64,000 bases of DNA, taken from positions 1-64,000 of the forward strand of contig JAACTB010000014.1 in the NCBI GenBank assembly GCA_009993605.1, given 5' to 3'. Positions 1-64,000 of the stretch are shown piece by piece. The position numbers and the translations under genes are program-made. Source of the DNA: Erythrobacter sp. (GTDB lineage: Bacteria; Pseudomonadota; Alphaproteobacteria; Sphingomonadales; Sphingomonadaceae). Positions within the stretch are counted from its first letter, which is position 1; every line of letters begins with the position of its first letter. The notes below the pieces were generated by a model that made no database searches, had not been told where the DNA came from, and was given only the letters and a program-made list of their open reading frames with translations.

Positions 1-885
1 GTCCATCTTGCGGCGCATATAGGCTTCGAGCTCGCGCCAGATGCGATAGCCCTTGGGATGCCAGAAGACCGATCCGTGCGCCTCTTCCTGCAGGTGGAAC
101 AGGTCCATCTCGCGGCCCAATTTGCGGTGGTCGCGCTTGGCGGCTTCTTCGAGGCGCGTGAGGTGCGCGTTCAATTGCTTCTTGTTGAGCCAGCCCGTGC
201 CGTAGATGCGCGTCAGCTGCGCATTCGACTGGTCGCCGCGCCAATAGGCGCCCGCGACGCGCATCAGCTTGAAGGCATCGGGGTCGAGCTTGCCGGTCGA
301 GGCGAGGTGGGGGCCACGGCACATGTCGAGCCAGTCCTCGCCCGACCAATAGACCGTCAGCTCCTCGTTCTCGGGCAGTTCCTTCGCCCATTCGGCCTTG
401 AAGACCTCGCCTTCGCTCTCCCACTTCTCGATCAGCTTTTCGCGGCTCCAGACCTCGCGCTTCAGCGGCTTGTCGGCGCGGATGATGCGACGCATCTCCT
501 CCTCGATCGCGGGCAAATCGTCCATCGAGAACGGATCGCGATTTTCGGGCGCCTTGACGTCGTAATAGAACCCGTCGTCGGTGGAGGGGCCGAACGTGAT
601 CTGCGTGCCGGGGAAGAGCGACTGGACCGCTTCAGCGAGGACGTGGGCGTAATCGTGGCGCGCGAGTTCGAGCGCGTCTTCCTCGTCGCGGCTCGTCACC
701 AGCGCCAGCTCTGCATCGCCGTCGAAGGGGCGGTTGATGTCGCGCAATTCTCCATCAACGCGCGCCGCGATCGCCGCCTTGGCGAGACCGGGGCCGATCG
801 CGGCGGCGACATCGGCCGGAGTGGATCCGGCCTCCATCTCGCGCACGGACCCATCGGGCAGGCTGATCTTAAGCAATTCCGTCAT
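1..885 (-). CDS. thrS: threonyl-tRNA synthetase (3' end beyond window)
   Basis: Charges tRNA-Thr with threonine in the cytoplasm. Reading from 885 down to the window edge gives about 295 residues: an N-terminal TGS domain starting MTELLKISLPDGSVRE, the second additional (editing) domain with a RHDYAHVLAEAV histidine motif, and the start of the class II catalytic domain with RDHRKLGREMDLFHLQEEA and FWHPKG, which are diagnostic for ThrRS. The ATG at 885 is preceded by GAGGGA at a suitable distance. The rest of the catalytic domain and the anticodon-binding domain lie outside the window, so the gene is cut by the window and not necessarily broken. No leader structure was recognised upstream. Confidence 0.97.
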   Translation of the reverse strand, partial: MTELLKISLPDGSVREMEAGSTPADVAAAIGPGLAKAAIAARVDGELRDINRPFDGDAELALVTSRDEEDALELARHDYAHVLAEAVQSLFPGTQITFGPSTDDGFYYDVKAPENRDPFSMDDLPAIEEEMRRIIRADKPLKREVWSREKLIEKWESEGEVFKAEWAKELPENEELTVYWSGEDWLDMCRGPHLASTGKLDPDAFKLMRVAGAYWRGDQSNAQLTRIYGTGWLNKKQLNAHLTRLEEAAKRDHRKLGREMDLFHLQEEAHGSVFWHPKGYRIWRELEAYMRRKMD

Positions 886-1121
886 CGTCTCATTCCCTCG
901 CTGCCGGGGCCATGGCACAGCGGCGCGCCCGGTCAAGCCGCGGCGTATCGAGGAGAAGGATCGGGAAGGACGCCGCACCACCCGACCGGGACCGTGGGCC
1001 GGGAAGCGGGCGCGGCGTCAGCCAGCGCGCGCGCACCCCGGCGCGATGGTAGTCGAATTATGGGTGCGAGCATTCGTCATTAGCGGCAGATAGCGGTTGC
1101 AGGCCGTTTGCTCAACCGTCG

Positions 1122-2777
1122 TCACACCGTTTCGAGCCGCTTCTGACCCGCCAGCGCGGTGATCCGCTTGGTACCGGCAAGCGCGGCCCCTCTCTGCCGT
1201 GCGCCCATCAGGCGATATTCGCTGGTCGCGCTGCCCGGCGTCAGCTCCACCGCCATGTAGCCGCGATGCGAGGCGTCCATCCACCGAAGCTCGGGATTGA
1301 AAGCGACCGTCTCGCGCTCCAGCTCCGCAGTCGGCACGTAAGTGACGTAGTTCTCGAGACCCGGTGAGGTCACCGACTGGCCGCCGAATTCGACGCCCAC
1401 CCGCGCGCCGTCCTGCGCCAGGTCGAAGGCCCAGGCATTGTGCGTGTCGCCCGCCAAGCTGACGAGGTTGGCATCCGCTTCCAGCGCCGCGCGTAACACT
1501 CGCTCGCGCGCGGCGGGATAGCCGTCCCACGCATCGAGATTGAGCGGCAGTTCATTACGCGAGGCCATCGCGCCCGCCTCGACATAGCGGCGCGTGCGCT
1601 CGGCCATGTCTGACGGGAGGTTTTCGGCGAGGCGCGGCGCGGTGGCGAGCTTGCCCATCAGCACCTGCTGGACGAGGACCTGCCATGGCTTGCCCGCCCG
1701 GGCCGAGCGCATCAGCCCGTCCGCCAGCCACGCCTGCTGGCGCGCGCCGAGCATTTCGCGCGCAGGATCGGCATAGACCCCGTCGCGGAAGGCCACGAGC
1801 GCCGCAGACGCGCTTTCGGGCGTCGCCTTGCCGGAGAGGATCGAGGCGTAATCGAACTGTTCGGACCGCGCCTCCAGCCGGGTTTCCAATCGGAACAGCG
1901 TTGCAAGATCGCCGATCTCGTAAGCCGCCCACGGTTCGTCCGACACCGGCATCCATTCGCGATAGGCGCGCATCGCCGCCGCCTTGCGGGCGCTCCACGG
2001 CCCTTCGGTTTCCGGCTGGTGGTTCTGCGCCCCGCCCTTCCAACTGTCGTTCGCGCTTTCGTGATCGTCCCAGCCCGCGATCATCGGATAGACCTGGTGC
2101 AGCCGCTGGAGGTCGCGATCGCTGCGATACTGCGCGTAACGCGCGCGATAATCCGCCAGCGCCACGATCTCGCGCGCCGGATCGGGCTGGCGCATGGCGA
2201 AATCGGGATTGTCGTAGGTGCCCGGGCCGTATTCGTAGAAATAATCGCCGAGATGGAGCGCGCAGTCGAACTGGTTCGATTCCGCCGCATGGGCATAGGC
2301 GTTGAACCAGCCGAAGCCCATATTGGAGCAGGAAAACACCGCCATGCGGAAGCGCGCCGTCGGCCCCACGGGCAGTGTCCGGGTGCGTCCTTCGTCGGAC
2401 TGCGTTCCGTCGGGCGCAGTGAAGCGATAGTAATACCATCTGCCCGGTTCGAGCCCGCTAACCTGCGCCTTGCAGCAAAAATCGCGATCGGGCGAAGCGA
2501 TCACGCGTCCTTCGGCGACCACGCGGCGGTTCGCGTCCGCTTCCATCATCTGCCAGTCGAGCGCCGTATCCTGTCCTGCGACAAAGCGCGTCCACAGCAG
2601 GACCCCGTCCGCCCCCGGCTCGCCACTGGCGACGCCATGGGTGAAACCGCGCTGAGCGGTCAGCTGGGCGGAAAGCGGCGCCGACAGCGCGCCTGCCGCG
2701 AGGATGCCCCCTTTCAGGACATGACGACGGTCGAGCGCGGGAAGCAGGGCGGCGGCGGGCGGTTCGGTGGGGAACAT
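1122..2777 (-). CDS. phoD: PhoD-family alkaline phosphatase, Tat-exported
   Basis: Probable phosphodiesterase/phosphomonoesterase that releases phosphate from organic phosphates in the periplasm. The 551-residue product begins with a twin-arginine signal (RRHVLKGG, residues 17-24) and continues with a PhoD-type N-terminal domain. The family metal-site motifs are visible: HLGDYFYEYG, GWDDHESAND and LAGDTHNAW. Length and order match PhoD proteins. It is transcribed divergently from the small membrane gene at 2955 and lies 236 bases upstream of thrS on the same strand. No convincing Pho box was found in front of it, so phosphate control cannot be claimed. Confidence 0.93.
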   Translation of the reverse strand: MFPTEPPAAALLPALDRRHVLKGGILAAGALSAPLSAQLTAQRGFTHGVASGEPGADGVLLWTRFVAGQDTALDWQMMEADANRRVVAEGRVIASPDRDFCCKAQVSGLEPGRWYYYRFTAPDGTQSDEGRTRTLPVGPTARFRMAVFSCSNMGFGWFNAYAHAAESNQFDCALHLGDYFYEYGPGTYDNPDFAMRQPDPAREIVALADYRARYAQYRSDRDLQRLHQVYPMIAGWDDHESANDSWKGGAQNHQPETEGPWSARKAAAMRAYREWMPVSDEPWAAYEIGDLATLFRLETRLEARSEQFDYASILSGKATPESASAALVAFRDGVYADPAREMLGARQQAWLADGLMRSARAGKPWQVLVQQVLMGKLATAPRLAENLPSDMAERTRRYVEAGAMASRNELPLNLDAWDGYPAARERVLRAALEADANLVSLAGDTHNAWAFDLAQDGARVGVEFGGQSVTSPGLENYVTYVPTAELERETVAFNPELRWMDASHRGYMAVELTPGSATSEYRLMGARQRGAALAGTKRITALAGQKRLETV

Positions 2778-2886
2778 GATGGCGATCTCCTCGATGGCGG
2801 GGCGTGGACCCGCTTCGTGACAGGATCAAGACCGTTGTGCCGCGATACGCAGTTGCGTGCCACGACAAGGACATGCGCCATTATGA

Positions 2887-2924
2887 CAAGCATGCTTGAC
2901 AAAGCAGAACGCGACACGTAAAGC
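2887..2924 (+). promoter_or_regulatory. candidate promoter with overlapping palindrome
   Basis: A perfect 12-base palindrome CAAGCATGCTTG (2887-2898) overlaps a consensus -35 TTGACA (2896-2901), with TAAAGC 17 bases further on as a weak -10. This sits 30 bases before the first gene of a three-gene unit that ends in an HTH regulator, so autoregulation is a natural but untested reading. Confidence 0.35.
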
Positions 2925-2954
2925 GTCATTGACATACAGAAAAGGACCCTTGCC

Positions 2955-3140
2955 ATGACGACTACACGCTCCGCCCTGTTGCTCGCCGCCGCGATGATCG
3001 GGATCGCACTCCTCGCCATCGTGGATGTCGTGCCGGAAGAAACGGCGCAGTTTGCTCCGCTCGCGCTGCTGGCGATCTTCCCGCAGGCATGGCTGGGCCG
3101 GTCGCGCGTCTGCGGGCGCGCCGTCAAAGCCGAGCGCTGA
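2955..3140 (+). CDS. small membrane protein of unknown function
   Basis: A 61-residue protein with two hydrophobic stretches (about residues 6-24 and 32-45) and a basic tail. An AAGGA ribosome-binding site lies 9 bases before the ATG. The next gene starts two bases after its stop codon, so the two are probably co-transcribed and may form one membrane unit. I do not recognise a family. Confidence 0.72.
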   Translation: MTTTRSALLLAAAMIGIALLAIVDVVPEETAQFAPLALLAIFPQAWLGRSRVCGRAVKAER

Positions 3141-3141
3141 C

Positions 3142-3732
3142 ATGGCTACCGGCAAGAAATCTGTGCGGATCGGCCTCGCGATCTCGGCGCTCCTATCGGC
3201 CCTTGCGATCCTCATGCTCGCCGAAACCTCCGCGATCGAGCGTGAGACGGCCTGGGTCCTCGCGATCCTTCCCGTCTCGCTGATCGCACTCGCTATGTTC
3301 GCGGGCGTTCGCGCCGGGTCGGCCAAGCCCGCCGCCTCGCAGCGTTATATGCTCAGGATCGGAGGGCTGATGGCGTTCTACCTCGTCAGCCTCTTCGCCG
3401 CCGAGATCCTTATCGAGGATCGCGGCCTGCCGGGCGCTCCGGCCGTCATCCTTGCCGCATTGCCCGGCCTCGCCTTCGCGGGCGTGGTGTGGGTGTTCGG
3501 CGCGCTGATCGTCGAGGAGAAGGACGAATTCATGCGCCTGCTCCACATCCGCCAGGGCCTGATCGGCACCGGCATCGCGCTGACCTGCGCGGCGGTATGG
3601 GGATTTCTCGAAACCTATGGTTTTGTGCCCCATGTCGCCGCCTTCTGGTGGCCGACGATCTGGTGCTTCGGACTGGGCCTCGGCGCGCTCGCCAACAAGA
3701 TCGCCTACGGTTCGTGGGGAGAGGTCCGGTGA
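3142..3732 (+). CDS. multi-pass membrane protein of unknown function
   Basis: A 196-residue, very hydrophobic protein with about six predicted transmembrane stretches and short polar loops (for example VEEKDEFMRLLHIRQ). No known enzymatic motif is visible. Its stop codon overlaps the GTG start of the following HTH regulator. Membrane protein plus small Xre-type regulator pairs of this design occur widely in bacteria, where the regulator usually controls its own unit; here that is inference. The ATG at 3142 is chosen over the upstream in-frame ATG because it clears the preceding gene. Confidence 0.82.
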   Translation: MATGKKSVRIGLAISALLSALAILMLAETSAIERETAWVLAILPVSLIALAMFAGVRAGSAKPAASQRYMLRIGGLMAFYLVSLFAAEILIEDRGLPGAPAVILAALPGLAFAGVVWVFGALIVEEKDEFMRLLHIRQGLIGTGIALTCAAVWGFLETYGFVPHVAAFWWPTIWCFGLGLGALANKIAYGSWGEVR

Positions 3733-3920
3733 AGAACCGCCTCAAGGTGCTGCGCGCCGAACGCGACTGGAGCCAACAGGACCTTGCCGAGCGGCTGGAG
3801 GTCAGCCGCCAGAGCGTCAATGCGATCGAGACCGGCCGCTACGACCCGTCGCTCCCGCTCGCCTTCCGCATCGCCGATATTTTCGGCCTCGCGATCGAGG
3901 AGATCTTTCTGCGCGGATGA
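3729..3920 (+). CDS. Xre-family HTH regulator, minimal
   Basis: A 63-residue protein that is essentially one Cro/C1-type helix-turn-helix: MKNRLKVLRAERDWSQQDLA, then VSRQSVNAIETGRYDPS and LAFRIADIFGLAIEEIF. The GTG start overlaps the stop of the membrane protein by four bases, giving translational coupling. This short form has no sensor domain, so any signal would have to come from a partner, perhaps the membrane proteins just upstream. Confidence 0.9.
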   Translation: MKNRLKVLRAERDWSQQDLAERLEVSRQSVNAIETGRYDPSLPLAFRIADIFGLAIEEIFLRG

Positions 3921-4009
3921 TGGTGCGCGCAACGCGATAGCGGGCGTTGACTTGCAGCCGGTGCCGCCCGAAAAGCGGCGCCGGACACAGTGCGGGGGCG
4001 CGAGACGAT

Positions 4010-5119
4010 ATGGAAGAAACGGCGGATGCCGGCGCGGGTGGGCGCGCGGACGATCCTCACAGCGCATTCGGATTCACCGGATCGTGGCGCGAATTCGCGC
4101 CGATCGCCTTTTCGAACCTTCTCCTGACTATCGTGACCTTGGGCGTCTACCGCTTCTGGGCCACCGCGAGAGAGCGCCGCTATCTCTGGTCGCGCAGCCG
4201 CTTCGTGGACGAACGGCTGGAATGGGCGGGCACCGGGCTCGAGCTTTTCATCGGTTTCGTGATCGTGCTGCTGCTGTTCGGCGGGCCGTATTTCATCGTC
4301 AGCTTCGGCGCGCAGGCCCTGATCGCGCGCGGGTACGAAGCGCTTGGTCTCGCGCTCCTCGCAGGGTCGATCGTCATCATCTTCTATCTCGCGGGCGTCG
4401 CGCGCTTCCGCGCGCTGCGCTATCGCCTGTCGCGCACCCGCTGGCGCGGCATTCGCGGAGGGAGCGACGATAACGGCTTCGTCTTCGGCCTGTCCTATAT
4501 GTGGAAGACCGCGGTCGGCTGGATTCCCGCCGGGTTGCTGATCCCCTGGTCGATGACCAGTCTGTGGAACGAGCGCTGGAACGCGATGAGCTTCGGGCCC
4601 TATCGCTTCGTGTCGAAGGCCGATTCCGCGCCGGTCTTCCTGCGCTTTCTCCTCTTCTACCTCGCGCCCATCGCACTGGTGGTGGGCGGCGGGATCGCCG
4701 CCGTGATGGGCGCGCTGGCGGGGCAAGGGATCGGTGGGGACGAAGGCGGAATGATCGGCGGTGCGATCGGCATAATCGGTATGGTCATCGCGCTTTATCT
4801 CGGTCTGGGGTTGATCGCGGTCGCGTTCTACGCCGCCTTCTATCGCGAGGTGGTCGGCAAGACCCGGTGGCACGATCTCGAATTCAGTTTTGAGGCGCGC
4901 ACGAAAGACTGGGTCAAGCTGCTGGTGGGCGATGTCGTCCTCGTCGTCATCACGCTCGGGATCGGACTTATCTTTCTCGGCTATCGCCATTGGAAGTTCT
5001 TCATGACGCATCTGGAGGCGCGCGGCGAAATCCTGCTCGACGATCTGACCCAATCGACCACCGCCACCGCGCGCCATGGCGAGGGCCTGCTCGACGCCTT
5101 CGACATGGGCGCGATCTGA
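4010..5119 (+). CDS. DUF898 (YjgN-like) membrane protein
   Basis: A 369-residue inner-membrane protein of the DUF898/YjgN family. The repeated family signature is present: FTGSWREFAPIAFSNLLLTI then TLGVYRFWATARERRYLWSR near residues 22-60, and a second copy late in the protein (DWVKLLVGDVVLVV, TLGIGLIFLGYRHWKFF). There are about six transmembrane segments between. The start at 4010 (MEETADAG) is preferred over the ORF extension from 3947, which reads as random coding. Function is not established for the family. The M48 protease gene follows four bases after the stop, a recurrent neighbour of DUF898 genes. Confidence 0.88.
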   Translation: MEETADAGAGGRADDPHSAFGFTGSWREFAPIAFSNLLLTIVTLGVYRFWATARERRYLWSRSRFVDERLEWAGTGLELFIGFVIVLLLFGGPYFIVSFGAQALIARGYEALGLALLAGSIVIIFYLAGVARFRALRYRLSRTRWRGIRGGSDDNGFVFGLSYMWKTAVGWIPAGLLIPWSMTSLWNERWNAMSFGPYRFVSKADSAPVFLRFLLFYLAPIALVVGGGIAAVMGALAGQGIGGDEGGMIGGAIGIIGMVIALYLGLGLIAVAFYAAFYREVVGKTRWHDLEFSFEARTKDWVKLLVGDVVLVVITLGIGLIFLGYRHWKFFMTHLEARGEILLDDLTQSTTATARHGEGLLDAFDMGAI

Positions 5120-5123
5120 CGCG

Positions 5124-6209
5124 ATGCCAGACGCGATGGAGAACGAAGGAATCGCGGTCCCGGCAAGCTGGTATGACGGGATCAGCGCGATCCGCCACGA
5201 GGGCAGCGCGCGCTGGCAGCGCGGCGAATTGGTGCTGGAAACTGTCGATGGCGCGATCACGAGCGTCGCGCCCGACGATCTGACCTTCGCCGAAACGCAG
5301 CCGGACAGGATCGTGTATCGCCGCAGGAGCGCGCCGGACTTTCGCCTCTATTTACCACGCGACCTTCCGCCCGCCTTCGCTTCGCATCTCCCCGAAGGAC
5401 GGGAATATGGCGGCTGGATCGATCGGATCGGGCTGGGAAAGGCCGCGATCGCCTTCGCTGCCGTAAGCGCTGCGGCCGTCGCGCTGTTCCTGACCGCGCC
5501 CGACTGGCTCGGGCCGCGCATCCCCGAAACGTGGGAGCGCAATCTGGGCCAGGCGATGGTCGGCGATTTCGGCGGCCGCCTGTGTTCGACGCCCAAAGGC
5601 GATGCCGCGCTCGCCAAGCTGCTCGACCGGGTCGATCCGGGCGATCCCCAGGTCAAGGCGGGCATCGCCAATATCGACATGGTCAACGCCGTCGCCCTGC
5701 CCGGCGCACAGGTTCTCTTGTTCGACGGTCTGGTTCAGCAGGCGGAAAGCCCCGAGGAGCTGGCGGGCGTCCTCGGGCACGAGGTCGGCCATGTGCGCGA
5801 ACGCCATGTGATGACCGCGCTGCTGCGGCAGTTCGGTTTCTCGATCCTCTTGTCGGGCGCCAATTCCGGGCTCGGCGACACCGCGTTCGGGCTCGCGCAG
5901 ATGGGCTATTCCCGCGATGCCGAGCGCGAGGCGGACCAATATGCCCGTGCCCGCATGGCCGAAAGCGAGATTTCGCCGCTTGGCGCGGCAAGCTTTTTCG
6001 AACGGATGGCCGAGAAATACGGCGATAGCGACGATACGCTGTTCGGCTGGGTCGCCAGCCACCCTTCGGCAGGCGAGCGTGCCCGCCTCTATCGCAACGC
6101 CGCTCGCGAGAACGCGCCCTATCCGCCCGTGCTGACCGATGCGGAGTTCGAGGCTCTCAAGACAATGTGCGCCGACGATCCCGACGTCGAGGAGTTCGAG
6201 TTCTTCTGA
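5124..6209 (+). CDS. M48-family membrane-anchored metalloprotease
   Basis: A 361-residue zinc protease. The N-terminal ~100 residues are a small cytoplasmic beta domain, followed by one transmembrane segment (about 105-125) and a peptidase M48 domain with HEVGH at residues 219-223 and the downstream third-ligand region YSRDAEREADQYA (262-274). It probably degrades misfolded or envelope proteins, as BepA/LoiP-type M48 proteases do. It is packed directly behind the DUF898 gene and likely shares its transcript. A second in-frame ATG at 5136 is possible. Confidence 0.9.
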   Translation: MPDAMENEGIAVPASWYDGISAIRHEGSARWQRGELVLETVDGAITSVAPDDLTFAETQPDRIVYRRRSAPDFRLYLPRDLPPAFASHLPEGREYGGWIDRIGLGKAAIAFAAVSAAAVALFLTAPDWLGPRIPETWERNLGQAMVGDFGGRLCSTPKGDAALAKLLDRVDPGDPQVKAGIANIDMVNAVALPGAQVLLFDGLVQQAESPEELAGVLGHEVGHVRERHVMTALLRQFGFSILLSGANSGLGDTAFGLAQMGYSRDAEREADQYARARMAESEISPLGAASFFERMAEKYGDSDDTLFGWVASHPSAGERARLYRNAARENAPYPPVLTDAEFEALKTMCADDPDVEEFEFF

Positions 6210-6248
6210 TCGCTTGCAATGCCTCGGTCCCATGACGAGATGGACGGG

Positions 6249-6998
6249 ATGAGCGCATTGACCGACTATTTCGACGGACCCCAGGGGCGCCGCATCGCCT
6301 ATCGGCACATCCCCGGTGACGGCCCGGCCCTGGTGTTCCTGCCCGGTTATATGTCCGACATGGCGGGCAGCAAGGCGACCGCGCTGATCGACTGGGCGCG
6401 CGAGACGGGGCGCGAATGCCTGCTGCTCGATTATTCCGGCTGCGGCCAGAGTGACGGCGCGTTCGCGGACGGAACGTTGACCCGCTGGCGCGACGAGGTG
6501 GCGGCGCTGGTCGAGGACCGGATCACGGGCGAGGCGATCCTGATCGGATCGTCGATGGGCGGCTGGTTGATGCTGCTGGTGGCCGAAGCTTTGGGGGATC
6601 GGGTCGCAGGCCTCGTCGGGATCGCCGCCGCGCCGGATTTCACCGAATGGGGATTGAACGCCGACCAGAAAGAGGAGCTCGAGCGCGGCGAGACCGTGTT
6701 CGAGGACAATCCCTACGGCCCCGACCCCACACCGACCCATCCCGGCTTCTATAGCGATGCGCAGGCCTTGCGACGCCTGGAGGGCCCCATCGCGCTCGAC
6801 ATCCCCGCGCGCCTGATCCACGGACAGCGCGATACCGACGTGCCGTGGCTGATCACCCTTCGCCTCGCCGACAGATTGCGTTCGGACGACATACAGGTGA
6901 CGCTGGTTAAGGATGGCGACCACCGCCTCTCGCGCCCGCAGGATATCGCCCTGCTGCTGCGCGTCATCGGCGATCTCGCCGCACCGGCCTTGTCCTAA
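6249..6998 (+). CDS. alpha/beta hydrolase (ABHD10/thioesterase-like)
   Basis: A 249-residue serine hydrolase. Visible are the oxyanion region FLPGYMSDMAGSK, the nucleophile elbow GSSMGGW, an acid in LIHGQRDTDVPW and the catalytic histidine in KDGDHRLS. The overall order is that of bacterial relatives of ABHD10-type depalmitoylases; the natural substrate is unknown. The start at 6249 (MSALTDYFDG) has GGACGGG just upstream; in-frame ATGs at 6219 and 6240 are alternatives without a good ribosome-binding site. It lies in the plus-strand run between the M48 protease and the TPR gene. Confidence 0.87.
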   Translation: MSALTDYFDGPQGRRIAYRHIPGDGPALVFLPGYMSDMAGSKATALIDWARETGRECLLLDYSGCGQSDGAFADGTLTRWRDEVAALVEDRITGEAILIGSSMGGWLMLLVAEALGDRVAGLVGIAAAPDFTEWGLNADQKEELERGETVFEDNPYGPDPTPTHPGFYSDAQALRRLEGPIALDIPARLIHGQRDTDVPWLITLRLADRLRSDDIQVTLVKDGDHRLSRPQDIALLLRVIGDLAAPALS

Positions 6999-7016
6999 CG
7001 ATCGGACCCCGCCCCG

Positions 7017-7898
7017 ATGATCACATCCATCCTCTCGCTCATGCTGGCCCAGGTCGGGCCTAATCCCATTGTCGCGGAGCCGATCACGCCGCCCGAAGTG
7101 GCCGAACAGCGCCGCCAGACCGCCGAGCGCGAGCGGCAACAGGCTGGAAACGTGGCCGTGCAGGATGCCGCCGCGCCCTCGCGGCTTTCGGAATGCCTCG
7201 CCAGCGCGGGGCAGGACGCGGAAACGGGCGAGGCGTTCGCCCGTGCTTGGCTGGAAACCGCCACGCCCGAAGACCGCGCGCTCGCTCTGCACTGCCTCGG
7301 CCTGTCGCTCGTCAGGCAGGAACGGTTCGCCGATGCGCGCGCCGCTTTCGATAGCGCGCGCGACGCGGCTCCGGCGACCAATCCCTCCTATCGCGCCCGC
7401 CTGTCGGGCATGAGCGGCCACACCGCGCTGGCGCAGGGCCAGGCCGATCTGGCCGTGCCTGCCTTCGAACGCGCGATCACGGATGCGGAGAGCGCCGCCG
7501 ATCCCGCGCTGACCGCCGGGCTCAACACCGATCTCGCCCGCGCGCTGGTCGCCGCGAACCGCGCGCCGGACGCCGTCGCCGCGCTCGCCGCGGCGCGCGA
7601 TGCCGATCCCTCGAACGCGCAGGCCTGGCTGTTGTCGGCAACGCTGGCGCGGCGGCTCGAACGGTTGGGCGAGGCGCAGCGCCATATCGAATACGCCGCC
7701 ACGCTCGCCCCGCGCGATCCCGCGATCGGCCTGGAAGCCGGCGTCATCGCCGCGATGGCGGGCCGCGAAGACCAGGCACGCGCCAGCTTCGCCTCCGTGA
7801 TCGAGGTCGCGCCCGACAGCGTCGAGGCGGGACGGGCCCGCACCTATCTGACCCGGCTCGACGGGGGCACGCAGCAGGAAGGGCCGAGCGGGCGATGA
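7017..7898 (+). CDS. TPR-repeat protein
   Basis: A 293-residue protein with a short hydrophobic N-terminus (possible signal sequence or anchor) and tetratricopeptide repeats over roughly residues 75-290, e.g. ALHCLGLSLVRQERFADARA and WLLSATLARRLERLGEAQRH. TPRs act as protein-interaction scaffolds; no partner can be named. The stop overlaps the start of the flavin monooxygenase gene by four bases, so the two are translationally coupled. Confidence 0.82.
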   Translation: MITSILSLMLAQVGPNPIVAEPITPPEVAEQRRQTAERERQQAGNVAVQDAAAPSRLSECLASAGQDAETGEAFARAWLETATPEDRALALHCLGLSLVRQERFADARAAFDSARDAAPATNPSYRARLSGMSGHTALAQGQADLAVPAFERAITDAESAADPALTAGLNTDLARALVAANRAPDAVAALAAARDADPSNAQAWLLSATLARRLERLGEAQRHIEYAATLAPRDPAIGLEAGVIAAMAGREDQARASFASVIEVAPDSVEAGRARTYLTRLDGGTQQEGPSGR

Positions 7899-8878
7899 CC
7901 GACTATTCCGTTCTCGACCTCGTCCCCGTGCGCGAAGGTGGCACGGTTTCGGACGCTCTCGCCGCCGCCACCGATCTTGCGGTCGCCGCCGAACGGGCGG
8001 GGTGCAAGCGGTTCTGGGTGGCCGAACACCACGCGATGGACGGGATCGCAGGCGGGGCGACTTCGGTCGTGCTCGCGCATATCGCGAATGCGACCCAAAC
8101 GATCCGCATCGGATCGGGCGGGATCATGCTGCCCAACCACACGCCCTTCCAGATCGCCGAACAGTTCGGCACGCTCGCCGCGCTGTTTCCCGGTCGGGTG
8201 GATCTCGGCCTCGGCAGGGCACCGGGGGCAGGGCCGGAATTGCAGCGCGCGCTGCGCAAGGATTTGCACCGCGCCGCCGAGATGTTCCCACATGACGTGG
8301 TCGAACTGCGCGCCTTTCTGAGCGCCGAGGACGAGACCGCGATCCGCGCCACGCCCGGCCATGGCTCCGACGTCGAGATGTGGATGCTGGGATCGAGCCT
8401 ATTCGGCGCGCAACTCGCGGCGCGGCTCGGCCTTCCCTACGCCTTTGCCAGCCATTTCGCGCCCGACCATCTCGACGGCGCGCTTGAGCTCTATCGCCGC
8501 ACCTTCGAACCCGGCCCGGCGCTCGACAGACCGCATGTGATGGTCGCCATGAACCTGTTCTGCGCCGAGAATACGGCGGAAGCCGAAAACCTCGCCAGCT
8601 CGCAGCTGCAATCCTTCGTCCGCCTGCGCACGGGCAAGCCCGGCAAGCTGCCCCCGCCTTTGCCCGACTATCGCGCCTCGCTCGACCCACGCGCCCGCGC
8701 CATCGTCGACCATGTCGGCCAGGCGAGCGCGATCGGCACGCCGGACGAGGTCGCGAGCCAGGTCAACGCCTTCATCGCGCGCACCGGCGCCGACGAGGTC
8801 GTCTTCGGCGGAGCGACGTTCGAACCCGAGGCGCGCACCCGCTCGCTCGCTCTCGCGATGGGCGCGCTGACCGCCTGA
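7895..8878 (+). CDS. luciferase-like (LLM class) flavin-dependent oxidoreductase
   Basis: A 327-residue member of the bacterial luciferase-like TIM-barrel family. Family features include SVLDLVPVREGGT at the N-terminus, RFWVAEHHAM, IRIGSGGIMLPNHTPFQIAEQ and FPGRVDLGLGRAPG, matching the YhbW-like subgroup. Such enzymes use reduced flavin (FMN or F420) and oxygen on an unknown small substrate. It starts within the end of the TPR gene. Confidence 0.9.
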   Translation: MTDYSVLDLVPVREGGTVSDALAAATDLAVAAERAGCKRFWVAEHHAMDGIAGGATSVVLAHIANATQTIRIGSGGIMLPNHTPFQIAEQFGTLAALFPGRVDLGLGRAPGAGPELQRALRKDLHRAAEMFPHDVVELRAFLSAEDETAIRATPGHGSDVEMWMLGSSLFGAQLAARLGLPYAFASHFAPDHLDGALELYRRTFEPGPALDRPHVMVAMNLFCAENTAEAENLASSQLQSFVRLRTGKPGKLPPPLPDYRASLDPRARAIVDHVGQASAIGTPDEVASQVNAFIARTGADEVVFGGATFEPEARTRSLALAMGALTA

Positions 8879-9005
8879 TTCTCTTGCCGGATACGCTTGC
8901 GGCGCGGTTCGGAGAGGCCTAGGGGCCGCTACGTAAACCCGCGCTGGAGAGAGCGCGTCAGGAGAGATCGGGCAGCCGTTTTCGGCTCGCCCGCCGAGAG
9001 GTTCT

Positions 9006-12000
9006 ATGGGTTCCAAGCAAGCCGCCCCGAAACAGACCGACGGGCAGGCGCCCGCCATCGATTCCAAGCTCGTCGAACGGCTGGCTGGAAGGATGCGCGA
9101 TTCTCTGCTTCCGGGCGATGACCCCATGGACAAGGACCGCCTGCACGAAGCCGCGCGCTTCGTTCTGGAAGCAGGCGCCGCACGCGAGATGAACCGTTCC
9201 GCGATCGCGCTGGAATCCCTGAGCGAGGAGCGGCGCTTCATGCGCATCGCCATCGTCAATGACGACATGCCCTTCCTCGTCGATTCCACCGCCGCCGCCA
9301 TCGCCGCCGCCGGGCTTTCGATCGATCGGCTGGTCCACCCCGTCGTGCCCGTGGAGCGTGCGCCGGATCGCCGCCTCGAAACCATTCTCGATAGCGATCC
9401 CGACGACGCCTTCTACGAATCGATGATCTATATCGAGACATCGCGCGTCGATGCCCGTCAGCGCCGCGAATTGATGGCGAGCCTCAAGGAAACGCTGGGC
9501 GATGTGCGCGCCGCGGTGCAGGATTGGCCGAAATTGCAGGCCGCGATGCTCGCCGATGCGGATGCGATCGCAGACGAGGGCCGGGAGGGCGAACAGGGCG
9601 CGGAAGTGCTGCGCTGGCTCAACGAAGGGATGCTCACCCAGCTCGGCCACATGATCCGCACGCGCGATGGCGACGTGGAAGACGCGCTCGGCATCTGCCG
9701 CAAGAGCGCGCAGGACCTGTTGGCGGAAAATTCCTACGAACGCGCCTTCGCCTGGTTCGAGGACAAAAAGAACACCCGCGTCCCGCTGATCATCAAGGCG
9801 AACCGCGTCGCCAACGTCCATCGCCGCGTCCCCCTCGACCTGTTCATCGTCCCGCGCTGGGAAGAGGGCAAGGCGGGCAAAAAGGTCGCCGCGCTGTCGA
9901 TCCACGCGGGCGTCTGGACCAGCGCCGCCCTCGCCGCGCCGCCGCGTTCGGTGCCGCGCCTCAAGGACCTGCTTGCTTCGATCGCCGAACGGCTGGATTT
10001 CGATTACGGCGGCCATGCCGGCAAGGCGCTGGTCCACGCGCTGACCGCGCTGCCGCACGATCTCCTCGTCGGGTTCGCCGAAAAGGATGTGGAGCGCATC
10101 GCCACCAATATGATGGCGTTGGTCGACCGCCCGCGCCCGCGCCTCGCCCTCGTCGAAGCGCCCCTGTCGCGCCACCTGTTCGCCTTCGTCTGGTTGCCGC
10201 GCGACATGCTGGCGACGCAGGTTCGCCTCGAAATCCAGGCTCTTTTGGAAACCGGCGCCGAGGCCCGGATGCTGGACTGGAGCCTCGAGGTCGAGGGCGG
10301 CAACCTCGCCATGCTGCGCTTCGTGCTCGACATCCGTGATGGCGAGGGGAATTTCGACGCCAAGGCGCTCGACGATCAACTACAGACGATGCTGCGCGGC
10401 TGGACCGAGGCGGTCGAGACCGAACTCGCCACACATTTGGAAGGCAACCGCGCCGCCGCGATCGCCCTGCGCTTCGCCGAAGCCTTTCCGACCGCCTATC
10501 GCGGCCGGTTCGGTGCGCAGGAAGCTGCACTCGACATCCTGCGCCTGCGCGCGCTGGGCCATCATGCGGTCGGCGAGCAAGGTGGGGACGAGCAGGGCCG
10601 CCAGCGCGGTGCCCGCCTCTATCGCGACCCCAGCGGCACATCCCATGCGCTGCGCCTCAAACTCTATCAGGCCGAGGGCAGCCTGCCCCTGTCGGACGCG
10701 GTCCCGACGCTCGAGAATTTCGGCTTTCATGTCCAGTCCGAAATGCCGACCTCGCTCGACGAGGGCAGGCTGGGCACGATCCACGATTTCACGCTCCGCC
10801 TCAATTCGGCGGTCGAGGCGGATGCGCTGGTCGAACGCGCCGAGACGATCGAGGACGCGATCGCCGCTGTCCTCAATGGCGAGGCGGAGAACGACTCCTT
10901 CAATCGCCTGGTCGCCGAAACCGGCCTGACCGCGCGCGAGGCGAACTGGCTACGCGCCTTCTATCGCTATCTGCGCCAGACCGGTATGGGCTTCACGATC
11001 TACACGGTAGTCGATGCGCTGAGCGGTGCATCCGACGTCACCCGCGCGCTGATCGCGCTGTTTACCGCGCGCCACGATCCCGAATTCGGGTCCGGCCGGG
11101 ACGACGCGATTGCAGAAGCGGAGGCCGCGATCAAGCGCGGGCTCGGCAAGGTCCAGGCGATCAATGACGACCGCCTGCTGCGCCTCTATCGGGCGCTGGT
11201 CGATGCGATCCTGCGCACCAACGCCTTCGCGCCCGCGGCGCAGGAGGCGCTGGCGTTCAAGATCGATTCCAAGCTCGTCCCCAACCTACCCAAGCCGATC
11301 CCCTGGCGCGAGATCTTCGTCTATTCGCGCCGCGTCGAAGGCATTCACCTGCGCGCGGGCGCGGTCGCGCGTGGCGGCCTGCGCTGGTCCGACCGGCGCG
11401 ACGACTTCCGCACCGAAATCCTCGGCCTGATGAAAGCGCAGCGCGTGAAGAACGCGGTCATCGTGCCGACCGGGGCCAAGGGCGGCTTCTATCCCAAGCA
11501 ATTGCCCGATCCGGTGACTGACCGCGACGGCTGGGCGGCGGAAGGCCAGGCCAGCTACGAAGTCTTCATTCGCACGCTGCTGTCCGTCACCGACAACATC
11601 GTGGACGAGACGGTGGTCCATCCCGAAGCGGTCGAGATTCTCGACGGCGACGATCCCTATTTCGTCGTCGCGGCGGACAAGGGCACGGCGCGCTTCTCCG
11701 ACGTCGCCAACGGCATCGCGCAGAGCCGCGACTTCTGGCTCGACGATGCCTTCGCCAGCGGCGGCTCCAACGGATACGACCACAAGGCGATGGGCATCAC
11801 CGCCAAGGGCGCGTGGGTCTCGGTCCAGCGGCATTTCCGCGAAATGGGCGTCGACGTGCAGAGTGAAGCGATCGAAGTCGTCGGCTGCGGCGACATGTCG
11901 GGCGACGTGTTCGGCAACGGGATGCTGCTGTCGCAGGCGATCAAGCTGGTCGCCGCCTTCGACCACCGCCACATCTTCATCGATCCCGATCCCGATCCCA

Positions 12001-13763
12001 AGGCCAGCTTCAAGGAACGCCAGCGCCTCTTCGACCTGCCGCGCTCGAGCTGGGAGGATTACGACGCGAAGCTGATCTCGCGAGGGGGCGGCGTGTTCCG
12101 GCGCGATGCGAAGACGATTACCCTTTCCAAGACCGCGCAGAAGGCGCTGGGCCTCAAGGAAGCGACGCACGAGCCCGATGCGGTGATCTCCGCGATCCTC
12201 AAGGCGCAGGTCGATCTCATCTGGTTCGGCGGCATCGGCACCTACATCAAGGCCGAACGCGAGAACAACGTCCAGGTCGGCGATCCCGCCAACGACGCGG
12301 TGCGGGTGGATGCGGGCGAGGTGCGTGCGAAGGTCATCGGCGAAGGCGCCAATCTGGGCGTGACGCAGGCGGGCCGGATCGAATTCGCACTCGACGGGGG
12401 CCGCATCAACACCGACTTCATCGACAATTCGGCGGGCGTCGATTGTTCGGACAACGAGGTCAACATCAAGATCGCGCTGGCCGCGGCGCGGCGGGCGGGG
12501 AAATTGTCCGAAGCGAAGCGCAACGCTCTGCTCGAACAGATGACCGACGAGGTCGCCGAGCTTGTTCTCGAAGACAACCGGATGCAGGCGCTTGCCCTGT
12601 CGATCGCCGAAACCGGCGGTTCGCGCGCATCCGAAGCGCAATTGCGCCTGATCGAGAAGCTGGAGGAAGGCGGCAATCTCGACCGGCGCACCGAAGGCCT
12701 TGCCGACGACGAAACGCTGGGCCGCCGCGCGAGCGAGGGTCTGGGCCTGACGCGGCCCGAACTCGCCGTGCTCCTCTCCTCGACCAAGCTGGTCCTGCAG
12801 GATGCGATCGAGAAAAGCCCGCTCTCGCACGACGAGGCGCTTGAGCCGATGCTGCTTGCCGCCTTCCCCGAGCCGATGCAGACAAAGTATCGCGCGGAAA
12901 TCCTCGGCCACCGGCTGCGGCGCGAACTGGTGGCGACGAAACTCGCCAACAGGATCGTGAACCGGATGGGCATGGTCCATCCCTTCGAACTCGCCGAAGA
13001 GGAAGGCGCCACGCTCGACCAGGTGGCGGCGGCCTTCGTCGTCGCGACTCAACTGTTCGACATGGAGGCGCTCTGGGCTGAAATCGATGCGGCCGAGATG
13101 CCCGAAAGCGCGCGGCTCCAATTGTTCGACCAGGCGGCGCGCGGCCTGCGCATCCAGATGGCCGATCTGATCGGAGCGGGCGTGGGCAGCGGCGATTTCG
13201 GTGCGGTTTTGGAAGAGCTCGCCCCGGGCGTCCAACGCCTGAGCGAGGAGACCGAAAACCTGCTCGCCGAGGAAACGCGCCAGCAATCGGACAAATTGAT
13301 CGACGACATGGCCGCGATCGGCGCGCCTGCCCCATTGGCGGCGCGCGTCGCGCATCTGTACGAGATGGACGGCGCGGTCGGTCTCGCCAAGCTCGCGCGC
13401 GATCAGGAGATCGAAACCTGTTCGCTCACGCGCGCCTTCACCGAGCTCGGCGCGGCGCTGGGCCTCGACTGGGCGCAGGCCACGGCGGCGATGATGAACC
13501 CGTCCGATGTGTGGGAACGGCTCTTGGTCGCGGGCCTCGCCCGGGATTTCCAGCAGATGCGGATCGAATTCCTTCGCCGCCTTTCGCGCAGGAAGGGCGC
13601 CAAGGACAACATGCCGGCCATGATCGAGAAATGGACGAGCGAGAATCAGGTCGCGGTGCGGCAGTTCCGCACGATGGTCAATCGCGCCCACGCCCAGACC
13701 CCGGTGGCTCCCGCCGCCCTCGCCCAGATCGCGAGCATGGCCCGCAACCTTCTGGGACGATAG
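9006..13763 (+). CDS. gdh: NAD-specific glutamate dehydrogenase, large (180 kDa) type
   Basis: Oxidatively deaminates glutamate to 2-oxoglutarate and ammonia with NAD in the cytoplasm; mainly catabolic. At 1,585 residues it has the length of the Bac_GDH family. The N-terminal half carries the ACT-like regulatory regions, and the catalytic part starts around residue 740 with [35 protein letters not shown], the lysine motif [14 protein letters not shown], and the Rossmann region [24 protein letters not shown] lies just before the ATG. It stands alone between the LLM oxidoreductase and the flavoprotein. Allosteric control is typical of the family but not readable here. Confidence 0.97.
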
Positions 13764-13806
13764 GCACGGCTTGACCGCAGGCGTTCGAACGGCGATCCCC
13801 GCCGAC

Positions 13807-15033
13807 ATGGAGAGAGCCGATATCGTCATCGTGGGTTCGGGGCATGGCGGCGCACAGGCCGCCATCGCGCTGCGCCAGCAAGGGCACGAGGATTCGATTC
13901 TCATGCTCAGTCGCGATCGTACCCCGCCCTATGAGCGCCCGCCGCTGTCGAAGGAATATCTCGCCGGCGACAAGCCGCTCGAACGCATCCTGATCCGCCC
14001 GCCCTCCTTCTGGGAGGACAAGGGCGTTGCGGTCGAACTGGGCGTCAATGTCTCCGAAGTCGATGCGATGGCGCGCGAGGTCGTTTTGGGCGACGGGCGA
14101 CGGATCGGCTATCGCAAGCTGATCTGGGCGGGCGGGGGCGATCCGCGCCGCCTGTCCTGCCCCGGATCGGACCTCGCGGGCATCCATTCGGTGCGCCACC
14201 GCATGGACGTCGACGCCATTCGCGCCGATCTCGAAACCGGCGCACGCCGCGCCGTGGTGATCGGCGGCGGCTATATCGGGCTCGAAGCGGCAGCGATCCT
14301 GCGCAAGCTCGATTGCGAAGTCACGGTTCTCGAAGCGCAACGCCGCGTCCTCAGCCGCGTCGCGGGCGAGGAATTGAGTGGCTTCTACGAAGCGGAACAC
14401 CGCCGCCAAGGCGTCGATCTGCGGCTGGAAACCGCGGTGGAACGGATCGAGGGCAAGGACGGGAGAGTCGCCGCCGTCATCACCGACACGGGCGAAGCGA
14501 TCGCCTGCGACATCGTGGTGGTCGGCATCGGCATCGTCCCCTCTGTCGGCCCGCTGATCGGCGCGGGCGCGGCGGGATCGAACGGCGTCGATGTCGACGA
14601 ATATTGCCGCACCAGCGTGGACGACATCTACGCCATCGGCGACTGCGCGGCGCATGCCAATCCCTATGCCGACAACGCAGTGACTCGCCTGGAATCGGTG
14701 CAGAACGCACACGACATGGCGACCTGCACCGCGAAGGCGATCATGGGCGACAAGCAGCCATACGAGGCCGTGCCCTGGTTCTGGTCGAACCAGTACGATC
14801 TCAAGCTCCAGACCGTGGGCCTCTCGCTCGATCACGACGAGGCGGTGCTGCGCGGCGATCCCGAAGCGCGCAGCTTCTCGGTCGTTTATCTCAAGGAAGG
14901 CCGCGTAATCGCGCTCGATTGCGTCAATCGGGTGAAGGATTACGTCCAGGGCAAGAAGCTGATCGAAGCGCGCGCCGAAATCGATCCCGATCTGCTGGCG
15001 GACGACACGGTGCCGCTCAAAGAGCTGCTTTGA
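13807..15033 (+). CDS. FAD/NAD(P) oxidoreductase, ferredoxin-reductase type
   Basis: A 408-residue flavoprotein of the putidaredoxin/rhodocoxin reductase type, moving electrons from NAD(P)H to a ferredoxin. It has the FAD motif [14 protein letters not shown] at the N-terminus, [13 protein letters not shown], a second dinucleotide motif [16 protein letters not shown] near residue 150, the conserved [10 protein letters not shown], and a C-terminal reductase domain starting [12 protein letters not shown]. The ATG at 13807 is preferred to a TTG at 13771. The nearest likely client is the P450 at 18.4 kb, but no ferredoxin gene is in the window. Its 3' end overlaps the convergent queG gene by 17 bases. 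Confidence 0.9.
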
Positions 15034-16090
15034 GCCGCGCGGCGGCCCAGTCCGCCGCTTCGCGCACCACGGGATCGGGATCGCTGCGCAGATTTTCGAC
15101 CTGCTCGAGCAGGTGCGGATTCGCACTGTTTCCGGCGGCATAGAGGCAATTCCGCACGAACCGGTCGCGCCCGATCCGCTTGATCGGAGAGCCCGAAAAG
15201 AATTGCCGAAAACCGGCATCGTCGAAGCCGAGGAATTCGGCAAGGCGGGGCGCGACCAGCTCTTCGCGCGGGGCGAGCTTCAGATGACGGTGCGCGGTGT
15301 CGGCGAACTTGTTCCAGGGGCAGACCGCCAGGCAATCGTCGCAGCCATAGATGCGATTGCCCAAAGCGGCGCGGAATTCTTCCGCCACCGGCCCATTGTG
15401 CTCAATTGTCAGATACGAAATGCAGCGCCGCGCATCGAGGCGGTAGGGCGCGGGAAAGGCGTCGGTCGGGCAGGCGTCCTGACACTTTCGACACGATCCG
15501 CAAAGGTCGCGGCCCGGCGCGTCGGTTGCGAGATCGAGTGTCGTGTAGATCGCGCCGAGGAAGAGCCAGCTGCCGTGCTCACGGCTGACGAGATTGGTGT
15601 GCTTGCCCTGCCAGCCAATCCCTGCCGCCTGCCCGAGCGGTTTTTCCATCACTGGCGCGGTGTCGACGAAGACCTTCAATTCGCTCTCCGGCTCGCGCGC
15701 GATCATCCAGCGGGCGAGCGCCTTGAGCGCCTTCTTCACGACATCGTGATAATCGCGCCCCTGCGCATAGACGGAGATGCGCGCAGCTTCGGAATCACTC
15801 TCCAGAGCCAGCGGATCGCCCTCCGGCGCGTAGCTCATGCCCAATGCGATCACGCTCCGCGCGTCGGGCCAGAGGCCTTGCGGGGAGGCGCGCTGTTCCT
15901 TCCTTGCCTCCATCCATTCCATCGAGCCATGGCGATCCTCGCCCAGCCATTGCTCCAATCGCTCTCCATTCAGAGGATCGGTGGCCGCGCTCGCGAAGCC
16001 GCAGGCCGCGAAGCCAAGCGCGGTCGCTTCGGCGCGCAGATCCTCCTGAAAAGACGCGGCGTTAACCAATCTGCTGTTGCTCCGGTTCAC
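15017..16090 (-). CDS. queG: epoxyqueuosine reductase
   Basis: Cobalamin-dependent last step of queuosine synthesis in tRNA: reduces epoxyqueuosine to queuosine. The 357-residue protein has the DUF1730 N-terminal domain ([27 protein letters not shown]), two [4Fe-4S] cysteine clusters ([16 protein letters not shown] and [13 protein letters not shown]) and a C-terminal HEAT-like end. It begins with a GTG at 16090; no good upstream ATG exists. It is divergent from the ABC transporter genes and convergent with the flavoprotein gene. Confidence 0.95.
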
Positions 16091-16113
16091 GCGTGCCGGT
16101 TACCTGCACCCGG

Positions 16114-17081
<968 letters not shown>

Positions 17082-17085
<4 letters not shown>

Positions 17086-18278
17086 CCGCTTCGCGCCTTT
17101 CCCTGTGGCAGGCCGCCTGGGTGATCGCCCGGCGCGACATGCGCGCGATCCTGTTCAGCAAGGCCTTCCTTCTCTTCCTGCTCGGCCCGATCTTCTTCGG
17201 CGGAATCAGCCTCGGCGCAGGCATGCTCGGCGCGAAGGCGGCGGGCAGCGCGGAACCGGCCCGGCTCGCAGTGATCCTGTCGCCGCAGGAAACCGCCGAT
17301 CTGCGCCGCGCCTATGCCGAACTCGCGCCGCTGGTGGACCTGCCGATCGTCGAGGCGGTACGCGCGAACGATTCGGAGCCACGCGCGCTTCTGAAAGATC
17401 GCGACCGCAATTTCGGCGCCGTCCTGACCGGGTCGCTCGCCGCGCCACGCCTCACGGGAACGCCCGACCAGATCGAGCGGTGGCGCGGGCGCGTGGCTCT
17501 GCTGGCTGCGCGTGCCAAAGGCGACAGCGCGACTTATCCCAGCGTCGCGCTCGATCCCACCAGCAGCAGCGTCGCCAGCGCACGCACCGCGCAGACCGGG
17601 ACCGCCACGGCCGGGATTACGCTCCTGTTCCTGCTCACCATGCTGCTGGCTGGAATGGTGCTGTCCAATCTGGTCGAGGAAAAGGCCAACAAGATCATCG
17701 AAATTCTCGCCGCAGCGATCCCGATGGACGCCGTGTTCGTGGGCAAATTGTTCGCCATGCTCGGGGTCAGCTTCGTGGGGCTGGCGGTATGGGGCGCGAT
17801 TGCAGGCGTGGCCATCCTGCTCGGCGGGGCGGCGATCCCTGCGCTGGTCGCGCCCGCCGTCGGCTGGCCGCTCTTCGTCGCGCTATTCGTCGTCTATTTC
17901 GCGCTGGCCTATCTGCTGATCGGGTCGATCTTCCTCACCGTCGGCTCGATGGCGGCGACGGTGCGCGATGTGCAGACCCTGTCCATGCCCGCCACCATCG
18001 CGCAATTGGCGGTGTTCTTCCTGGCGACCTTCGCGATGACCGATATCGGATCGCCGATGGAGCTGTTCGCCAGCATCTTCCCGCTCTCCTCGCCCTACGC
18101 CATGGTGGGCCGTGCGGCGCAATCGGCGGCTTTATGGCCCCACCTGCTGGCGCTGATGTGGCAGATCATGTGGGTCGCGATCTTCGTGCGGGTGGGCGCG
18201 CGTCTGTTCCGGCGCAAGGTGATGAAATCGGGGCCTGCCGGCCGCAAGCCGAAAAAGAAGCGCGCGCCTGCCGTCTGA
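17082..18278 (+). CDS. ABC-2 type permease (NatB-like)
   Basis: A 398-residue membrane partner of the preceding ATPase. One N-terminal transmembrane helix (about 24-45) is followed by a ~130-residue extracytoplasmic domain and five or more C-terminal helices. The motif VLSNLVEEKANKIIEILAAA is the conserved cytoplasmic coupling region of ABC-2 permeases. The C-terminus is basic. Together with the ATPase it should form a complete exporter with both copies of each subunit. Confidence 0.92.
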
Positions 18279-18317
18279 CGCGGCGGGGACCGGATTCGGT
18301 TTCCAATCGCAACCCTG

Positions 18318-18332
18318 TTGACACCGATGTCA
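18318..18332. promoter_or_regulatory. candidate promoter/operator upstream of P450
   Basis: A consensus -35 TTGACA (18318-18323) is embedded in the inverted repeat TGACA-CCGA-TGTCA (18319-18332), 66 bases before the P450 start codon. The expected -10 region is poor. The arrangement suggests a repressor or activator site over the promoter; the protein is unknown. Confidence 0.35.
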
Positions 18333-18397
18333 GTTACGGCAGGATGGGTTCTCGAAATGCGCGACCGGTCGAGAGTCGCCGCCGACGGAGAGAGACC

Positions 18398-19735
18398 ATG
18401 GCCACCGCCCAAATCCAGCGGCCGCAAGTCCGCCGCGAGCCGAGCGCCTACGAAGCGCTCAAATCGCATTTCGACCAGCATCCCGAGCATCGCCCGCATC
18501 ATCCGCACAAATGGGATGTCAGCCGCAGCGACATCTACGCCGAAAACACCTGGCATCCGATCTTCCGCGAAATGCGCGAGGCGGGGCCGCTGCATTACAT
18601 CCCCGAAAGCCCCTTCGGCCCCTATTGGGCGGTCGTCGGACACAAGGCGATCCAACATATCGAGGCTCTGCCGGAAACGTTCTCCTCAAGCTGGGAACAT
18701 GGCGGGATCACCATCCTCAATCGCCTGAGCGAGGAGGAACTGGCCGAGGCAGGCGTCGACCGGCGCGAGCTGCCGATGTTCATCGCCATGGATCGCCCCG
18801 AGCACACCGGGCAGCGCCGCACCGTCGCGCCGAAATTCACCCCCAGCGCGATGACTGCGATGGAGGACGAGATCCGCCAGCGCACCGGAGAGGTGCTGGA
18901 CCGCCTGCCCCACGGCGAGACCTTCGACTGGGTCGATCAGGTCTCGATCGAGCTGACGACGGGCATGCTCGCCATCCTGTTCGGCTTCCCTTGGGAGGAT
19001 CGCCGCCTGCTGACCTTCTGGTCCGACTGGTCGGGCGATACCGAGCTCGCCTCGGTGCGCGAACTGGACAAGATACGCTGGGAAATTCTCCACGAGATGG
19101 GTGCCTATTTCCAGTCGCTCTGGGCCGAGCGCATGCAGGACTCCGAACCGGGCGACGATCTCATCTCGATGATGATCCATTCCGAAGCGATGAACCAGAT
19201 GCGGCCCGAAGAATTCATGGGCAATCTGGTGCTGCTGATCGTGGGCGGGAACGACACCACCCGCAATTCGATGAGCGGCTTCGTCTACCAGCTCGACAAG
19301 AACCCGGATGAGCGCCGGAAATTTGAGGAAGATCCATCGGTCATCCCCAATGCGGTGCAGGAAATGCTACGCCTGCAGACGCCGCTCGCGCATATGCGCC
19401 GCACCTGCACCGAGGATACCGAGGTGTTCGGCCAGACGATCAAGAAGGGCGACAAGGTCGTCCTCTGGTATCTCAGCGCAAATCGCGACGAAGACGTGTT
19501 CGAAAATCCCGACGCGCTCGACCTCACGCGCGACAACGCCCGGCGGCATATCGCCTTCGGTTACGGCATCCACCGCTGCGTCGGCGCGCGGCTGGCGGAA
19601 TTGCAGCTCAAGATCCTGCTCGAAGAAATGCACAAGCGGCGCCTGCGCGTCGATGTGGTGGGCGATGTCGAGCGGGTGCGTGCGAACTTCGTTCATGGCT
19701 TCCGCAAGCTGGAAGTCCAGGTCTCGACGTTCTGA
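18398..19735 (+). CDS. cytochrome P450, CYP153-like
   Basis: Heme-thiolate monooxygenase; CYP153 enzymes hydroxylate the terminal carbon of alkanes and related substrates. The 445-residue protein has the oxygen-binding I helix GGNDTTRNSMSG, the K-helix and following region QEMLRLQTPLAHMRRT characteristic of CYP153, and the heme ligand loop FGYGIHRCVGARLAE. The C-terminus VERVRANFVHGFRKLEVQV also fits. The start at 18398 follows GGAGAGAG. It needs a ferredoxin and a reductase: a reductase-like flavoprotein is 3.4 kb upstream, but no ferredoxin gene is visible. The P450 call is secure; the subfamily is judged by motif memory. Confidence 0.93.
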   Translation: MATAQIQRPQVRREPSAYEALKSHFDQHPEHRPHHPHKWDVSRSDIYAENTWHPIFREMREAGPLHYIPESPFGPYWAVVGHKAIQHIEALPETFSSSWEHGGITILNRLSEEELAEAGVDRRELPMFIAMDRPEHTGQRRTVAPKFTPSAMTAMEDEIRQRTGEVLDRLPHGETFDWVDQVSIELTTGMLAILFGFPWEDRRLLTFWSDWSGDTELASVRELDKIRWEILHEMGAYFQSLWAERMQDSEPGDDLISMMIHSEAMNQMRPEEFMGNLVLLIVGGNDTTRNSMSGFVYQLDKNPDERRKFEEDPSVIPNAVQEMLRLQTPLAHMRRTCTEDTEVFGQTIKKGDKVVLWYLSANRDEDVFENPDALDLTRDNARRHIAFGYGIHRCVGARLAELQLKILLEEMHKRRLRVDVVGDVERVRANFVHGFRKLEVQVSTF

Positions 19736-19797
19736 TCGCTCCCAGCGCGTGATTCCGATCAAGCACCCGTTCAGACCGGTTCCGCTATAAAGAGGGT

Positions 19798-20298
19798 ATG
19801 ACCAAAACCACCTCCTACACCATGAACCGCCGTGGCCTGTTCGGCATTCTCGGAACCGGCGCGGCTACCGCCGTGCTCGCCGCATGCGGAAGCGGGGCGC
19901 AGGCCAAGAGCTTTCCCGTCGCGCGCAGCGAAGCGGAATGGAAAAAGCGCCTCACCAAGGCGGAATTCTACGTCCTGCGCCAGGAGGGGACCGAGCGCCC
20001 CTATTCGAGTCCGCTCAACGAGGAAAAGCGCAAGGGCGTGTTCGCCTGCGCGGGGTGCGGCAACGCGGTCTATTCCTCGCGCACGAAATTCGAAAGCGGT
20101 ACGGGCTGGCCGAGCTTCTGGGATGCAATGCCCGGTGGGGTCGGCACCAGCCGCGATTTCAAGCTCGGCTATCCGCGCACCGAAGTCCACTGCGCCGATT
20201 GCGGCGGGCATCTCGGCCACATCTTCGATGACGGTCCGAAGCCGACCGGCAAGCGCCACTGCATCAACGGCGTGGCGATGGATTTTCGTCCTGCTTGA
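19798..20298 (+). CDS. msrB: peptide-methionine (R)-S-oxide reductase, exported
   Basis: Reduces the R-sulfoxide of methionine in oxidised proteins. The 166-residue protein has an N-terminal export signal with a twin arginine (NRRGLFGILG) and a lipobox-like LAAC, so it is probably an envelope lipoprotein. The MsrB domain shows both zinc CxxC pairs (CAGCG, CADCG), SGTGWPSFW and the catalytic-cysteine motif RHCINGVAMDF. The start may instead be the second ATG at 19822, directly before the RR. The functional counterpart msrA, also with a lipobox, is at 31.7 kb. Confidence 0.94.
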   Translation: MTKTTSYTMNRRGLFGILGTGAATAVLAACGSGAQAKSFPVARSEAEWKKRLTKAEFYVLRQEGTERPYSSPLNEEKRKGVFACAGCGNAVYSSRTKFESGTGWPSFWDAMPGGVGTSRDFKLGYPRTEVHCADCGGHLGHIFDDGPKPTGKRHCINGVAMDFRPA

Positions 20299-20310
20299 TC
20301 TGGCCGCCTG

Positions 20311-20326
20311 ATCAGGTCGACCTGAT
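20311..20326. terminator. candidate bidirectional terminator
   Basis: A perfect 16-base palindrome ATCAGGTCGACCTGAT lies between the convergent stops of msrB and the PilZ gene and is followed on the plus strand by TCTATTCT. The stem is only six pairs, so the call is tentative. Confidence 0.35.
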
Positions 20327-20327
20327 T

Positions 20328-20954
20328 CTATTCTGACAGCAGCACCGGGCTCTGGATCGAAGCGGCCAGACGCGCGAAATCGGCCAATGAGAAGGTCGTG
20401 TCGAAGGCGAGACCGTATTCGGGCGCCCGGCGCCAGCGGACCTTGGCCCGGATCTCGGGAAGCTCGTCGCCGGTCAGTTTGACGGTCTGAGCGATGGCGA
20501 GCGGCACGTCGCAATCGAGGCACGCGCCCTGCTGCGACAAATTGCGCGTGATCGCCTGGCCGCGCCCGGTCAGGCAGGCGACCTCGACCGGTATTTCGAT
20601 ATTCAGGCGCAATTGGCGCTTGGGATAATTGGTGGTTTCGCGGATCAGGGTTTCGACCGGAACCGGCGTCAGGAAGGTGAAGCTGCCCTCGCGCCCTTCC
20701 GAGCGCACCTTCTGCAATTCGAACGCTTCCCCATTGGGAAGCTCCAGCGCCATCCGGTCGCCGCTGGGCAGGCGGTGGAAGGCGCGCAACGAGATACCGG
20801 TGGCAGATACGTCGCGAATCACGCACACGAATTCGCCCGAGCCGCAGATGAGCTTGGCCGAGCGAATCAGCGAGGTATAGCGCGTCGCGCCCCGCTGATC
20901 GCGTTCCTGCGGGCGGTCTTCCGCCGCTTCAAAATCCGTTTCGGGATAGCCCAT
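20328..20954 (-). CDS. PilZ-domain protein
   Basis: A 208-residue cytoplasmic protein with PilZ-type segments: GATRYTSLIRSAKLICG followed by FVCVIRDVSATGISLRAF, and a second similar stretch (RQLRLNIEIPVEVACL, AITRNLSQQGACLDCD), so two PilZ domains in tandem are likely. PilZ domains bind c-di-GMP through an RxxxR and (D/N)xSxxG motif; DVSATG fits well and NLSQQG fits in the second domain. A target cannot be named. The ATG at 20954 (MGYPETDFEAAEDRP) is chosen; the ORF extends upstream to 20990 without better signals. Confidence 0.85.
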   Translation of the reverse strand: MGYPETDFEAAEDRPQERDQRGATRYTSLIRSAKLICGSGEFVCVIRDVSATGISLRAFHRLPSGDRMALELPNGEAFELQKVRSEGREGSFTFLTPVPVETLIRETTNYPKRQLRLNIEIPVEVACLTGRGQAITRNLSQQGACLDCDVPLAIAQTVKLTGDELPEIRAKVRWRRAPEYGLAFDTTFSLADFARLAASIQSPVLLSE

Positions 20955-21111
20955 CGTCCCGCAAGCCCCTGTTTTCGCACGCCACACCAACCTGCAAGAT
21001 GCGGCCGATCACACGTCCATCACCTAACCAAGCTCGGTTAAGATGGAGTAAGCGCCGAGCCGAAGCGGAGTAATCGTCGAATCCGGGCGATCGCGATCGG
21101 CAAAGAGCGGC

Positions 21112-21196
21112 TGGTGCGGGTGGCGGGACTCGAACCCGCACGTCCAAAGGACAAGGGATTTTAAGTCCCTGGCGTCTACCATTCCGCCACACCCGC
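21112..21196 (-). tRNA. tRNA-Leu (anticodon TAA)
   Basis: Reading the minus strand, the 7-base acceptor stem GCGGGTG pairs with CACCCGC, and the anticodon arm GGGACTTAAAATCCC carries TAA. The long variable arm and the T-loop GGTTCGAGTCC are those of a leucine tRNA. The 3' CCA is encoded. Length is 85 bases. Confidence 0.96.
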
Positions 21197-21266
21197 CGCC
21201 GCGCCTCGCCTAGCGTGGGCGGGCGCCCCCTGCAATCGAGCCAGGGATTGGAAAGAGGCCGCGCGC

Positions 21267-21551
21267 TTATTCGTCGTCGTTGAGGACGCGGCGCATTTCC
21301 TTGCCGGGGCGGAAATAGGGCACGCGCTTCGCCGCGACCTGGACCTGTTCGCCGGTGCGGGGATTGCGACCCGACCGGGCCTCGCGCTCCCGCGTGGAAA
21401 AGGCGCCGAAGCCACGCAGTTCGACGCGGCCGCCTTCGGCCAGACGCTGGCCGATTTCGTCGAAGAAAATATCGACCACCTGCTCTACCTCTTCGGCCTT
21501 GAGACCGGGATTGTCCTTGGCAAGTGCATTCAACAATTCGGATCGTATCAT
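21267..21551 (-). CDS. ihfB: integration host factor subunit beta
   Basis: DNA-bending nucleoid protein of the HU/IHF family, partner of IHF alpha; it also assists tyrosine recombinases of integrative elements. The 94-residue protein starts MIRSELLNALAKDNPGL and contains VELRGFGAFSTRERE and the intercalating-proline arm GRNPRTGEQVQV, which favours IHF beta over HU. It ends with an acidic tail. Confidence 0.93.
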   Translation of the reverse strand: MIRSELLNALAKDNPGLKAEEVEQVVDIFFDEIGQRLAEGGRVELRGFGAFSTREREARSGRNPRTGEQVQVAAKRVPYFRPGKEMRRVLNDDE

Positions 21552-21743
21552 TTATCGCTCCCAGCGGGCCCAACCGGCTCCGCCCACGTCATCCAAGCTT
21601 GCGACCCGTCAACCACCAGCGCGAATACCAAGCAAGCGTTCCCCCAACGGTTTCCCGCGCTGATACGCATTAGAGGCGAAATTGGCAAACCGGATGGTGC
21701 CCCAAAAACGCCCGCTAGGTTCTCTCCTGCCCGCAGGCTCCAT

Positions 21744-22085
21744 TCATGCAGGCGAGAGCAGATCCGCCATGTCGAGCCCCAGGCGATCGATCCGGTCGCG
21801 GATGGCGGGCCATTCCTCTTCGACGAAATGGCGCCGTTCGGCTTTCCTCAGCCGCTCGGTCGCGCCTTCGACCACATACATGCCCACGCCGCGCTGCACC
21901 TCGACGAGGCCATCCTGCTGGAATTGCTGATAGGCTTTCGCGACGGTCAGAGGATTGGCCCCCTGTTCGGCAGCCAGCGCGCGCACCGAGGGAAGCATCG
22001 CGCCTTCGCGGTAGCGCCCATCGAGGATCGCGGCGGCAATCAGGTCGCGCAGTTTGAGATAGACGGGCTTGGACTGACTGGTCAT
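21744..22085 (-). CDS. GntR-family regulator, YtrA subfamily
   Basis: A 113-residue repressor-like protein with an N-terminal winged helix (YLKLRDLIAAAILDGRYREG, LPSVRALAAEQGANPLTVAKAY, LVEVQRGVGMYV) and only a short helical C-terminus, as in the YtrA subgroup that regulates ABC transporters and stress genes. An 8-base inverted repeat lies 69 bases upstream of its start and could be its own operator. It is divergent from the peptide transporter gene. Confidence 0.9.
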   Translation of the reverse strand: MTSQSKPVYLKLRDLIAAAILDGRYREGAMLPSVRALAAEQGANPLTVAKAYQQFQQDGLVEVQRGVGMYVVEGATERLRKAERRHFVEEEWPAIRDRIDRLGLDMADLLSPA

Positions 22086-22153
22086 CGATGAATTCCAATG
22101 GCGGAAGCGCGAACTGCTTCAGTGCCATAATACAGCGGCGCGCGCAAGGTTCC

Positions 22154-22183
22154 CGCATTTTATGTATTTTACGGCAAAATGCG
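22154..22183. promoter_or_regulatory. inverted repeat between GntR gene and peptide transporter
   Basis: CGCATTTT (22154-22161) and AAAATGCG (22176-22183) are perfect 8-base inverted arms separated by 14 AT-rich bases. The site lies in the divergent intergenic region, a natural place for a GntR operator or the regulator promoter. Confidence 0.4.
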
Positions 22184-22271
22184 ATCGGACGACTTATTTT
22201 CGCCCGCCTCGATGCGCAGGAAATCTGTTGCCGCTGTAACTAAGGCTTCACATGCGCGCCGAACCCGTTAG

Positions 22272-22307
22272 GTTGCGCAGCTCTTCGGGGAGGAGCCTGC
22301 GCGCAAC
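22272..22307 (+). other. leader hairpin upstream of the peptide transporter
   Basis: GTTGCGC (22272-22278) pairs with GCGCAAC (22301-22307), with further partial pairing inside, 40 bases before the transporter start. It could be a 5' UTR structure or the terminator of a short leader; no leader peptide was identified. Confidence 0.35.
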
Positions 22308-22347
22308 GACGCCACGTGCTCCGGCAGATTAGGGATACGGGATACTC

Positions 22348-24219
22348 ATGGTCGAAGGTGCCTTTTTCACATTCGGTTCCGCGTACGAGATGTGGGCCTT
22401 CCGCATCGCGGTGATTGCGCTGGTGTCGTTCCTGATCGGCGGGATGGTCCTCGTCACCCGCCCGCAGCAGGAAGTTATCGGCCACCCCAAGGGCCTGTTC
22501 CTGCTGTTCATGGCCGAAATGTGGGAGCGCTTCTCCTATTACGGGATGCGCGCCCTGTTGATCTTCTACCTCGTCCAGCACTGGCTGTTCTCCGACAGCG
22601 AAGCGTCGGTGATCTATGGTGCCTACACGGCCTTGGTCTATATCGCGCCGGTCGTCGGCGGCTATCTAGCCGACCGCTATGTCGGGCAGCGCAAGGCCGT
22701 GCTGTTCGGCGCCGTGCTGTTGACCTTCGGCCACTTCTTCATGGCCTTCGAAGGTGATGGGACGTTGGGCCAAGACAACCCGATGATCAACGTCTTCTGG
22801 CTGGCTCTGGCGCTGATCATCGTCGGATCGGGCTTCCTCAAGGCGAATATCTCGGTCCTCGTCGGCCAGCTCTATTCGCGCACCGACATCCGCCGCGACC
22901 CGGCCTATACGATCTTCTACATGGGGATTAACGTCGGCGCCGCGACCGCTTCGATCATTTGCGGCTATCTCGGCCAGACGGTCGGGTGGGAATACGGCTT
23001 CGGCCTCGCCGGGTTCGGGATGCTGATCGGCCTCATTTTCTTCGTCGTCGGCAAACCTTTGCTGCTCGGCAAGGGGGAGCCGCAGAATCCCGAACGCATC
23101 GCGGGCGGCAAGGAGTATCTCATCTACGCGGCGGGCCTCGGCATGGTCGCGCTGTGCTGGCTGGCGATCCAGTTTCAGGAACTCGTCGGCGTCCTTCTCG
23201 GCGGCTTCGGCGGTGCGCTGGTCGCCTATGTCCTCGCTATCGTGACCTTCCAGATGGCCTATGGCTCGTGGAAACAGGCCCCGACGGTGCCGTTCTTCGT
23301 CTATATCTCGAGCGCGGTCGGCCTGATCGTGTCGCTGATCGCGGCATCGCAGGGCGGCGCTGCCGCTCCCTACGCCGCGGGCGCGTCGCTCGTGGTCCTG
23401 ATCGGGGTCCTCATCCAGCAATCGCTAGTGAAGACCTTCCACGAACGCGACCGCATTTTCGCGGCCATGTTCCTGATCCTGACCTCGATCGTGTTCTGGG
23501 CGCTGTTCGAACAGGCCGGGTCGAGCCTTAACCTGTTCACCGATCGCCATGTCGATACACAGGGCGTCAGCGCGTCCATCTTCCAGTCGGTCAACGCGAT
23601 CTACATCGTCCTGCTGGCCCCGCTTTTCGCCATTCTCTGGCAAAAGCTGGCCGCAAAGGCCGCGGAACCCAGCACGCCGATGAAGTTCGGCCTTGCCGTC
23701 GTGCAGGTCGGCCTCGGCTTCCTGGTCCTGGTCTGGGGCGCAAACAGTGTCGGCGTGAACGTGCCGACGCCGGTGATCTTCATCTTCCTCATCTACCTGC
23801 TGCACACGACTGGCGAATTGTGCCTCAGCCCGGTCGGCCTGTCGGCGATGAACCGGTTGAGCCCGGCGCATATCGCCTCGCTCGTCATGGGGACGTGGTT
23901 CTTCGCATCGGCGACGGGCAATTTCGCCGCCGGCCTGATCGCTTCGGCGACCGGCGCGGAAGGCGTCGGCGAAGAGGCGGGCAAGCAATTGGTGCTCGAC
24001 GTTTACGGGACGGTCGGCTGGTGGGCGGTCGGCATCGGTGTCGGCGTCATGGTCCTCAGCCCGTTCGTCAAGAAGCTGCTGCACCTCGACACGATCCGCG
24101 ACGACGATGTCGGCGACGACCTCGAAGGTCAGGCGGGCGCCGGTCTGGAACCGCAGGAAGCGGGCATGCATCCGTCGACCAATCCGCAGGCGCCGGGCGT
24201 GCACGAGCAGAACCGCTGA
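22348..24219 (+). CDS. proton-dependent oligopeptide transporter (POT/PTR2)
   Basis: Imports di- and tripeptides with protons across the inner membrane. The 623-residue protein has about 12-14 transmembrane helices, the proton-coupling motif EMWERFSYYGMRALL near residue 58 and the PTR2 signature FYMGINVGA. The hydrophilic C-terminus (about 585-623) is unusually long and acidic. A strong hairpin terminator follows. The peptidase-like genes downstream are transcribed separately. Confidence 0.95.
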   Translation: MVEGAFFTFGSAYEMWAFRIAVIALVSFLIGGMVLVTRPQQEVIGHPKGLFLLFMAEMWERFSYYGMRALLIFYLVQHWLFSDSEASVIYGAYTALVYIAPVVGGYLADRYVGQRKAVLFGAVLLTFGHFFMAFEGDGTLGQDNPMINVFWLALALIIVGSGFLKANISVLVGQLYSRTDIRRDPAYTIFYMGINVGAATASIICGYLGQTVGWEYGFGLAGFGMLIGLIFFVVGKPLLLGKGEPQNPERIAGGKEYLIYAAGLGMVALCWLAIQFQELVGVLLGGFGGALVAYVLAIVTFQMAYGSWKQAPTVPFFVYISSAVGLIVSLIAASQGGAAAPYAAGASLVVLIGVLIQQSLVKTFHERDRIFAAMFLILTSIVFWALFEQAGSSLNLFTDRHVDTQGVSASIFQSVNAIYIVLLAPLFAILWQKLAAKAAEPSTPMKFGLAVVQVGLGFLVLVWGANSVGVNVPTPVIFIFLIYLLHTTGELCLSPVGLSAMNRLSPAHIASLVMGTWFFASATGNFAAGLIASATGAEGVGEEAGKQLVLDVYGTVGWWAVGIGVGVMVLSPFVKKLLHLDTIRDDDVGDDLEGQAGAGLEPQEAGMHPSTNPQAPGVHEQNR

Positions 24220-24271
24220 TGCGTTTCGCTGCCATTCGTCGCATATCCGACGAACGGACTTGACCAATATG

Positions 24272-24303
24272 GGGCCGGGGCGCGATGCTCCGGCCCTGTT
24301 GAT
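24272..24303 (+). terminator. rho-independent-like terminator after the peptide transporter
   Basis: GGGCCGGGGC (24272-24281), loop GCGAT and GCTCCGGCCC (24287-24296) form a 10-pair stem with one G-T pair, followed by TGTTGATT. It sits 52 bases past the transporter stop. Confidence 0.6.
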
Positions 24304-24307
24304 TCAG

Positions 24308-24324
24308 GCCCCGAAGAACGGGGC
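24308..24324 (+). other. short hairpin before amidohydrolase gene
   Basis: GCCCCG-AAGAA-CGGGGC forms a 6-pair stem 18 bases before the amidohydrolase start. It may be a second terminator stem or a 5' UTR element. Confidence 0.35.
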
Positions 24325-24342
24325 TCAGGGGAATGGGGTTTC

Positions 24343-25725
24343 ATGGCCAGATATCTGAAGACGCCGCTCACCGCGCTGGGGCTGATTGCCGCCGCCGCGC
24401 TTGCCGGGTGCAGCACGACGGGAACCGATAGCGATACGGCTTCTGCCAGCACGCCCATGACGGCGGACGGCAAGGCACCCTACGCTTCCACCTACAAGCC
24501 CTACCCCGGTCGCCCGACCGCGCTGGTCGGCGCGACGATCTATGACGGGCGCGGGCAGCGGATCGACAACGGCACCGTCCTCTTCCGCGACGGCAAGGTG
24601 GTCGCGGTGGGCGATGCCTCGCTCGCGACCACGGGATATGACCGGATCGACGGGGCGGGCAAGTTCGTCACCCCCGGCGTGATCGACATCCATTCGCATC
24701 TCGGCGACTATCCGACTCCCAGCGTGGACGCGCATTCGGACGGGAACGAGGCGACCAGCCCGATGACGCCCGAGGTCTGGGCCGAACATTCGGTTTGGCC
24801 GCAGGACCCCGGCTTCACCCGCGCGCTCGCCAATGGCGGCGTTACCGCGCTTCAGATCCTGCCCGGTTCCGCCAATCTTACCGGTGGGCGCTCGGTCACG
24901 CTCAAGAACGTGTCCTCGCGGACCGTACAGGGGATGAAGTTCCCCGGCGCGCCGTACGGGATGAAGATGGCGTGCGGAGAGAACCCCAAGCGCGTCTATG
25001 GCGGGCGTGGCCGGATGCCATCGACCCGCATGGGCAATTTCGCGGTTAACCGTCAGATGTGGCTCGATGCGCAGGCCTATGACGGCAAGAAGCGCGATCT
25101 GGGCAAGGAGACGCTGAAGGGCGTTCTCGATGGCGACATCCTGATCCACAACCACTGCTACCGCGCCGACGAAATGGCGCTGGTCATGGATATGGCGAAG
25201 GAGATGGGCTACAAGGTCACCGCCTTCCACCACGCGGTCGAAGCCTACAAGATCGGCGATCTGCTGCGCGAAAACGACGTGTGCAGCGCAATCTGGGCCG
25301 ATTGGTACGGCTTCAAGATGGAAGCTTATGACGGCATTCTCGAAAACGCGGCCTTCCTGCGCCAGGCTGGGGCCTGCGTCGTGATCCACTCCGACGATGC
25401 GAACGGCATCCAGCGTTTGAACCAGGAGGCCGCCAAGGCGCAGGCCGCCGGGCGGCGCGTTGGAATCGACATTCCCGATGCTGAAGTGGTCGGCTGGTTT
25501 ACCTACAACGCCGCCAAGGCGATGGGGATCGAGGATATGACCGGCAGCCTGGAAGCGGGGAAGATGGCCGATGTGGTCCTGTGGAACGGCGACCCGCTCT
25601 CGGTCTATTCGCGGCCCGAAAAGGTCTGGGTGGACGGCGCGCTGATGTTCGATGCGATGGACAGGAAGCGCAGGCCGGTGAGCGATTTCGAGCTCGGCCA
25701 GCCGGGTGAAGGAGACGTGAAATGA
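24343..25725 (+). CDS. amidohydrolase-family lipoprotein
   Basis: A 460-residue metal-dependent hydrolase with a lipoprotein signal (LAGC, Cys23), so membrane-anchored in the envelope. The amidohydrolase fold is shown by the first metal motif DIHSHLGDY (H117, H119), NHCYRADE and FHHAVEAYK histidines, IHSDD with the catalytic aspartate, and the C-terminal GSLEAGKMADVVLWNGDPL. Substrate unknown; cyclic imides, amides or dipeptides are family options. It overlaps the next gene, a degenerate paralogue, by four bases. Confidence 0.9.
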   Translation: MARYLKTPLTALGLIAAAALAGCSTTGTDSDTASASTPMTADGKAPYASTYKPYPGRPTALVGATIYDGRGQRIDNGTVLFRDGKVVAVGDASLATTGYDRIDGAGKFVTPGVIDIHSHLGDYPTPSVDAHSDGNEATSPMTPEVWAEHSVWPQDPGFTRALANGGVTALQILPGSANLTGGRSVTLKNVSSRTVQGMKFPGAPYGMKMACGENPKRVYGGRGRMPSTRMGNFAVNRQMWLDAQAYDGKKRDLGKETLKGVLDGDILIHNHCYRADEMALVMDMAKEMGYKVTAFHHAVEAYKIGDLLRENDVCSAIWADWYGFKMEAYDGILENAAFLRQAGACVVIHSDDANGIQRLNQEAAKAQAAGRRVGIDIPDAEVVGWFTYNAAKAMGIEDMTGSLEAGKMADVVLWNGDPLSVYSRPEKVWVDGALMFDAMDRKRRPVSDFELGQPGEGDVK

Positions 25726-27095
25726 AGAAATTTGCGCTCCTTCTCGCCAGCGCTGCCGCCGCTTTCGCCGGTCCCCTCGCCGCGCAGGATTTCGCCATCA
25801 CCAACGCCACCGTCGCGATCGGCGACGGCAGCGATCCGGTCGAGAACGCCACCGTCGTGGTGCGCGGTGGCCGGGTGGTCGCGGCAGGCACCGGCGTCGC
25901 CGTTCCGGCGGGCGTCCAGACGATCGACGGCGCAGGGAGCTGGGTCACCCCAGGCCTCGTCGCCAGCGTCACCTCGCTCGGCCTGTGGGATGTCGGCGCG
26001 GTCAGCGAATCGAACGATACCAATGCGGGCAATTCGCCCTTCAGCGCCGCTCTCGATGCCTCCCCCGCGATCAATCCCAACTCGCAGCACATCCTCGTCC
26101 ACCGCGCCGCGGGCGTCACGCGCGCGGCGAGCGTGACAATGCCGTCGAGCTCGATCTTCGGCGGGCAGGGATCGATCATCGATCTGGGTGCGGACATGAA
26201 CCCGATCACGCGGGCGCGCGCCTTCCAGGTCGTGACGCTCGGCGAAAGCGGCGGGCGGCTTGCAGGCGGCAGCCGGGCGAGCAGCCATGCCCTGTTCCGC
26301 AACGCTTTGCGCGAAGCGAACCAGTTCGGCGAGGATGCGCGTATTCCCGGCATGGCCTCGCGCCCGGCGGAACAGCGCACGGGCGACGATCTTCCGATCG
26401 ATCCGCGCCTTGCCGACAACCAGACCGAGCGTGGTGACGATTCGCTCCTGACTCGCTTCGATGCCGCTGCGCTGGTGCCGGTGGTTCGCGGGGAGCAGCA
26501 GCTCTACGTCATGGTGGAGCGCGCGTCGGACATTCTTGCCACTTTGGCGCTGAAGCGCGACTTCCCGCGCCTCGACATGGTGCTGGTGGGCGCCAGCGAA
26601 GGCTGGCTGGTCGCGCGCGAAATCGCGGCGGCCAACGTGCCGGTGATCGCCGACGGGCTGGACGATCTGCCGACCAATTTCGAGGAGCTGGCGTCCACCC
26701 AGTCCAATATCGGTCGCATGGTCAAGGCAGGCGTGCGCGTGGCGATCAACGCCGCCGCCATGGAGAACCCGCGCAATCTCAACCAGTATGCGGGCAATCT
26801 CGTGGCCTTGTCGCGGGTGCCCGGTGCGGATGGCCTCAGCTGGGGTCAGGCTTTCGCCACCATCACCTCGGTCCCGGCGCAGATCAGCGGATTGTCGGGC
26901 CGGGCAGGAATGCTGACGCCCGGCGGGATGGGCGACGTGGTGATGTGGGACGGCGATCCCTTGGAAGTCGGCTCCATGCCCACGCGGGTCTTCATCGACG
27001 GGGTCGAACAGCCGCTCGAGAACCACCAGAGCCGCCTCAAGGACCGCTATCGCGATCTCGACACCAGCGACCTGCCCAAGGGCTACGATTGGTGA
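25722..27095 (+). CDS. amidohydrolase-like protein lacking the HxH metal motif
   Basis: A 457-residue exported paralogue-like partner of the preceding gene (signal peptide ending LAAQ). It keeps the family frame: ITNATVAIGDGSDPVENATV, WVTPGLVAS, and C-terminal GRAGMLTPGGMGDVVMWDGDPL. At the position of HxH it reads V83-T84-S85 (PGLVASVTSLG), and other metal-ligand histidines are also not evident. This suggests a non-catalytic subunit or a protein with altered chemistry. Coupled by a four-base overlap to the intact amidohydrolase, with which it may form a heteromer. Confidence 0.86.
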   Translation: MKKFALLLASAAAAFAGPLAAQDFAITNATVAIGDGSDPVENATVVVRGGRVVAAGTGVAVPAGVQTIDGAGSWVTPGLVASVTSLGLWDVGAVSESNDTNAGNSPFSAALDASPAINPNSQHILVHRAAGVTRAASVTMPSSSIFGGQGSIIDLGADMNPITRARAFQVVTLGESGGRLAGGSRASSHALFRNALREANQFGEDARIPGMASRPAEQRTGDDLPIDPRLADNQTERGDDSLLTRFDAAALVPVVRGEQQLYVMVERASDILATLALKRDFPRLDMVLVGASEGWLVAREIAAANVPVIADGLDDLPTNFEELASTQSNIGRMVKAGVRVAINAAAMENPRNLNQYAGNLVALSRVPGADGLSWGQAFATITSVPAQISGLSGRAGMLTPGGMGDVVMWDGDPLEVGSMPTRVFIDGVEQPLENHQSRLKDRYRDLDTSDLPKGYDW

Positions 27096-27100
27096 GGGAG

Positions 27101-27601
27101 ATGCGCTCGACGATTTTAGCGCTCGCCGCGGCCTTCGTGGCGGTGGGTGGCTATGCGGCTTTCGCCCAGACAGGGTCTGACGCGGGGCCCGACCGGTCGC
27201 AGGACATCGCCTGGATGAACGGCCAGCAGGCCTATCTGTCCGGCCTCGATGCCGCGGATGGCTGGCGCTTCCTCGATGGCGGGCTGCGCTGGCGCCGGAT
27301 TGCGGGCGATGGCAGCGGCGCGCATCCCAGCGTCGCGGACACGGTGACCGTCCATTACGAAGGCAAATTCACCGATGGCGGCGTGTTCGACAGCTCCTTT
27401 GCACGGGGCGAGCCCGCCACCTTCCCGCTCGGTCGCCTGATCCCGGCCTGGCAGGAGACCATCCCGCTGATGGGTGTGGGCGATACGATCGAAATCGCGG
27501 TGCCTGCCGATATGGGCTACGGTCCTAAAGGCAAGGGACCGATCCCTGGCGGCGCGACGCTGTTGTTCAAGGTCGAACTGATCGACATACCCGGCGACTG
27601 A
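27101..27601 (+). CDS. FKBP-type peptidyl-prolyl isomerase, exported
   Basis: A 166-residue periplasmic isomerase that speeds proline cis-trans change during folding. It has an N-terminal signal peptide (STILALAAAFVAVGGYAAFA) and an FKBP domain over about 65-165: VTVHYEGKFTDGGVFDSSF, PLGRLIPAWQETIPLMGVGD, GYGPKGKGPIPGGATLLFKV. A GTG at 27092 that overlaps the preceding stop is an alternative start. It is part of the amidohydrolase operon by spacing. Confidence 0.92.
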   Translation: MRSTILALAAAFVAVGGYAAFAQTGSDAGPDRSQDIAWMNGQQAYLSGLDAADGWRFLDGGLRWRRIAGDGSGAHPSVADTVTVHYEGKFTDGGVFDSSFARGEPATFPLGRLIPAWQETIPLMGVGDTIEIAVPADMGYGPKGKGPIPGGATLLFKVELIDIPGD

Positions 27602-27638
27602 CCGGGAGACGGGTCGCGGAACCGTTGGAGACTGACCC

Positions 27639-28313
27639 ATGGACCCGCTGACCTCGCTCGCCGCCGCTTCGATCGCCTTCGTCGGCAGCCATTTCGCGCT
27701 GTCCCATCCCTTGCGTGGCCCCCTCGTCGGGGCGATCGGCGAAGGGGCGTTTCGCGGGCTCTACAGCCTCGTCGCGGCGGGCTGCATGATCTGGATGTAT
27801 CTGGCCTTCAAGGAAGCGCCCGGTGCCGATCTGGGCGGGAGCGGAGAAATCGGGTGGGCAATCGCCACGCTGCTGACCCTGCCCGCGCTGGTGCTGTTTC
27901 TCGGCTCGCTGAAGGGCAATCCCGCCCTGCCCGCGCCCGGTGCGCAAAAGGCGGCGGCGCGCGATCCCGCAGGCGTGTTCGCAGTCACGCGCCATCCGAT
28001 GATGTGGGGTTTCGCCCTGTGGGCCGTCGCGCATCTGGTCCTGTGGTGGAGCTGGCGAACGGTGATCGTCGCGCTCGCCATCCTGATCCTCGCCCTAGTC
28101 GGCGCGCGTTTGCAGGACCGCAAGAAAGAGCTTTTGATGGGCACCAGCTGGACCGGATGGGAACGCCGGACGAGCTACTGGCCGCGCTGGAGCGGCCTCG
28201 TGCGCGTCGGCCCCGTCCTCTGGCTGCTCGGGATCGCTGCATGGCTCGGCGTGACCTGGCTGCATATCGGCGCGGGTGGCATCCCGGCAGGGCTCTGGCG
28301 CTGGATCGGGTAG
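27639..28313 (+). CDS. NnrU-family membrane protein
   Basis: A 224-residue protein with six or so transmembrane segments. NnrU family features include the N-terminal SHFALSHPLRGPL, LYSLVAAGCM and VFAVTRHPMMWGFALWAVAH. NnrU was named from denitrification clusters but is widespread, with suggested roles in heme or isoprenoid-related reduction; the function here is not known. Its stop is one base from the convergent crotonase stop. Confidence 0.88.
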   Translation: MDPLTSLAAASIAFVGSHFALSHPLRGPLVGAIGEGAFRGLYSLVAAGCMIWMYLAFKEAPGADLGGSGEIGWAIATLLTLPALVLFLGSLKGNPALPAPGAQKAAARDPAGVFAVTRHPMMWGFALWAVAHLVLWWSWRTVIVALAILILALVGARLQDRKKELLMGTSWTGWERRTSYWPRWSGLVRVGPVLWLLGIAAWLGVTWLHIGAGGIPAGLWRWIG

Positions 28314-28314
28314 G

Positions 28315-29115
28315 TCAGGCGCCGGTAAAGCGTGGGGGCCGCTTTTCGATCAATGCGTCGACTCCTTCCGCATGGTCGGCAGTCGTGTGCATCAGCGCCT
28401 GCGCATTCGCGGCCATCTCCAGTGCGGTGTCGTAGCTCGTCCCGCGCCCCTGCCGCATCAAGCTCTTCGCCTGTCGCAGGGCGTGAGGCGGCATGGCAGC
28501 GACTTTCGCGGCAAGAGCGCGCGCTTCGTCCATCAACGCTTCGGCTTCGACCACCCGGCTGACCAAGCCCCAGTCCCGCGCCGTCGCAGCATCGATCACG
28601 TCGCCGGTATAGAACAGCTCCGCCGCCCGCGCTTCGCCGATGATGCGCGGCAGGATCCAGGTGCCGCCATCGCCGGGAATGATCCCGAGCTTGAGGAAGG
28701 TGACGCCGAACTTCGCGCGCTCGCTGGCGATGCGCATGTCCGCGAGGCAGGCGAGATCGCATCCCAGCCCGATCGCTGGCCCGTTGACCGCGGCGATCAG
28801 CGGCACGCGCAACCCATAAAGCGCGCGCAGGATCTTGTGGATGTTGTTGCGATAGCCGTCCGCGATTTCGGGCGCTGTGCCGCCGAAATTGCCGGTCTTG
28901 TCCTTCATCGCCTTGATATCGCCGCCGGCGCTGAAGGCCCGCCCAGCCCCGGTCAAAATCACGCAGCGCACGTCGATCTCGCCGTTGATCGCATCGCAGG
29001 CGGCGGCAAAGGCATCGCCATCGCCCGATGCCCCGAGCGGGTTCATCGTGTCGGGGCGGTTGAGCGTGAGGGTGGCGACGTGCCCTTCGCGCTCGATCCG
29101 CAGCAGATCGCTCAA
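28315..29115 (-). CDS. enoyl-CoA hydratase/isomerase (crotonase) family protein
   Basis: A 266-residue crotonase acting on acyl-CoA thioesters. The oxyanion motif [11 protein letters not shown] and [20 protein letters not shown] are typical. In the catalytic segment it reads [20 protein letters not shown]: the hydratase PE glutamate is replaced and an acid sits at PGDGG, a pattern seen in isomerase-type crotonases such as PaaG. It overlaps the upstream dxs gene by four bases and so is probably co-expressed with it. Substrate unknown. Confidence 0.92.
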
Positions 29116-31034
29116 GCCCGTGCCTCTTCCACGCCCGCAGAATTGTGGCGCAGCGCGGCGAGCACAGTATCGACGATCTGCGGCGCGTTGAGGCCCGCCT
29201 CGTCATACTGCTTCATCGGATCGTCCTGGTCCTGGAACACATCCGGCAGGCGCATGGTGCGGACCTTGAGGCCGTTATCGGTCAGGCCGGTGTCGCTGGC
29301 GAAGGTGAGGACGTGCGCCCCAAGACCGCCGACGGCGCCTTCCTCCACCGTGACCACGACCTCGTGGCTGCGCATCAGTTTCTCGATCAGATCGGTGTCG
29401 AGCGGCTTGGCGAAGCGCATATCGGCGACCGTCGTCGACAGCCCCTTGGCTTCTAATTGGTCGGCGGCCTTCTTCGCTTCTTCGAGGCGCGCGCCCAAGG
29501 ACAGGATCGCGACCTTGGACCCCTCGCGCACCACGCGGCCCTTGCCGATTTCCAGCTTCTGCGGCGTTTCGGGCATGTCCACGCCCACCCCATTGCCGCG
29601 CGGATAGCGGAAGGCGATCGGGCCTTCGTCATATTCGGCGGCGGTGTAGGTCATGTGGACCAGTTCCGCCTCGTCAGCCGCTGCCATTACGACGAAGTTC
29701 GGCAGCGTCGCCAGATAGGTCACGTCGAACGATCCGGCATGAGTGCTGCCGTCCGCGCCGACGAGGCCTGCGCGGTCGATCGCGAAGCGCACGGGGAGGT
29801 TCTGGATCGCGACGTCGTGCACCACCTGGTCGTAGGCGCGCTGGAGGAAGGTCGAATAGATCGCGGCGAAGGGGCGCATGCCCTGCGCGGCGAGGCCCGC
29901 TGCGAAGGTGACCCCATGCTGTTCGGCGATGCCGACATCGAAGGCACGATCCGGGTGCGCCTTGGCGAAGCGATCGACGCCCGTTCCCGAAGGCATGGCG
30001 GCGGTGATGGCGCAGATGCGATCGTCGGTTTCAGCAAGCTTGGCCAGCGTATCGCCGAAGACGTTCTGATAGGCCGGCGGTCCGGCCTTGGATTTGGCCT
30101 TTTCTCCCGTGACGACGTCGAATTTCGGCACGCCGTGATATTTGTCGGCGCTGTTTTCGGCAGGCGCGTAGCCCTTGCCCTTGGTCGTCACGACATGGAT
30201 CAGCACCGGGCCCTGTTCGCTGTCGCGCACGTTTTCGAGCACCGGGATAAGGTGTTCGAGATTATGCCCGTCGATCGGGCCGACATAATAGAAGCCCAGT
30301 TCCTCGAACAGAGTGCCGCCCGTCGCCATGCCGCGCGCATATTCCTCTGCCTTTTCGAGCCCGCCCCAGACCCTGCGGCCGAGCTTCTTGGCGATCTTCG
30401 AGGCCATGGTGCGCAGGCCGAGATATTCGCTGCTCGACACCATGCGCGCGAGATAGGCGGACAGGCCGCCCACCGGCGGCGCGATCGACATGTCGTTGTC
30501 GTTGAGGATCACGACCAGGCGATTGCCCGCCTGTTCGGCATTGTTCATCGCTTCGTAGGCCATGCCCGCGCTCATCGCGCCGTCGCCGATCACGGCGATG
30601 CCGCGGCCCGGCTTGTCCTGCATCTTGTTCGCCATCGCGAAGCCCAATGCCGCGCTGATCGAAGTCGAGCTGTGCGCCGCGCCGAAGGGATCGTATTCGC
30701 TCTCGCTACGCTTGGTGAAGCCGCTGAGGCCCCCACCCTGTCGCAGGGTGCGGATACGATCGCGCCGTCCGGTCAGGATCTTATGCGGATAGCATTGGTG
30801 GCCGACATCCCAGACGAGCTTGTCCTGCGGCGTATCGAACACGTAGTGGATCGCCACGGTCAGCTCGACCACGCCGAGGCCCGAGCCGAGATGGCCGCCG
30901 CTGGTGCTGACCGCGTCGATCATCTCGCTGCGCAATTCGTCGGACAGCTGGCGGAGCTGGTCCTTCTTGAGCTGGCGAAGGTCGGAGGGGAGATCGACAG
31001 TGTCGAGCAGGGGGGTCTTGGGCGGTGAATTCAT
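29112..31034 (-). CDS. dxs: 1-deoxy-D-xylulose-5-phosphate synthase
   Basis: First enzyme of the MEP isoprenoid pathway: condenses pyruvate and glyceraldehyde 3-phosphate using thiamine diphosphate. The 640-residue length is standard. Motifs include [47 protein letters not shown] with the ThDP-Mg region, and the pyrimidine-binding [17 protein letters not shown]. The ATG at 31034 ([10 protein letters not shown]) is chosen over upstream in-frame starts because it matches family N-termini. It precedes the crotonase gene in one transcript. Confidence 0.97.
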
Positions 31035-31138
31035 AACGCCCACCCTTATACTCGCCATTCGGCCCTGTCGATAAGGCGAGCTATCGGCGCGGCATGAGCA
31101 ATTCGTGAGCAGTCGGTGAAGCCGCGCTCAGCCTTTCG

Positions 31139-31636
31139 TCACGCGGCGCAATTGTCGCACAAGCCGCGCAATTCCACCACCGGGCGGACATCGGCGAAGC
31201 CCGCATCGTGGCCCGCCGCGCGCAGGGCGCCGGTCACGCGCTCGTCGTCGAGATGCGTGGCCTTGCCGCAATCGTCGCAGATCAGGAAGATGCAGTCGTG
31301 GCGGCAGCCGGGATGGGTGTTGACCAGATAGGCGTTGGCGCTCTCGATCCGGTTGGCAAGGTTGCTGCGCACGAACAGGTCGAGAATGCGATAGACGCTG
31401 TTGGGCGCCACGCGCTTGCCGCGCGATTGCGAGAGATTGTCGGCGATGTCGTAGGCGGACGCGGGAATTTCGTGGCGCGCCAGCTCCTCGAATACGGCCT
31501 GGCGCATACCGGTCCACTGCTCGCCCGCTTCGGTCAGCGATCCGCGCGCGGCCTCGACCAGCGCCTCGCCGCTATGTTCGCGGTGGCGATTTCCGTGGGT
31601 GTGATCGCAGGTGTGATCGTGAGTGTGCTCGGCCAT
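31139..31636 (-). CDS. zur: Fur-family regulator, Zur-like
   Basis: Metal-sensing transcription repressor. The 165-residue protein has a histidine-rich N-terminus (AEHTHDHTCDHTHGNRH), a winged helix (MRQAVFEELARHEIPASAYD, VAPNSVYRILDLFV) and structural zinc cysteines CDDC and CDNC. The early His/Cys cluster and absence of a typical Fur iron site favour zinc sensing, which is inference. Start at 31636 (MAEHTHDH). It follows msrA on the same strand, 69 bases away. Confidence 0.86.
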   Translation of the reverse strand: MAEHTHDHTCDHTHGNRHREHSGEALVEAARGSLTEAGEQWTGMRQAVFEELARHEIPASAYDIADNLSQSRGKRVAPNSVYRILDLFVRSNLANRIESANAYLVNTHPGCRHDCIFLICDDCGKATHLDDERVTGALRAAGHDAGFADVRPVVELRGLCDNCAA

Positions 31637-31705
31637 GGGCGTGAGGTAAGCCCGCTGCAACGCCCCTGCAAGACCGCTGCGACGCGGCTGCAACGGCGTG
31701 GCTCT

Positions 31706-32377
31706 TCAGTCGCGCTGGAAACTGGCGCTGTAGACGCCCGGATAGAGCCGCTTGAGGGCCGCGATCTTGGGGGCGTCCCAGCGCTGGATATAGCCATGGT
31801 TCGGATTCTTCGCGGCGAAATCCTGATGATAGGTTTCCGCCGGATAGAAGGCCTGTGCGCGGACCACATCGGTCACGATCGGCTGCGACCACTTCCCGCT
31901 TTTTGTCATCTGCGCGAGATAGGCCTTGGCGACGGCAAGCTGTTCGCCCGACATCGGGACCAGCTTGGCATCGTATTGCGCGCCGCGATCCGGGCCTTGG
32001 CGGTTCTTCAGCGTCGGATCGGCGACCACCGAGAAGAAGATACGCAGCAATTGATCGTAGCGGATGACGGACGGATCATAGGTGACCTTCACCGCTTCGA
32101 CATGGTCGGTGATGCCCGAAGAGACGAGGTCGTACTTCGCCTGGCGCTTGGTGCCGCCGTGATAGCCGGACACCGCGCTTTTCACGCCCTTGACATGGCT
32201 GAACACGCCTTCGACGCCCCAGAAGCAGCCGCCCGCGAAGATCGCGGTCTTTAGACCGCTTTCCTTGGCAGTGCGTTCTGCCTGAGGCGCGGCGACCACG
32301 CCTTCGGCGGCGTTGGCCGCGCCGCACCCGGCAAGAGTCAGGCTCGCAGCGAGGAGGAGGGCAGCGTATCGTTTCAT
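31706..32377 (-). CDS. msrA: peptide-methionine (S)-S-oxide reductase, lipoprotein
   Basis: Repairs the S-sulfoxide of methionine. The 223-residue protein has a lipoprotein signal (LTLAGC) and an MsrA domain with the catalytic-cysteine motif GGCFWGVEGVF, GYHGGTKRQA, HVEAVKVTYDP and YHQDF. It is therefore an envelope enzyme, complementary to the exported MsrB at 19.8 kb. Its start overlaps the stop of the 39-residue membrane peptide gene by four bases. Confidence 0.94.
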   Translation of the reverse strand: MKRYAALLLAASLTLAGCGAANAAEGVVAAPQAERTAKESGLKTAIFAGGCFWGVEGVFSHVKGVKSAVSGYHGGTKRQAKYDLVSSGITDHVEAVKVTYDPSVIRYDQLLRIFFSVVADPTLKNRQGPDRGAQYDAKLVPMSGEQLAVAKAYLAQMTKSGKWSQPIVTDVVRAQAFYPAETYHQDFAAKNPNHGYIQRWDAPKIAALKRLYPGVYSASFQRD

Positions 32378-32493
32378 GCGAACAGCGTGGTGAACGCGTG
32401 GCCGAGGCCGGGATTGGTCAGCGCGACGGCGATGCCGCCCAGCAGGAAGCCGATGCCGAAATTGCGATAGAGGTCGGTGGTGAAGAGGGGCAT
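32374..32493 (-). CDS. 39-residue membrane peptide
   Basis: Starts [20 protein letters not shown] and contains one hydrophobic stretch (about 13-30) before a short polar end. A purine-rich GAGAAAGA lies just upstream of the ATG and its stop overlaps the msrA start by four bases, which supports real translation. The longer frame to 32628 is not credible as coding. Role unknown; it could anchor or couple to MsrA expression. Confidence 0.6.
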
Positions 32494-32640
32494 GTCGTTA
32501 TCTTTCTCGTGTCTTGCCCATATGGATACACGCGCCGGGATTGCCACCCGGTTAATCGAAGCTGCAAGTTGGATGAACGCGCGGCGTGACGAGCCCCACG
32601 GGCGACAGGGCGCCCGGCGGTCGATCACTGGCCGGGGGTA

Positions 32641-34230
32641 TCAGTGCCGAAAGTGGCGCATCCCGGTGAACACCATCGCGAGATCGTGCTCGTCGGCGGC
32701 GGCGATCACTTCCTCGTCGCGGATCGAGCCGCCCGGCTGGATGATCGCGGTCGCGCCCGCTTCCGCTGCCGCCAGCAAGCCATCGGCGAAGGGGAAGAAC
32801 GCGTCCGAAGCGACTGCGCTGCCCTTGGTGCGCGGTTCGGCCCAGTTATAGGTCTCGGCGGCTTCCTTCGCCTTCATCGCGGCGATGCGGCTGGAATCGC
32901 GGCGGTTCATCTGGCCTGCGCCGATACCGGCGGTCGCGCCGTCCTTGGCATAGACGATGGCGTTCGACTTGACGTGGCGCGCCACGGTCCAGGCGAACAG
33001 GCAGTCCTTCAGCTCCTGCTCGCTCGGTTGGCGTTTGGTGACGATCTTGAGATCCTCCTCGCTGATCGCGCCATTGTCGCGCGTCTGCACCAGCAACCCG
33101 CCCGCGATCACCACCTGTGTCACGCCGGGGCGGCGCGGATCGGGCAGGCCGTCGGTGATGAGGAGGCGCAGATTCTTCTTCTTCGCGAACGCCGCGCGCG
33201 CCGCATCATCCGCACCGGGCGCGACCACGACTTCGGTGAAGATCTGGCAGATCGCCTCCGCGGTCGGGCCGTCGAGCGGCACATTGGTCGCGACGATCCC
33301 GCCGAAAGCCGAAACGCTGTCGCATTCCAGCGCCGCATTCCACGCGTCGAGCAGATTATCCCGCTGCGCCACGCCACAGGGATTGGCGTGCTTGACGATC
33401 ACGACTGCCGGATCCCCGCCCGCAAACTCGGCTGCGAGTTCGAGCGCGGCATTGGCGTCGTTGTAATTGTTGTAGCTCAATTCCTTGCCCTGGACCTGTT
33501 CGGCCTGGGGCAGACCCTTGGCGACGACGCGCTGGGGAACATACAGCGCCGCCTTCTGGTGCGGATTCTCACCATAGCGCAATTCGCCCGCGAGCGTGCT
33601 CGCCATCGCGCGCCTGGCCGGGAACATCTCGCCCTGATCGGCATAGGCGAACCATTGCGAAATCGCCGCGTCATAGGCGGCCGTGGCGGCAAAGGCCTTC
33701 GCCGCCATGCGCTTGCGGAAATCGTATCCGGTCGCGCCGTCCTGCGTTTCCAGCTCTTCGATCAGCGTGCCGTAATCGGCGGGATCGGTCAGGATCGTGA
33801 CGTAGCGGTGGTTCTTCGCGGCGCTGCGCACCATGCTCGGCCCGCCGATGTCGATGTTCTCGATTACCTCGTCCCGCTCCGCGCCCTTGGCCACGGTCGC
33901 TTCGAAGGGGTAGAGATTGACCACCACGAGATCGATCGCGCCGATCCCGTGCTCGTCCATCGCGGCGGCGTGATCGGCATCATCGCGCACGGCGAGCAAG
34001 CCGCCATGCACCTTGGGGTGCAGCGTCTTGACGCGCCCGTCCATCATCTCCGGAAAGCCGGTGAGTTCGGACACGTCCTTCACCTCGAGCCCCGCATCGC
34101 GCAGCGCCTTCGCAGTCCCGCCGGTCGAAACCAGTTCGACACCGCGCGCCGCAAGGGCCTTGCCCAGGTCCGCCAAACCGCTCTTGTCGGACACCGAAAG
34201 CAGCGCCCGTTTGATCGTCACGTCCGTCAC
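32641..34230 (-). CDS. purH: bifunctional AICAR formyltransferase/IMP cyclohydrolase
   Basis: Catalyses the last two steps of IMP synthesis. The product has 529 residues, the normal length. The N-terminal cyclohydrolase domain starts [20 protein letters not shown] with [13 protein letters not shown], and the transformylase part has [13 protein letters not shown] and [12 protein letters not shown]. Translation starts at GTG 34230; the upstream ORF extension to 34398 overlaps the heparinase gene. It lies five bases after the heparinase-like gene in a minus-strand rpe-heparinase-purH run. Confidence 0.97.
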
Positions 34231-34235
34231 AGAAT

Positions 34236-36212
34236 CTATCCCATTTTCTTGAGCAGCCAGGGGAAGGAGCCCCCGCCGCGCGAGGTCAGGCCCTCGACCA
34301 CCAATTGCTGGATCGGCTGCGGGCGGCCTTCGCCATCGACCCACAGGCTCTCCTCGATACCCAGTTCGCCCTCGACCCCGCCGAGGCGCAATTGCCAATA
34401 GCTGCCATCGGGCAGCGCCAGGCCGGCGCCGCGCCGGTCCTCCGCCAGCATCAGCTCGATATGCGGGCCGATATGGAAACGGATGGCGAAGCCGATCTTG
34501 CCGCGCTGGCCGCGCTTCTTGGCGGGTTCGAGAATATCCTCGCCGCGCAATTCATTTCCATCGCTCGACAGCATCAGGATACGGCGATGGATCAGGCCGA
34601 AGCGCGAGGCATAGCCGTCATGGCTCGCCTCCAGCCGTTCCGCCTTGCGCTTGCCGCTATCGACGAGGTTGCGCGCGAAATCGACCTCTTCGACACCCTT
34701 GCCGATCTGGCCCTTGATCAGGATCGCGGTGCTGTTGGCATCGTCCAGCACCAGCGTCGAATGCGCGGCGGTGGCGCGCAGGCCCTGTTCGATGCGCACC
34801 GGGACCTGGCCGCCCGCCAGTTCCGCACCGCCGCAATTGACCACGATGCGCTGGTCGCCGTGCGAGAATTCGAACGCCAGCGTGGACGCGCAGCCGAAGC
34901 GGGCATGGCGCGGCCGCGGCGGGGGCGCTGCGTCGAATTGCAAGACGCTGCGCGCGCCCCCCGACATCTGGCCGCTGGTCATCTGATAGCCCCATTGGCG
35001 GCAATCCCGGGCCGGACGGGCGCGCACGCCACTCGCCGCGATCAGCGCCTCGACACTGGCTGCGGGCGTCGCCGCCGCGCCCTGCCACGATCCGAGCCCG
35101 CCATCGCCATGGCGCAGCGCCAGCAGGGGCGGCACCAGCAGGCCGAGCATCGCCTCGATCGCGGGCGGAGGATTGCGCCCCACCGCATCGTAACACGCGG
35201 TCAGATCGACGAGCAGGGCGATCGCGTCCATCTGCGCCAGCGGGCTGCGCGACAGGACGCCGCCATCATCGCTCACCGCCTCGCCCAGCGCGCGCAGCAT
35301 GCCCGCCTCGCCATAGACGCGCCGGGCGCGGCCATCGGGCAGCAGCAGGCCGGCAGCCACGATCGCGCACCAGCCGGTCAGCGCGCCGAAGCGATCGTCC
35401 GCCGATTCGACATGGCGATCGAGCCAGCGCGCGGTCTGAACCATCGCTTCGAGCAATTGCGGGCGCAGCGCGGGCTGTTCGCCCACCAGGAGAAAGGGCG
35501 CGTGCACCAGCCACGCGATCAGGCGCTGACCGGCGCGCTCCACCGTCCAGGCGGGGCCCTTGGTGCCTTGCGGATTGGCATCGAGCCAAGCGCCCAGAAT
35601 ACGCTCCGCCACCGCGACGCATTGTTCGCGCGGGGCGCAGGCGGAAAGGTCGCGCAGCCAGCCGAAGCCATGGACGCGCCGCGCGAAGGGCGGCGTCAGG
35701 CGCGCGGCGGGGCCGAATTCCATCTGCGCGATCGGCGCGCGCACCCCGTTGACGAGGAAATGACCTGCTCTGAGCGCCATGCCTGCGCCCCGCTCGCCGA
35801 TCCCGCTTTCGCCCGATAGCGGGCTCTGGACCGTCGCCAGCAGGCGCGGCTTGGCGGGCTTGCGCAGGGGAGACGCCAGCAGGGTCGGCGATATGCCCAC
35901 GCGATAGGCCCAGCGCAGCATGGCATCGAGCGGCCCGGTGCGCGGCGCCGCGAAATCGGCAAGCGCGAGCGCGCGGCTGGGTTCGATCTGCGCGGTTGCG
36001 CCGTCGAACCCGGTATCTCCGTTGCCAGCCGGATCCCCCATCAGGGCGTGGGGTTCGCTGTCGTCGGCAGAGTCGAAAGGAAAGGCGCTCTGCGCACGGG
36101 CTTTCTCGGCCCCGCCTTCGTTCTCGGCATCATCCCCGCGCACCGCGCCGGATGCCGCTTCGCCGGATCGGGCGCGTTCGGCTCGCCCCATGGTCAGCGA
36201 GCCGTCGCTCAT
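34236..36212 (-). CDS. heparinase II/III-like protein
   Basis: A 658-residue protein with an alpha/alpha-toroid N-terminal half and the heparinase II/III beta-sandwich C-terminal half ([63 protein letters not shown]). Such proteins are polysaccharide lyases, but cytoplasmic versions near purH in Sphingomonadales and relatives have no proven substrate. No signal peptide is seen; the first 60 residues are low-complexity and acidic. The start ATG overlaps the rpe stop by four bases. The longer open frame upstream is the shadow of rpe. Confidence 0.88.
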
Positions 36213-36907
36213 TGCGCGCCTTCTTCGGAAGCTGACCCGGCGGCCTTGAGCGCGGCGATGTTGCGCGCATAGCAGTCCGCCCCGCCCTTGAAGGTGGCCG
36301 ACCCGGCGACGAGGACGTCCGCCCCCGCCTCCACGCACAGCCTTGCGGTCTCGGCATTGACGCCGCCATCGACCTCGAGATGGATCTGGCGGCCCGAGCG
36401 CGCGGCCTCCCGGTCGATCCGTTCGCGGATGGCGGCAATCTTGGCGAGCTGCGAATGGATGAAGCTCTGCCCGCCGAAACCGGGATTGACGCTCATCACC
36501 AGTACGAGGTCGACGAGGTCCATCAGATTGTCGAGCACCTCGACCGGCGTGCCGGGATTGAGCACCACGCCCGCTTTCTTGCCCAGCCCGCGAATCGCCT
36601 GAAGCGTGCGATGGATATGCGGCCCGGCTTCGGGGTGGACGGTGATGATGTCCGCTCCCGCCTCGGCAAAAGCCTCGAGATACGGATCGATCGGGGCGAT
36701 CATCAGGTGGACGTCGAACGGCTTGTCGGTGTGGGGGCGCAGCGCCTTCACCACGGCCGGGCCGATGGTGATATTGGGAACGTAATGCCCGTCCATCACG
36801 TCGACATGGATCCAGTCCGCACCCGCCGCTTCGATCGCGCGCACCTCTTCGCCCAGCCTCGCGAAATCGGCGGAGAGGATCGAGGGAGAGATGAGCGGCG
36901 CGGCCAT
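36209..36907 (-). CDS. rpe: ribulose-phosphate 3-epimerase
   Basis: Interconverts ribulose 5-phosphate and xylulose 5-phosphate in the pentose phosphate pathway. The 232-residue TIM barrel shows [51 protein letters not shown] and HLEVDGGVN with both catalytic aspartates. Start ATG at 36907 (MAAPLISPS). It is first in a run with the heparinase-like gene and purH, linking sugar-phosphate supply with purine synthesis. Confidence 0.96.
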
Positions 36908-37201
36908 AACGAACTCGGACAAGCGGTCTGTGGGCGATCCGGCACGAGGGGCATTGGGCCGACGCGGAAACCGGATACGCGGGCGTGCGCGCTCGATAGG
37001 AGCGCGGGGGGCCACATCGCAAGCGGTTACTATGTCCTTATCCACCGGATCGACGGGATCGGGCCATGGGACCTGCTCCGTTTCCCAGGCAAATTCAGCC
37101 GCAATTCAGCGCCCGCTTGCTAGAGACGCGCCATATCCAGCGCATCACCGGCTCGAAAACGCTTTGGCGTAGGGTCGGCGCGCGCGACACGAACGAACGG
37201 A

Positions 37202-37711
37202 ATGTCCATGTCTCTTCTTCAATCGACCAAGCGTCCTGCCCTGCTCGCCGCGGGGGCGATGGCTCTGGCGGCGATCGGCTCCGCCACCCCCGCATCGGCG
37301 CAATATGCGCAGGAATTGCGGCACGATCCCTCGCGTTGCAGCAGTGGGTCTGCCGTGTGGGTAACCATCGACGGGATCAAGCCGGGCGGCGGCACGCTGC
37401 GCGTCCAGTCCTATCGCGCGACGAAGGGCGATTGGCTCGAATCGGGTCGCTGGCTCAACCGGATCGAACTGCCCGCCCGCGCCGGATCGATGCGGGTCTG
37501 TATGCCGCTGCCCGCCAGCGGCCATTACGGCATCGCGGTCCGTCACGACGTCAACAATAACGGCAAGACCGACCTGTCGACCGATGGCGGCGCGATGTCG
37601 AACAATCCTTCGCTGAATATCTGGAACCTCGGCAAGCCGAGCTACAAGAAGGTGGGCTTCGATGTCGGGCGCACGCCTGCATCGATCGCCATCACAATGC
37701 GTTATCGCTGA
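37202..37711 (+). CDS. DUF2141 domain exported protein
   Basis: A 169-residue secreted protein with a signal peptide ending ATPASA, followed by a DUF2141 beta-sandwich: SAVWVTIDGIKPGGGTLRVQ, PLPASGHYGIAVRHDVNNNGK, and KVGFDVGRTPASIAITMRYR. Function of the domain is unknown. It stands alone between rpe and the convergent Tam41-like gene. Confidence 0.87.
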   Translation: MSMSLLQSTKRPALLAAGAMALAAIGSATPASAQYAQELRHDPSRCSSGSAVWVTIDGIKPGGGTLRVQSYRATKGDWLESGRWLNRIELPARAGSMRVCMPLPASGHYGIAVRHDVNNNGKTDLSTDGGAMSNNPSLNIWNLGKPSYKKVGFDVGRTPASIAITMRYR

Positions 37712-37733
37712 GGGGCGCTATCGCTGAGGGGCG

Positions 37734-38642
37734 TTACCGCTGACGCGAGGCCGCGCGCCGACGCTTGCGCCACAATTCCCATGCCGCCCCCGGCATTGCG
37801 AGCAAGGGATGGCGCGCGCGAAACGGCGTGACTTCGAGCGCGATCCCGGTGTGGCGTTCGAGCTTCCACGCCCCGTAGGCCGCCGCGTTGTCGAAGGTGG
37901 TCGTGGCCTTGGCGAGCCGCAGGATGTTGAGCGGTTTCCCGACCCGCCTGCGTTTTTTCCACCAGGCCAGAATGGCCCGGCGCGGCTGAGGCTCCAATTC
38001 GGGCGCGAGTTCGTCTCCCTCGCACGCATAGGCGATCCCCGCATCCTCCCACGCGAGCGGCAACAGCCCCTCGAAATGCGCGGCATTGGCGGCGAGGATC
38101 GAATGCTCGCGCCCCGGCGGTTCGACACGGAATTCGGCGGCGTAGGTCTCGCGGAACAGCGCCTTCCAATAATCGCTCGCCGCGCCCTTGCGCGGGCCCA
38201 GAGCCGCTGCGAGGCGACCGGCCGTGCGCGCCGCCCCCGCCACCGCGCTAATGACCCGTCCGCGCACGGCGTCGTTCCTCGCCCAGACCAATGCGCTCGG
38301 CTGGACGAACCGCGCCCAGATCGTGGTGTCGCGCGACTGGCCTTCCGCCGCCTTCGCGAAGCGTTCGAGCGACAACGTCGCCGTCTTCGCGCGCAGGGGC
38401 GTGCCGCCGATCATCCGTTCGTGATAGCCGACGCGCGGCCAGATCCGCTCCTGCTGGCGCCCCGGCAGCAGGAGATAGAAATCGAGCACGCCCTCGAGCG
38501 ATCCGGTGCGCAGATTCGATCCGTAGAACAGCACCGCATCGGCCCCCTCGTCCTGCGCGAGAGCCTTGGCGAACGCAGCCACCTCCTCGCGCACCGGCGC
38601 GGCGAGGCTTTGCCTGATGCGGGTTTCGAGCGTTCCGCTCAC
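37734..38642 (-). CDS. Tam41-like nucleotidyltransferase (possible CDP-DAG synthase)
   Basis: A 302-residue protein with a nucleotidyltransferase-like start: VLFYGSN (37-43) then GVLDFYLLL (51-59), followed by a conserved-looking aromatic region (IWPRVGYHERMIGG) and a basic C-terminus (LRLAKATTTF, WKLERHTG). The order YGS, LDF-hydrophobic, W/H/Y region, and C-terminal K/Y/W helix resembles mitochondrial Tam41, which makes CDP-diacylglycerol from phosphatidic acid and CTP. The GTG start overlaps the diacylglycerol kinase stop by four bases; that kinase would supply phosphatidic acid. The assignment is by motif and context only; an unrelated nucleotidyltransferase role is possible. Confidence 0.65.
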   Translation of the reverse strand: MSGTLETRIRQSLAAPVREEVAAFAKALAQDEGADAVLFYGSNLRTGSLEGVLDFYLLLPGRQQERIWPRVGYHERMIGGTPLRAKTATLSLERFAKAAEGQSRDTTIWARFVQPSALVWARNDAVRGRVISAVAGAARTAGRLAAALGPRKGAASDYWKALFRETYAAEFRVEPPGREHSILAANAAHFEGLLPLAWEDAGIAYACEGDELAPELEPQPRRAILAWWKKRRRVGKPLNILRLAKATTTFDNAAAYGAWKLERHTGIALEVTPFRARHPLLAMPGAAWELWRKRRRAASRQR

Positions 38643-39709
38643 GCGCTCACGAACGTCAGCTCGGGGCCCTGCGCGACCAGATAGCGCCCCGCGGGGAACG
38701 CCTCGCCATCGAGGATGAACTGGTCGCCGATTGCGAATTCGAACGAATCGACGTCGCGCTGGTGATAGCCGCCGCGCTCCAGCCAGCCGGGCCGCCAACC
38801 GGCGAGGATCAGCGGCAGGCTCGCCATCATTCTTCTGCGCGCGCGATCGAGGACGGCGAGCTTCAGCCCCGAACGCCTGGTTCCGAACATCTTCAGCCCC
38901 AGCGGCATCCGGTGGAGCGTCGAGGCCATCAGGATCATCCGGCGCGCGGGATCGCCATGGCCCGAATGCGCCAGAATTTCCCCGCCCGGATAGAGCCGGA
39001 CCGTCAATTCGACCCCGCGCCGCCAGGGATTGTCGTTCGCACCGAACATGCCCTGCACCACGCCCCAGGCGCTGGTCATGCCGACCGCCAGGCTGTCGAA
39101 CAGACCCATGGAATGCGCCTCCTGCCCCGCGCGCACGCCGAGCGTGAACGCGCCTGCCCCAAGGATGAAGCCGCGCACCGGCAGGCGCTCGCTCTCTTTG
39201 TCGAGCGCGCTGATGTCGAGCGGGCGGCGGGTCACCCGGCTGCCGGTATGGAAGGCGTCGATCGCCTGCGCGAGCGACCAGTCGGCAGGCGCGCCGATAT
39301 CGACGTTGAGCGCGTTGGTCTTGCCCTTGGGCAATACGGCAAGGACCGGCCAATCGTCGCCGAACACGCCCGCGCCGCAGGTCAATACGTCGCGCACCGT
39401 GCCGTCGCCGCCGCTGATGATGAGGTAATCGACCCCGCGCGCGGCGAAATCGGCGAGGACTTCGGTGATCTGACCGCGCTTTTCAGGGGTCGCCAGAACC
39501 ACGCGTTCGCGATCGCCGATCGCAAGATCCTGCCCCTTGTTGCGGTGGCTGCGCGGATTGTAGATGACGCCGATAAGCGGCCCATCCGCCTTCGCTTCGC
39601 CCCGCCGCCCGGACGCATCCGAACGCCCGACAGCGGCCGCGCCCCCACCCGACACGCGCCGCGAGCCCTGGTCCGGCATATCGCCGAATTCGTGGATGGA
39701 GCTGTTCAT
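38639..39709 (-). CDS. diacylglycerol kinase catalytic-domain protein
   Basis: A 356-residue lipid kinase of the DAGK_cat family, phosphorylating diacylglycerol (or a related lipid) to phosphatidic acid. Visible: GVIYNPRSHRNKG, the nucleotide-binding GGDGTVRDVL (about 100-109), PKGKTNALNVD and a C-terminal DGEAFPAGR. Start at 39709 (MNSSIHEFGDMPD) is chosen over the extended frame, which is unlike the family. The first ~40 residues are low-complexity. It is translationally coupled to the Tam41-like gene. Confidence 0.92.
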   Translation of the reverse strand: MNSSIHEFGDMPDQGSRRVSGGGAAAVGRSDASGRRGEAKADGPLIGVIYNPRSHRNKGQDLAIGDRERVVLATPEKRGQITEVLADFAARGVDYLIISGGDGTVRDVLTCGAGVFGDDWPVLAVLPKGKTNALNVDIGAPADWSLAQAIDAFHTGSRVTRRPLDISALDKESERLPVRGFILGAGAFTLGVRAGQEAHSMGLFDSLAVGMTSAWGVVQGMFGANDNPWRRGVELTVRLYPGGEILAHSGHGDPARRMILMASTLHRMPLGLKMFGTRRSGLKLAVLDRARRRMMASLPLILAGWRPGWLERGGYHQRDVDSFEFAIGDQFILDGEAFPAGRYLVAQGPELTFVSA

Positions 39710-39836
39710 CGAACCATTCGTGCCTGAAAACCCGCCGGGACAGACCCGATTTCGCACACAATTGCAATGCCGCGCCCACACCCGACCCTTATCGCGACAC
39801 CACCGATGCGGTGTGAGAGGGTGTTGGAGAAATGGA

Positions 39837-39856
39837 AAAAACTGGCGCACCCGACA
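39837..39856 (-). repeat. relic of tRNA-Arg 3' end (old attachment site?)
   Basis: Matches 19 of 20 bases of the attachment repeat at 52752-52771, including the tRNA 3' terminus (CTGGCGCACCCGACA on the plus strand) and four flanking A bases. No tRNA body follows. The chance of so long a match is small in 64 kb, so a scar of an earlier insertion is likely. Confidence 0.55.
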
Positions 39857-40117
39857 ACCAAAAGGCGGCTACAATCATCCTGTGAATGTCCGTAGCGCAC
39901 GGGTGACCATGGTCAGATTGCGCGAACTCCGGTTCCGAGTGAGTGAACGCGAACAGTCGGTGTTAGGCTTTGACCAGCTCACGGCCTCTCCCTCCACACG
40001 CCCATCTCGCGTCCGGAAGGAGTTTCCAGCAACGCGGCCTTCCAGGATCGCGATGCGCGAGCGGTGACGGTCGCAAACCTCCCGGCTTGCATTCGATTTG
40101 GTCGCGCAGATTGCTGT

Positions 40118-40152
40118 CCCCTTGGCGACCGCTTCTCACGGTCGCCAAGGGG
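40118..40152 (-). terminator. strong hairpin after TonB receptor gene
   Basis: CCCCTTGGCGACCG (40118-40131) and CGGTCGCCAAGGGG (40139-40152) form a perfect 14-pair stem with a 7-base loop, 30 bases beyond the receptor stop. There is no U-tract, so it may terminate poorly or protect the 3' end. Confidence 0.5.
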
Positions 40153-40181
40153 TCATGGGCGATGGATCGGACTGGCCGTAC

Positions 40182-42779
40182 TCAGAAATCGATCCCTGCG
40201 CGCAGATAGAGATATCGCCCGTTGAAGCCGGACGGTGAGAACGAGCTATAGGGCAGGAAATAGCCGTTGAGCCCGTAATTCGGCGTACCGGGTCCGCCCG
40301 GTTGGCCGAAGAACACCCGATCGGGATAGCTGTCGAACACGTTGTTCGCGCCGATCGCCAGTTCCAGCCGCTCGATCGGCCGCGCACGCAGCTCGACATC
40401 GGCGACCCACTGGCCGGACAGGGTCTGGTCGTTCGCTTCCACCGCACCGGGGATCAGCACCTCGCCAAAGCGATTGGCCCGGGTCGTCACGCCGATGATC
40501 CCGTAATCCCAATCGAGCCCGAGATTGAGCTTCGTGCGCGGCTGGCCGCGGGTGAGACGCAGCGATTCCTGCCGTCCGAACAAAGTCAGGCCGGGCAGGC
40601 TCGGGAGGACGGCGGCATCGCGGATCTCGGTCTTGTTGTCGCTGTATCCAGCGGTCAGCGAAAAGTCGCCGACGCCGAAATCGGGCACACGATACGTGCC
40701 CACGATCTCGAAGCCTTCGGTGCGCGTATCGATCCCGTTGATGAAGAAGCGGGCCGAGGTGATATTATTGAAACCGGCCCCGCGCAGCAGCGACACGACC
40801 GCCGCGCCCTGGAGGTTTTCGGTTATGACGATGCGATCGTCGATATCGATGCGGTAGTAATCGGCGGTGATATTGAGCCCAGGGATCATCGAAAAGGTGA
40901 TACCGGCCGAAAGGTTAGTCGATTCCTCCGGTTCGAGCGGCTGCGATCCCAGAGCGAGCGCAACGGGGCTCGACACCGGGAAGGTCCCGATCTCCACGAG
41001 CGTTCCGTTGACGTTGTTGGTGCTGGTGGTGGCGTAGAATTGCTGGTGGAGGGACGGGGCCTTGAACCCGGTCGAGGCGCTGCCGCGCAGCGCGATGCCG
41101 TCGACGGGCTCGATGCGCGCGGCGATCTTGCCGTTCACCGTATCGCCGAAATCGGAGAAATCCTCGTAGCGCCCGGCCAGCTGGACGGTCAGGACGTCGA
41201 AGAAGGTGCTCTCCAGTTCGGCATAGACCGCCTTGGAATCGCGGCTCGCATCGACTTCGTTCGCCGGGCGGAAGCCGGGAAAGACCTGCGCCCCGGCCGG
41301 CGCGTTGAAGGGAGCCGCGGCGAAGGGACCGGCCTGGTAGCTTTGCGGATCGCCCGCATCGATCTGAAACCGTTCATCGCGATATTCCGCGCCGAAAGCG
41401 ACCGACAACCCGTCGCCGAAGCCCAGCTCGAAGGTGCGTTGCAGATCGAGATTGACGGTCGTCTGGCCGAAGGTCAGCTCGCCCGCATCGAAGCGCCGGG
41501 CGCTCGCATTGCCGAAGGAGGTGTTGAAGCTGTTCTCGACGAAGAAGTGAAACGCGTTTGCGCCATGGACGCTGGAGAGATCGTACTGGAAGCCCCCCAA
41601 CTCGCCCCGCACGCCGCCTGCAAAGGCAAAGTCGGTGATTTCCGACACGATCAGCGGCAGGAAGCCTTCCGAATAGAACGGCACGAAGCTCGTGGTCGAA
41701 GCCGAGAAGTTCCGGTTCCGCGCATCGTTGGCGCGGCGATAGAAGCCGGCGCTCTCCGCGTCGCGCTTGCCGAAACTGCCGAAGGTATAGATCTCGGCCG
41801 ATGCGGACAGGTCGTACCCGGCGTTGAGGAACAGCGAGAAATCGCTGATCGCCGCGTCGCCGTACCGATGGGTGTAGCGATCGAAGTTCAATTCGCGCGG
41901 ATCGGCCCGCCCCGCGATCGTGGGAAATTGCTGACGCGGATCGGCGGCGGACCGATTGGTCGGATTGCGATCCTGGAACTGACCGGTCAGGTTGAGATAG
42001 CCGTCCGGGCCCATGGGCAGGCCGAGATTGGCCGCCAGCGTCAAGGTTCCGCCATCGCGGCGCGAGCGTTCTTCTCCGGTGTCGGTCAGCTGGTAGACGC
42101 CGCCGGCGCCCGCATTCGGATCGAGCACAGGCTGGCCCGCCGCGTTCGTCACCGGTCCGCCCTGCTGCAACACGCCATCCATGTCGGTGCGGTACTGGCC
42201 GTAGGTGATCTGGGCGCGACCGCCTTCGGCCCGGCGCAGCTGGACGTTGATCACTCCGGCGATCGCATCCGAGCCATATTGCGAGGACGCGCCGTCGCGC
42301 AGCACCTCGATACGCTGGATGGCGAGCGGCGGAATGGTGTTGAGGTCGACCGCGGCGCTGCCCCGTCCGACCGACCCGTTCAGATTGAGCAGAGCCGACG
42401 TATGGCGGCGCTTCCCGTTCACGAGCACCAGAGTCTGGTCGGGCGCTAGGCCGCGCAGAGTGGCGGGGCGCAGCGCATCGGTACCGTCGGTGATCGAGGG
42501 CTGCGGGAAATTGAAGCTGGGGACCAGCTGGTTGAGGACCTTGTTGACTTCGGTGTAGCCCGAATTCGTCAGCGCATCGCCTCCGATAACGTCGATCGGA
42601 ACCGGACTATCCGCCGCAGAACGGTCGGTCCTGCGGCTTCCGATGACGACGATCTGCTCCTGCGGACTATCGTCACCCTCGACCGCCACATCCGTGTCGT
42701 CCGGCGCCTGTTGCGCAAGGAGGGGCGAGGAGAGAAAGGCGAAGGTGGCAGTCGATGCAAGCAAAGCGATACGAGACAT
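40182..42779 (-). CDS. TonB-dependent outer-membrane receptor
   Basis: An 865-residue outer-membrane transporter driven by TonB. It has a signal peptide (MSRIALLASTATFAFLSSPL), an acidic TonB-box region around EQIVVIGSRRTDRSA, a plug domain with ATLRGLAPDQTLVLVNGKRR and VEVLRDGASSQYGSDAIAGV-type segments, and a 22-strand barrel ending in the aromatic tail LYLRAGIDF. Substrate is not readable from sequence; relatives import siderophores, sugars, peptides or B12. Two related palindromes lie 110-160 bases upstream. Confidence 0.95.
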   Translation of the reverse strand: MSRIALLASTATFAFLSSPLLAQQAPDDTDVAVEGDDSPQEQIVVIGSRRTDRSAADSPVPIDVIGGDALTNSGYTEVNKVLNQLVPSFNFPQPSITDGTDALRPATLRGLAPDQTLVLVNGKRRHTSALLNLNGSVGRGSAAVDLNTIPPLAIQRIEVLRDGASSQYGSDAIAGVINVQLRRAEGGRAQITYGQYRTDMDGVLQQGGPVTNAAGQPVLDPNAGAGGVYQLTDTGEERSRRDGGTLTLAANLGLPMGPDGYLNLTGQFQDRNPTNRSAADPRQQFPTIAGRADPRELNFDRYTHRYGDAAISDFSLFLNAGYDLSASAEIYTFGSFGKRDAESAGFYRRANDARNRNFSASTTSFVPFYSEGFLPLIVSEITDFAFAGGVRGELGGFQYDLSSVHGANAFHFFVENSFNTSFGNASARRFDAGELTFGQTTVNLDLQRTFELGFGDGLSVAFGAEYRDERFQIDAGDPQSYQAGPFAAAPFNAPAGAQVFPGFRPANEVDASRDSKAVYAELESTFFDVLTVQLAGRYEDFSDFGDTVNGKIAARIEPVDGIALRGSASTGFKAPSLHQQFYATTSTNNVNGTLVEIGTFPVSSPVALALGSQPLEPEESTNLSAGITFSMIPGLNITADYYRIDIDDRIVITENLQGAAVVSLLRGAGFNNITSARFFINGIDTRTEGFEIVGTYRVPDFGVGDFSLTAGYSDNKTEIRDAAVLPSLPGLTLFGRQESLRLTRGQPRTKLNLGLDWDYGIIGVTTRANRFGEVLIPGAVEANDQTLSGQWVADVELRARPIERLELAIGANNVFDSYPDRVFFGQPGGPGTPNYGLNGYFLPYSSFSPSGFNGRYLYLRAGIDF

Positions 42780-42889
42780 TCAAGGGCCCTCCCTGGAAAG
42801 CCCGCTATTTACCAGTACGCAATATAAAAACAAGATCGTAAACGATGCTTGGCCCTTCGATCATTTAGGGCGTCGCATGAGACATAAGA

Positions 42890-42905
42890 TTGCGATTGAT
42901 CGCAA
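42890..42905. promoter_or_regulatory. palindromic candidate operator 1 of TonB receptor
   Basis: TTGCGAT-TG-ATCGCAA is a perfect 7+2+7 inverted repeat about 111 bases upstream of the receptor start codon. Confidence 0.45.
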
Positions 42906-42922
42906 CAATCAGCCAAAGCGTA

Positions 42923-42937
42923 TTGCGGAATTCGCAA
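42923..42937. promoter_or_regulatory. palindromic candidate operator 2 of TonB receptor
   Basis: TTGCG-GAATT-CGCAA shares the arms of the palindrome at 42890; the centres are about 32.5 bases (three helical turns) apart, which suits one regulator binding both. Confidence 0.4.
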
Positions 42938-43157
42938 CTACGCGACCGGAAAGCTCCTTTCGATCGGACCGCCGCATAGTCGTGGCGCCATCCAGCGATC
43001 TGCCGCACCCTGCGAAATGAGTGCGCGGAACTGAAGAAGAAGTACTATTGGAATAGACAAATCTGGTCGGCTATGATCGAGTTCGCAGTATCATCGCCGA
43101 TTTACCTTCACAATCTATGAATTTTATTTTGGAAGACCGACGCCAACTCGCTCCAAT

Positions 43158-43760
43158 TCATTCACTGGCGTAGGCACGGCAAAACACTTCGACCGCAGCC
43201 GCGATGCGTTGTGCGTCGCGTTTTTCGTCGCGGGGCATCCCGAAACGGCGTTCGAGATCGCCCATGCCCTTGCACATCGCGGCGAATTGTTCGGCTGCGA
43301 GTTCGGGATCCTCGACGGAAATCTCGCCCGCTGCATTCAGCGATGTCAGCAACGCCGCGAACGCCTTTTTCATGCGATGCGGGCCTGCCGCGAGAAAGGT
43401 TGCGCCGATGGCCGGATCGAGTTCGATTTCCGCCGCGATACGACGCTCGAACTGGACCATTTCCGGTCGCGAGAGAAAGGCGACCATTGCTTTACCGATT
43501 TCCGCCAGCCGCTCGCGCAAAGTGCCATTGGGTAGCATCGGCACTGTGAAATGGCTGCGGATGCGTTCGCATTCCTGCTCGACGGCAGCCGTGAACAAGC
43601 CCCGCTTGTCGGTAAAATGATTATATACGGTCACCTTCGAAACGCCCGCCGCGGCCGCGACCTGCTCGATCGATGTCGCGGCGTAGCCGAGGTCGAAGAA
43701 GCTGGCGATTGCCGCATCCACGATGGCCTTTCGCTTCGCCTCGCTGACAGGCCTGCCCAT
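43158..43760 (-). CDS. TetR-family repressor of the adjacent efflux operon
   Basis: A 200-residue TetR/AcrR-type regulator. The DNA-binding domain reads AIVDAAIASFFDLGYAATSI then VAAAAGVSKVTVYNHFTDKR. The C-terminal ligand-binding half is typical in length. ATG at 43760 (MGRPVSEAKR) is chosen; an upstream TTG at 43796 would add 12 residues. It is divergent from the ABC efflux operon, and the intergenic region has a doubled palindromic operator, so it very probably represses that operon. Confidence 0.93.
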   Translation of the reverse strand: MGRPVSEAKRKAIVDAAIASFFDLGYAATSIEQVAAAAGVSKVTVYNHFTDKRGLFTAAVEQECERIRSHFTVPMLPNGTLRERLAEIGKAMVAFLSRPEMVQFERRIAAEIELDPAIGATFLAAGPHRMKKAFAALLTSLNAAGEISVEDPELAAEQFAAMCKGMGDLERRFGMPRDEKRDAQRIAAAVEVFCRAYASE

Positions 43761-43789
43761 GCGAGCAGGCGTCGATCTGGTATCGTTAC

Positions 43790-43832
43790 TTGACAATCTG
43801 AACGGCCCCGTTCATCTGAACGCAATCGTTCA
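43790..43832. promoter_or_regulatory. TetR operator pair and promoter region of efflux operon
   Basis: Two 16-base palindromes are arranged head to tail two bases apart: TGAACGG-CC-CCGTTCA (43799-43814) and TGAACG-CAAT-CGTTCA (43817-43832). Centres are 18 bases apart, like QacR/TetR sites that bind two dimers. A consensus -35 TTGACA (43790-43795) runs into the first site, so binding would block transcription to the right. Confidence 0.65.
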
Positions 43833-43883
43833 ATATTGAGCTATGTTACCGGTCTTGACAAGAGAGGCGGCGGAACGTTTGGT

Positions 43884-45017
43884 ATGAACTGGATCGCGAT
43901 CCGCATGCTCACGGGCGACGCGCAGAAGTTCTACGGGCTGCTGTTCGGGATCGCGTTCTCCACTCTCCTCATCACGCAGCAACTGACGATCTTCGTAAAC
44001 CTGCTCGAACGCGGCTCGAGCGGCGTCTACAACGTGTCCAGCGCCGATGTCTGGGTGATGGACCCGGTCAGCAGGACGACCGAGGTCGCCTATCCGATGC
44101 CGTCGACCGCGCTCGACAAGGTGCGCGGCGTGGCCGGCGTCGCCTGGGCGGTGCCGCATATCCGTGCCTCGGCATCGGTCCGCACCGGTAGCGGCGAGCT
44201 CGAAGGGGTTTCGGTTGTCGGCGTCGACGACGCTACGCTGATCGGCCTTCCCAAGGGCATGGTCGAAGGGGCGCCGCAGGTCCTGTCAGAGCCCGACAGC
44301 GTGATCATCGACGATGTCGGCGCGACGCGCATGTTCCCGGACGAAAGCCCGATCGGCCAGCGGCTCGAACTGAACGACCAGCGCGCGGTGATCCGCGGCA
44401 TCGCTGATGCGATTCCGAGCTTCACCAGCCAGGTCACCCTCTATACCAAATACAGCCGCGCGCTGAATTACGTGCCGGGCACGCGCAACCGCCTGTCCTT
44501 CGTGCTGGTCGGCAAGGCGCAGGATGTCTCGCCGGAAGAACTGGTCGAGCGGATCGAAAGCCAGACCGGCCTTCGCGCCCGCACCCGTGACGAATTCGCG
44601 CGCGACGGGGTCGACTTCATCATCGAGAACACGGGGATTCCGCTCAATTTCGGAATAACCGTCGCGCTCGGCTTCATCGTCGGCGTGGCCATCGTCGGCC
44701 TGACCTTCAGCCTCTTCATCCGCGACAACATCAAGCAATTCGGGGCCTTGAAGGCGATCGGTGTCACGAACGGCACAATCCGCCGCATGGTCGCGGTGCA
44801 GGCGGGCATGGTCGGCTTTATCGGTTACGGGCTCGGCGTCGTCGGGACAGTGCTGTTCATCCTCGGCTTTTCCGGCAATCCGACTTTCAAGGGCTTCTAC
44901 ATCCCCTGGCAGGTTCCCCTCGTCAGCCTGGTCGCCATCGTGGTGATCATCGCGCTGACCGGCTGGCTGGCTCTGCGCAGCGTGATGAAGACCGAACCTG
45001 CGGCGGTGTTCCGGTGA
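43884..45017 (+). CDS. ABC transporter permease, MacB/FtsX (DevC-like)
   Basis: A 377-residue inner-membrane permease of a tripartite efflux pump. It has one N-terminal transmembrane helix (FYGLLFGIAFSTLLITQQ), a large periplasmic MacB_PCD-type domain (about 45-240) and three C-terminal helices of the FtsX domain (GFIVGVAIVGLTFSLFIRDN, MVGFIGYGLGVVGTVLFILG, VPLVSLVAIVVIIALTG). ATG at 43884 is chosen over a TTG at 43836. It overlaps the ATPase gene by four bases. Confidence 0.92.
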   Translation: MNWIAIRMLTGDAQKFYGLLFGIAFSTLLITQQLTIFVNLLERGSSGVYNVSSADVWVMDPVSRTTEVAYPMPSTALDKVRGVAGVAWAVPHIRASASVRTGSGELEGVSVVGVDDATLIGLPKGMVEGAPQVLSEPDSVIIDDVGATRMFPDESPIGQRLELNDQRAVIRGIADAIPSFTSQVTLYTKYSRALNYVPGTRNRLSFVLVGKAQDVSPEELVERIESQTGLRARTRDEFARDGVDFIIENTGIPLNFGITVALGFIVGVAIVGLTFSLFIRDNIKQFGALKAIGVTNGTIRRMVAVQAGMVGFIGYGLGVVGTVLFILGFSGNPTFKGFYIPWQVPLVSLVAIVVIIALTGWLALRSVMKTEPAAVFR

Positions 45018-45733
45018 GCGCGGCGCCCGGTCAGCAGGCGGCCATTTCGGTGCGCGACGTGTCCCGCGACTTTACCGCCGGACAGCAGACCATCCGCGTC
45101 CTCCATAGCATCGATCTCGACGTCGCGCCGGGCGAGCTGACCTATCTCGTCGGCGAGAGCGGGTCGGGCAAGACGACGCTGATCTCGATCATGTGCGGCA
45201 TATTGTGGCCGACCGAGGGCAGCGTCGAAGTGTTCGGCACGCCGATCTACGGTCTGTCCGACGACGATCTGGTCCGCTTCCGGCTGGAGAATATCGGTTT
45301 CATCTTTCAGCAGTACAATCTCATCCCCGCGATCAACGCGGCCAGCAATGCCGCCGTACCCTTGATCGCGCGGGGTATGGACCGCCAGGAGGCCCGCGAG
45401 CGGGCGGTCGCGATGATGGAAAAGCTCAATATCGCCAATCAGGCGGACAAGCTGCCGAACCAGCTTTCGGGCGGCCAGCAACAGCGAGTCGCCATTGCCC
45501 GCGCGCTCGTCCACGAACCGCGCCTCGTCGTCTGCGACGAGCCTACAGCCGCGCTCGATGCCACGTCCGGTCGGCGCGTGATGGACCTGTTGCGCGACGT
45601 TGCGCTGGCGGAAGACCGTGCCTGCATCATCGTCACGCACGACAACCGTATCTTCGATCTCGCCGACCGCATTCTCGTGCTCGAGGACGGTCGCATCACG
45701 CATGACGGCCAATCCATGCCGGAGGATCACTGA
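45014..45733 (+). CDS. ABC transporter ATP-binding protein (MacB/LolD-like)
   Basis: A 239-residue ATPase of the efflux pump: Walker A GESGSGKTT, Q-loop FIFQQYNLIP, signature LSGGQQQRVAIARAL, Walker B LVVCDEPTAALD, and switch VTHDNRIF. It starts within the permease stop and is followed one base later by the adaptor gene. Confidence 0.95.
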   Translation: MSAAPGQQAAISVRDVSRDFTAGQQTIRVLHSIDLDVAPGELTYLVGESGSGKTTLISIMCGILWPTEGSVEVFGTPIYGLSDDDLVRFRLENIGFIFQQYNLIPAINAASNAAVPLIARGMDRQEARERAVAMMEKLNIANQADKLPNQLSGGQQQRVAIARALVHEPRLVVCDEPTAALDATSGRRVMDLLRDVALAEDRACIIVTHDNRIFDLADRILVLEDGRITHDGQSMPEDH

Positions 45734-45734
45734 G

Positions 45735-46760
45735 ATGGCTCTGCTGCCTTCGAATATCAGCTTTTCGCGCCAGGTGCTGCCCACCGTCGCAGTGATCGGC
45801 CTGCTCGTTGCAGTGGCCTATATCGCCTTCGGCCTGCCCGATCGCGAGCTGAGCGAACCGACCGGCGAACCGCCCATCGCACCCGCGACTCTCGCCAACG
45901 AAGCTAGGGTCGCCGGTTCGGGCGTCGTCGAACCGTCGAGCGAGCTTATCCAAGTCGGCACCGCGCTGGCCGGCCTTGTCACCGACCTGCGCGTGCAACC
46001 GGGCGATTTCGTCGACAAGGGCCAGCCGCTCTTCGTGGTCGACACCCGCGCCCTCGAAGCGCGGGCGAGCGAGACCCGGACCGCAATCGGCGAAGCGCGG
46101 GCCGCCATTGCCGAGGCGCAGGCGGCGATAAGCGAAGCGCGCACCGCCGAAGCCACCGCAGCGCGCCAGCTCGACCTGTATCGCAACGTCACCGATCCGG
46201 CTGCCGTGAGCCGGGCCGAAGTCATACGGGCGGAAGGTGAGGCCGCCGCCGCGCGCGAGCGGCGTGCATTGGCGCAGGCGCGCCTGTCCGCCGCGCGGGC
46301 GCGTCTCGATAGCGCTGAGGCCCAGGCGTCGAGCGCGCGCACCGAAATCGGCCGGGCGACCGTGCGGGCACCGATCGCGGGCGAGATCCTTGCGGTCGAC
46401 ATCCGTCCGGGCGAATTCCTGTCGACCATGGGCGGCAGCGGCCAACCCTTCATCGAAATGGGCGAAACGCGTCCGCTCCATGTCCGCATCGATATCGACG
46501 AGGAACAGGCCGCGCGGGCCGATCTCGGCGCGGAAGCCACGGTCAATCCGCGCGGGGCATCGGACCGGCGGGTAAAAGCTCGCTTCGTGCGGGCAGAGCC
46601 GCTGGTCGTGCCCAAACGCTCGCTCACCAATTCCGCGGCTGAGCGCGTCGATGTGCGGGTCTTGCAGGTGATCTACGCCTTGCCCGACGATGCGCGCGGC
46701 ATGTTCCGCGTCGGCCAGCAGGTCGATGCCTGGATCCCGGCGAAGAAACCTGCCCGATGA
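45735..46760 (+). CDS. HlyD-family periplasmic adaptor of the efflux pump
   Basis: A 341-residue membrane-fusion protein linking the inner-membrane ABC unit to the outer-membrane channel. It has an N-terminal anchor (about 12-35), a biotinyl-lipoyl half (GLVTDLRVQPGDFVDKGQPL), a long alanine/arginine/glutamate-rich coiled coil (about 95-215), the second lipoyl half (VRAPIAGEILAVDIRPGEFL) and a beta-barrel domain. It begins at ATG 45735, two bases after the ATPase stop, and overlaps the OMF gene by four bases. Confidence 0.94.
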   Translation: MALLPSNISFSRQVLPTVAVIGLLVAVAYIAFGLPDRELSEPTGEPPIAPATLANEARVAGSGVVEPSSELIQVGTALAGLVTDLRVQPGDFVDKGQPLFVVDTRALEARASETRTAIGEARAAIAEAQAAISEARTAEATAARQLDLYRNVTDPAAVSRAEVIRAEGEAAAARERRALAQARLSAARARLDSAEAQASSARTEIGRATVRAPIAGEILAVDIRPGEFLSTMGGSGQPFIEMGETRPLHVRIDIDEEQAARADLGAEATVNPRGASDRRVKARFVRAEPLVVPKRSLTNSAAERVDVRVLQVIYALPDDARGMFRVGQQVDAWIPAKKPAR

Positions 46761-48166
46761 TCCGCGCCGCACCTCTGCTTGCCGCTGCCGCGCTAGCGGG
46801 ATGCGCAGCCGGTCCTCCGCCGGACATGGCGACGCCGATCCCGGTCCTGCCGGAAAGCTATCTCTACGCACCGCGTCCCGCAGAGGCCGGATCGCTGGCG
46901 GCCTTGCTGCCAACCGACGATCCCGCGTTCGATCGTCTCGCGGATCAGGCGCTGACCAGTTCGCCCACGCTCGGCGAAGCGCTGGCGCGCATCGAGCAGG
47001 CGCGCGCCGGGGCCTCTCGCGCGGAGGCCGAGCGCCTCCCGAATATCGGCGCCAACGCGTCGGTCGCCGGGCAGCGGACCAATCCCGCTCAGTTCGGCGC
47101 CAATCTGCCCCCTGGCGTGGCGATCGACAGCGAGCGTGTCAGCTACGGCGCCAATCTCACCACGCGCTGGGACCCGGATATTTTCGGCGCGTTGCGCGCG
47201 CAGGAGCGGGCTGCCTTGCTCCGTGTCGATGCTGCATCCGCCGGAGCGTCGGCGGTGCGCCAGGCACTCATCGCGGAAATCGCGGCGAGCGTGATCGACT
47301 GGCGCACGCTCGCGGCCCGACAGGCCGCACTCGAAAGCGATCTTGCAGCGGCGGGCGAACTGGCCCGGCTCGCCGAAGTGCGCGAGCGTGCGGGGATAGC
47401 GCCCGGCTTCGACCGGGTGCGCGCGGAAAGCCAGGCCGCCGCTTCGCGCAGTCGATTGCAAAGCCTTGCGGGCGAACGCGCGCGGGTTCTTGGCCGCCTG
47501 GTAACGCTTACCGCCCAAGGTGGAGCGCAGGTGAGCGCGGCGCTCCAAAAAGAGGGGCCCACGGACGCTCTCCTGCCGCCCCCCATCGCCCTTCCCTCCG
47601 AACTGCTCGCCAACCGCCCCGACGTGGTCCGCGCCGCTGCCGAGCTTTCCGCCGCCGACGCCGATCTCGCAGCGACGGCCCGGCAGCGCTTCCCGCGCTT
47701 CGACCTCAGCGCCGCGATCGGGCTGCTCGCTTTCGGTGTCGGCGACCTTTTCGACACCGATTCCGTGATCGGATCGCTCGCAGCCTCCGTGGCCGCACCC
47801 TTGCTCGACTTCGGGCGGATCGAGGCCGAAATCGACGGCGCGGCTGCGGCGAAGCGCGCTGCGTTCGAAGCCTATCGCGGCGCAGTCTTTACAGCGCTCG
47901 GAGACGCGGAGGCCGCTTACGGTCTCGTGGCCGCCGCCGATGCCGAAGCAGCGGCTTCGATGGCCGAGCGCGACATTGCGCAACGCGCGGCGGCCATCGC
48001 CAACACGCGCTTCGAGGCGGGTCTGGCCGATTTCCTGACCGTCATCGAAGCGCGGCGGGCCGCCGATGCCAGCGGCGAACGCGCCGCCGCGGCCCTCGGC
48101 CGAGCGCGCCGGGCCCGCGTGCTGCTATGGCAAGCGGTCGGGGGAACTTCGGGCGCGCGAGACTGA
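46757..48166 (+). CDS. outer-membrane efflux channel, NodT/OMF lipoprotein
   Basis: A 469-residue TolC-like channel with a lipoprotein signal (LAAAALAGC) and two OEP repeats (ALARIEQARAGASRAEAERL and ELSAADADLAATARQRFPRF regions, each with DPDIFG or LLDF-type strands). It completes a four-gene tripartite exporter controlled by the divergent TetR protein. Likely substrates are toxic small molecules or lipids; not readable from sequence. Confidence 0.94.
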   Translation: MIRAAPLLAAAALAGCAAGPPPDMATPIPVLPESYLYAPRPAEAGSLAALLPTDDPAFDRLADQALTSSPTLGEALARIEQARAGASRAEAERLPNIGANASVAGQRTNPAQFGANLPPGVAIDSERVSYGANLTTRWDPDIFGALRAQERAALLRVDAASAGASAVRQALIAEIAASVIDWRTLAARQAALESDLAAAGELARLAEVRERAGIAPGFDRVRAESQAAASRSRLQSLAGERARVLGRLVTLTAQGGAQVSAALQKEGPTDALLPPPIALPSELLANRPDVVRAAAELSAADADLAATARQRFPRFDLSAAIGLLAFGVGDLFDTDSVIGSLAASVAAPLLDFGRIEAEIDGAAAAKRAAFEAYRGAVFTALGDAEAAYGLVAAADAEAAASMAERDIAQRAAAIANTRFEAGLADFLTVIEARRAADASGERAAAALGRARRARVLLWQAVGGTSGARD

Positions 48167-48354
48167 GCGCGAAGGCTTGCAGCGAGAGCGAAACGGCCAG
48201 GTTTGCAAGCCTGCTCGACAAGTCCGCTCGGCCATGATTGTGCGGCAATCGCCCTTGTCGGCTCGAGGATACGCCTCGGCGGCGGAATCGGTTCGTGGTC
48301 GAAGGGGCAAAGGTTACAACAAAATTTTAAGCATATTGCGCGAAAGACCGACGA

Positions 48355-48360
48355 TATAAT
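48355..48360 (+). promoter_or_regulatory. candidate -10 of the receiver/GT2 operon
   Basis: A perfect TATAAT lies 13 bases before the response-regulator ATG in an AT-rich stretch, with no good -35. Initiation here would begin within the GGGAG ribosome-binding site (48363-48367), so the true promoter may lie further upstream. Confidence 0.35.
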
Positions 48361-48373
48361 TCGGGAGCGCGTA

Positions 48374-48745
48374 ATGGCCAAAATACTTATTGCGGACGAC
48401 GATCCGATCCTGGTCGAACTCGTAAGGTTCCGGCTCGAAGGGGCGGGATACCAGGTCCTCGAGGCAACCGACGGGCAACAGGCCATCGAGGCAGTCAAGA
48501 CGGAACGGCCGGATCTGATCGTGCTCGATTCCATGATGCCGTTGCTGTCCGGTCGCGAAGTCCTTCTCTATCTTCAGAAAAACACCGCCACCAAGGACAT
48601 TCCGGTCATCATGCTGACCGCCAGGAGCGGGGAAAGCGATATCGTCTCGGCCATCCGGTCGGGCGCGTCGGATTATCTGACCAAGCCTTTCATCCCGCAG
48701 GAATTGCTCGTTCGAATCGAAAAGCTCCTCACGCTGGTGACGTGA
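48374..48745 (+). CDS. single-domain response regulator (receiver only)
   Basis: A 123-residue CheY-like receiver with no output domain. The acidic pair is in LIADDDP, the phosphorylation aspartate in LIVLDSMMP, the switch threonine in IMLTARSG and the lysine in YLTKPF. It is first in an operon with a YaiO-like protein, a HEAT protein and a processive glycosyltransferase; the stop overlaps the next start. By analogy with other lone receivers it probably acts by protein contact, perhaps on the synthase or HEAT protein. No histidine kinase gene is nearby. Confidence 0.93.
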   Translation: MAKILIADDDPILVELVRFRLEGAGYQVLEATDGQQAIEAVKTERPDLIVLDSMMPLLSGREVLLYLQKNTATKDIPVIMLTARSGESDIVSAIRSGASDYLTKPFIPQELLVRIEKLLTLVT

Positions 48746-49914
48746 TGGGCGGGCCGAGATCCGTCGGGCGCGAGGCGCTTGCGATCGCGGCGGGGATGAT
48801 GGCGGCGTTGTCCTCCATCGGGCTTCCCCACGCGGCCCAGGCGCAGCAAGCGGACCCACGCGAGCAGGCACAGGATGCCTTGCGTCGCGGGGATCACGAA
48901 CGCGCCAGCGCCATCCTCCTCGAACAGCTTGCCCGGGAGCCGCGCGATGCGGACCTTTTGCGGCGGCTGGCCAGCGTGGAAGCGGCCGACGGTGATTTAT
49001 CTGCGGCGCTGGCGGCCATCGACCGCGCTGCCGCCATCGCGCCGCGCGATCTCGACATCCGTCTTGCCCGGGCGAACATCCTCTTCTGGAGCGGCGCCGT
49101 CGAGGACGCTCGCGCCGAGGCCGATGCGATCGCGCGCATCGACCCGGCCTACCCCGAACTGGACCAGCTGCAGGCCCGGCTGCGCCCATCGCCTTCGCAA
49201 AGCGCGGAGGACGATCGGATCGGGCTTCAGGCGCTCTATCTTTCCGCAGGCCTGTCCCGGATCGCGTTCGATGGACGCGACACCCATCAGACCTGGACCA
49301 ATCAGGGCGCGGCGCTCGGCCTGCGTCTCGGCAGGGTCGGTACCGCCACATTCTCCGTCGAACGCGAAGCGAGAGCGCGCAGCGACACGCGCTTCGCCGC
49401 CCGTTTCGACCGACGCATCGAGGGCGGCTCCTATTATCTCGAAGCGGGCTTCGTGCCGGACGCGGATTTTCGCGAGACATGGAAAGTGGCGGTCGGAGGC
49501 GAGGCGGCATTGGCCTCCAATGTCGATGGTTTCCTCGATGTCCGCGTCGCCGATTATGCCACCGGCACCATCGTGGTGGTGGAACCGGGCATTCGGGTGG
49601 CGCTGGCGCCCCGATGGTCGCTCGATGCGCGCGCGATCAATCTGTTCGGAGGGAACGAAGACCATCGCATCGGTGGGAGCGGACGCCTGGCATACCAATC
49701 GCAGTCCGGCCCCACCGCGTTCGTGTCGCTCGCGACTTATCCCGATGCGGAAATCGACGGCGTCAGGCAGCTGCGCAGCGCAGCGATCGGCCTTGGCTGG
49801 CCGGTCGCCCGGAACGTCACCATCAGCGCGATCGGCGTTCACGAGGACCGGGAGGCCAGTTACCGTCGCAACAGCCTGACCGTGGTTTTCTCCCGAAGGT
49901 TCGGACCGCAATGA
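48745..49914 (+). CDS. YaiO-family TPR/outer-membrane beta-barrel protein
   Basis: A 389-residue exported protein. After a signal peptide ending near AAQAQQ come TPR-like helices (about 40-145) and then an outer-membrane barrel of the YaiO type (about 165-389; ALYLSAGLSRIAF, SYYLEAGFVPDADFRETWKV, terminal LTVVFSRRFGPQ). This plan resembles the TPR-plus-barrel exporters of exopolysaccharide systems such as PgaA and BcsC. It could pass the product of the downstream GT2 across the outer membrane. A GTG at 48742 is an alternative start. Confidence 0.85.
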   Translation: MGGPRSVGREALAIAAGMMAALSSIGLPHAAQAQQADPREQAQDALRRGDHERASAILLEQLAREPRDADLLRRLASVEAADGDLSAALAAIDRAAAIAPRDLDIRLARANILFWSGAVEDARAEADAIARIDPAYPELDQLQARLRPSPSQSAEDDRIGLQALYLSAGLSRIAFDGRDTHQTWTNQGAALGLRLGRVGTATFSVEREARARSDTRFAARFDRRIEGGSYYLEAGFVPDADFRETWKVAVGGEAALASNVDGFLDVRVADYATGTIVVVEPGIRVALAPRWSLDARAINLFGGNEDHRIGGSGRLAYQSQSGPTAFVSLATYPDAEIDGVRQLRSAAIGLGWPVARNVTISAIGVHEDREASYRRNSLTVVFSRRFGPQ

Positions 49915-50885
49915 CCTCGCTCTGGCCCATCATTCTCGGTTCCGGTTGGATCGTGGGTGCGATCCTCGTCATCTTCGCTGTGCTCGTCTTGCGCCGCTTT
50001 CTCGACGAGCGCAGCGCGGACGCCCGCAAGAAGGAAGATGCCAAGATCACTCGAAGCTATCTGCGCAGGGTGGCCGGGCATCCTCCCGAAGACAAGGGGA
50101 AGCGCTGGAGCGCCAGCCGTCGTCTCGTGGCGGTCTCGCATCTCCAGTCCCTCCTGAGGGGCGGAGACCGTTCGCGCCTCATGCAGATCGCCGAATTCGA
50201 CGGATTGTTGACCGAAACCCTACGCCGCTCGCACAGCGTAGGCGTATCGAACCGTGTCGATGCGATCCGCCTGATGCAGCGCTTTGGCAGCGAAGCCTGC
50301 ATCGCGCGCCTGCGACAGATGATGGCGCGCGATCGCAGCTACAATGTGCGGCTCGAGGCTGCCTTCGCCCTCGCCGCGACATCCGCCCTCCCCCCGCCGC
50401 GCGAAACGATGCGCGTGCTGGCCATGCTCGAGCGTGCCCCCAACCGGCTCGACATGGCCCTCCTGCGAGCCAGCGCGCCCGATTACAGCGATCAGCTGGT
50501 GCTTCTGTTAAAGGACGGTCTCTCCGAACGATGGCATGCGCAGCTGGTCGATGCGATCGGCTGGAGCCGAAACCCTTCGGTTGCGCCCCTCCTCGAAGAG
50601 GCGGCCATGCAATCCAGCAGTGAAATTCGCTGTGCCGCGCTGCGCGCCGCATCCAAGCTCGGCCAGCCCTGCGTCGAGGAGTGGGTGAAGGCCAAGCTGA
50701 GCGATCCCGAAAGCGAGGTGCGCGTCCAGGCGGCCAATGCGTGTGTCGCGCTTGGGCTGACATCGGCCGTCGACGCTCTGGCCCATTTGCGCAGTGACGA
50801 GCACCTCTGGGTCCGCCTGCGGGCGGAACAGGCGCTGGAACAGCTTGCGCCCGATCTTCTCGCGATCACGGGGAAGGCGGCATGA
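49911..50885 (+). CDS. membrane-anchored HEAT-repeat protein
   Basis: A 324-residue protein with one N-terminal transmembrane helix (LGSGWIVGAILVIFAVLVLR) and a basic linker, then HEAT-like repeats from about 75 to the end (NRVDAIRLMQRFGSEACIAR, VRLEAAFALAATSALPPPRE, VRVQAANACVALGLTSAVDA, VRLRAEQALEQLAPDLLA). HEAT solenoids bind other proteins; here it lies between the YaiO-like and GT2 genes with four-base overlaps on both sides, so it is likely a scaffold of the same apparatus. Confidence 0.82.
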   Translation: MTSLWPIILGSGWIVGAILVIFAVLVLRRFLDERSADARKKEDAKITRSYLRRVAGHPPEDKGKRWSASRRLVAVSHLQSLLRGGDRSRLMQIAEFDGLLTETLRRSHSVGVSNRVDAIRLMQRFGSEACIARLRQMMARDRSYNVRLEAAFALAATSALPPPRETMRVLAMLERAPNRLDMALLRASAPDYSDQLVLLLKDGLSERWHAQLVDAIGWSRNPSVAPLLEEAAMQSSSEIRCAALRAASKLGQPCVEEWVKAKLSDPESEVRVQAANACVALGLTSAVDALAHLRSDEHLWVRLRAEQALEQLAPDLLAITGKAA

Positions 50886-52318
50886 ACTTGGCGCATTTCG
50901 CCTCCCAATCCGCATCGGTCCTGGAGCATGTGATCTTCGCGACGGCGCTATTCTGCTTTGCCGTCGTCCTGCTTCGCAACGCGATCGGTCTGGGGCAGCT
51001 GCTGGTCGCCACATGGGTCTTCGCCACGCGCATCGAACCGAGCGAGGGGGCGAGGGATCTCTGGACGCGCTACGCCGATCTTGCTCTGCCCGTCAGTGTC
51101 GTCGCTCCTGCCTTCAACGAAGAACTCTCCATCGTGGAGAGCACCAAGGCGCTGCTGGCGCTGGAATATCCCGAACATGAAGTGATCGTGGTGAATGACG
51201 GATCGACCGACGCGACACTGGATCGCTTGATCAGCGCGTTCGACATGGAGGAATCTCACCGCATCCAGGTCGCCGAACTGCAAGTCACCGCTATTCGCAA
51301 GACCTATCGCTCGCGCCGCTACGCCAATCTCCTCGTCGTCGACAAGGATAACGGTCGCAAGGCCGATGCGGCCAATGCCGGGATCGGCTTCGCGCGTACG
51401 CCCCTGGTCTGCGTGATCGACGCGGATTCGATCGTCGAGCCGGATGGCCTGCTGCGCGCCTCCGAACCCTTCATGCATGATGACGGCAGGCTGGTCGCCG
51501 TGGGCGGAGCCATCAGAGTGGCGAATGGCAGCAAGGTCGAAGGCGGATCGCTCCGGGAAATCCGCATATCGAGGAATTTCATCCCGCAATTCCAGGTGTG
51601 CGAATATCTGCGCGCCTTCCTCACCGCCAGAGTTGCGAACGCCCACACCAATACGCTGATGCTTATTTCCGGGGCGTTCGGGCTGTTCCGGCGATCGGTG
51701 CTGATCGAGATGGGCGGATACCGGCACGACACCGTCGGAGAGGACCTCGAACTGGTCACGCATATCCATCGCCATATGCGGGAGAGGAAGCGTTCCTACA
51801 GGATCGCATTCGTTCCCGATATCGTCTGCTGGACCGAAGCGCCCGCGTCTTTGGAAGGCCTGGCGAACCAGCGCGCACGCTGGCAGCAAGGCGCCCTCGA
51901 AACCCTCAGCTTTCATCGCCGGATGATCTTCAACCCACGCTATGGCCGTATCGGCATGATCGCCCTGCCGCAGATGATCCTTGAAGATCTGCTCGGCCCG
52001 CCCGCCGAACTTATCGGCTACGTCCTGATTCCGGCGGCGGTTCTGCTGGGCATTCTCGATCCGATGGCGGCGCTGGTCTTTTTCTTCGTGTCGGTCGTGT
52101 TCGGATGCGGGTTGAGCGTGGGGACGCTGGCTCTGGAAGAACACCAGCTCCGCCGCACGCCGACTGCAAAGGATCTGTTGCGCATCGGATGGGCGGCGAT
52201 TGTCGAGAACTTCGGATACCGCCAGTTGAACCTGTGGTATCGCCTCAAAGGCGTGCGGCGCTATGCAAAGCGCGACAGCACTTGGGCGGCCGTTCCCCGC
52301 GAAGGCTTCAACGCCTGA
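50882..52318 (+). CDS. processive glycosyltransferase, GT2 family
   Basis: A 478-residue inner-membrane GT2 resembling PgaC/hyaluronan/cellulose synthases. One N-terminal helix precedes the catalytic domain: VVAPAFNEELSIVESTKALL, VIVVNDGSTDATLD, the metal-binding VCVIDADSIVEPD, GEDLELVTHIHRHMRE and the processivity motif QRARWQQGALE. Several C-terminal helices (VLIPAAVLLGIL, ALVFFFVSVVFGCGLSVGTL) form the channel. Product is unknown; poly-GlcNAc-like or other beta-glycan is plausible. It is last in the receiver-YaiO-HEAT-GT2 operon. Confidence 0.93.
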   Translation: MNLAHFASQSASVLEHVIFATALFCFAVVLLRNAIGLGQLLVATWVFATRIEPSEGARDLWTRYADLALPVSVVAPAFNEELSIVESTKALLALEYPEHEVIVVNDGSTDATLDRLISAFDMEESHRIQVAELQVTAIRKTYRSRRYANLLVVDKDNGRKADAANAGIGFARTPLVCVIDADSIVEPDGLLRASEPFMHDDGRLVAVGGAIRVANGSKVEGGSLREIRISRNFIPQFQVCEYLRAFLTARVANAHTNTLMLISGAFGLFRRSVLIEMGGYRHDTVGEDLELVTHIHRHMRERKRSYRIAFVPDIVCWTEAPASLEGLANQRARWQQGALETLSFHRRMIFNPRYGRIGMIALPQMILEDLLGPPAELIGYVLIPAAVLLGILDPMAALVFFFVSVVFGCGLSVGTLALEEHQLRRTPTAKDLLRIGWAAIVENFGYRQLNLWYRLKGVRRYAKRDSTWAAVPREGFNA

Positions 52319-52749
52319 AAGTGATTTCGCCGCAAACCCCTCGCGTAGGAAGCGTTTGCCTCAAGTCCAGTACGGCCTGAAAGGCTGCTCCTGCGCCGCC
52401 GTCAGACCGTCACGCTTCGCCATCCGAACAATGGCAAGGGACGTCCATAGACGGACGTCTCTTCGCGAAATCTGGCACCGAATACGACAGGATTTTGAGC
52501 CGGGATCGGGACAAGGTGTCTGTTGCGAGAACCGACACAACCGCAATTTACCGTCTTACAGGAGAGAGGCGTCCGTAGTCTCGAGTGCTGCGCAGTTGAG
52601 CGAGAGAGCAACACCACCCTTCGGCCAATCCATCGCCGCGTCCAATGGATGCTGGAAGCCGTCTCTGTTCGACGGAATTAAGATTGGCTAACCGATAGAA
52701 TTCGGTCGAGGCGAATGACCGTAAGCGTCGGCAAGATGCTCATACGTTG
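52319..52749. other. 431-base region upstream of the integrated element
   Basis: No gene, RNA or clear hairpin recognised. Base composition is closer to average than to the coding neighbours. It ends at the left repeat of the element. Confidence 0.45.
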
Positions 52750-52802
52750 TGAAAAGCTGGCGCACCCGACAGGATTCGAACCTGTGGCCTCTGCCTTCGG
52801 AG
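52750..52802. repeat. left attachment repeat (displaced tRNA-Arg 3' end)
   Basis: 53 bases identical to 62664-62716. Beyond it the tRNA pairing is lost (GTGCAGAG instead of GGGCAGCG), so this copy is not a functional tRNA; it is the original 3' end displaced by insertion. Confidence 0.88.
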
Positions 52803-52909
52803 TGCAGAGTTTCCGGACAACGCGAGACAAACTGAAACTTCAAAATCGTTGAAATACCTTGATTTCCTATCTCTGCTTGTTTCCAATAATCCCCGTATGT
52901 ATTTCATAC

Positions 52910-52920
52910 TCATTCCATAC
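52910..52920. other. candidate integrase/excisionase arm site, left
   Basis: TCATTCCATAC occurs here and, in the same orientation, at 62626-62636 at the other end of the element, just inside both attachment repeats. Such shared short motifs are typical of recombinase arm-binding sites. Confidence 0.35.
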
Positions 52921-52943
52921 CAAGCGGAATTAAGGAACTGGCG

Positions 52944-54104
52944 GTGGCATTGGACCTGAGCAAAGTCGGCAACCGGGAACGGTTGAAAGCGCAACGCGAG
53001 CCGCATTGGCAAAGGCTCCGCGCGGGATGCTTCTTAGGCTTCCGGCCATCTAAGCGAGGGGGCAGAGGGACATGGATTGCCCGCGTCTATGACGAGGATG
53101 CCAGCCGCTATCGGGTGAAATCGCTTGGAGATTACGGCACGCTCCCCGGAAACGAGATGTTCGCAGCAGCCAAGAAGGAGGCCGAGAAGCTTGCCGAGCT
53201 TGTGGAATCAGGCGGCGAAATTCGCGCCAAGATTGAGACTGTTGCCGATGCCTGCCGCGAGTATGCCAAGGACCGCCCGGAGGCAGAGCAGCGCTTTATG
53301 CGCTATGTCTATGAAGACTCGATCGCCCGGGTGAAGCTGAGCAAGCTGCGCCGCCGTCACATCAAAGAATGGCGCGAGCGGCTGGAAGCACAACCGGCAC
53401 TGGTGAGCCGACGCAAGAAGGGCGATCCGGTCGAGCGCGAGCGGGCACCGTCTACCGTCAATCGCGATATGGCCGTGCTGCGAGCGGCATTGAGAAAGGT
53501 TCTGTCGCCCGGCGCACCGAACAGCGAAGCGGCATGGCAGGAAGCCCTGAAAGCGATTCCCAACGCCAATGGGCGCCGCACCCTCTATCTAGACCGCAAG
53601 CAGCGCAAGAAACTGATCGCAAGCACCGATGCCGGGGCAGCTCCCTTCGTCAGCGCCCTGTGCCTTTTGCCGCTTCGTCCCGGCGCTCTCGCGGCGCTCA
53701 CGGCTGGCGACTTCGACAAGCGCACGGCGGAACTCACTGTTGGAAAGGACAAGACCGGGAAACCGCGCCGAATCCAGTTGCCGCAAGAGGCCGCGCAGCT
53801 GCTCGCGAAGCAAGCCGAGAATAAGCTGCCGGGCGCACCGCTCTTCATGCGAGCTAATGGCAAGGCATGGGACAAGGATAGCTGGAAGCGGCCCATCGCA
53901 ACCGCCGTTAAAGCAGCCGAGCTACCAGCCGATGCCACCGCTTACACCTTGCGGCACAGTACCATCACGGACCTTGTCAGCGCGGGATTGCCGCTACTCA
54001 CGATCGCGCAGATTTCAGGCACCAGCGCTGAAATGATCGAGCGCCACTATGGTCATCTTTCCAGTGAGGCAGCGATCAAGGCGCTTGGAGAGTTGGCGCT
54101 GTGA
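52944..54104 (+). CDS. int: tyrosine recombinase/integrase
   Basis: A 386-residue phage-type integrase. An N-terminal arm-binding and SAM-like core-binding region (about 97-185) precedes the catalytic domain with R245 (LLPLRPGAL), R337-H338 in YTLRHST and the nucleophile Y369 in ERHYGH. The usual HxxR histidine is Y334, a variant seen in some alphaproteobacterial integrases. It lies immediately inside the left attachment repeat and overlaps the next gene by four bases. Confidence 0.95.
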   Translation: MALDLSKVGNRERLKAQREPHWQRLRAGCFLGFRPSKRGGRGTWIARVYDEDASRYRVKSLGDYGTLPGNEMFAAAKKEAEKLAELVESGGEIRAKIETVADACREYAKDRPEAEQRFMRYVYEDSIARVKLSKLRRRHIKEWRERLEAQPALVSRRKKGDPVERERAPSTVNRDMAVLRAALRKVLSPGAPNSEAAWQEALKAIPNANGRRTLYLDRKQRKKLIASTDAGAAPFVSALCLLPLRPGALAALTAGDFDKRTAELTVGKDKTGKPRRIQLPQEAAQLLAKQAENKLPGAPLFMRANGKAWDKDSWKRPIATAVKAAELPADATAYTLRHSTITDLVSAGLPLLTIAQISGTSAEMIERHYGHLSSEAAIKALGELAL

Positions 54105-54895
54105 CCGGAGGCACCCGCTACCGTGGAAATAGCATCGCTAATGGAATGTCATCCGAAGCACGGGATCGCCTCCACAAACGCTTGGATGAACTCATCGATT
54201 TAAACAATGAGATCGCCGAATGTATCAATGGGTCGGAAATGTCCGTCGAGCTTGCAGATCGATTACAGCATCATGCTGAGCGGCTTGTCATTGAAGCCAG
54301 TCGCTTCGCTGGCAAAGTGGCAGGAGGGGAGGCTCGGGCAATCGCATTCCGTCACTCGGAGCCAACTTCGAGACAAGCTTTTTCGCGCTTCTTGAGCGCA
54401 GTTGCCGAGTATGCTGCCCCATATGCTTACGCCACGCTGAATCTCGGCATTGAGACCTTCACATGGACGGATTCATTAGCAGTCTTAGACGGCTTGAAAT
54501 CGCTGGATCACGGAGACGTCTCAGATCCATTTAAGCCCGCCGCCCGGCGCTACCCCCGTGGTAGCAGATATGCTGTGCTCAGAGAGCAATTCCGAGCAGT
54601 CCAGTGGGTCAATTATCTCACAGGTCAAATGCTTAAGGAGGCCGCGATCAAAGAAGTAGCGGTCGCCTATGATGTATCAGATCGGACGGTGTACGGCTGG
54701 CACGAGGCAACCGAGCAAATCGAACTTGGCTACCAACGAGATCACGCATTGTGCGAAGCGCGCCGAGAAGGTCAGTCAGGATCAAGGCCAAACTTCACTC
54801 GATCGCCATGGCGACCAGAATGTGACGAACCGTTCTCTAAATGGCTAGCGTTTGATGCAAATTTCTACAAAAGTCTCAAGAATACAACATCTTGA
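54101..54895 (+). CDS. element protein of unknown function with C-terminal HTH-like segment
   Basis: A 264-residue hydrophilic protein, coupled to the integrase by a four-base overlap. The middle (AYATLNLGIETFTWTDSLAV) and a helix-turn-helix-like stretch (KEAAIKEVAVAYDVSDRTVY, about 180-200) hint at DNA binding. Codon use is less GC-biased than the host genes. I do not recognise a family; it may regulate excision or mark the element. Confidence 0.75.
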   Translation: MTGGTRYRGNSIANGMSSEARDRLHKRLDELIDLNNEIAECINGSEMSVELADRLQHHAERLVIEASRFAGKVAGGEARAIAFRHSEPTSRQAFSRFLSAVAEYAAPYAYATLNLGIETFTWTDSLAVLDGLKSLDHGDVSDPFKPAARRYPRGSRYAVLREQFRAVQWVNYLTGQMLKEAAIKEVAVAYDVSDRTVYGWHEATEQIELGYQRDHALCEARREGQSGSRPNFTRSPWRPECDEPFSKWLAFDANFYKSLKNTTS

Positions 54896-55016
54896 AATGG
54901 TTGCGGCTCAGCGTTTCAGCCGCATTTTGTTAGCCGCCATAACGTTCCTGCCTAATCCACTTGATGCCCTGAAGCACTGTGGCGTCTCGCAGGTGCAAGG
55001 GCATGGAGTTCGAAAC

Positions 55017-55208
55017 ATGACCCAAATGTTGACTGTGGCGGAATTCAAGGAGCGCTACAGAATTAGCCATTCTGCGTTCTATCGCGAGGTGGCAGCAAAC
55101 CGCCTTCTGATTAAAAAAATCGGCCGCGCAACTCGTATCGCCCTTGCCGACGCAGAAGCGTGGGCCGCTAGCCTGCCAACGCAAGGAGGGGAGACGTCCG
55201 ATGTTTGA
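55017..55208 (+). CDS. small HTH protein, excisionase-like
   Basis: A 63-residue MerR/AlpA-type helix-turn-helix: LTVAEFKERYRISHSAFYRE, VAANRLLIKKIGRATRIALA. Proteins of this size next to integrases usually act as excisionases or AlpA-type activators. The start ATG at 55017 is chosen over the long upstream extension, which overlaps the preceding gene. Confidence 0.82.
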   Translation: MTQMLTVAEFKERYRISHSAFYREVAANRLLIKKIGRATRIALADAEAWAASLPTQGGETSDV

Positions 55209-55593
55209 TCGGAAGAAGGATGCCTCCAGCGCAGTGGTACCGGCTCTGGCGGCGATTGGCGGAAAGTCGATGCCTCAGGACAATAGAGGGGTTACTATGC
55301 CTAGAACCCCATTCAAGCGTCGATACGTGAGGGCTATTGGACCCGATGACCAGCCGTTCGAAGTGACAGGCCAAGTTGCGAAGGTGCTTTTGGCGCTTGT
55401 TCAAGCAGGCGAAGCGGGGATCACACCTCTTGCGCGCGAAACTTGGTCGCTTCGCCTCTCTGACCATGTGCGCAAACTGAAGAATCGACATGGCTTAGTC
55501 ATCGTGACCTTGTGGGGGAGGCATGAAGATGGACGCCATGCCCGTTACGTGTTGCGATCGACCGTCACCATCATCGAAGTTACCTCGGACTGA
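55201..55593 (+). CDS. winged-helix-like small protein
   Basis: A 130-residue protein with a likely winged-helix domain at about 45-125 (VTGQVAKVLLALVQAGEAGI, WSLRLSDHVRKLKNRHGLVI). It overlaps the excisionase-like gene by eight bases. Similar small DNA-binding proteins are common in alphaproteobacterial islands; the target is unknown. Confidence 0.72.
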   Translation: MFDRKKDASSAVVPALAAIGGKSMPQDNRGVTMPRTPFKRRYVRAIGPDDQPFEVTGQVAKVLLALVQAGEAGITPLARETWSLRLSDHVRKLKNRHGLVIVTLWGRHEDGRHARYVLRSTVTIIEVTSD

Positions 55594-55676
55594 CAAGTCG
55601 ATGGCAGCGGGGCGGCTGGCAACGGTCGCCCTGCTTCCAGTCGCTCGATCGATCCCGCTTATGGGAGTGTCTTGCC

Positions 55677-56189
55677 GTGCGCAGGCGAAACGGAAATAAG
55701 CCGAACCACAAAGGCCGGAACCCTACTTCGCGTTTTGCCAGGCTGGACCATCGCTTGCTAAATTCGCCTGCGTATCGTTCACTCAGCCCGGCTGCCCGTG
55801 CTTTGCTGGTCGAGCTCACAATGCTCGACAATGGCGAGAACAACGGGAGCCTCTACCTCAGTATTCGTGACGCAGCGGGGCGGCTGGGCTTGGCCGATCT
55901 CACAGCCGTCCGCTCAGCCTTCGACGAATTGCAGGGGCTTGGCTTTATCGAGATGACTGAAAGCGCTTCGTTTCATGTCAAAGCAGCTGAAAAATCCCGC
56001 GCTCGATGCTGGCGATTGACTTGGCTTGCCGGCCCCGAACGAAAAGGTCCATCGATGGCATTTATGGATTGCCAACCGGAACCCGGAACTAGGGCGCACA
56101 AGCGGATGGAGCGTGGGATGCGTGCTCTGAAAGCCTACCGCAAGGACAGAGATGCGGGCCGTTTGCCGGTACTGGATTCCGACACATGA
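55677..56189 (+). CDS. winged-helix protein, possible replication initiator
   Basis: A 170-residue protein starting at GTG 55677. FARLDHRLLNSPAYRSLSPA, ARALLVELTMLDNGENNGSL and LSIRDAAGRLGLADLTAVRS form a winged-helix-type domain like that of plasmid and phage replication proteins. The C-terminus is basic and loosely structured. A role in autonomous replication of the excised element is possible but unproven. Confidence 0.7.
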   Translation: MRRRNGNKPNHKGRNPTSRFARLDHRLLNSPAYRSLSPAARALLVELTMLDNGENNGSLYLSIRDAAGRLGLADLTAVRSAFDELQGLGFIEMTESASFHVKAAEKSRARCWRLTWLAGPERKGPSMAFMDCQPEPGTRAHKRMERGMRALKAYRKDRDAGRLPVLDSDT

Positions 56190-56622
56190 CGCACAAGATA
56201 TTCTGGCTGACAGTTATGGCGGTGTCGGTTTCCAATACGCCAGAAGGCTGAACCGGCAGAAATCAGCCACTTCACATTGTGTCGGATTCCAATGCACACA
56301 TAGCTGCAACCATAGGTTGGGTTATCGAGCCGGTCGTTTCGCGTTTCGTTTCCACCGAACAATTCAAAGACCCCCCCCATAATAATGAAGGTGTGGCGGA
56401 AGTAAGCGGCTGGTGCGGGAGATGATCCTCCGCTAGAACCGCACCCGTCGCGCTCAGTCTTCACAAACTGTCGCGATGCGCATGACGCGCTGAGCACGAG
56501 CCGCCTAAGTCGGGCGGCTCCCGGAATACAAGAGCCTCTCGGCGAATACGGGAGGCGTGCTGCTTCGTGCTCGCACGTTGTGAACCACCCGGCACCAGCT
56601 GGGCCGGAGCACGGAGCTGTCG
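56190..56622. other. 433-base non-coding region inside the element
   Basis: No gene supported on either strand. It holds a C8 run (near 56375) and a perfect 8-pair hairpin at 56498-56520. Its AT-rich beginning could contain a promoter, but none is clear. Confidence 0.45.
56498..56520. terminator. hairpin in element, candidate terminator
   Basis: GAGCCGCC (56498-56505), loop TAAGTCG, GGCGGCTC (56513-56520) form a perfect 8-pair stem. There is no U-tract on either strand. Confidence 0.4.
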
Positions 56623-57153
56623 ATGGTCGTCGCGTTGTTGATCCTAATTATTCTGATCTTGTTGTTTGGCGCGGGTGTCGTCCATGGCTGGTTGCTCAAC
56701 ATTTTTGGGGCGATCCTCGGCATCCTCTTACTTGCCACGGCTATTGCGGTCGTTTCCCATTTTTTCGGCGAAGACGCTTTCATTTGGATTTGGGCGGGGG
56801 GCGGCACGATTTTGCTAATTACGGTTCTCTGGGCGCGACAATATGACCCAAGCGAAGCCGAACACCGAGTCAGAATGAAGCGCGCTAAACGGGAGCGGGA
56901 CGAACTTAGGCGCCAGTCTGAAGCAGAGAAAAAAGTGCGTTTACAACAGACGCCGATCGAAAGCCTGATGTCTGTCTTCGAAGAATACGACGCCCGGACA
57001 ATTCCTACGACAAAGGACAAGGCAAACGAATTTTACGAGGCCCAGGACGAGAAAGAGCTGCGCGAACTTGTCAGCAAGATCTGTGAGCGCAATCAGGATT
57101 GTCTCCAATTCGATGGCAGCCACTACACCCGACGTCGAAAATACGGGAATTAA
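56623..57153 (+). CDS. membrane protein with cytoplasmic coiled tail
   Basis: A 176-residue protein with three hydrophobic segments (MVVALLILIILILLFGAGVV, LLNIFGAILGILLLATAIAV, FIWIWAGGGTILLITVLWAR) and a charged, probably helical tail (about 78-175). GGAG lies 7 bases before the ATG. No family recognised. In a defence-bearing element it could be a membrane effector, but nothing in the sequence proves that. Confidence 0.68.
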   Translation: MVVALLILIILILLFGAGVVHGWLLNIFGAILGILLLATAIAVVSHFFGEDAFIWIWAGGGTILLITVLWARQYDPSEAEHRVRMKRAKRERDELRRQSEAEKKVRLQQTPIESLMSVFEEYDARTIPTTKDKANEFYEAQDEKELRELVSKICERNQDCLQFDGSHYTRRRKYGN

Positions 57154-57499
57154 ATGATCTCAGGGCCGAGAGACCTATGAATTCTGCGAGCCATATATGG
57201 GACTGAGCAGACAGAGGAGACCTGACAGCGCTGAAGCTGGTTTCTAAGCTTTTGCTAGCTAGCCCGTTTCGGCGCCGAGTATTGGAACCTGGCCGCTATT
57301 TGTTCTCAAGCTTGCGAAAGGCGTAAAATAAGAAAATGGCAGATTTCCGGGCCTTTCAGCACGGAGAGCCATCCGATGCGGCTTGTGGATAAAATGCCTG
57401 AAAGCCTGATAAGGCAGGAATGAGATAAAATAGGAAACGCCCGGATTTCCGCCACTTTTTGATCGGCAACCCCTCCGGGCGGGTTAACCATAAAATGAC
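57154..57499. other. 346-base gap with repeated AT-rich motif
   Basis: Lies between two gene ends, at the 3' side of the AlbA_2 gene. The short motif TAAAAT recurs at about 57324, 57392, 57427 and 57492, each in a similar (A/G)TAAAAT-N2-3-G context; 57323 and 57426 also share longer similarity followed by ATTTCCG. It might be a control or replication region; no gene is supported. Confidence 0.4.
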
Positions 57500-58909
57500 T
57501 CACGCCCAGCTTGGTAGGTAACGGGCGTACTTTTTAGACCCTCCAACCGCGTCATCGGGTTTGATTAATCCAGCTTCGATTGTCGCATTGATGATCTGTG
57601 ATGCAGTTGCAGACTGGTTTTCCGTTAATCCGAAACGCTCACGCAGACTTTGGTTGGTCATCCTCTCAGACATGACATAGCGCAAATCGCAATGCTGCCA
57701 ACAGGCGCGAATCCGGTCATTACGATCCATATCGGCGAATGAGCGAGGCCCGTGGACAATCGCCACCGTTCGCCTATGCACAGCCCTGAACTCGGGGGCG
57801 GGAAGCTGATAAAATTCTGCTTGTTCAACAACAGTGTCGATGCCACTGCTTTTCTCCTCACAGATGCTCATACGCCGCATAAAATCTGCAAGGCGCTCGT
57901 TACGCGACTGATAGCCATCGATGAACCGAGCAACTGGCACAATGGGTTCGCCAGGATTGGAAACCTCCAGCCGGTTTACATAGATTTCAACCATGGGACC
58001 GGCACCCTGCATGGTCATGTCTTGGTGGATCAGCGCGTTGGCAATAAGCTCGCGAACGCTTTCCATCGGCAGCAATTTCACTTGTCTGCGAAGCGCGTTT
58101 TCGATGACTTCGTTCTGAGGCAGCTGAGCCATAACGAAATCAACGAGCCCTTGGAATCCAACAGCGTAGCCACGAGTGCCGAGTTGATCGAGGCGTGTTC
58201 CGGTTTTGCCAATGCCGGAATAGACGATAACCCGCGAAGCTTTGCGAGAAAGGTCAGGAAACGCTTCCAGCTTCTTGGCAAGTAACAACCCGCCGAGACG
58301 CCGGATTGACCAGCCGTCGTTCCGTTGATCAATCAGTCGCTCTTTGCTCAGCCGATCAAGAACGCCGTCACGGTCGGAGGGGTATGGCAATTTCATCAGC
58401 TCGAAATACGATTGGGTATCGAGAAGCTCTACGACAGCTTGACCGTCCAGCCCGGTAAGCGAGGGCTCTTCAAGCCAATCTGGTGCGCCTTCGGCAAAGA
58501 TAGCGCGCAACCGGTCCTGCGACATAGGCCGCAACGATTCCCCGGAACGCATCAGGTATTGCCCGTCGAGATGGTAAGCGGAACCCTTAGGACGCGGCGG
58601 AATATGGAACACCAGAACGCGGCCATCCGGGTGGGTTACCTCTTCAACTTCGACGCGAAAACCAATCCTGATGAACAGATCATCGGCTGTCGCAACAAGG
58701 TTGGTAAATGCCGCACTACCCACCACTGGCCGGGGCGGCTTGTCGGCAATACCAAGCAAAAGCGTTCCACCGCCCTCATTAGCTATGGCAATGCAATATC
58801 TCGCTAACTTCTCGCGGTCATAACTCGCTTTGGCCTCCTTGAACTCGAGATTTTGAGTTTCGGTTGGGGCGGACCGCCAAATATTGATTTGAGTAACTGT
58901 TGTGGCCAT
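57500..58909 (-). CDS. AlbA_2/Schlafen-type ATP-binding protein with GHKL domain
   Basis: A 469-residue protein. The N-terminal AlbA_2 domain reads TQNLEFKEAKASYDREKLAR then CIAIANEGGGTLLLGIAD (about 18-55). The middle holds a GHKL-like ATPase region with RELIANALIHQDM (about 286-298) and NPGEPIVP, and the C-terminus has a winged-helix-like segment (MTNQSLRERFGLTENQSATA). Such proteins are annotated as DNA-binding regulators or defence components. It follows the nuclease-methyltransferase gene by three bases, so the two are one operon and likely one system. Confidence 0.87.
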   Translation of the reverse strand: MATTVTQINIWRSAPTETQNLEFKEAKASYDREKLARYCIAIANEGGGTLLLGIADKPPRPVVGSAAFTNLVATADDLFIRIGFRVEVEEVTHPDGRVLVFHIPPRPKGSAYHLDGQYLMRSGESLRPMSQDRLRAIFAEGAPDWLEEPSLTGLDGQAVVELLDTQSYFELMKLPYPSDRDGVLDRLSKERLIDQRNDGWSIRRLGGLLLAKKLEAFPDLSRKASRVIVYSGIGKTGTRLDQLGTRGYAVGFQGLVDFVMAQLPQNEVIENALRRQVKLLPMESVRELIANALIHQDMTMQGAGPMVEIYVNRLEVSNPGEPIVPVARFIDGYQSRNERLADFMRRMSICEEKSSGIDTVVEQAEFYQLPAPEFRAVHRRTVAIVHGPRSFADMDRNDRIRACWQHCDLRYVMSERMTNQSLRERFGLTENQSATASQIINATIEAGLIKPDDAVGGSKKYARYLPSWA

Positions 58910-58912
58910 CCG

Positions 58913-61900
58913 TTACTGTGCCCCTTCAATGGGCAGCTGGATGCCCTGCATAATGCGGTCGGTTTCGGCGAGGATCTTGATGATTTTTTGATATTGGCGA
59001 ATGTCATCCCATGACAGGGCGCGGCCCTTGCGATCTTTCAGCCATTTCTGAGCAGGCTGGTAGCCGCCGATGGGGAAATCCCATGCGATGGCGGGGACGC
59101 CTGCAAAGCCCTGATCCTTGTTGATCCAGACCCGACCGCCTTCGAAACGCGCCTTTTCGACAATGCTGTCACCATCGCCTTCGAACGGAAAAGGGGTTTC
59201 ACCGATGACAGCATCTTCCATCAGGTGCAGACGGCGCAGCGCCTCGCCTTGCTCGCTTACCTTGCGGAACACGTCTGGCGAGGGTGGGAAGGGGACTCGT
59301 GGGAAGTCGATCTTCAGAAACTCGGCATAGGTTTCGCGATAGTCCGGGCAATGTAGCACGCCATAGATGTAATCGAACACCTTGACCTCCTCGGGTCGGG
59401 CATCGCCAGTGGCTCGGCGAAAGGCATCGGTGCCATCGTGCACGGTTGGTGTGCCGCTGAGGCCAGCCGCCTTTCGGATGTTCGCGTATAATTTCGGATC
59501 GAAATTGACGCGGATGGCTTGGTCCAGCGTGCCTTCGTCTGGATAGAGCAGAAGCGGGAGCATCTGGGAAATGCTCTTGTTTGAGAATATAGCTCTATTA
59601 TCGATAATATGCGCGACCGCGACCGCATGACTGAAACCAAGATTGCCTTGGATCGCTTGGTGTGAGGTCATCAGCCCAAGGTTTGGATACTCCAAGAAAT
59701 GATTCATCGCACGTTCGCGTCGATGGACCGCAACATGCGGGTCATAAACGGTGAAGCGAACATCAAAGGGGCGATAAATCATAGGCATTATCGCCTGTCG
59801 CCAGCTGCCATCCGCAAGGCCAGCCTTTGCGGCTTCATAATTCCACTGACTCTGCGAGCAGAGACGGAAGTGCTGTCGGGCTTCTGTTTCAGTGCTTGTC
59901 GATAGCAAGAGTTCCACTTTTTCAGCTGCCTCATTGGCGGTCCATGAAATTGCGAACTGGTCATGGGTGGTGACAATGCCGGGGGCCGGGCGGCCATTGG
60001 GAGAAAAGAGCTCGGCAACCGAAAATCCAACTTGGTATGCCGCCTCTAGCACCTTGTTCGTAGGCTTGAAGCGCCATGGGGTGGCTTCAGGCGATACATT
60101 TTCAGGCATCAATGCGCCGTGGCTTCCCTCCCAAAGCATCGCATATTTTGATTCTCGCGCGCCCCAGAGTTCCCCGTGGAAGACTTTGGCGGGTTTTTTG
60201 GCCATCGCAGCCCCTCCGCGCTTGACCGCAATAATGATGGCCACGCCCTGCTGAATGTCGAAAACGTTCTTGTCCGGCGAACCGTCCGGGCTGATCTCCT
60301 TTTTCTTGGCGTTGCCGTGGAGGTCGAGCACATAAATGCTGTCGAACGTTTGGCGCAGGTGATGGCGCATATCCATAAAGGTGGGGTTGTCGAGATAGCC
60401 GTGGTTGGTGATGAACCCAAGCACGCCTTCGCCATTCTTTTCGATCATGTGTTCAGCGAAGCGAACAAACTTTACGTAGTCATCGGAAAGCCACTTCGCT
60501 TGGGCCGGTCGCTTCAATTCTGGGCTGACCTTGTAGTCAGCCATAAGCCCTTCGATCCACGAGCCCTTGTTTGACGAATGGCCGGAGTAGGGCGGATTCC
60601 CAATCACCACCATTATGGGCGCTTGGCGCTTGATATCGCTGGCCGCCTTCGCTTCCTCTGCGATGGCGCGCGAGAGGCCAAACAACGTCTGTTCCACGCG
60701 CTCGCCTTCCTCCAGCGAGTTGGTCAGGTATACACCCAGCCGGGGCGGCTTGTCCGATGGCTTGTAACCTAAGCCGGTCAGGATCATGTCCAGCTTCATG
60801 TGGCACATGGCATAACTTGCCATGAGTAATTCGAAGCCGTGAATGCGTGGGATTAGGTCTTGCTCGACATAGTTCGACCATTGGCCAGGCGCGACGCCCT
60901 TCACCCGCTCAGAAACGAGCTTCACAACTTCGGCAAGAAAGGTGCCGGTGCCGGTCGCCGGGTCGAGAATCTGGACGCGGTGCACCTCTTTCTTGATGGT
61001 CGCAGGCTTGCCTTTCTTGTCCGTTTGGCCCGTGTCCCAGTCAATCGAAATGCGGCTGGTATCAGCAAGCCCGTCTGCCAAGCCAAACTCAGATTTCAGC
61101 ACTTCGTCGACCGCACGAACGATGAAATTGACGACCGGCTCAGGCGTATACCAGACGCCCCGCGCTTTGCGCTTGGCGGGGTTGTATTCGGCCAGGAATA
61201 CTTCGTAGAAGTGAAGAAACGGGTCTTCCCGGGCAGTCACCTTTCCAAAGTGGCGAAGCACTTGGTTCATGTTCGTGGCGCAAAAGACGTTGCACAGTTC
61301 ATCGATCACTCGGCGCAGGCGCTCGTCCAGATTCGGCCCCGCGATGTAGATAAACAGCTCGCGCAAGAACGGGTTGGACTTTGGCAAAAGATCCAGCGCT
61401 TCGCCTCGTGTAAACGTGGCCGGCGTGTCATCATGTAGGCGCGCCGCGAAAAGCCCGTAGGCAATCGTCTCGGCGTAGATGTCTGCAAACTCATCAACCT
61501 TGATGTCGTGGATCAGGTTAGCTTTGAACGCCTCATACTGTCCGATAAGGTCGGTAGCTGGCTGACCTGCCTCCTTTGCCTTCATATCGGCCACTAATGC
61601 GCGGCCCATGATGTCCTTGATAATGGCAGCCTTGCCCGCCATCATTTCCGCCAGCCGCTTTGATGACGTGATGCTAAGTGGCGTGACGTGAGCGAAGTCG
61701 CGGAGCCGGTTTTCCAAGAGCGCAAAGCTGTCCGGCCGTGCGGGCATGGTCGGGATCAGGTCGGCAATGGTGATAAAATCTACCGCCTCGCCATCACGGA
61801 TGAATTCGAAATCCAGCCCGTTGGTATAGATCAGATTGGGCAGGCCCTTTCGGTAACGCTCCTTCTGGCCCTTGCTGTAGTCATTGGCGGCGAACTTTCG

Positions 61901-62131
61901 AACGTCCTTGCCGATGTCCTTGGCCTCGCACCAGCCGATGGCGACATCCCCGCGCTGGAACACGAAATCAGGCGCGCCGACATCAGTAATATGCTTCGGC
62001 TCATTTATGACGGTAATGGCCAAATCGATCGATGCGAACAGCTTCGCCAAAGCTGGGCGGAAACTGTGTTCGGTTGTTTGGCCACTGGCATAGAGCGCGC
62101 GAATTTCAGATAGATAGCCTTGAATGTCCAT
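58913..62131 (-). CDS. single-chain restriction-modification enzyme (nuclease-methyltransferase)
   Basis: A 1,072-residue protein related to type ISP/IIG enzymes. The N-terminus has a PD-(D/E)xK nuclease: P54-D55, then E69-x-K71 (APDFVFQRGDVAIGWCEAK). A helical spacer (about 130-320) leads to an N6-adenine methyltransferase with GVWYTPEPVV, motif I ILDPATGTGTFLAEV (388-402) and motif IV GNPPYSG (511-517), then a long C-terminal target-recognition region. The SF2 helicase of typical 1,600-residue type ISP enzymes is missing, so it should cut like a type IIG enzyme or depend on the AlbA_2 partner. AGGAGG lies about 12 bases before the ATG. Confidence 0.92.
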   Translation of the reverse strand: MDIQGYLSEIRALYASGQTTEHSFRPALAKLFASIDLAITVINEPKHITDVGAPDFVFQRGDVAIGWCEAKDIGKDVRKFAANDYSKGQKERYRKGLPNLIYTNGLDFEFIRDGEAVDFITIADLIPTMPARPDSFALLENRLRDFAHVTPLSITSSKRLAEMMAGKAAIIKDIMGRALVADMKAKEAGQPATDLIGQYEAFKANLIHDIKVDEFADIYAETIAYGLFAARLHDDTPATFTRGEALDLLPKSNPFLRELFIYIAGPNLDERLRRVIDELCNVFCATNMNQVLRHFGKVTAREDPFLHFYEVFLAEYNPAKRKARGVWYTPEPVVNFIVRAVDEVLKSEFGLADGLADTSRISIDWDTGQTDKKGKPATIKKEVHRVQILDPATGTGTFLAEVVKLVSERVKGVAPGQWSNYVEQDLIPRIHGFELLMASYAMCHMKLDMILTGLGYKPSDKPPRLGVYLTNSLEEGERVEQTLFGLSRAIAEEAKAASDIKRQAPIMVVIGNPPYSGHSSNKGSWIEGLMADYKVSPELKRPAQAKWLSDDYVKFVRFAEHMIEKNGEGVLGFITNHGYLDNPTFMDMRHHLRQTFDSIYVLDLHGNAKKKEISPDGSPDKNVFDIQQGVAIIIAVKRGGAAMAKKPAKVFHGELWGARESKYAMLWEGSHGALMPENVSPEATPWRFKPTNKVLEAAYQVGFSVAELFSPNGRPAPGIVTTHDQFAISWTANEAAEKVELLLSTSTETEARQHFRLCSQSQWNYEAAKAGLADGSWRQAIMPMIYRPFDVRFTVYDPHVAVHRRERAMNHFLEYPNLGLMTSHQAIQGNLGFSHAVAVAHIIDNRAIFSNKSISQMLPLLLYPDEGTLDQAIRVNFDPKLYANIRKAAGLSGTPTVHDGTDAFRRATGDARPEEVKVFDYIYGVLHCPDYRETYAEFLKIDFPRVPFPPSPDVFRKVSEQGEALRRLHLMEDAVIGETPFPFEGDGDSIVEKARFEGGRVWINKDQGFAGVPAIAWDFPIGGYQPAQKWLKDRKGRALSWDDIRQYQKIIKILAETDRIMQGIQLPIEGAQ

Positions 62132-62526
62132 TTGCGCTTACGCCCTCCTGTCTTCGCAAGACTTAGCGATAACCAGATACAGCGCCAAGCGTCCAAGGCT
62201 TGCAGGATGCGAGGTACTCCCGCCTCACTGGAAAGCATGGTGTACCGCTCTATGCGTCACCAGTCAGGTCATACCGGCCCTCGCCTCGCAATTTGAAATC
62301 TGGTGAGCACGCCCTCTTCCGCGCGTACGCCCCCGTATCGTTTTGCGTTTCGCTTCGCCGCATCACAAGCGTTGGCTGGTCTGAGATGGCCTATGGCAGC
62401 GCCTCTAAGCGCGAACACGCTGCGAAACACATTAGCACGGGCGCGCCAAATTGCATTGCCGTTAACACCAGCGGAACTTTGTTGGCGACCCCAATGTACA
62501 CCGGTCCATCACCGCTATCCCGTCAA

Positions 62527-62545
62527 GGGTCCTCTTGAAGGACCC
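62527..62545. other. 7-pair hairpin at right end of the element
   Basis: GGGTCCT-CTTGA-AGGACCC is a perfect 7-pair stem with a 5-base loop, directly before the G-rich tract. Confidence 0.45.
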
Positions 62546-62551
62546 GAACGC

Positions 62552-62570
62552 GGGGGGGGGAGGGGGGGGG
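62552..62570 (+). repeat. G9-A-G9 homopolymer tract
   Basis: Nine G, one A, nine G in a row. Such tracts can form a G-quadruplex or vary in length during replication; it could also be an assembly-sensitive stretch. Confidence 0.8.
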
Positions 62571-62617
62571 CACGGCGGCCGCGGAGCAATTAGAGAATCG
62601 CTAACTACCCCTAAGTT

Positions 62618-62640
62618 TTCCGTATTCATTCCATACGGAA
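62618..62640. other. 8-pair inverted repeat containing the shared arm motif, right
   Basis: TTCCGTAT (62618-62625) and ATACGGAA (62633-62640) are perfect arms around a 7-base loop. The stretch 62626-62636 (TCATTCCATAC) repeats the motif at 52910-52920. It lies 24 bases inside the right attachment repeat, fitting a recombinase or excisionase site. Confidence 0.4.
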
Positions 62641-62663
62641 CGAACAGCACTTCACTAAGTCCT

Positions 62664-62748
<85 letters not shown>

Positions 62749-62853
62749 CGAGCGGCGGGCCTCTAGCAAAGGCGAAGGGCGCGCGCCAGAGGGTTCGTTC
62801 GCGCGCCGCGCTCTTAGCGTTTCGGTAAGCCTGTTTGCGCTAACGAGTGCGGC

Positions 62854-63273
62854 ATGTCCGCGATCAACCACGAATTCGATCTCGCTGGGGCGACCATGCT
62901 TCCGCCCCTCGGTCCCGTATCGGGCAAAAGCCTTCACGGCGAGCGCGCCGTTCTTCTGGCCGCGCGCTGGGAGGCGATCCATGCGGCCGGTGATGCAGTG
63001 GCCGAGCTGGCGCAATTGGGCCGCGACAGCGCGGATGGCGCCATCGCGCGGTTCCCGGCGCGAGCGGCGCAGCTGAAGGGATGGCGCGGCGAAGAGGTCG
63101 CGACGCGGATCGAGGATCTCGCCTTCGTGATGCAGACCGGACTTCGCGCGCTGATCGTGGCGGCGGGCACCGGGTGCGACACGACGCCCGCGGCCGTGAC
63201 CCTGTGGCGCGAATTTCACGCCGCGCGCGCCGACATTCTGGCGATCGCCGAGCCCGATCGGCTGGCGGCCTGA
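62854..63273 (+). CDS. hypothetical protein
   Basis: A 139-residue alanine-rich, probably helical and cytoplasmic protein starting MSAINHEFDLAGATMLPPLG. No domain recognised. Codon use is host-like, consistent with the chromosome resuming after tRNA-Arg. It precedes mmcB on the same strand, 76 bases away. Confidence 0.75.
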   Translation: MSAINHEFDLAGATMLPPLGPVSGKSLHGERAVLLAARWEAIHAAGDAVAELAQLGRDSADGAIARFPARAAQLKGWRGEEVATRIEDLAFVMQTGLRALIVAAGTGCDTTPAAVTLWREFHAARADILAIAEPDRLAA

Positions 63274-63321
63274 TCCGGACGCCGCTTGTCTAGGCGCGCT
63301 TGATCTCGCCTGCTTGACTAG

Positions 63322-63336
63322 GTTCGCATTTTGTTC
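63322..63336 (+). promoter_or_regulatory. LexA (SOS) box upstream of mmcB
   Basis: GTTC-GCATTTT-GTTC matches exactly the alphaproteobacterial LexA consensus GTTC-N7-GTTC. It lies 13 bases before the mmcB start codon and directly after a -35-like TTGACT (63314-63319), a position that allows LexA to block transcription. Confidence 0.75.
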
Positions 63337-63349
63337 CAGCCAGAGCGGC

Positions 63350-63880
63350 ATGTCCGAATCAGCCGCGCTCGCTCGATCGTCAGAGCTATCGAGCCCCACT
63401 CTCGATCCAACCGCCATCCCGGTCGCGCGCGATGTGTGCCGCGGGATCATGCGCCTGTTCGCGCGCAACGATATCTGGTGCCTGCCCGAAATGCCGCTGC
63501 GCAACGGGCGCCGCGCCGATCTGATGGGCGTCGATGCGAAGGGGCGGGTCGTGATCGTCGAAGTGAAGGTGCAGCGCGGCGACCTCCTGGGCGACGGCAA
63601 ATGGCCCGACTATCTCGACCATTGCGACCGGTTCTTCTGGGGCGTTCCGCCCGGCCTCGATCGTGGCCCGCTCGACAGCGAGGATTATCGCCCGGATTGC
63701 TGCGGTGTGATCGTGGCGGACGGATACGATGCGGAAATCGTGCGCCCGGCGCCGCTCCACCCGCTGGCCGCGGCGCGGCGCAAGGTGGAGATCGAACGCC
63801 TGTCGCGCGCGGCGCTGCGCAGGCTCACCGTCGCCGCCGATCCCGAATGTGCCCCATGGGGAACCGGCGATATCGCCTGA
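63350..63880 (+). CDS. mmcB: MmcB-family DNA repair protein
   Basis: A 176-residue protein of the MmcB family, known in Caulobacter as a DNA-damage-induced gene. It has a PD-(D/E)xK-like core: RNGRRADLMGVDAKGRVVIV then EVKVQRGDLLGD, followed by YLDHCDRFFWGVPPGLD and CGVIVADGYDAEIVRP. It may process damaged or mismatched DNA. ATG 63350 (MSESAALARSS) follows the SOS box. Its role beyond damage response is not firmly known. Confidence 0.9.
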   Translation: MSESAALARSSELSSPTLDPTAIPVARDVCRGIMRLFARNDIWCLPEMPLRNGRRADLMGVDAKGRVVIVEVKVQRGDLLGDGKWPDYLDHCDRFFWGVPPGLDRGPLDSEDYRPDCCGVIVADGYDAEIVRPAPLHPLAAARRKVEIERLSRAALRRLTVAADPECAPWGTGDIA

Positions 63881-63953
63881 CGGGATCGCCGCTATTGTCG
63901 TCATGGCGACCTAAGCCCTTCTCCGGTCGGGCAGATTGCGGCATAGCGCACTC

Positions 63954-64000
63954 GTGACTCTTCTCGCCATCCTCGTTTCCGTCCTGTCGATGACAGCGAT
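63954..64000 (+). CDS. start of an exported protein (cut by window end)
   Basis: GTG followed by codons for TLLAILVSVLSMTA, a hydrophobic signal-like start that runs to the window edge. Too short to identify. Confidence 0.35.
   Translation, partial: MTLLAILVSVLSMTA

Follow-up and report, generated by a model that had tools for sequence, protein, structure and literature searches.

The two overlapping genes at positions 37,734 to 39,709 of the window (the whole 64,000-nucleotide stretch of Erythrobacter sp. DNA that was analysed) most likely correspond to CpgB and CpgC, the gene pair that acts in making ceramide phosphoglycerate, and are named so here on the basis of the gene order in relatives and the clade to which the kinase belongs. 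We consider it reasonably probable that they form the CpgB-CpgC core of this pathway, in which CpgC would make CDP-ceramide from ceramide-1-phosphate and CTP. The features are as follows.

37734-38642, minus strand: gene for the CpgC-type protein (302 aa, GTG start), with a nucleotidyltransferase and winged-helix fold of the Tam41 kind in the model
38639-39709, minus strand: gene for the predicted CpgB-type ceramide kinase (356 aa, ATG start), with a DAGK_cat domain and GGDG
38639-38642, minus strand: GTGA overlap, joining the stop of the kinase gene and the start of the CpgC-type gene
38517-38528, minus strand: FYGS motif (residues 39-42), the nucleotidyltransferase GS signature of the CpgC-type protein
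38481-38483, minus strand: D54, the conserved acid after the GS motif of the CpgC-type protein
38298-38393, minus strand: RAKxA (residues 84-88) and WARFxQP (residues 109-115), a conserved stretch of the CpgC-type protein
39401-39412, minus strand: GGDG of the kinase (residues 100-103)

Where translation of the kinase begins is uncertain, as an in-frame GTG is also present upstream.

The kinase and its pairing with the CpgC-type gene

Searches with the window protein (the CpgC-type protein) found homologues in 117 of 149 genomes sampled within its GTDB family and in 44 of 385 sampled within its class, indicating that the pair is not a chance arrangement. When the species collection was scanned, at least 581 stretches were confirmed as relatives, and the best 80 of these, from alpha-, beta- and gammaproteobacteria, make up the named loci below. 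The four-base overlap described in the original prediction is borne out by the GTGA at 38639-38642, and it is readable in 27 of the 30 best family loci. Conservation of the kinase/Tam41-like pairing, which the original prediction had put forward as a check on itself, was likewise found: the kinase gene lies directly before the CpgC-type gene on the same strand in 30/30 loci (the 30 best of the 117 family matches), and also directly precedes it in 22/22 class-search loci (20 outside the family and two inside), in 8/8 loci from the family of the Caulobacteraceae genome L165 and in 66/80 named loci, although the class, named and Caulobacteraceae-type sets share some genomes and their counts are therefore not independent. 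Identical kinases occur at L061 and L113 and at L074 and L156, while L165 and L184 are one contig. The 14 named loci in which the kinase does not directly precede comprise eight with no kinase match, five with the kinase on the opposite strand and one with it farther away. In these 14 loci (L086-L099, mostly Burkholderiales and Panacagrimonas), the gene immediately ahead of CpgC is of the CpgA type.

CpgC-type genes were also observed in 17 plasmid records, 13 from Roseomonas, two from Pseudomonas and one each from Diaphorobacter and Qipengyuania, and 4/5 of the opened records carry more genes of the phosphosphingolipid cluster. The cluster is visible on annotated Roseomonas and Pseudomonas plasmids, where the CpgC-type protein is labelled hypothetical.

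The kinase matches PF00781 (DAGK_cat; E = 8.8e-13), possesses GGDG, and has a single cysteine in the whole protein and no eukaryotic CxxxCxxC motif; the features reported for the CpgB ceramide kinase are DAGK_cat with GGDG and without the eukaryotic CxxxCxxC (PMC10331486). The DAGK_cat domain and GGDG are shared with the YegS/diacylglycerol kinase family, but the score of the window kinase against TIGR00147 (YegS family) is 35.6, below the cut-off of 118.65, and in the kinase tree it groups with CpgB, far from Escherichia coli YegS. There it falls, together with the L178-L182 kinases, in a 25-row clade (100/100) that contains five of the six kinases from the family of the L165 genome, the source of complete clusters, with the L183 kinase outside. 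This tree was built from selected loci, with the window kinase entered minus its first 40 residues and with L004, L067 and L177 left out as too short, and its root is weak because E. coli YegS is the single outgroup, on a long branch. Beyond the window, the genome has two more DAGK_cat genes (contig C23, 113278-113622, plus strand; contig C1, 405437-405613, plus strand); neither was matched by the kinase queries at E = 1e-3, and hence both are absent from the tree.

Sphingolipid genes around the pair in relatives

The clearest view of the gene order comes from locus L182, which derives from the GTDB family of the L165 genome and reads AasR-CerR-AcpR-Spt-CpgC-CpgB-CpgA-phosphoesterase-(DUF2141)-HIT-LptG2-LptF2-bCerS-nucleotidyltransferase-CpgD. 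Except for the extra DUF2141 gene, this agrees with the published order of CC_1165-CC_1152 in Caulobacter (PMC11324152), and the family of the window protein occupies the place of CC_1161 (CpgC), between CpgB and Spt. Orthology to C. crescentus CC_1161 rests on gene order in relatives; the homologues in the L165 family are 47-55% identical to the window protein, which matched just 8/60 genomes of that family. More broadly, an Spt-like gene lies within about 8 kb of the pair in 15 of the 20 class loci opened (out of 44 matching class genomes), counting L070 with only 35% identity and L079 truncated by a contig end. The same 20 loci contain AasR in 14 cases, CerR in 11 and AcpR in 11, some of the misses being on short contigs. 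Among the 80 named loci the corresponding counts are Spt 43, AasR 41, CpgA-like 40, LptG2 55, LptF2 54, phosphoesterase 50 and bCerS 33.

A DUF2141-type gene is also present in the window (37202-37711, plus strand), downstream of the CpgC-type gene and convergent with it. Homologues of this gene lie in the opened stretch of 24/80 named loci, 5/20 class loci and 7/8 loci of the L165 family, and the portions available of the published account of the Caulobacter cluster (PMC11324152) do not mention it. Its product is possibly an envelope partner.

The closest known counterpart of the window pair is CpgB-CpgC of C. crescentus (CC_1160-CC_1161, CCNA_01218-01219): it is the same pair as judged by the gene order in relatives, the window kinase falls in one clade with kinases from complete clusters, and the homologous pair stands beside Spt in many genomes. 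Unlike in the C. crescentus cluster, however, the pair of the Erythrobacter genome is not on the Spt contig, and CpgA and CpgD were not found in this genome (searched at E = 1e-12 and 1e-15, respectively). Its Spt-like gene (51% identity, E = 3.6e-135) is on another contig, and the link of the window pair to sphingolipids is therefore by homology and not by neighbours; sphingolipid genes of Sphingomonadales have been described as scattered (PMC11324152). Spt was found in 147 of the 149 family genomes and is consequently of no use as a predictor of CpgC. The two genomes without Spt, G056 and G082, have CpgC matches, that of G056 being a 59-residue fragment.

The placement of the pair beside Spt in relatives, in the Caulobacter order, indicates a kinase of the ceramide kinase type, and by homology the window kinase is most likely CpgB-type and ceramide-phosphorylating. 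The original prediction had taken it for a diacylglycerol kinase that makes phosphatidic acid, a reading that gives way here to the CpgB clade and to the ceramide-synthesis genes surrounding the pair in many relatives.

Fold and active site of the CpgC-type protein

The CpgC-type protein resembles Tam41 in modelled fold and in active site, while lying outside PF09139 by the cut-off of that family. AlphaFold2, run without templates on 48 sequences, gave a confident model of the window protein (pLDDT 93.9, pTM 0.90). Foldseek against the PDB placed Tam41 at all of ranks 1-5 (E = 2.4e-9 to 1.5e-7, with TM of only 0.49-0.57), and in VIA-align the model matched the Tam41 structures 7ecd (Z = 16.9, rmsd 3.2, 219 residues aligned), 6ig4 (Z = 16.4) and 6ig2 (Z = 16.2) versus Z = 8.9 for the best other family, aminoglycoside adenylyltransferase. 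A second template-free model, of the L165 CpgC (pLDDT 94.5; built on an alignment largely overlapping that of the window protein), gave Z = 18.2 to 7ecd (rmsd 3.2, 227 aligned) and 8.2 to the best other family. The structural match to Tam41 covers residues 15-250, with the C-terminal helices outside it; residues 218-302 form basic, partly amphipathic helices with a net charge of +17, and the C-terminal part of Tam41 is membrane-binding.

The active site points in the same direction. Y40, G41, S42 and D54 are invariant in both alignments (48/48 and 20/20 rows). These residues include the nucleotidyltransferase GS start that the original prediction had read from the sequence (FYGS, residues 39-42), and they show the conservation of the GS and D54 residues on which that prediction had staked itself. 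Residue 56 is Tyr in 48/48 and 19/20 rows, that is 67/68 over two alignments that both contain the window protein. Many nucleotidyltransferases have a second acid at the position matching residue 56, and Tyr56 therefore suggests that the second acidic residue was lost. This agrees with what is reported for Tam41, which is described as keeping a single acidic residue after losing two of the three found in nucleotidyltransferases (PMC11646218). In total, 33 columns are invariant in the 48-row alignment A3, which spans alpha-, beta- and gammaproteobacteria.

At the sequence level, the window protein had no family in Pfam, NCBIfam or PADLOC, and PF09139 matched 0/48 rows of alignment A3 but is listed for 2/20 members of alignment A1, L060 being one of these. 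The divergent CpgC proteins of L060 and L190, each beside a kinase, match PF09139 with E = 5.5e-5 and 1.4e-4; the best relatives score 23.1 and 21.8 bits, both under the gathering score of 24 bits. The conserved stretch with RAKxA and WARFxQP overlaps the part that matches PF09139 in two relatives. Genome-wide, PF09139 matched 1/289 and 1/398 genomes, each time a CpgC-type protein beside a kinase, with none over the cut-off, and it matched 0/14 control genomes. Caulobacter vibrioides was among these controls, and the CDP-diacylglycerol-synthase domain reported for CC_1161 was thus not reproduced with PF09139. When the PDB was searched by sequence, using the window protein, A1, L060 and A5 as queries, Tam41 was not among the hits, and the best nucleotidyltransferase was 9xbd (E = 0.17, query A5).

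Compared with Tam41/TAMM41, the CDP-diacylglycerol synthase of mitochondria and Firmicutes (PF09139; 6ig2, 6ig4, 7ecd), the CpgC-type protein has in common the nucleotidyltransferase and winged-helix fold, the YGS motif and the apparent loss of the second acidic residue. It differs in being only 11-13% identical in the aligned part, in having no PF09139 match of its own, and in the ceramide gene context of its relatives, which is not a glycerophospholipid one. Hence the Tam41-like layout proposed in the original prediction stands as regards the fold but not as regards membership of PF09139 at its cut-off, and in the structure comparisons no other nucleotidyltransferase family matched better, a better match of that sort being what the prediction had named as counting against it.

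Candidate reaction and the distribution of CpgA and CpgD

In Caulobacter, formation of ceramide phosphoglycerate (CPG) requires cpgB and cpgC, while the second unit (CPG2) requires cpgA and cpgD, and CpgA is dispensable for the first head group; CpgB has been shown by assay to be a ceramide kinase, and CpgD makes CDP-glycerate (PMC10331486, PMC12275187, PMC13228409). Mutants in CC_1161 (CpgC) lose ceramide phosphoglycerate (PMC11324152), and the mechanism of CpgC has been described as unidentified (PMC12275187; still so in May 2026, PMC13228409). An InterPro domain suggesting a CDP-diacylglycerol synthase was noted for CC_1161, with NDP-activated ceramide floated as one possibility (PMC11324152). 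Accordingly, the gene pair in Caulobacter and the idea of an NDP-activated ceramide are already known (as given in the available parts of PMC11324152), and what is new here is the evidence for a Tam41-type fold, together with the signature at the active site and the pattern of genes. The term 'CDP-ceramide' did not occur among the literature matches listed, from which its absence from print does not follow.

In the mechanism we propose, the CpgB-type kinase would convert ceramide to ceramide-1-phosphate, and the Tam41-fold CpgC would then move CMP from CTP onto ceramide-1-phosphate, yielding CDP-ceramide and pyrophosphate. A separate transferase would subsequently swap CMP for the first head group, which is glycerate in Caulobacter. 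Taken together, the CpgB-clade kinase, the ceramide-cluster context and the Caulobacter genetics make ceramide-1-phosphate, and not phosphatidic acid, the likely lipid substrate of CpgC. By analogy with Tam41 and with the Caulobacter pair, CTP is most likely the donor and CDP-ceramide the product, and the sphingomonad pair most likely plays the same role.

The distribution of the other two genes agrees with this scheme. Strong matches to CpgA (E <= 1e-50) and CpgD (E <= 1e-30), by cut-offs chosen after a gap was seen in the tables, occur in an identical set of 44/149 family genomes, 43 of them with CpgC; six genomes with weaker matches were dropped for each protein, and Fisher P values for the co-occurrence overstate the evidence because the sampled genomes are related. 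With an identity of only 35-39%, the CpgD matches in G028, G043, G067, G112 and G123 may represent different cytidylyltransferases. One genome, G017, has CpgA and CpgD but no CpgC match, which counts against strict nesting. The Erythrobacter genome itself is one of 74/149 family genomes (74 of the 117 with CpgC) that possess CpgC without a strong CpgA or CpgD match. The CpgC step in these genomes would therefore be independent of the CDP-glycerate made by CpgD, which fits the activation of ceramide-1-phosphate by CTP. We see about an even chance that CpgC represents a branch of the Tam41 superfamily specific for ceramide, and that its CDP-ceramide feeds another transferase, possibly for a head group other than glycerate, in these 74 of 117 genomes.

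Other readings of the pair have to be weighed against CDP-ceramide synthesis. The original prediction also proposed that a diacylglycerol kinase supplies phosphatidic acid, from which the Tam41-like protein makes CDP-diacylglycerol by a second route beside CdsA. The Tam41 fold and signature are compatible with such a reaction, as is phosphatidic acid being the known lipid substrate of Tam41 (PMC7018664, PMC11646218), but the kinase belongs to the CpgB clade, the pair lies within ceramide clusters in relatives, and what Caulobacter mutants at the CpgC place lose is ceramide phosphoglycerate (PMC11324152). Moreover, a CdsA-type gene is present in the Erythrobacter genome, so that no gap in the supply of CDP-diacylglycerol has to be postulated. 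The proposal found no support here, and we regard it as quite improbable.

It also seems unlikely that CpgC joins glycerate, or phosphoglycerate from an activated donor, straight to ceramide-1-phosphate without a CDP-ceramide intermediate. Such a step corresponds to the scheme of Zik and colleagues, in which CpgC turns ceramide phosphate into ceramide phosphoglycerate (via PMC11324152), and the available portions of the published accounts name no separate transferase for it (PMC11324152, PMC12275187, PMC10331486, PMC13228409). However, direct attachment was judged energetically not very favorable (PMC11324152), a nucleotidyltransferase fold whose closest match is an enzyme that uses CTP speaks for the transfer of a nucleotide, and the maker of CDP-glycerate has no strong match in the 74 CpgC-bearing family genomes described above. 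That CpgC is instead a catalytically dead or regulatory relative aiding the kinase or the transferase is hardly credible: the Tyr at the second acidic position could be taken in this sense, but active Tam41 is likewise reported with a single acidic residue (PMC11646218), and the 33 invariant columns are maintained across three proteobacterial classes.

Ceramide phosphoglycerate lipids help Caulobacter to survive without lipopolysaccharide, and for the CpgC step of their synthesis the Tam41-type fold offers a concrete candidate reaction, a candidate catalytic Asp and a two-substrate assay. The pattern of a CpgB-CpgC core versus a CpgA-CpgD add-on predicts genomes that stop at one head group. 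If CDP-ceramide synthesis by CpgC is true, the range of the Tam41 fold would widen beyond glycerophospholipids to include sphingolipids, and CDP-ceramide would be an activated sphingolipid.
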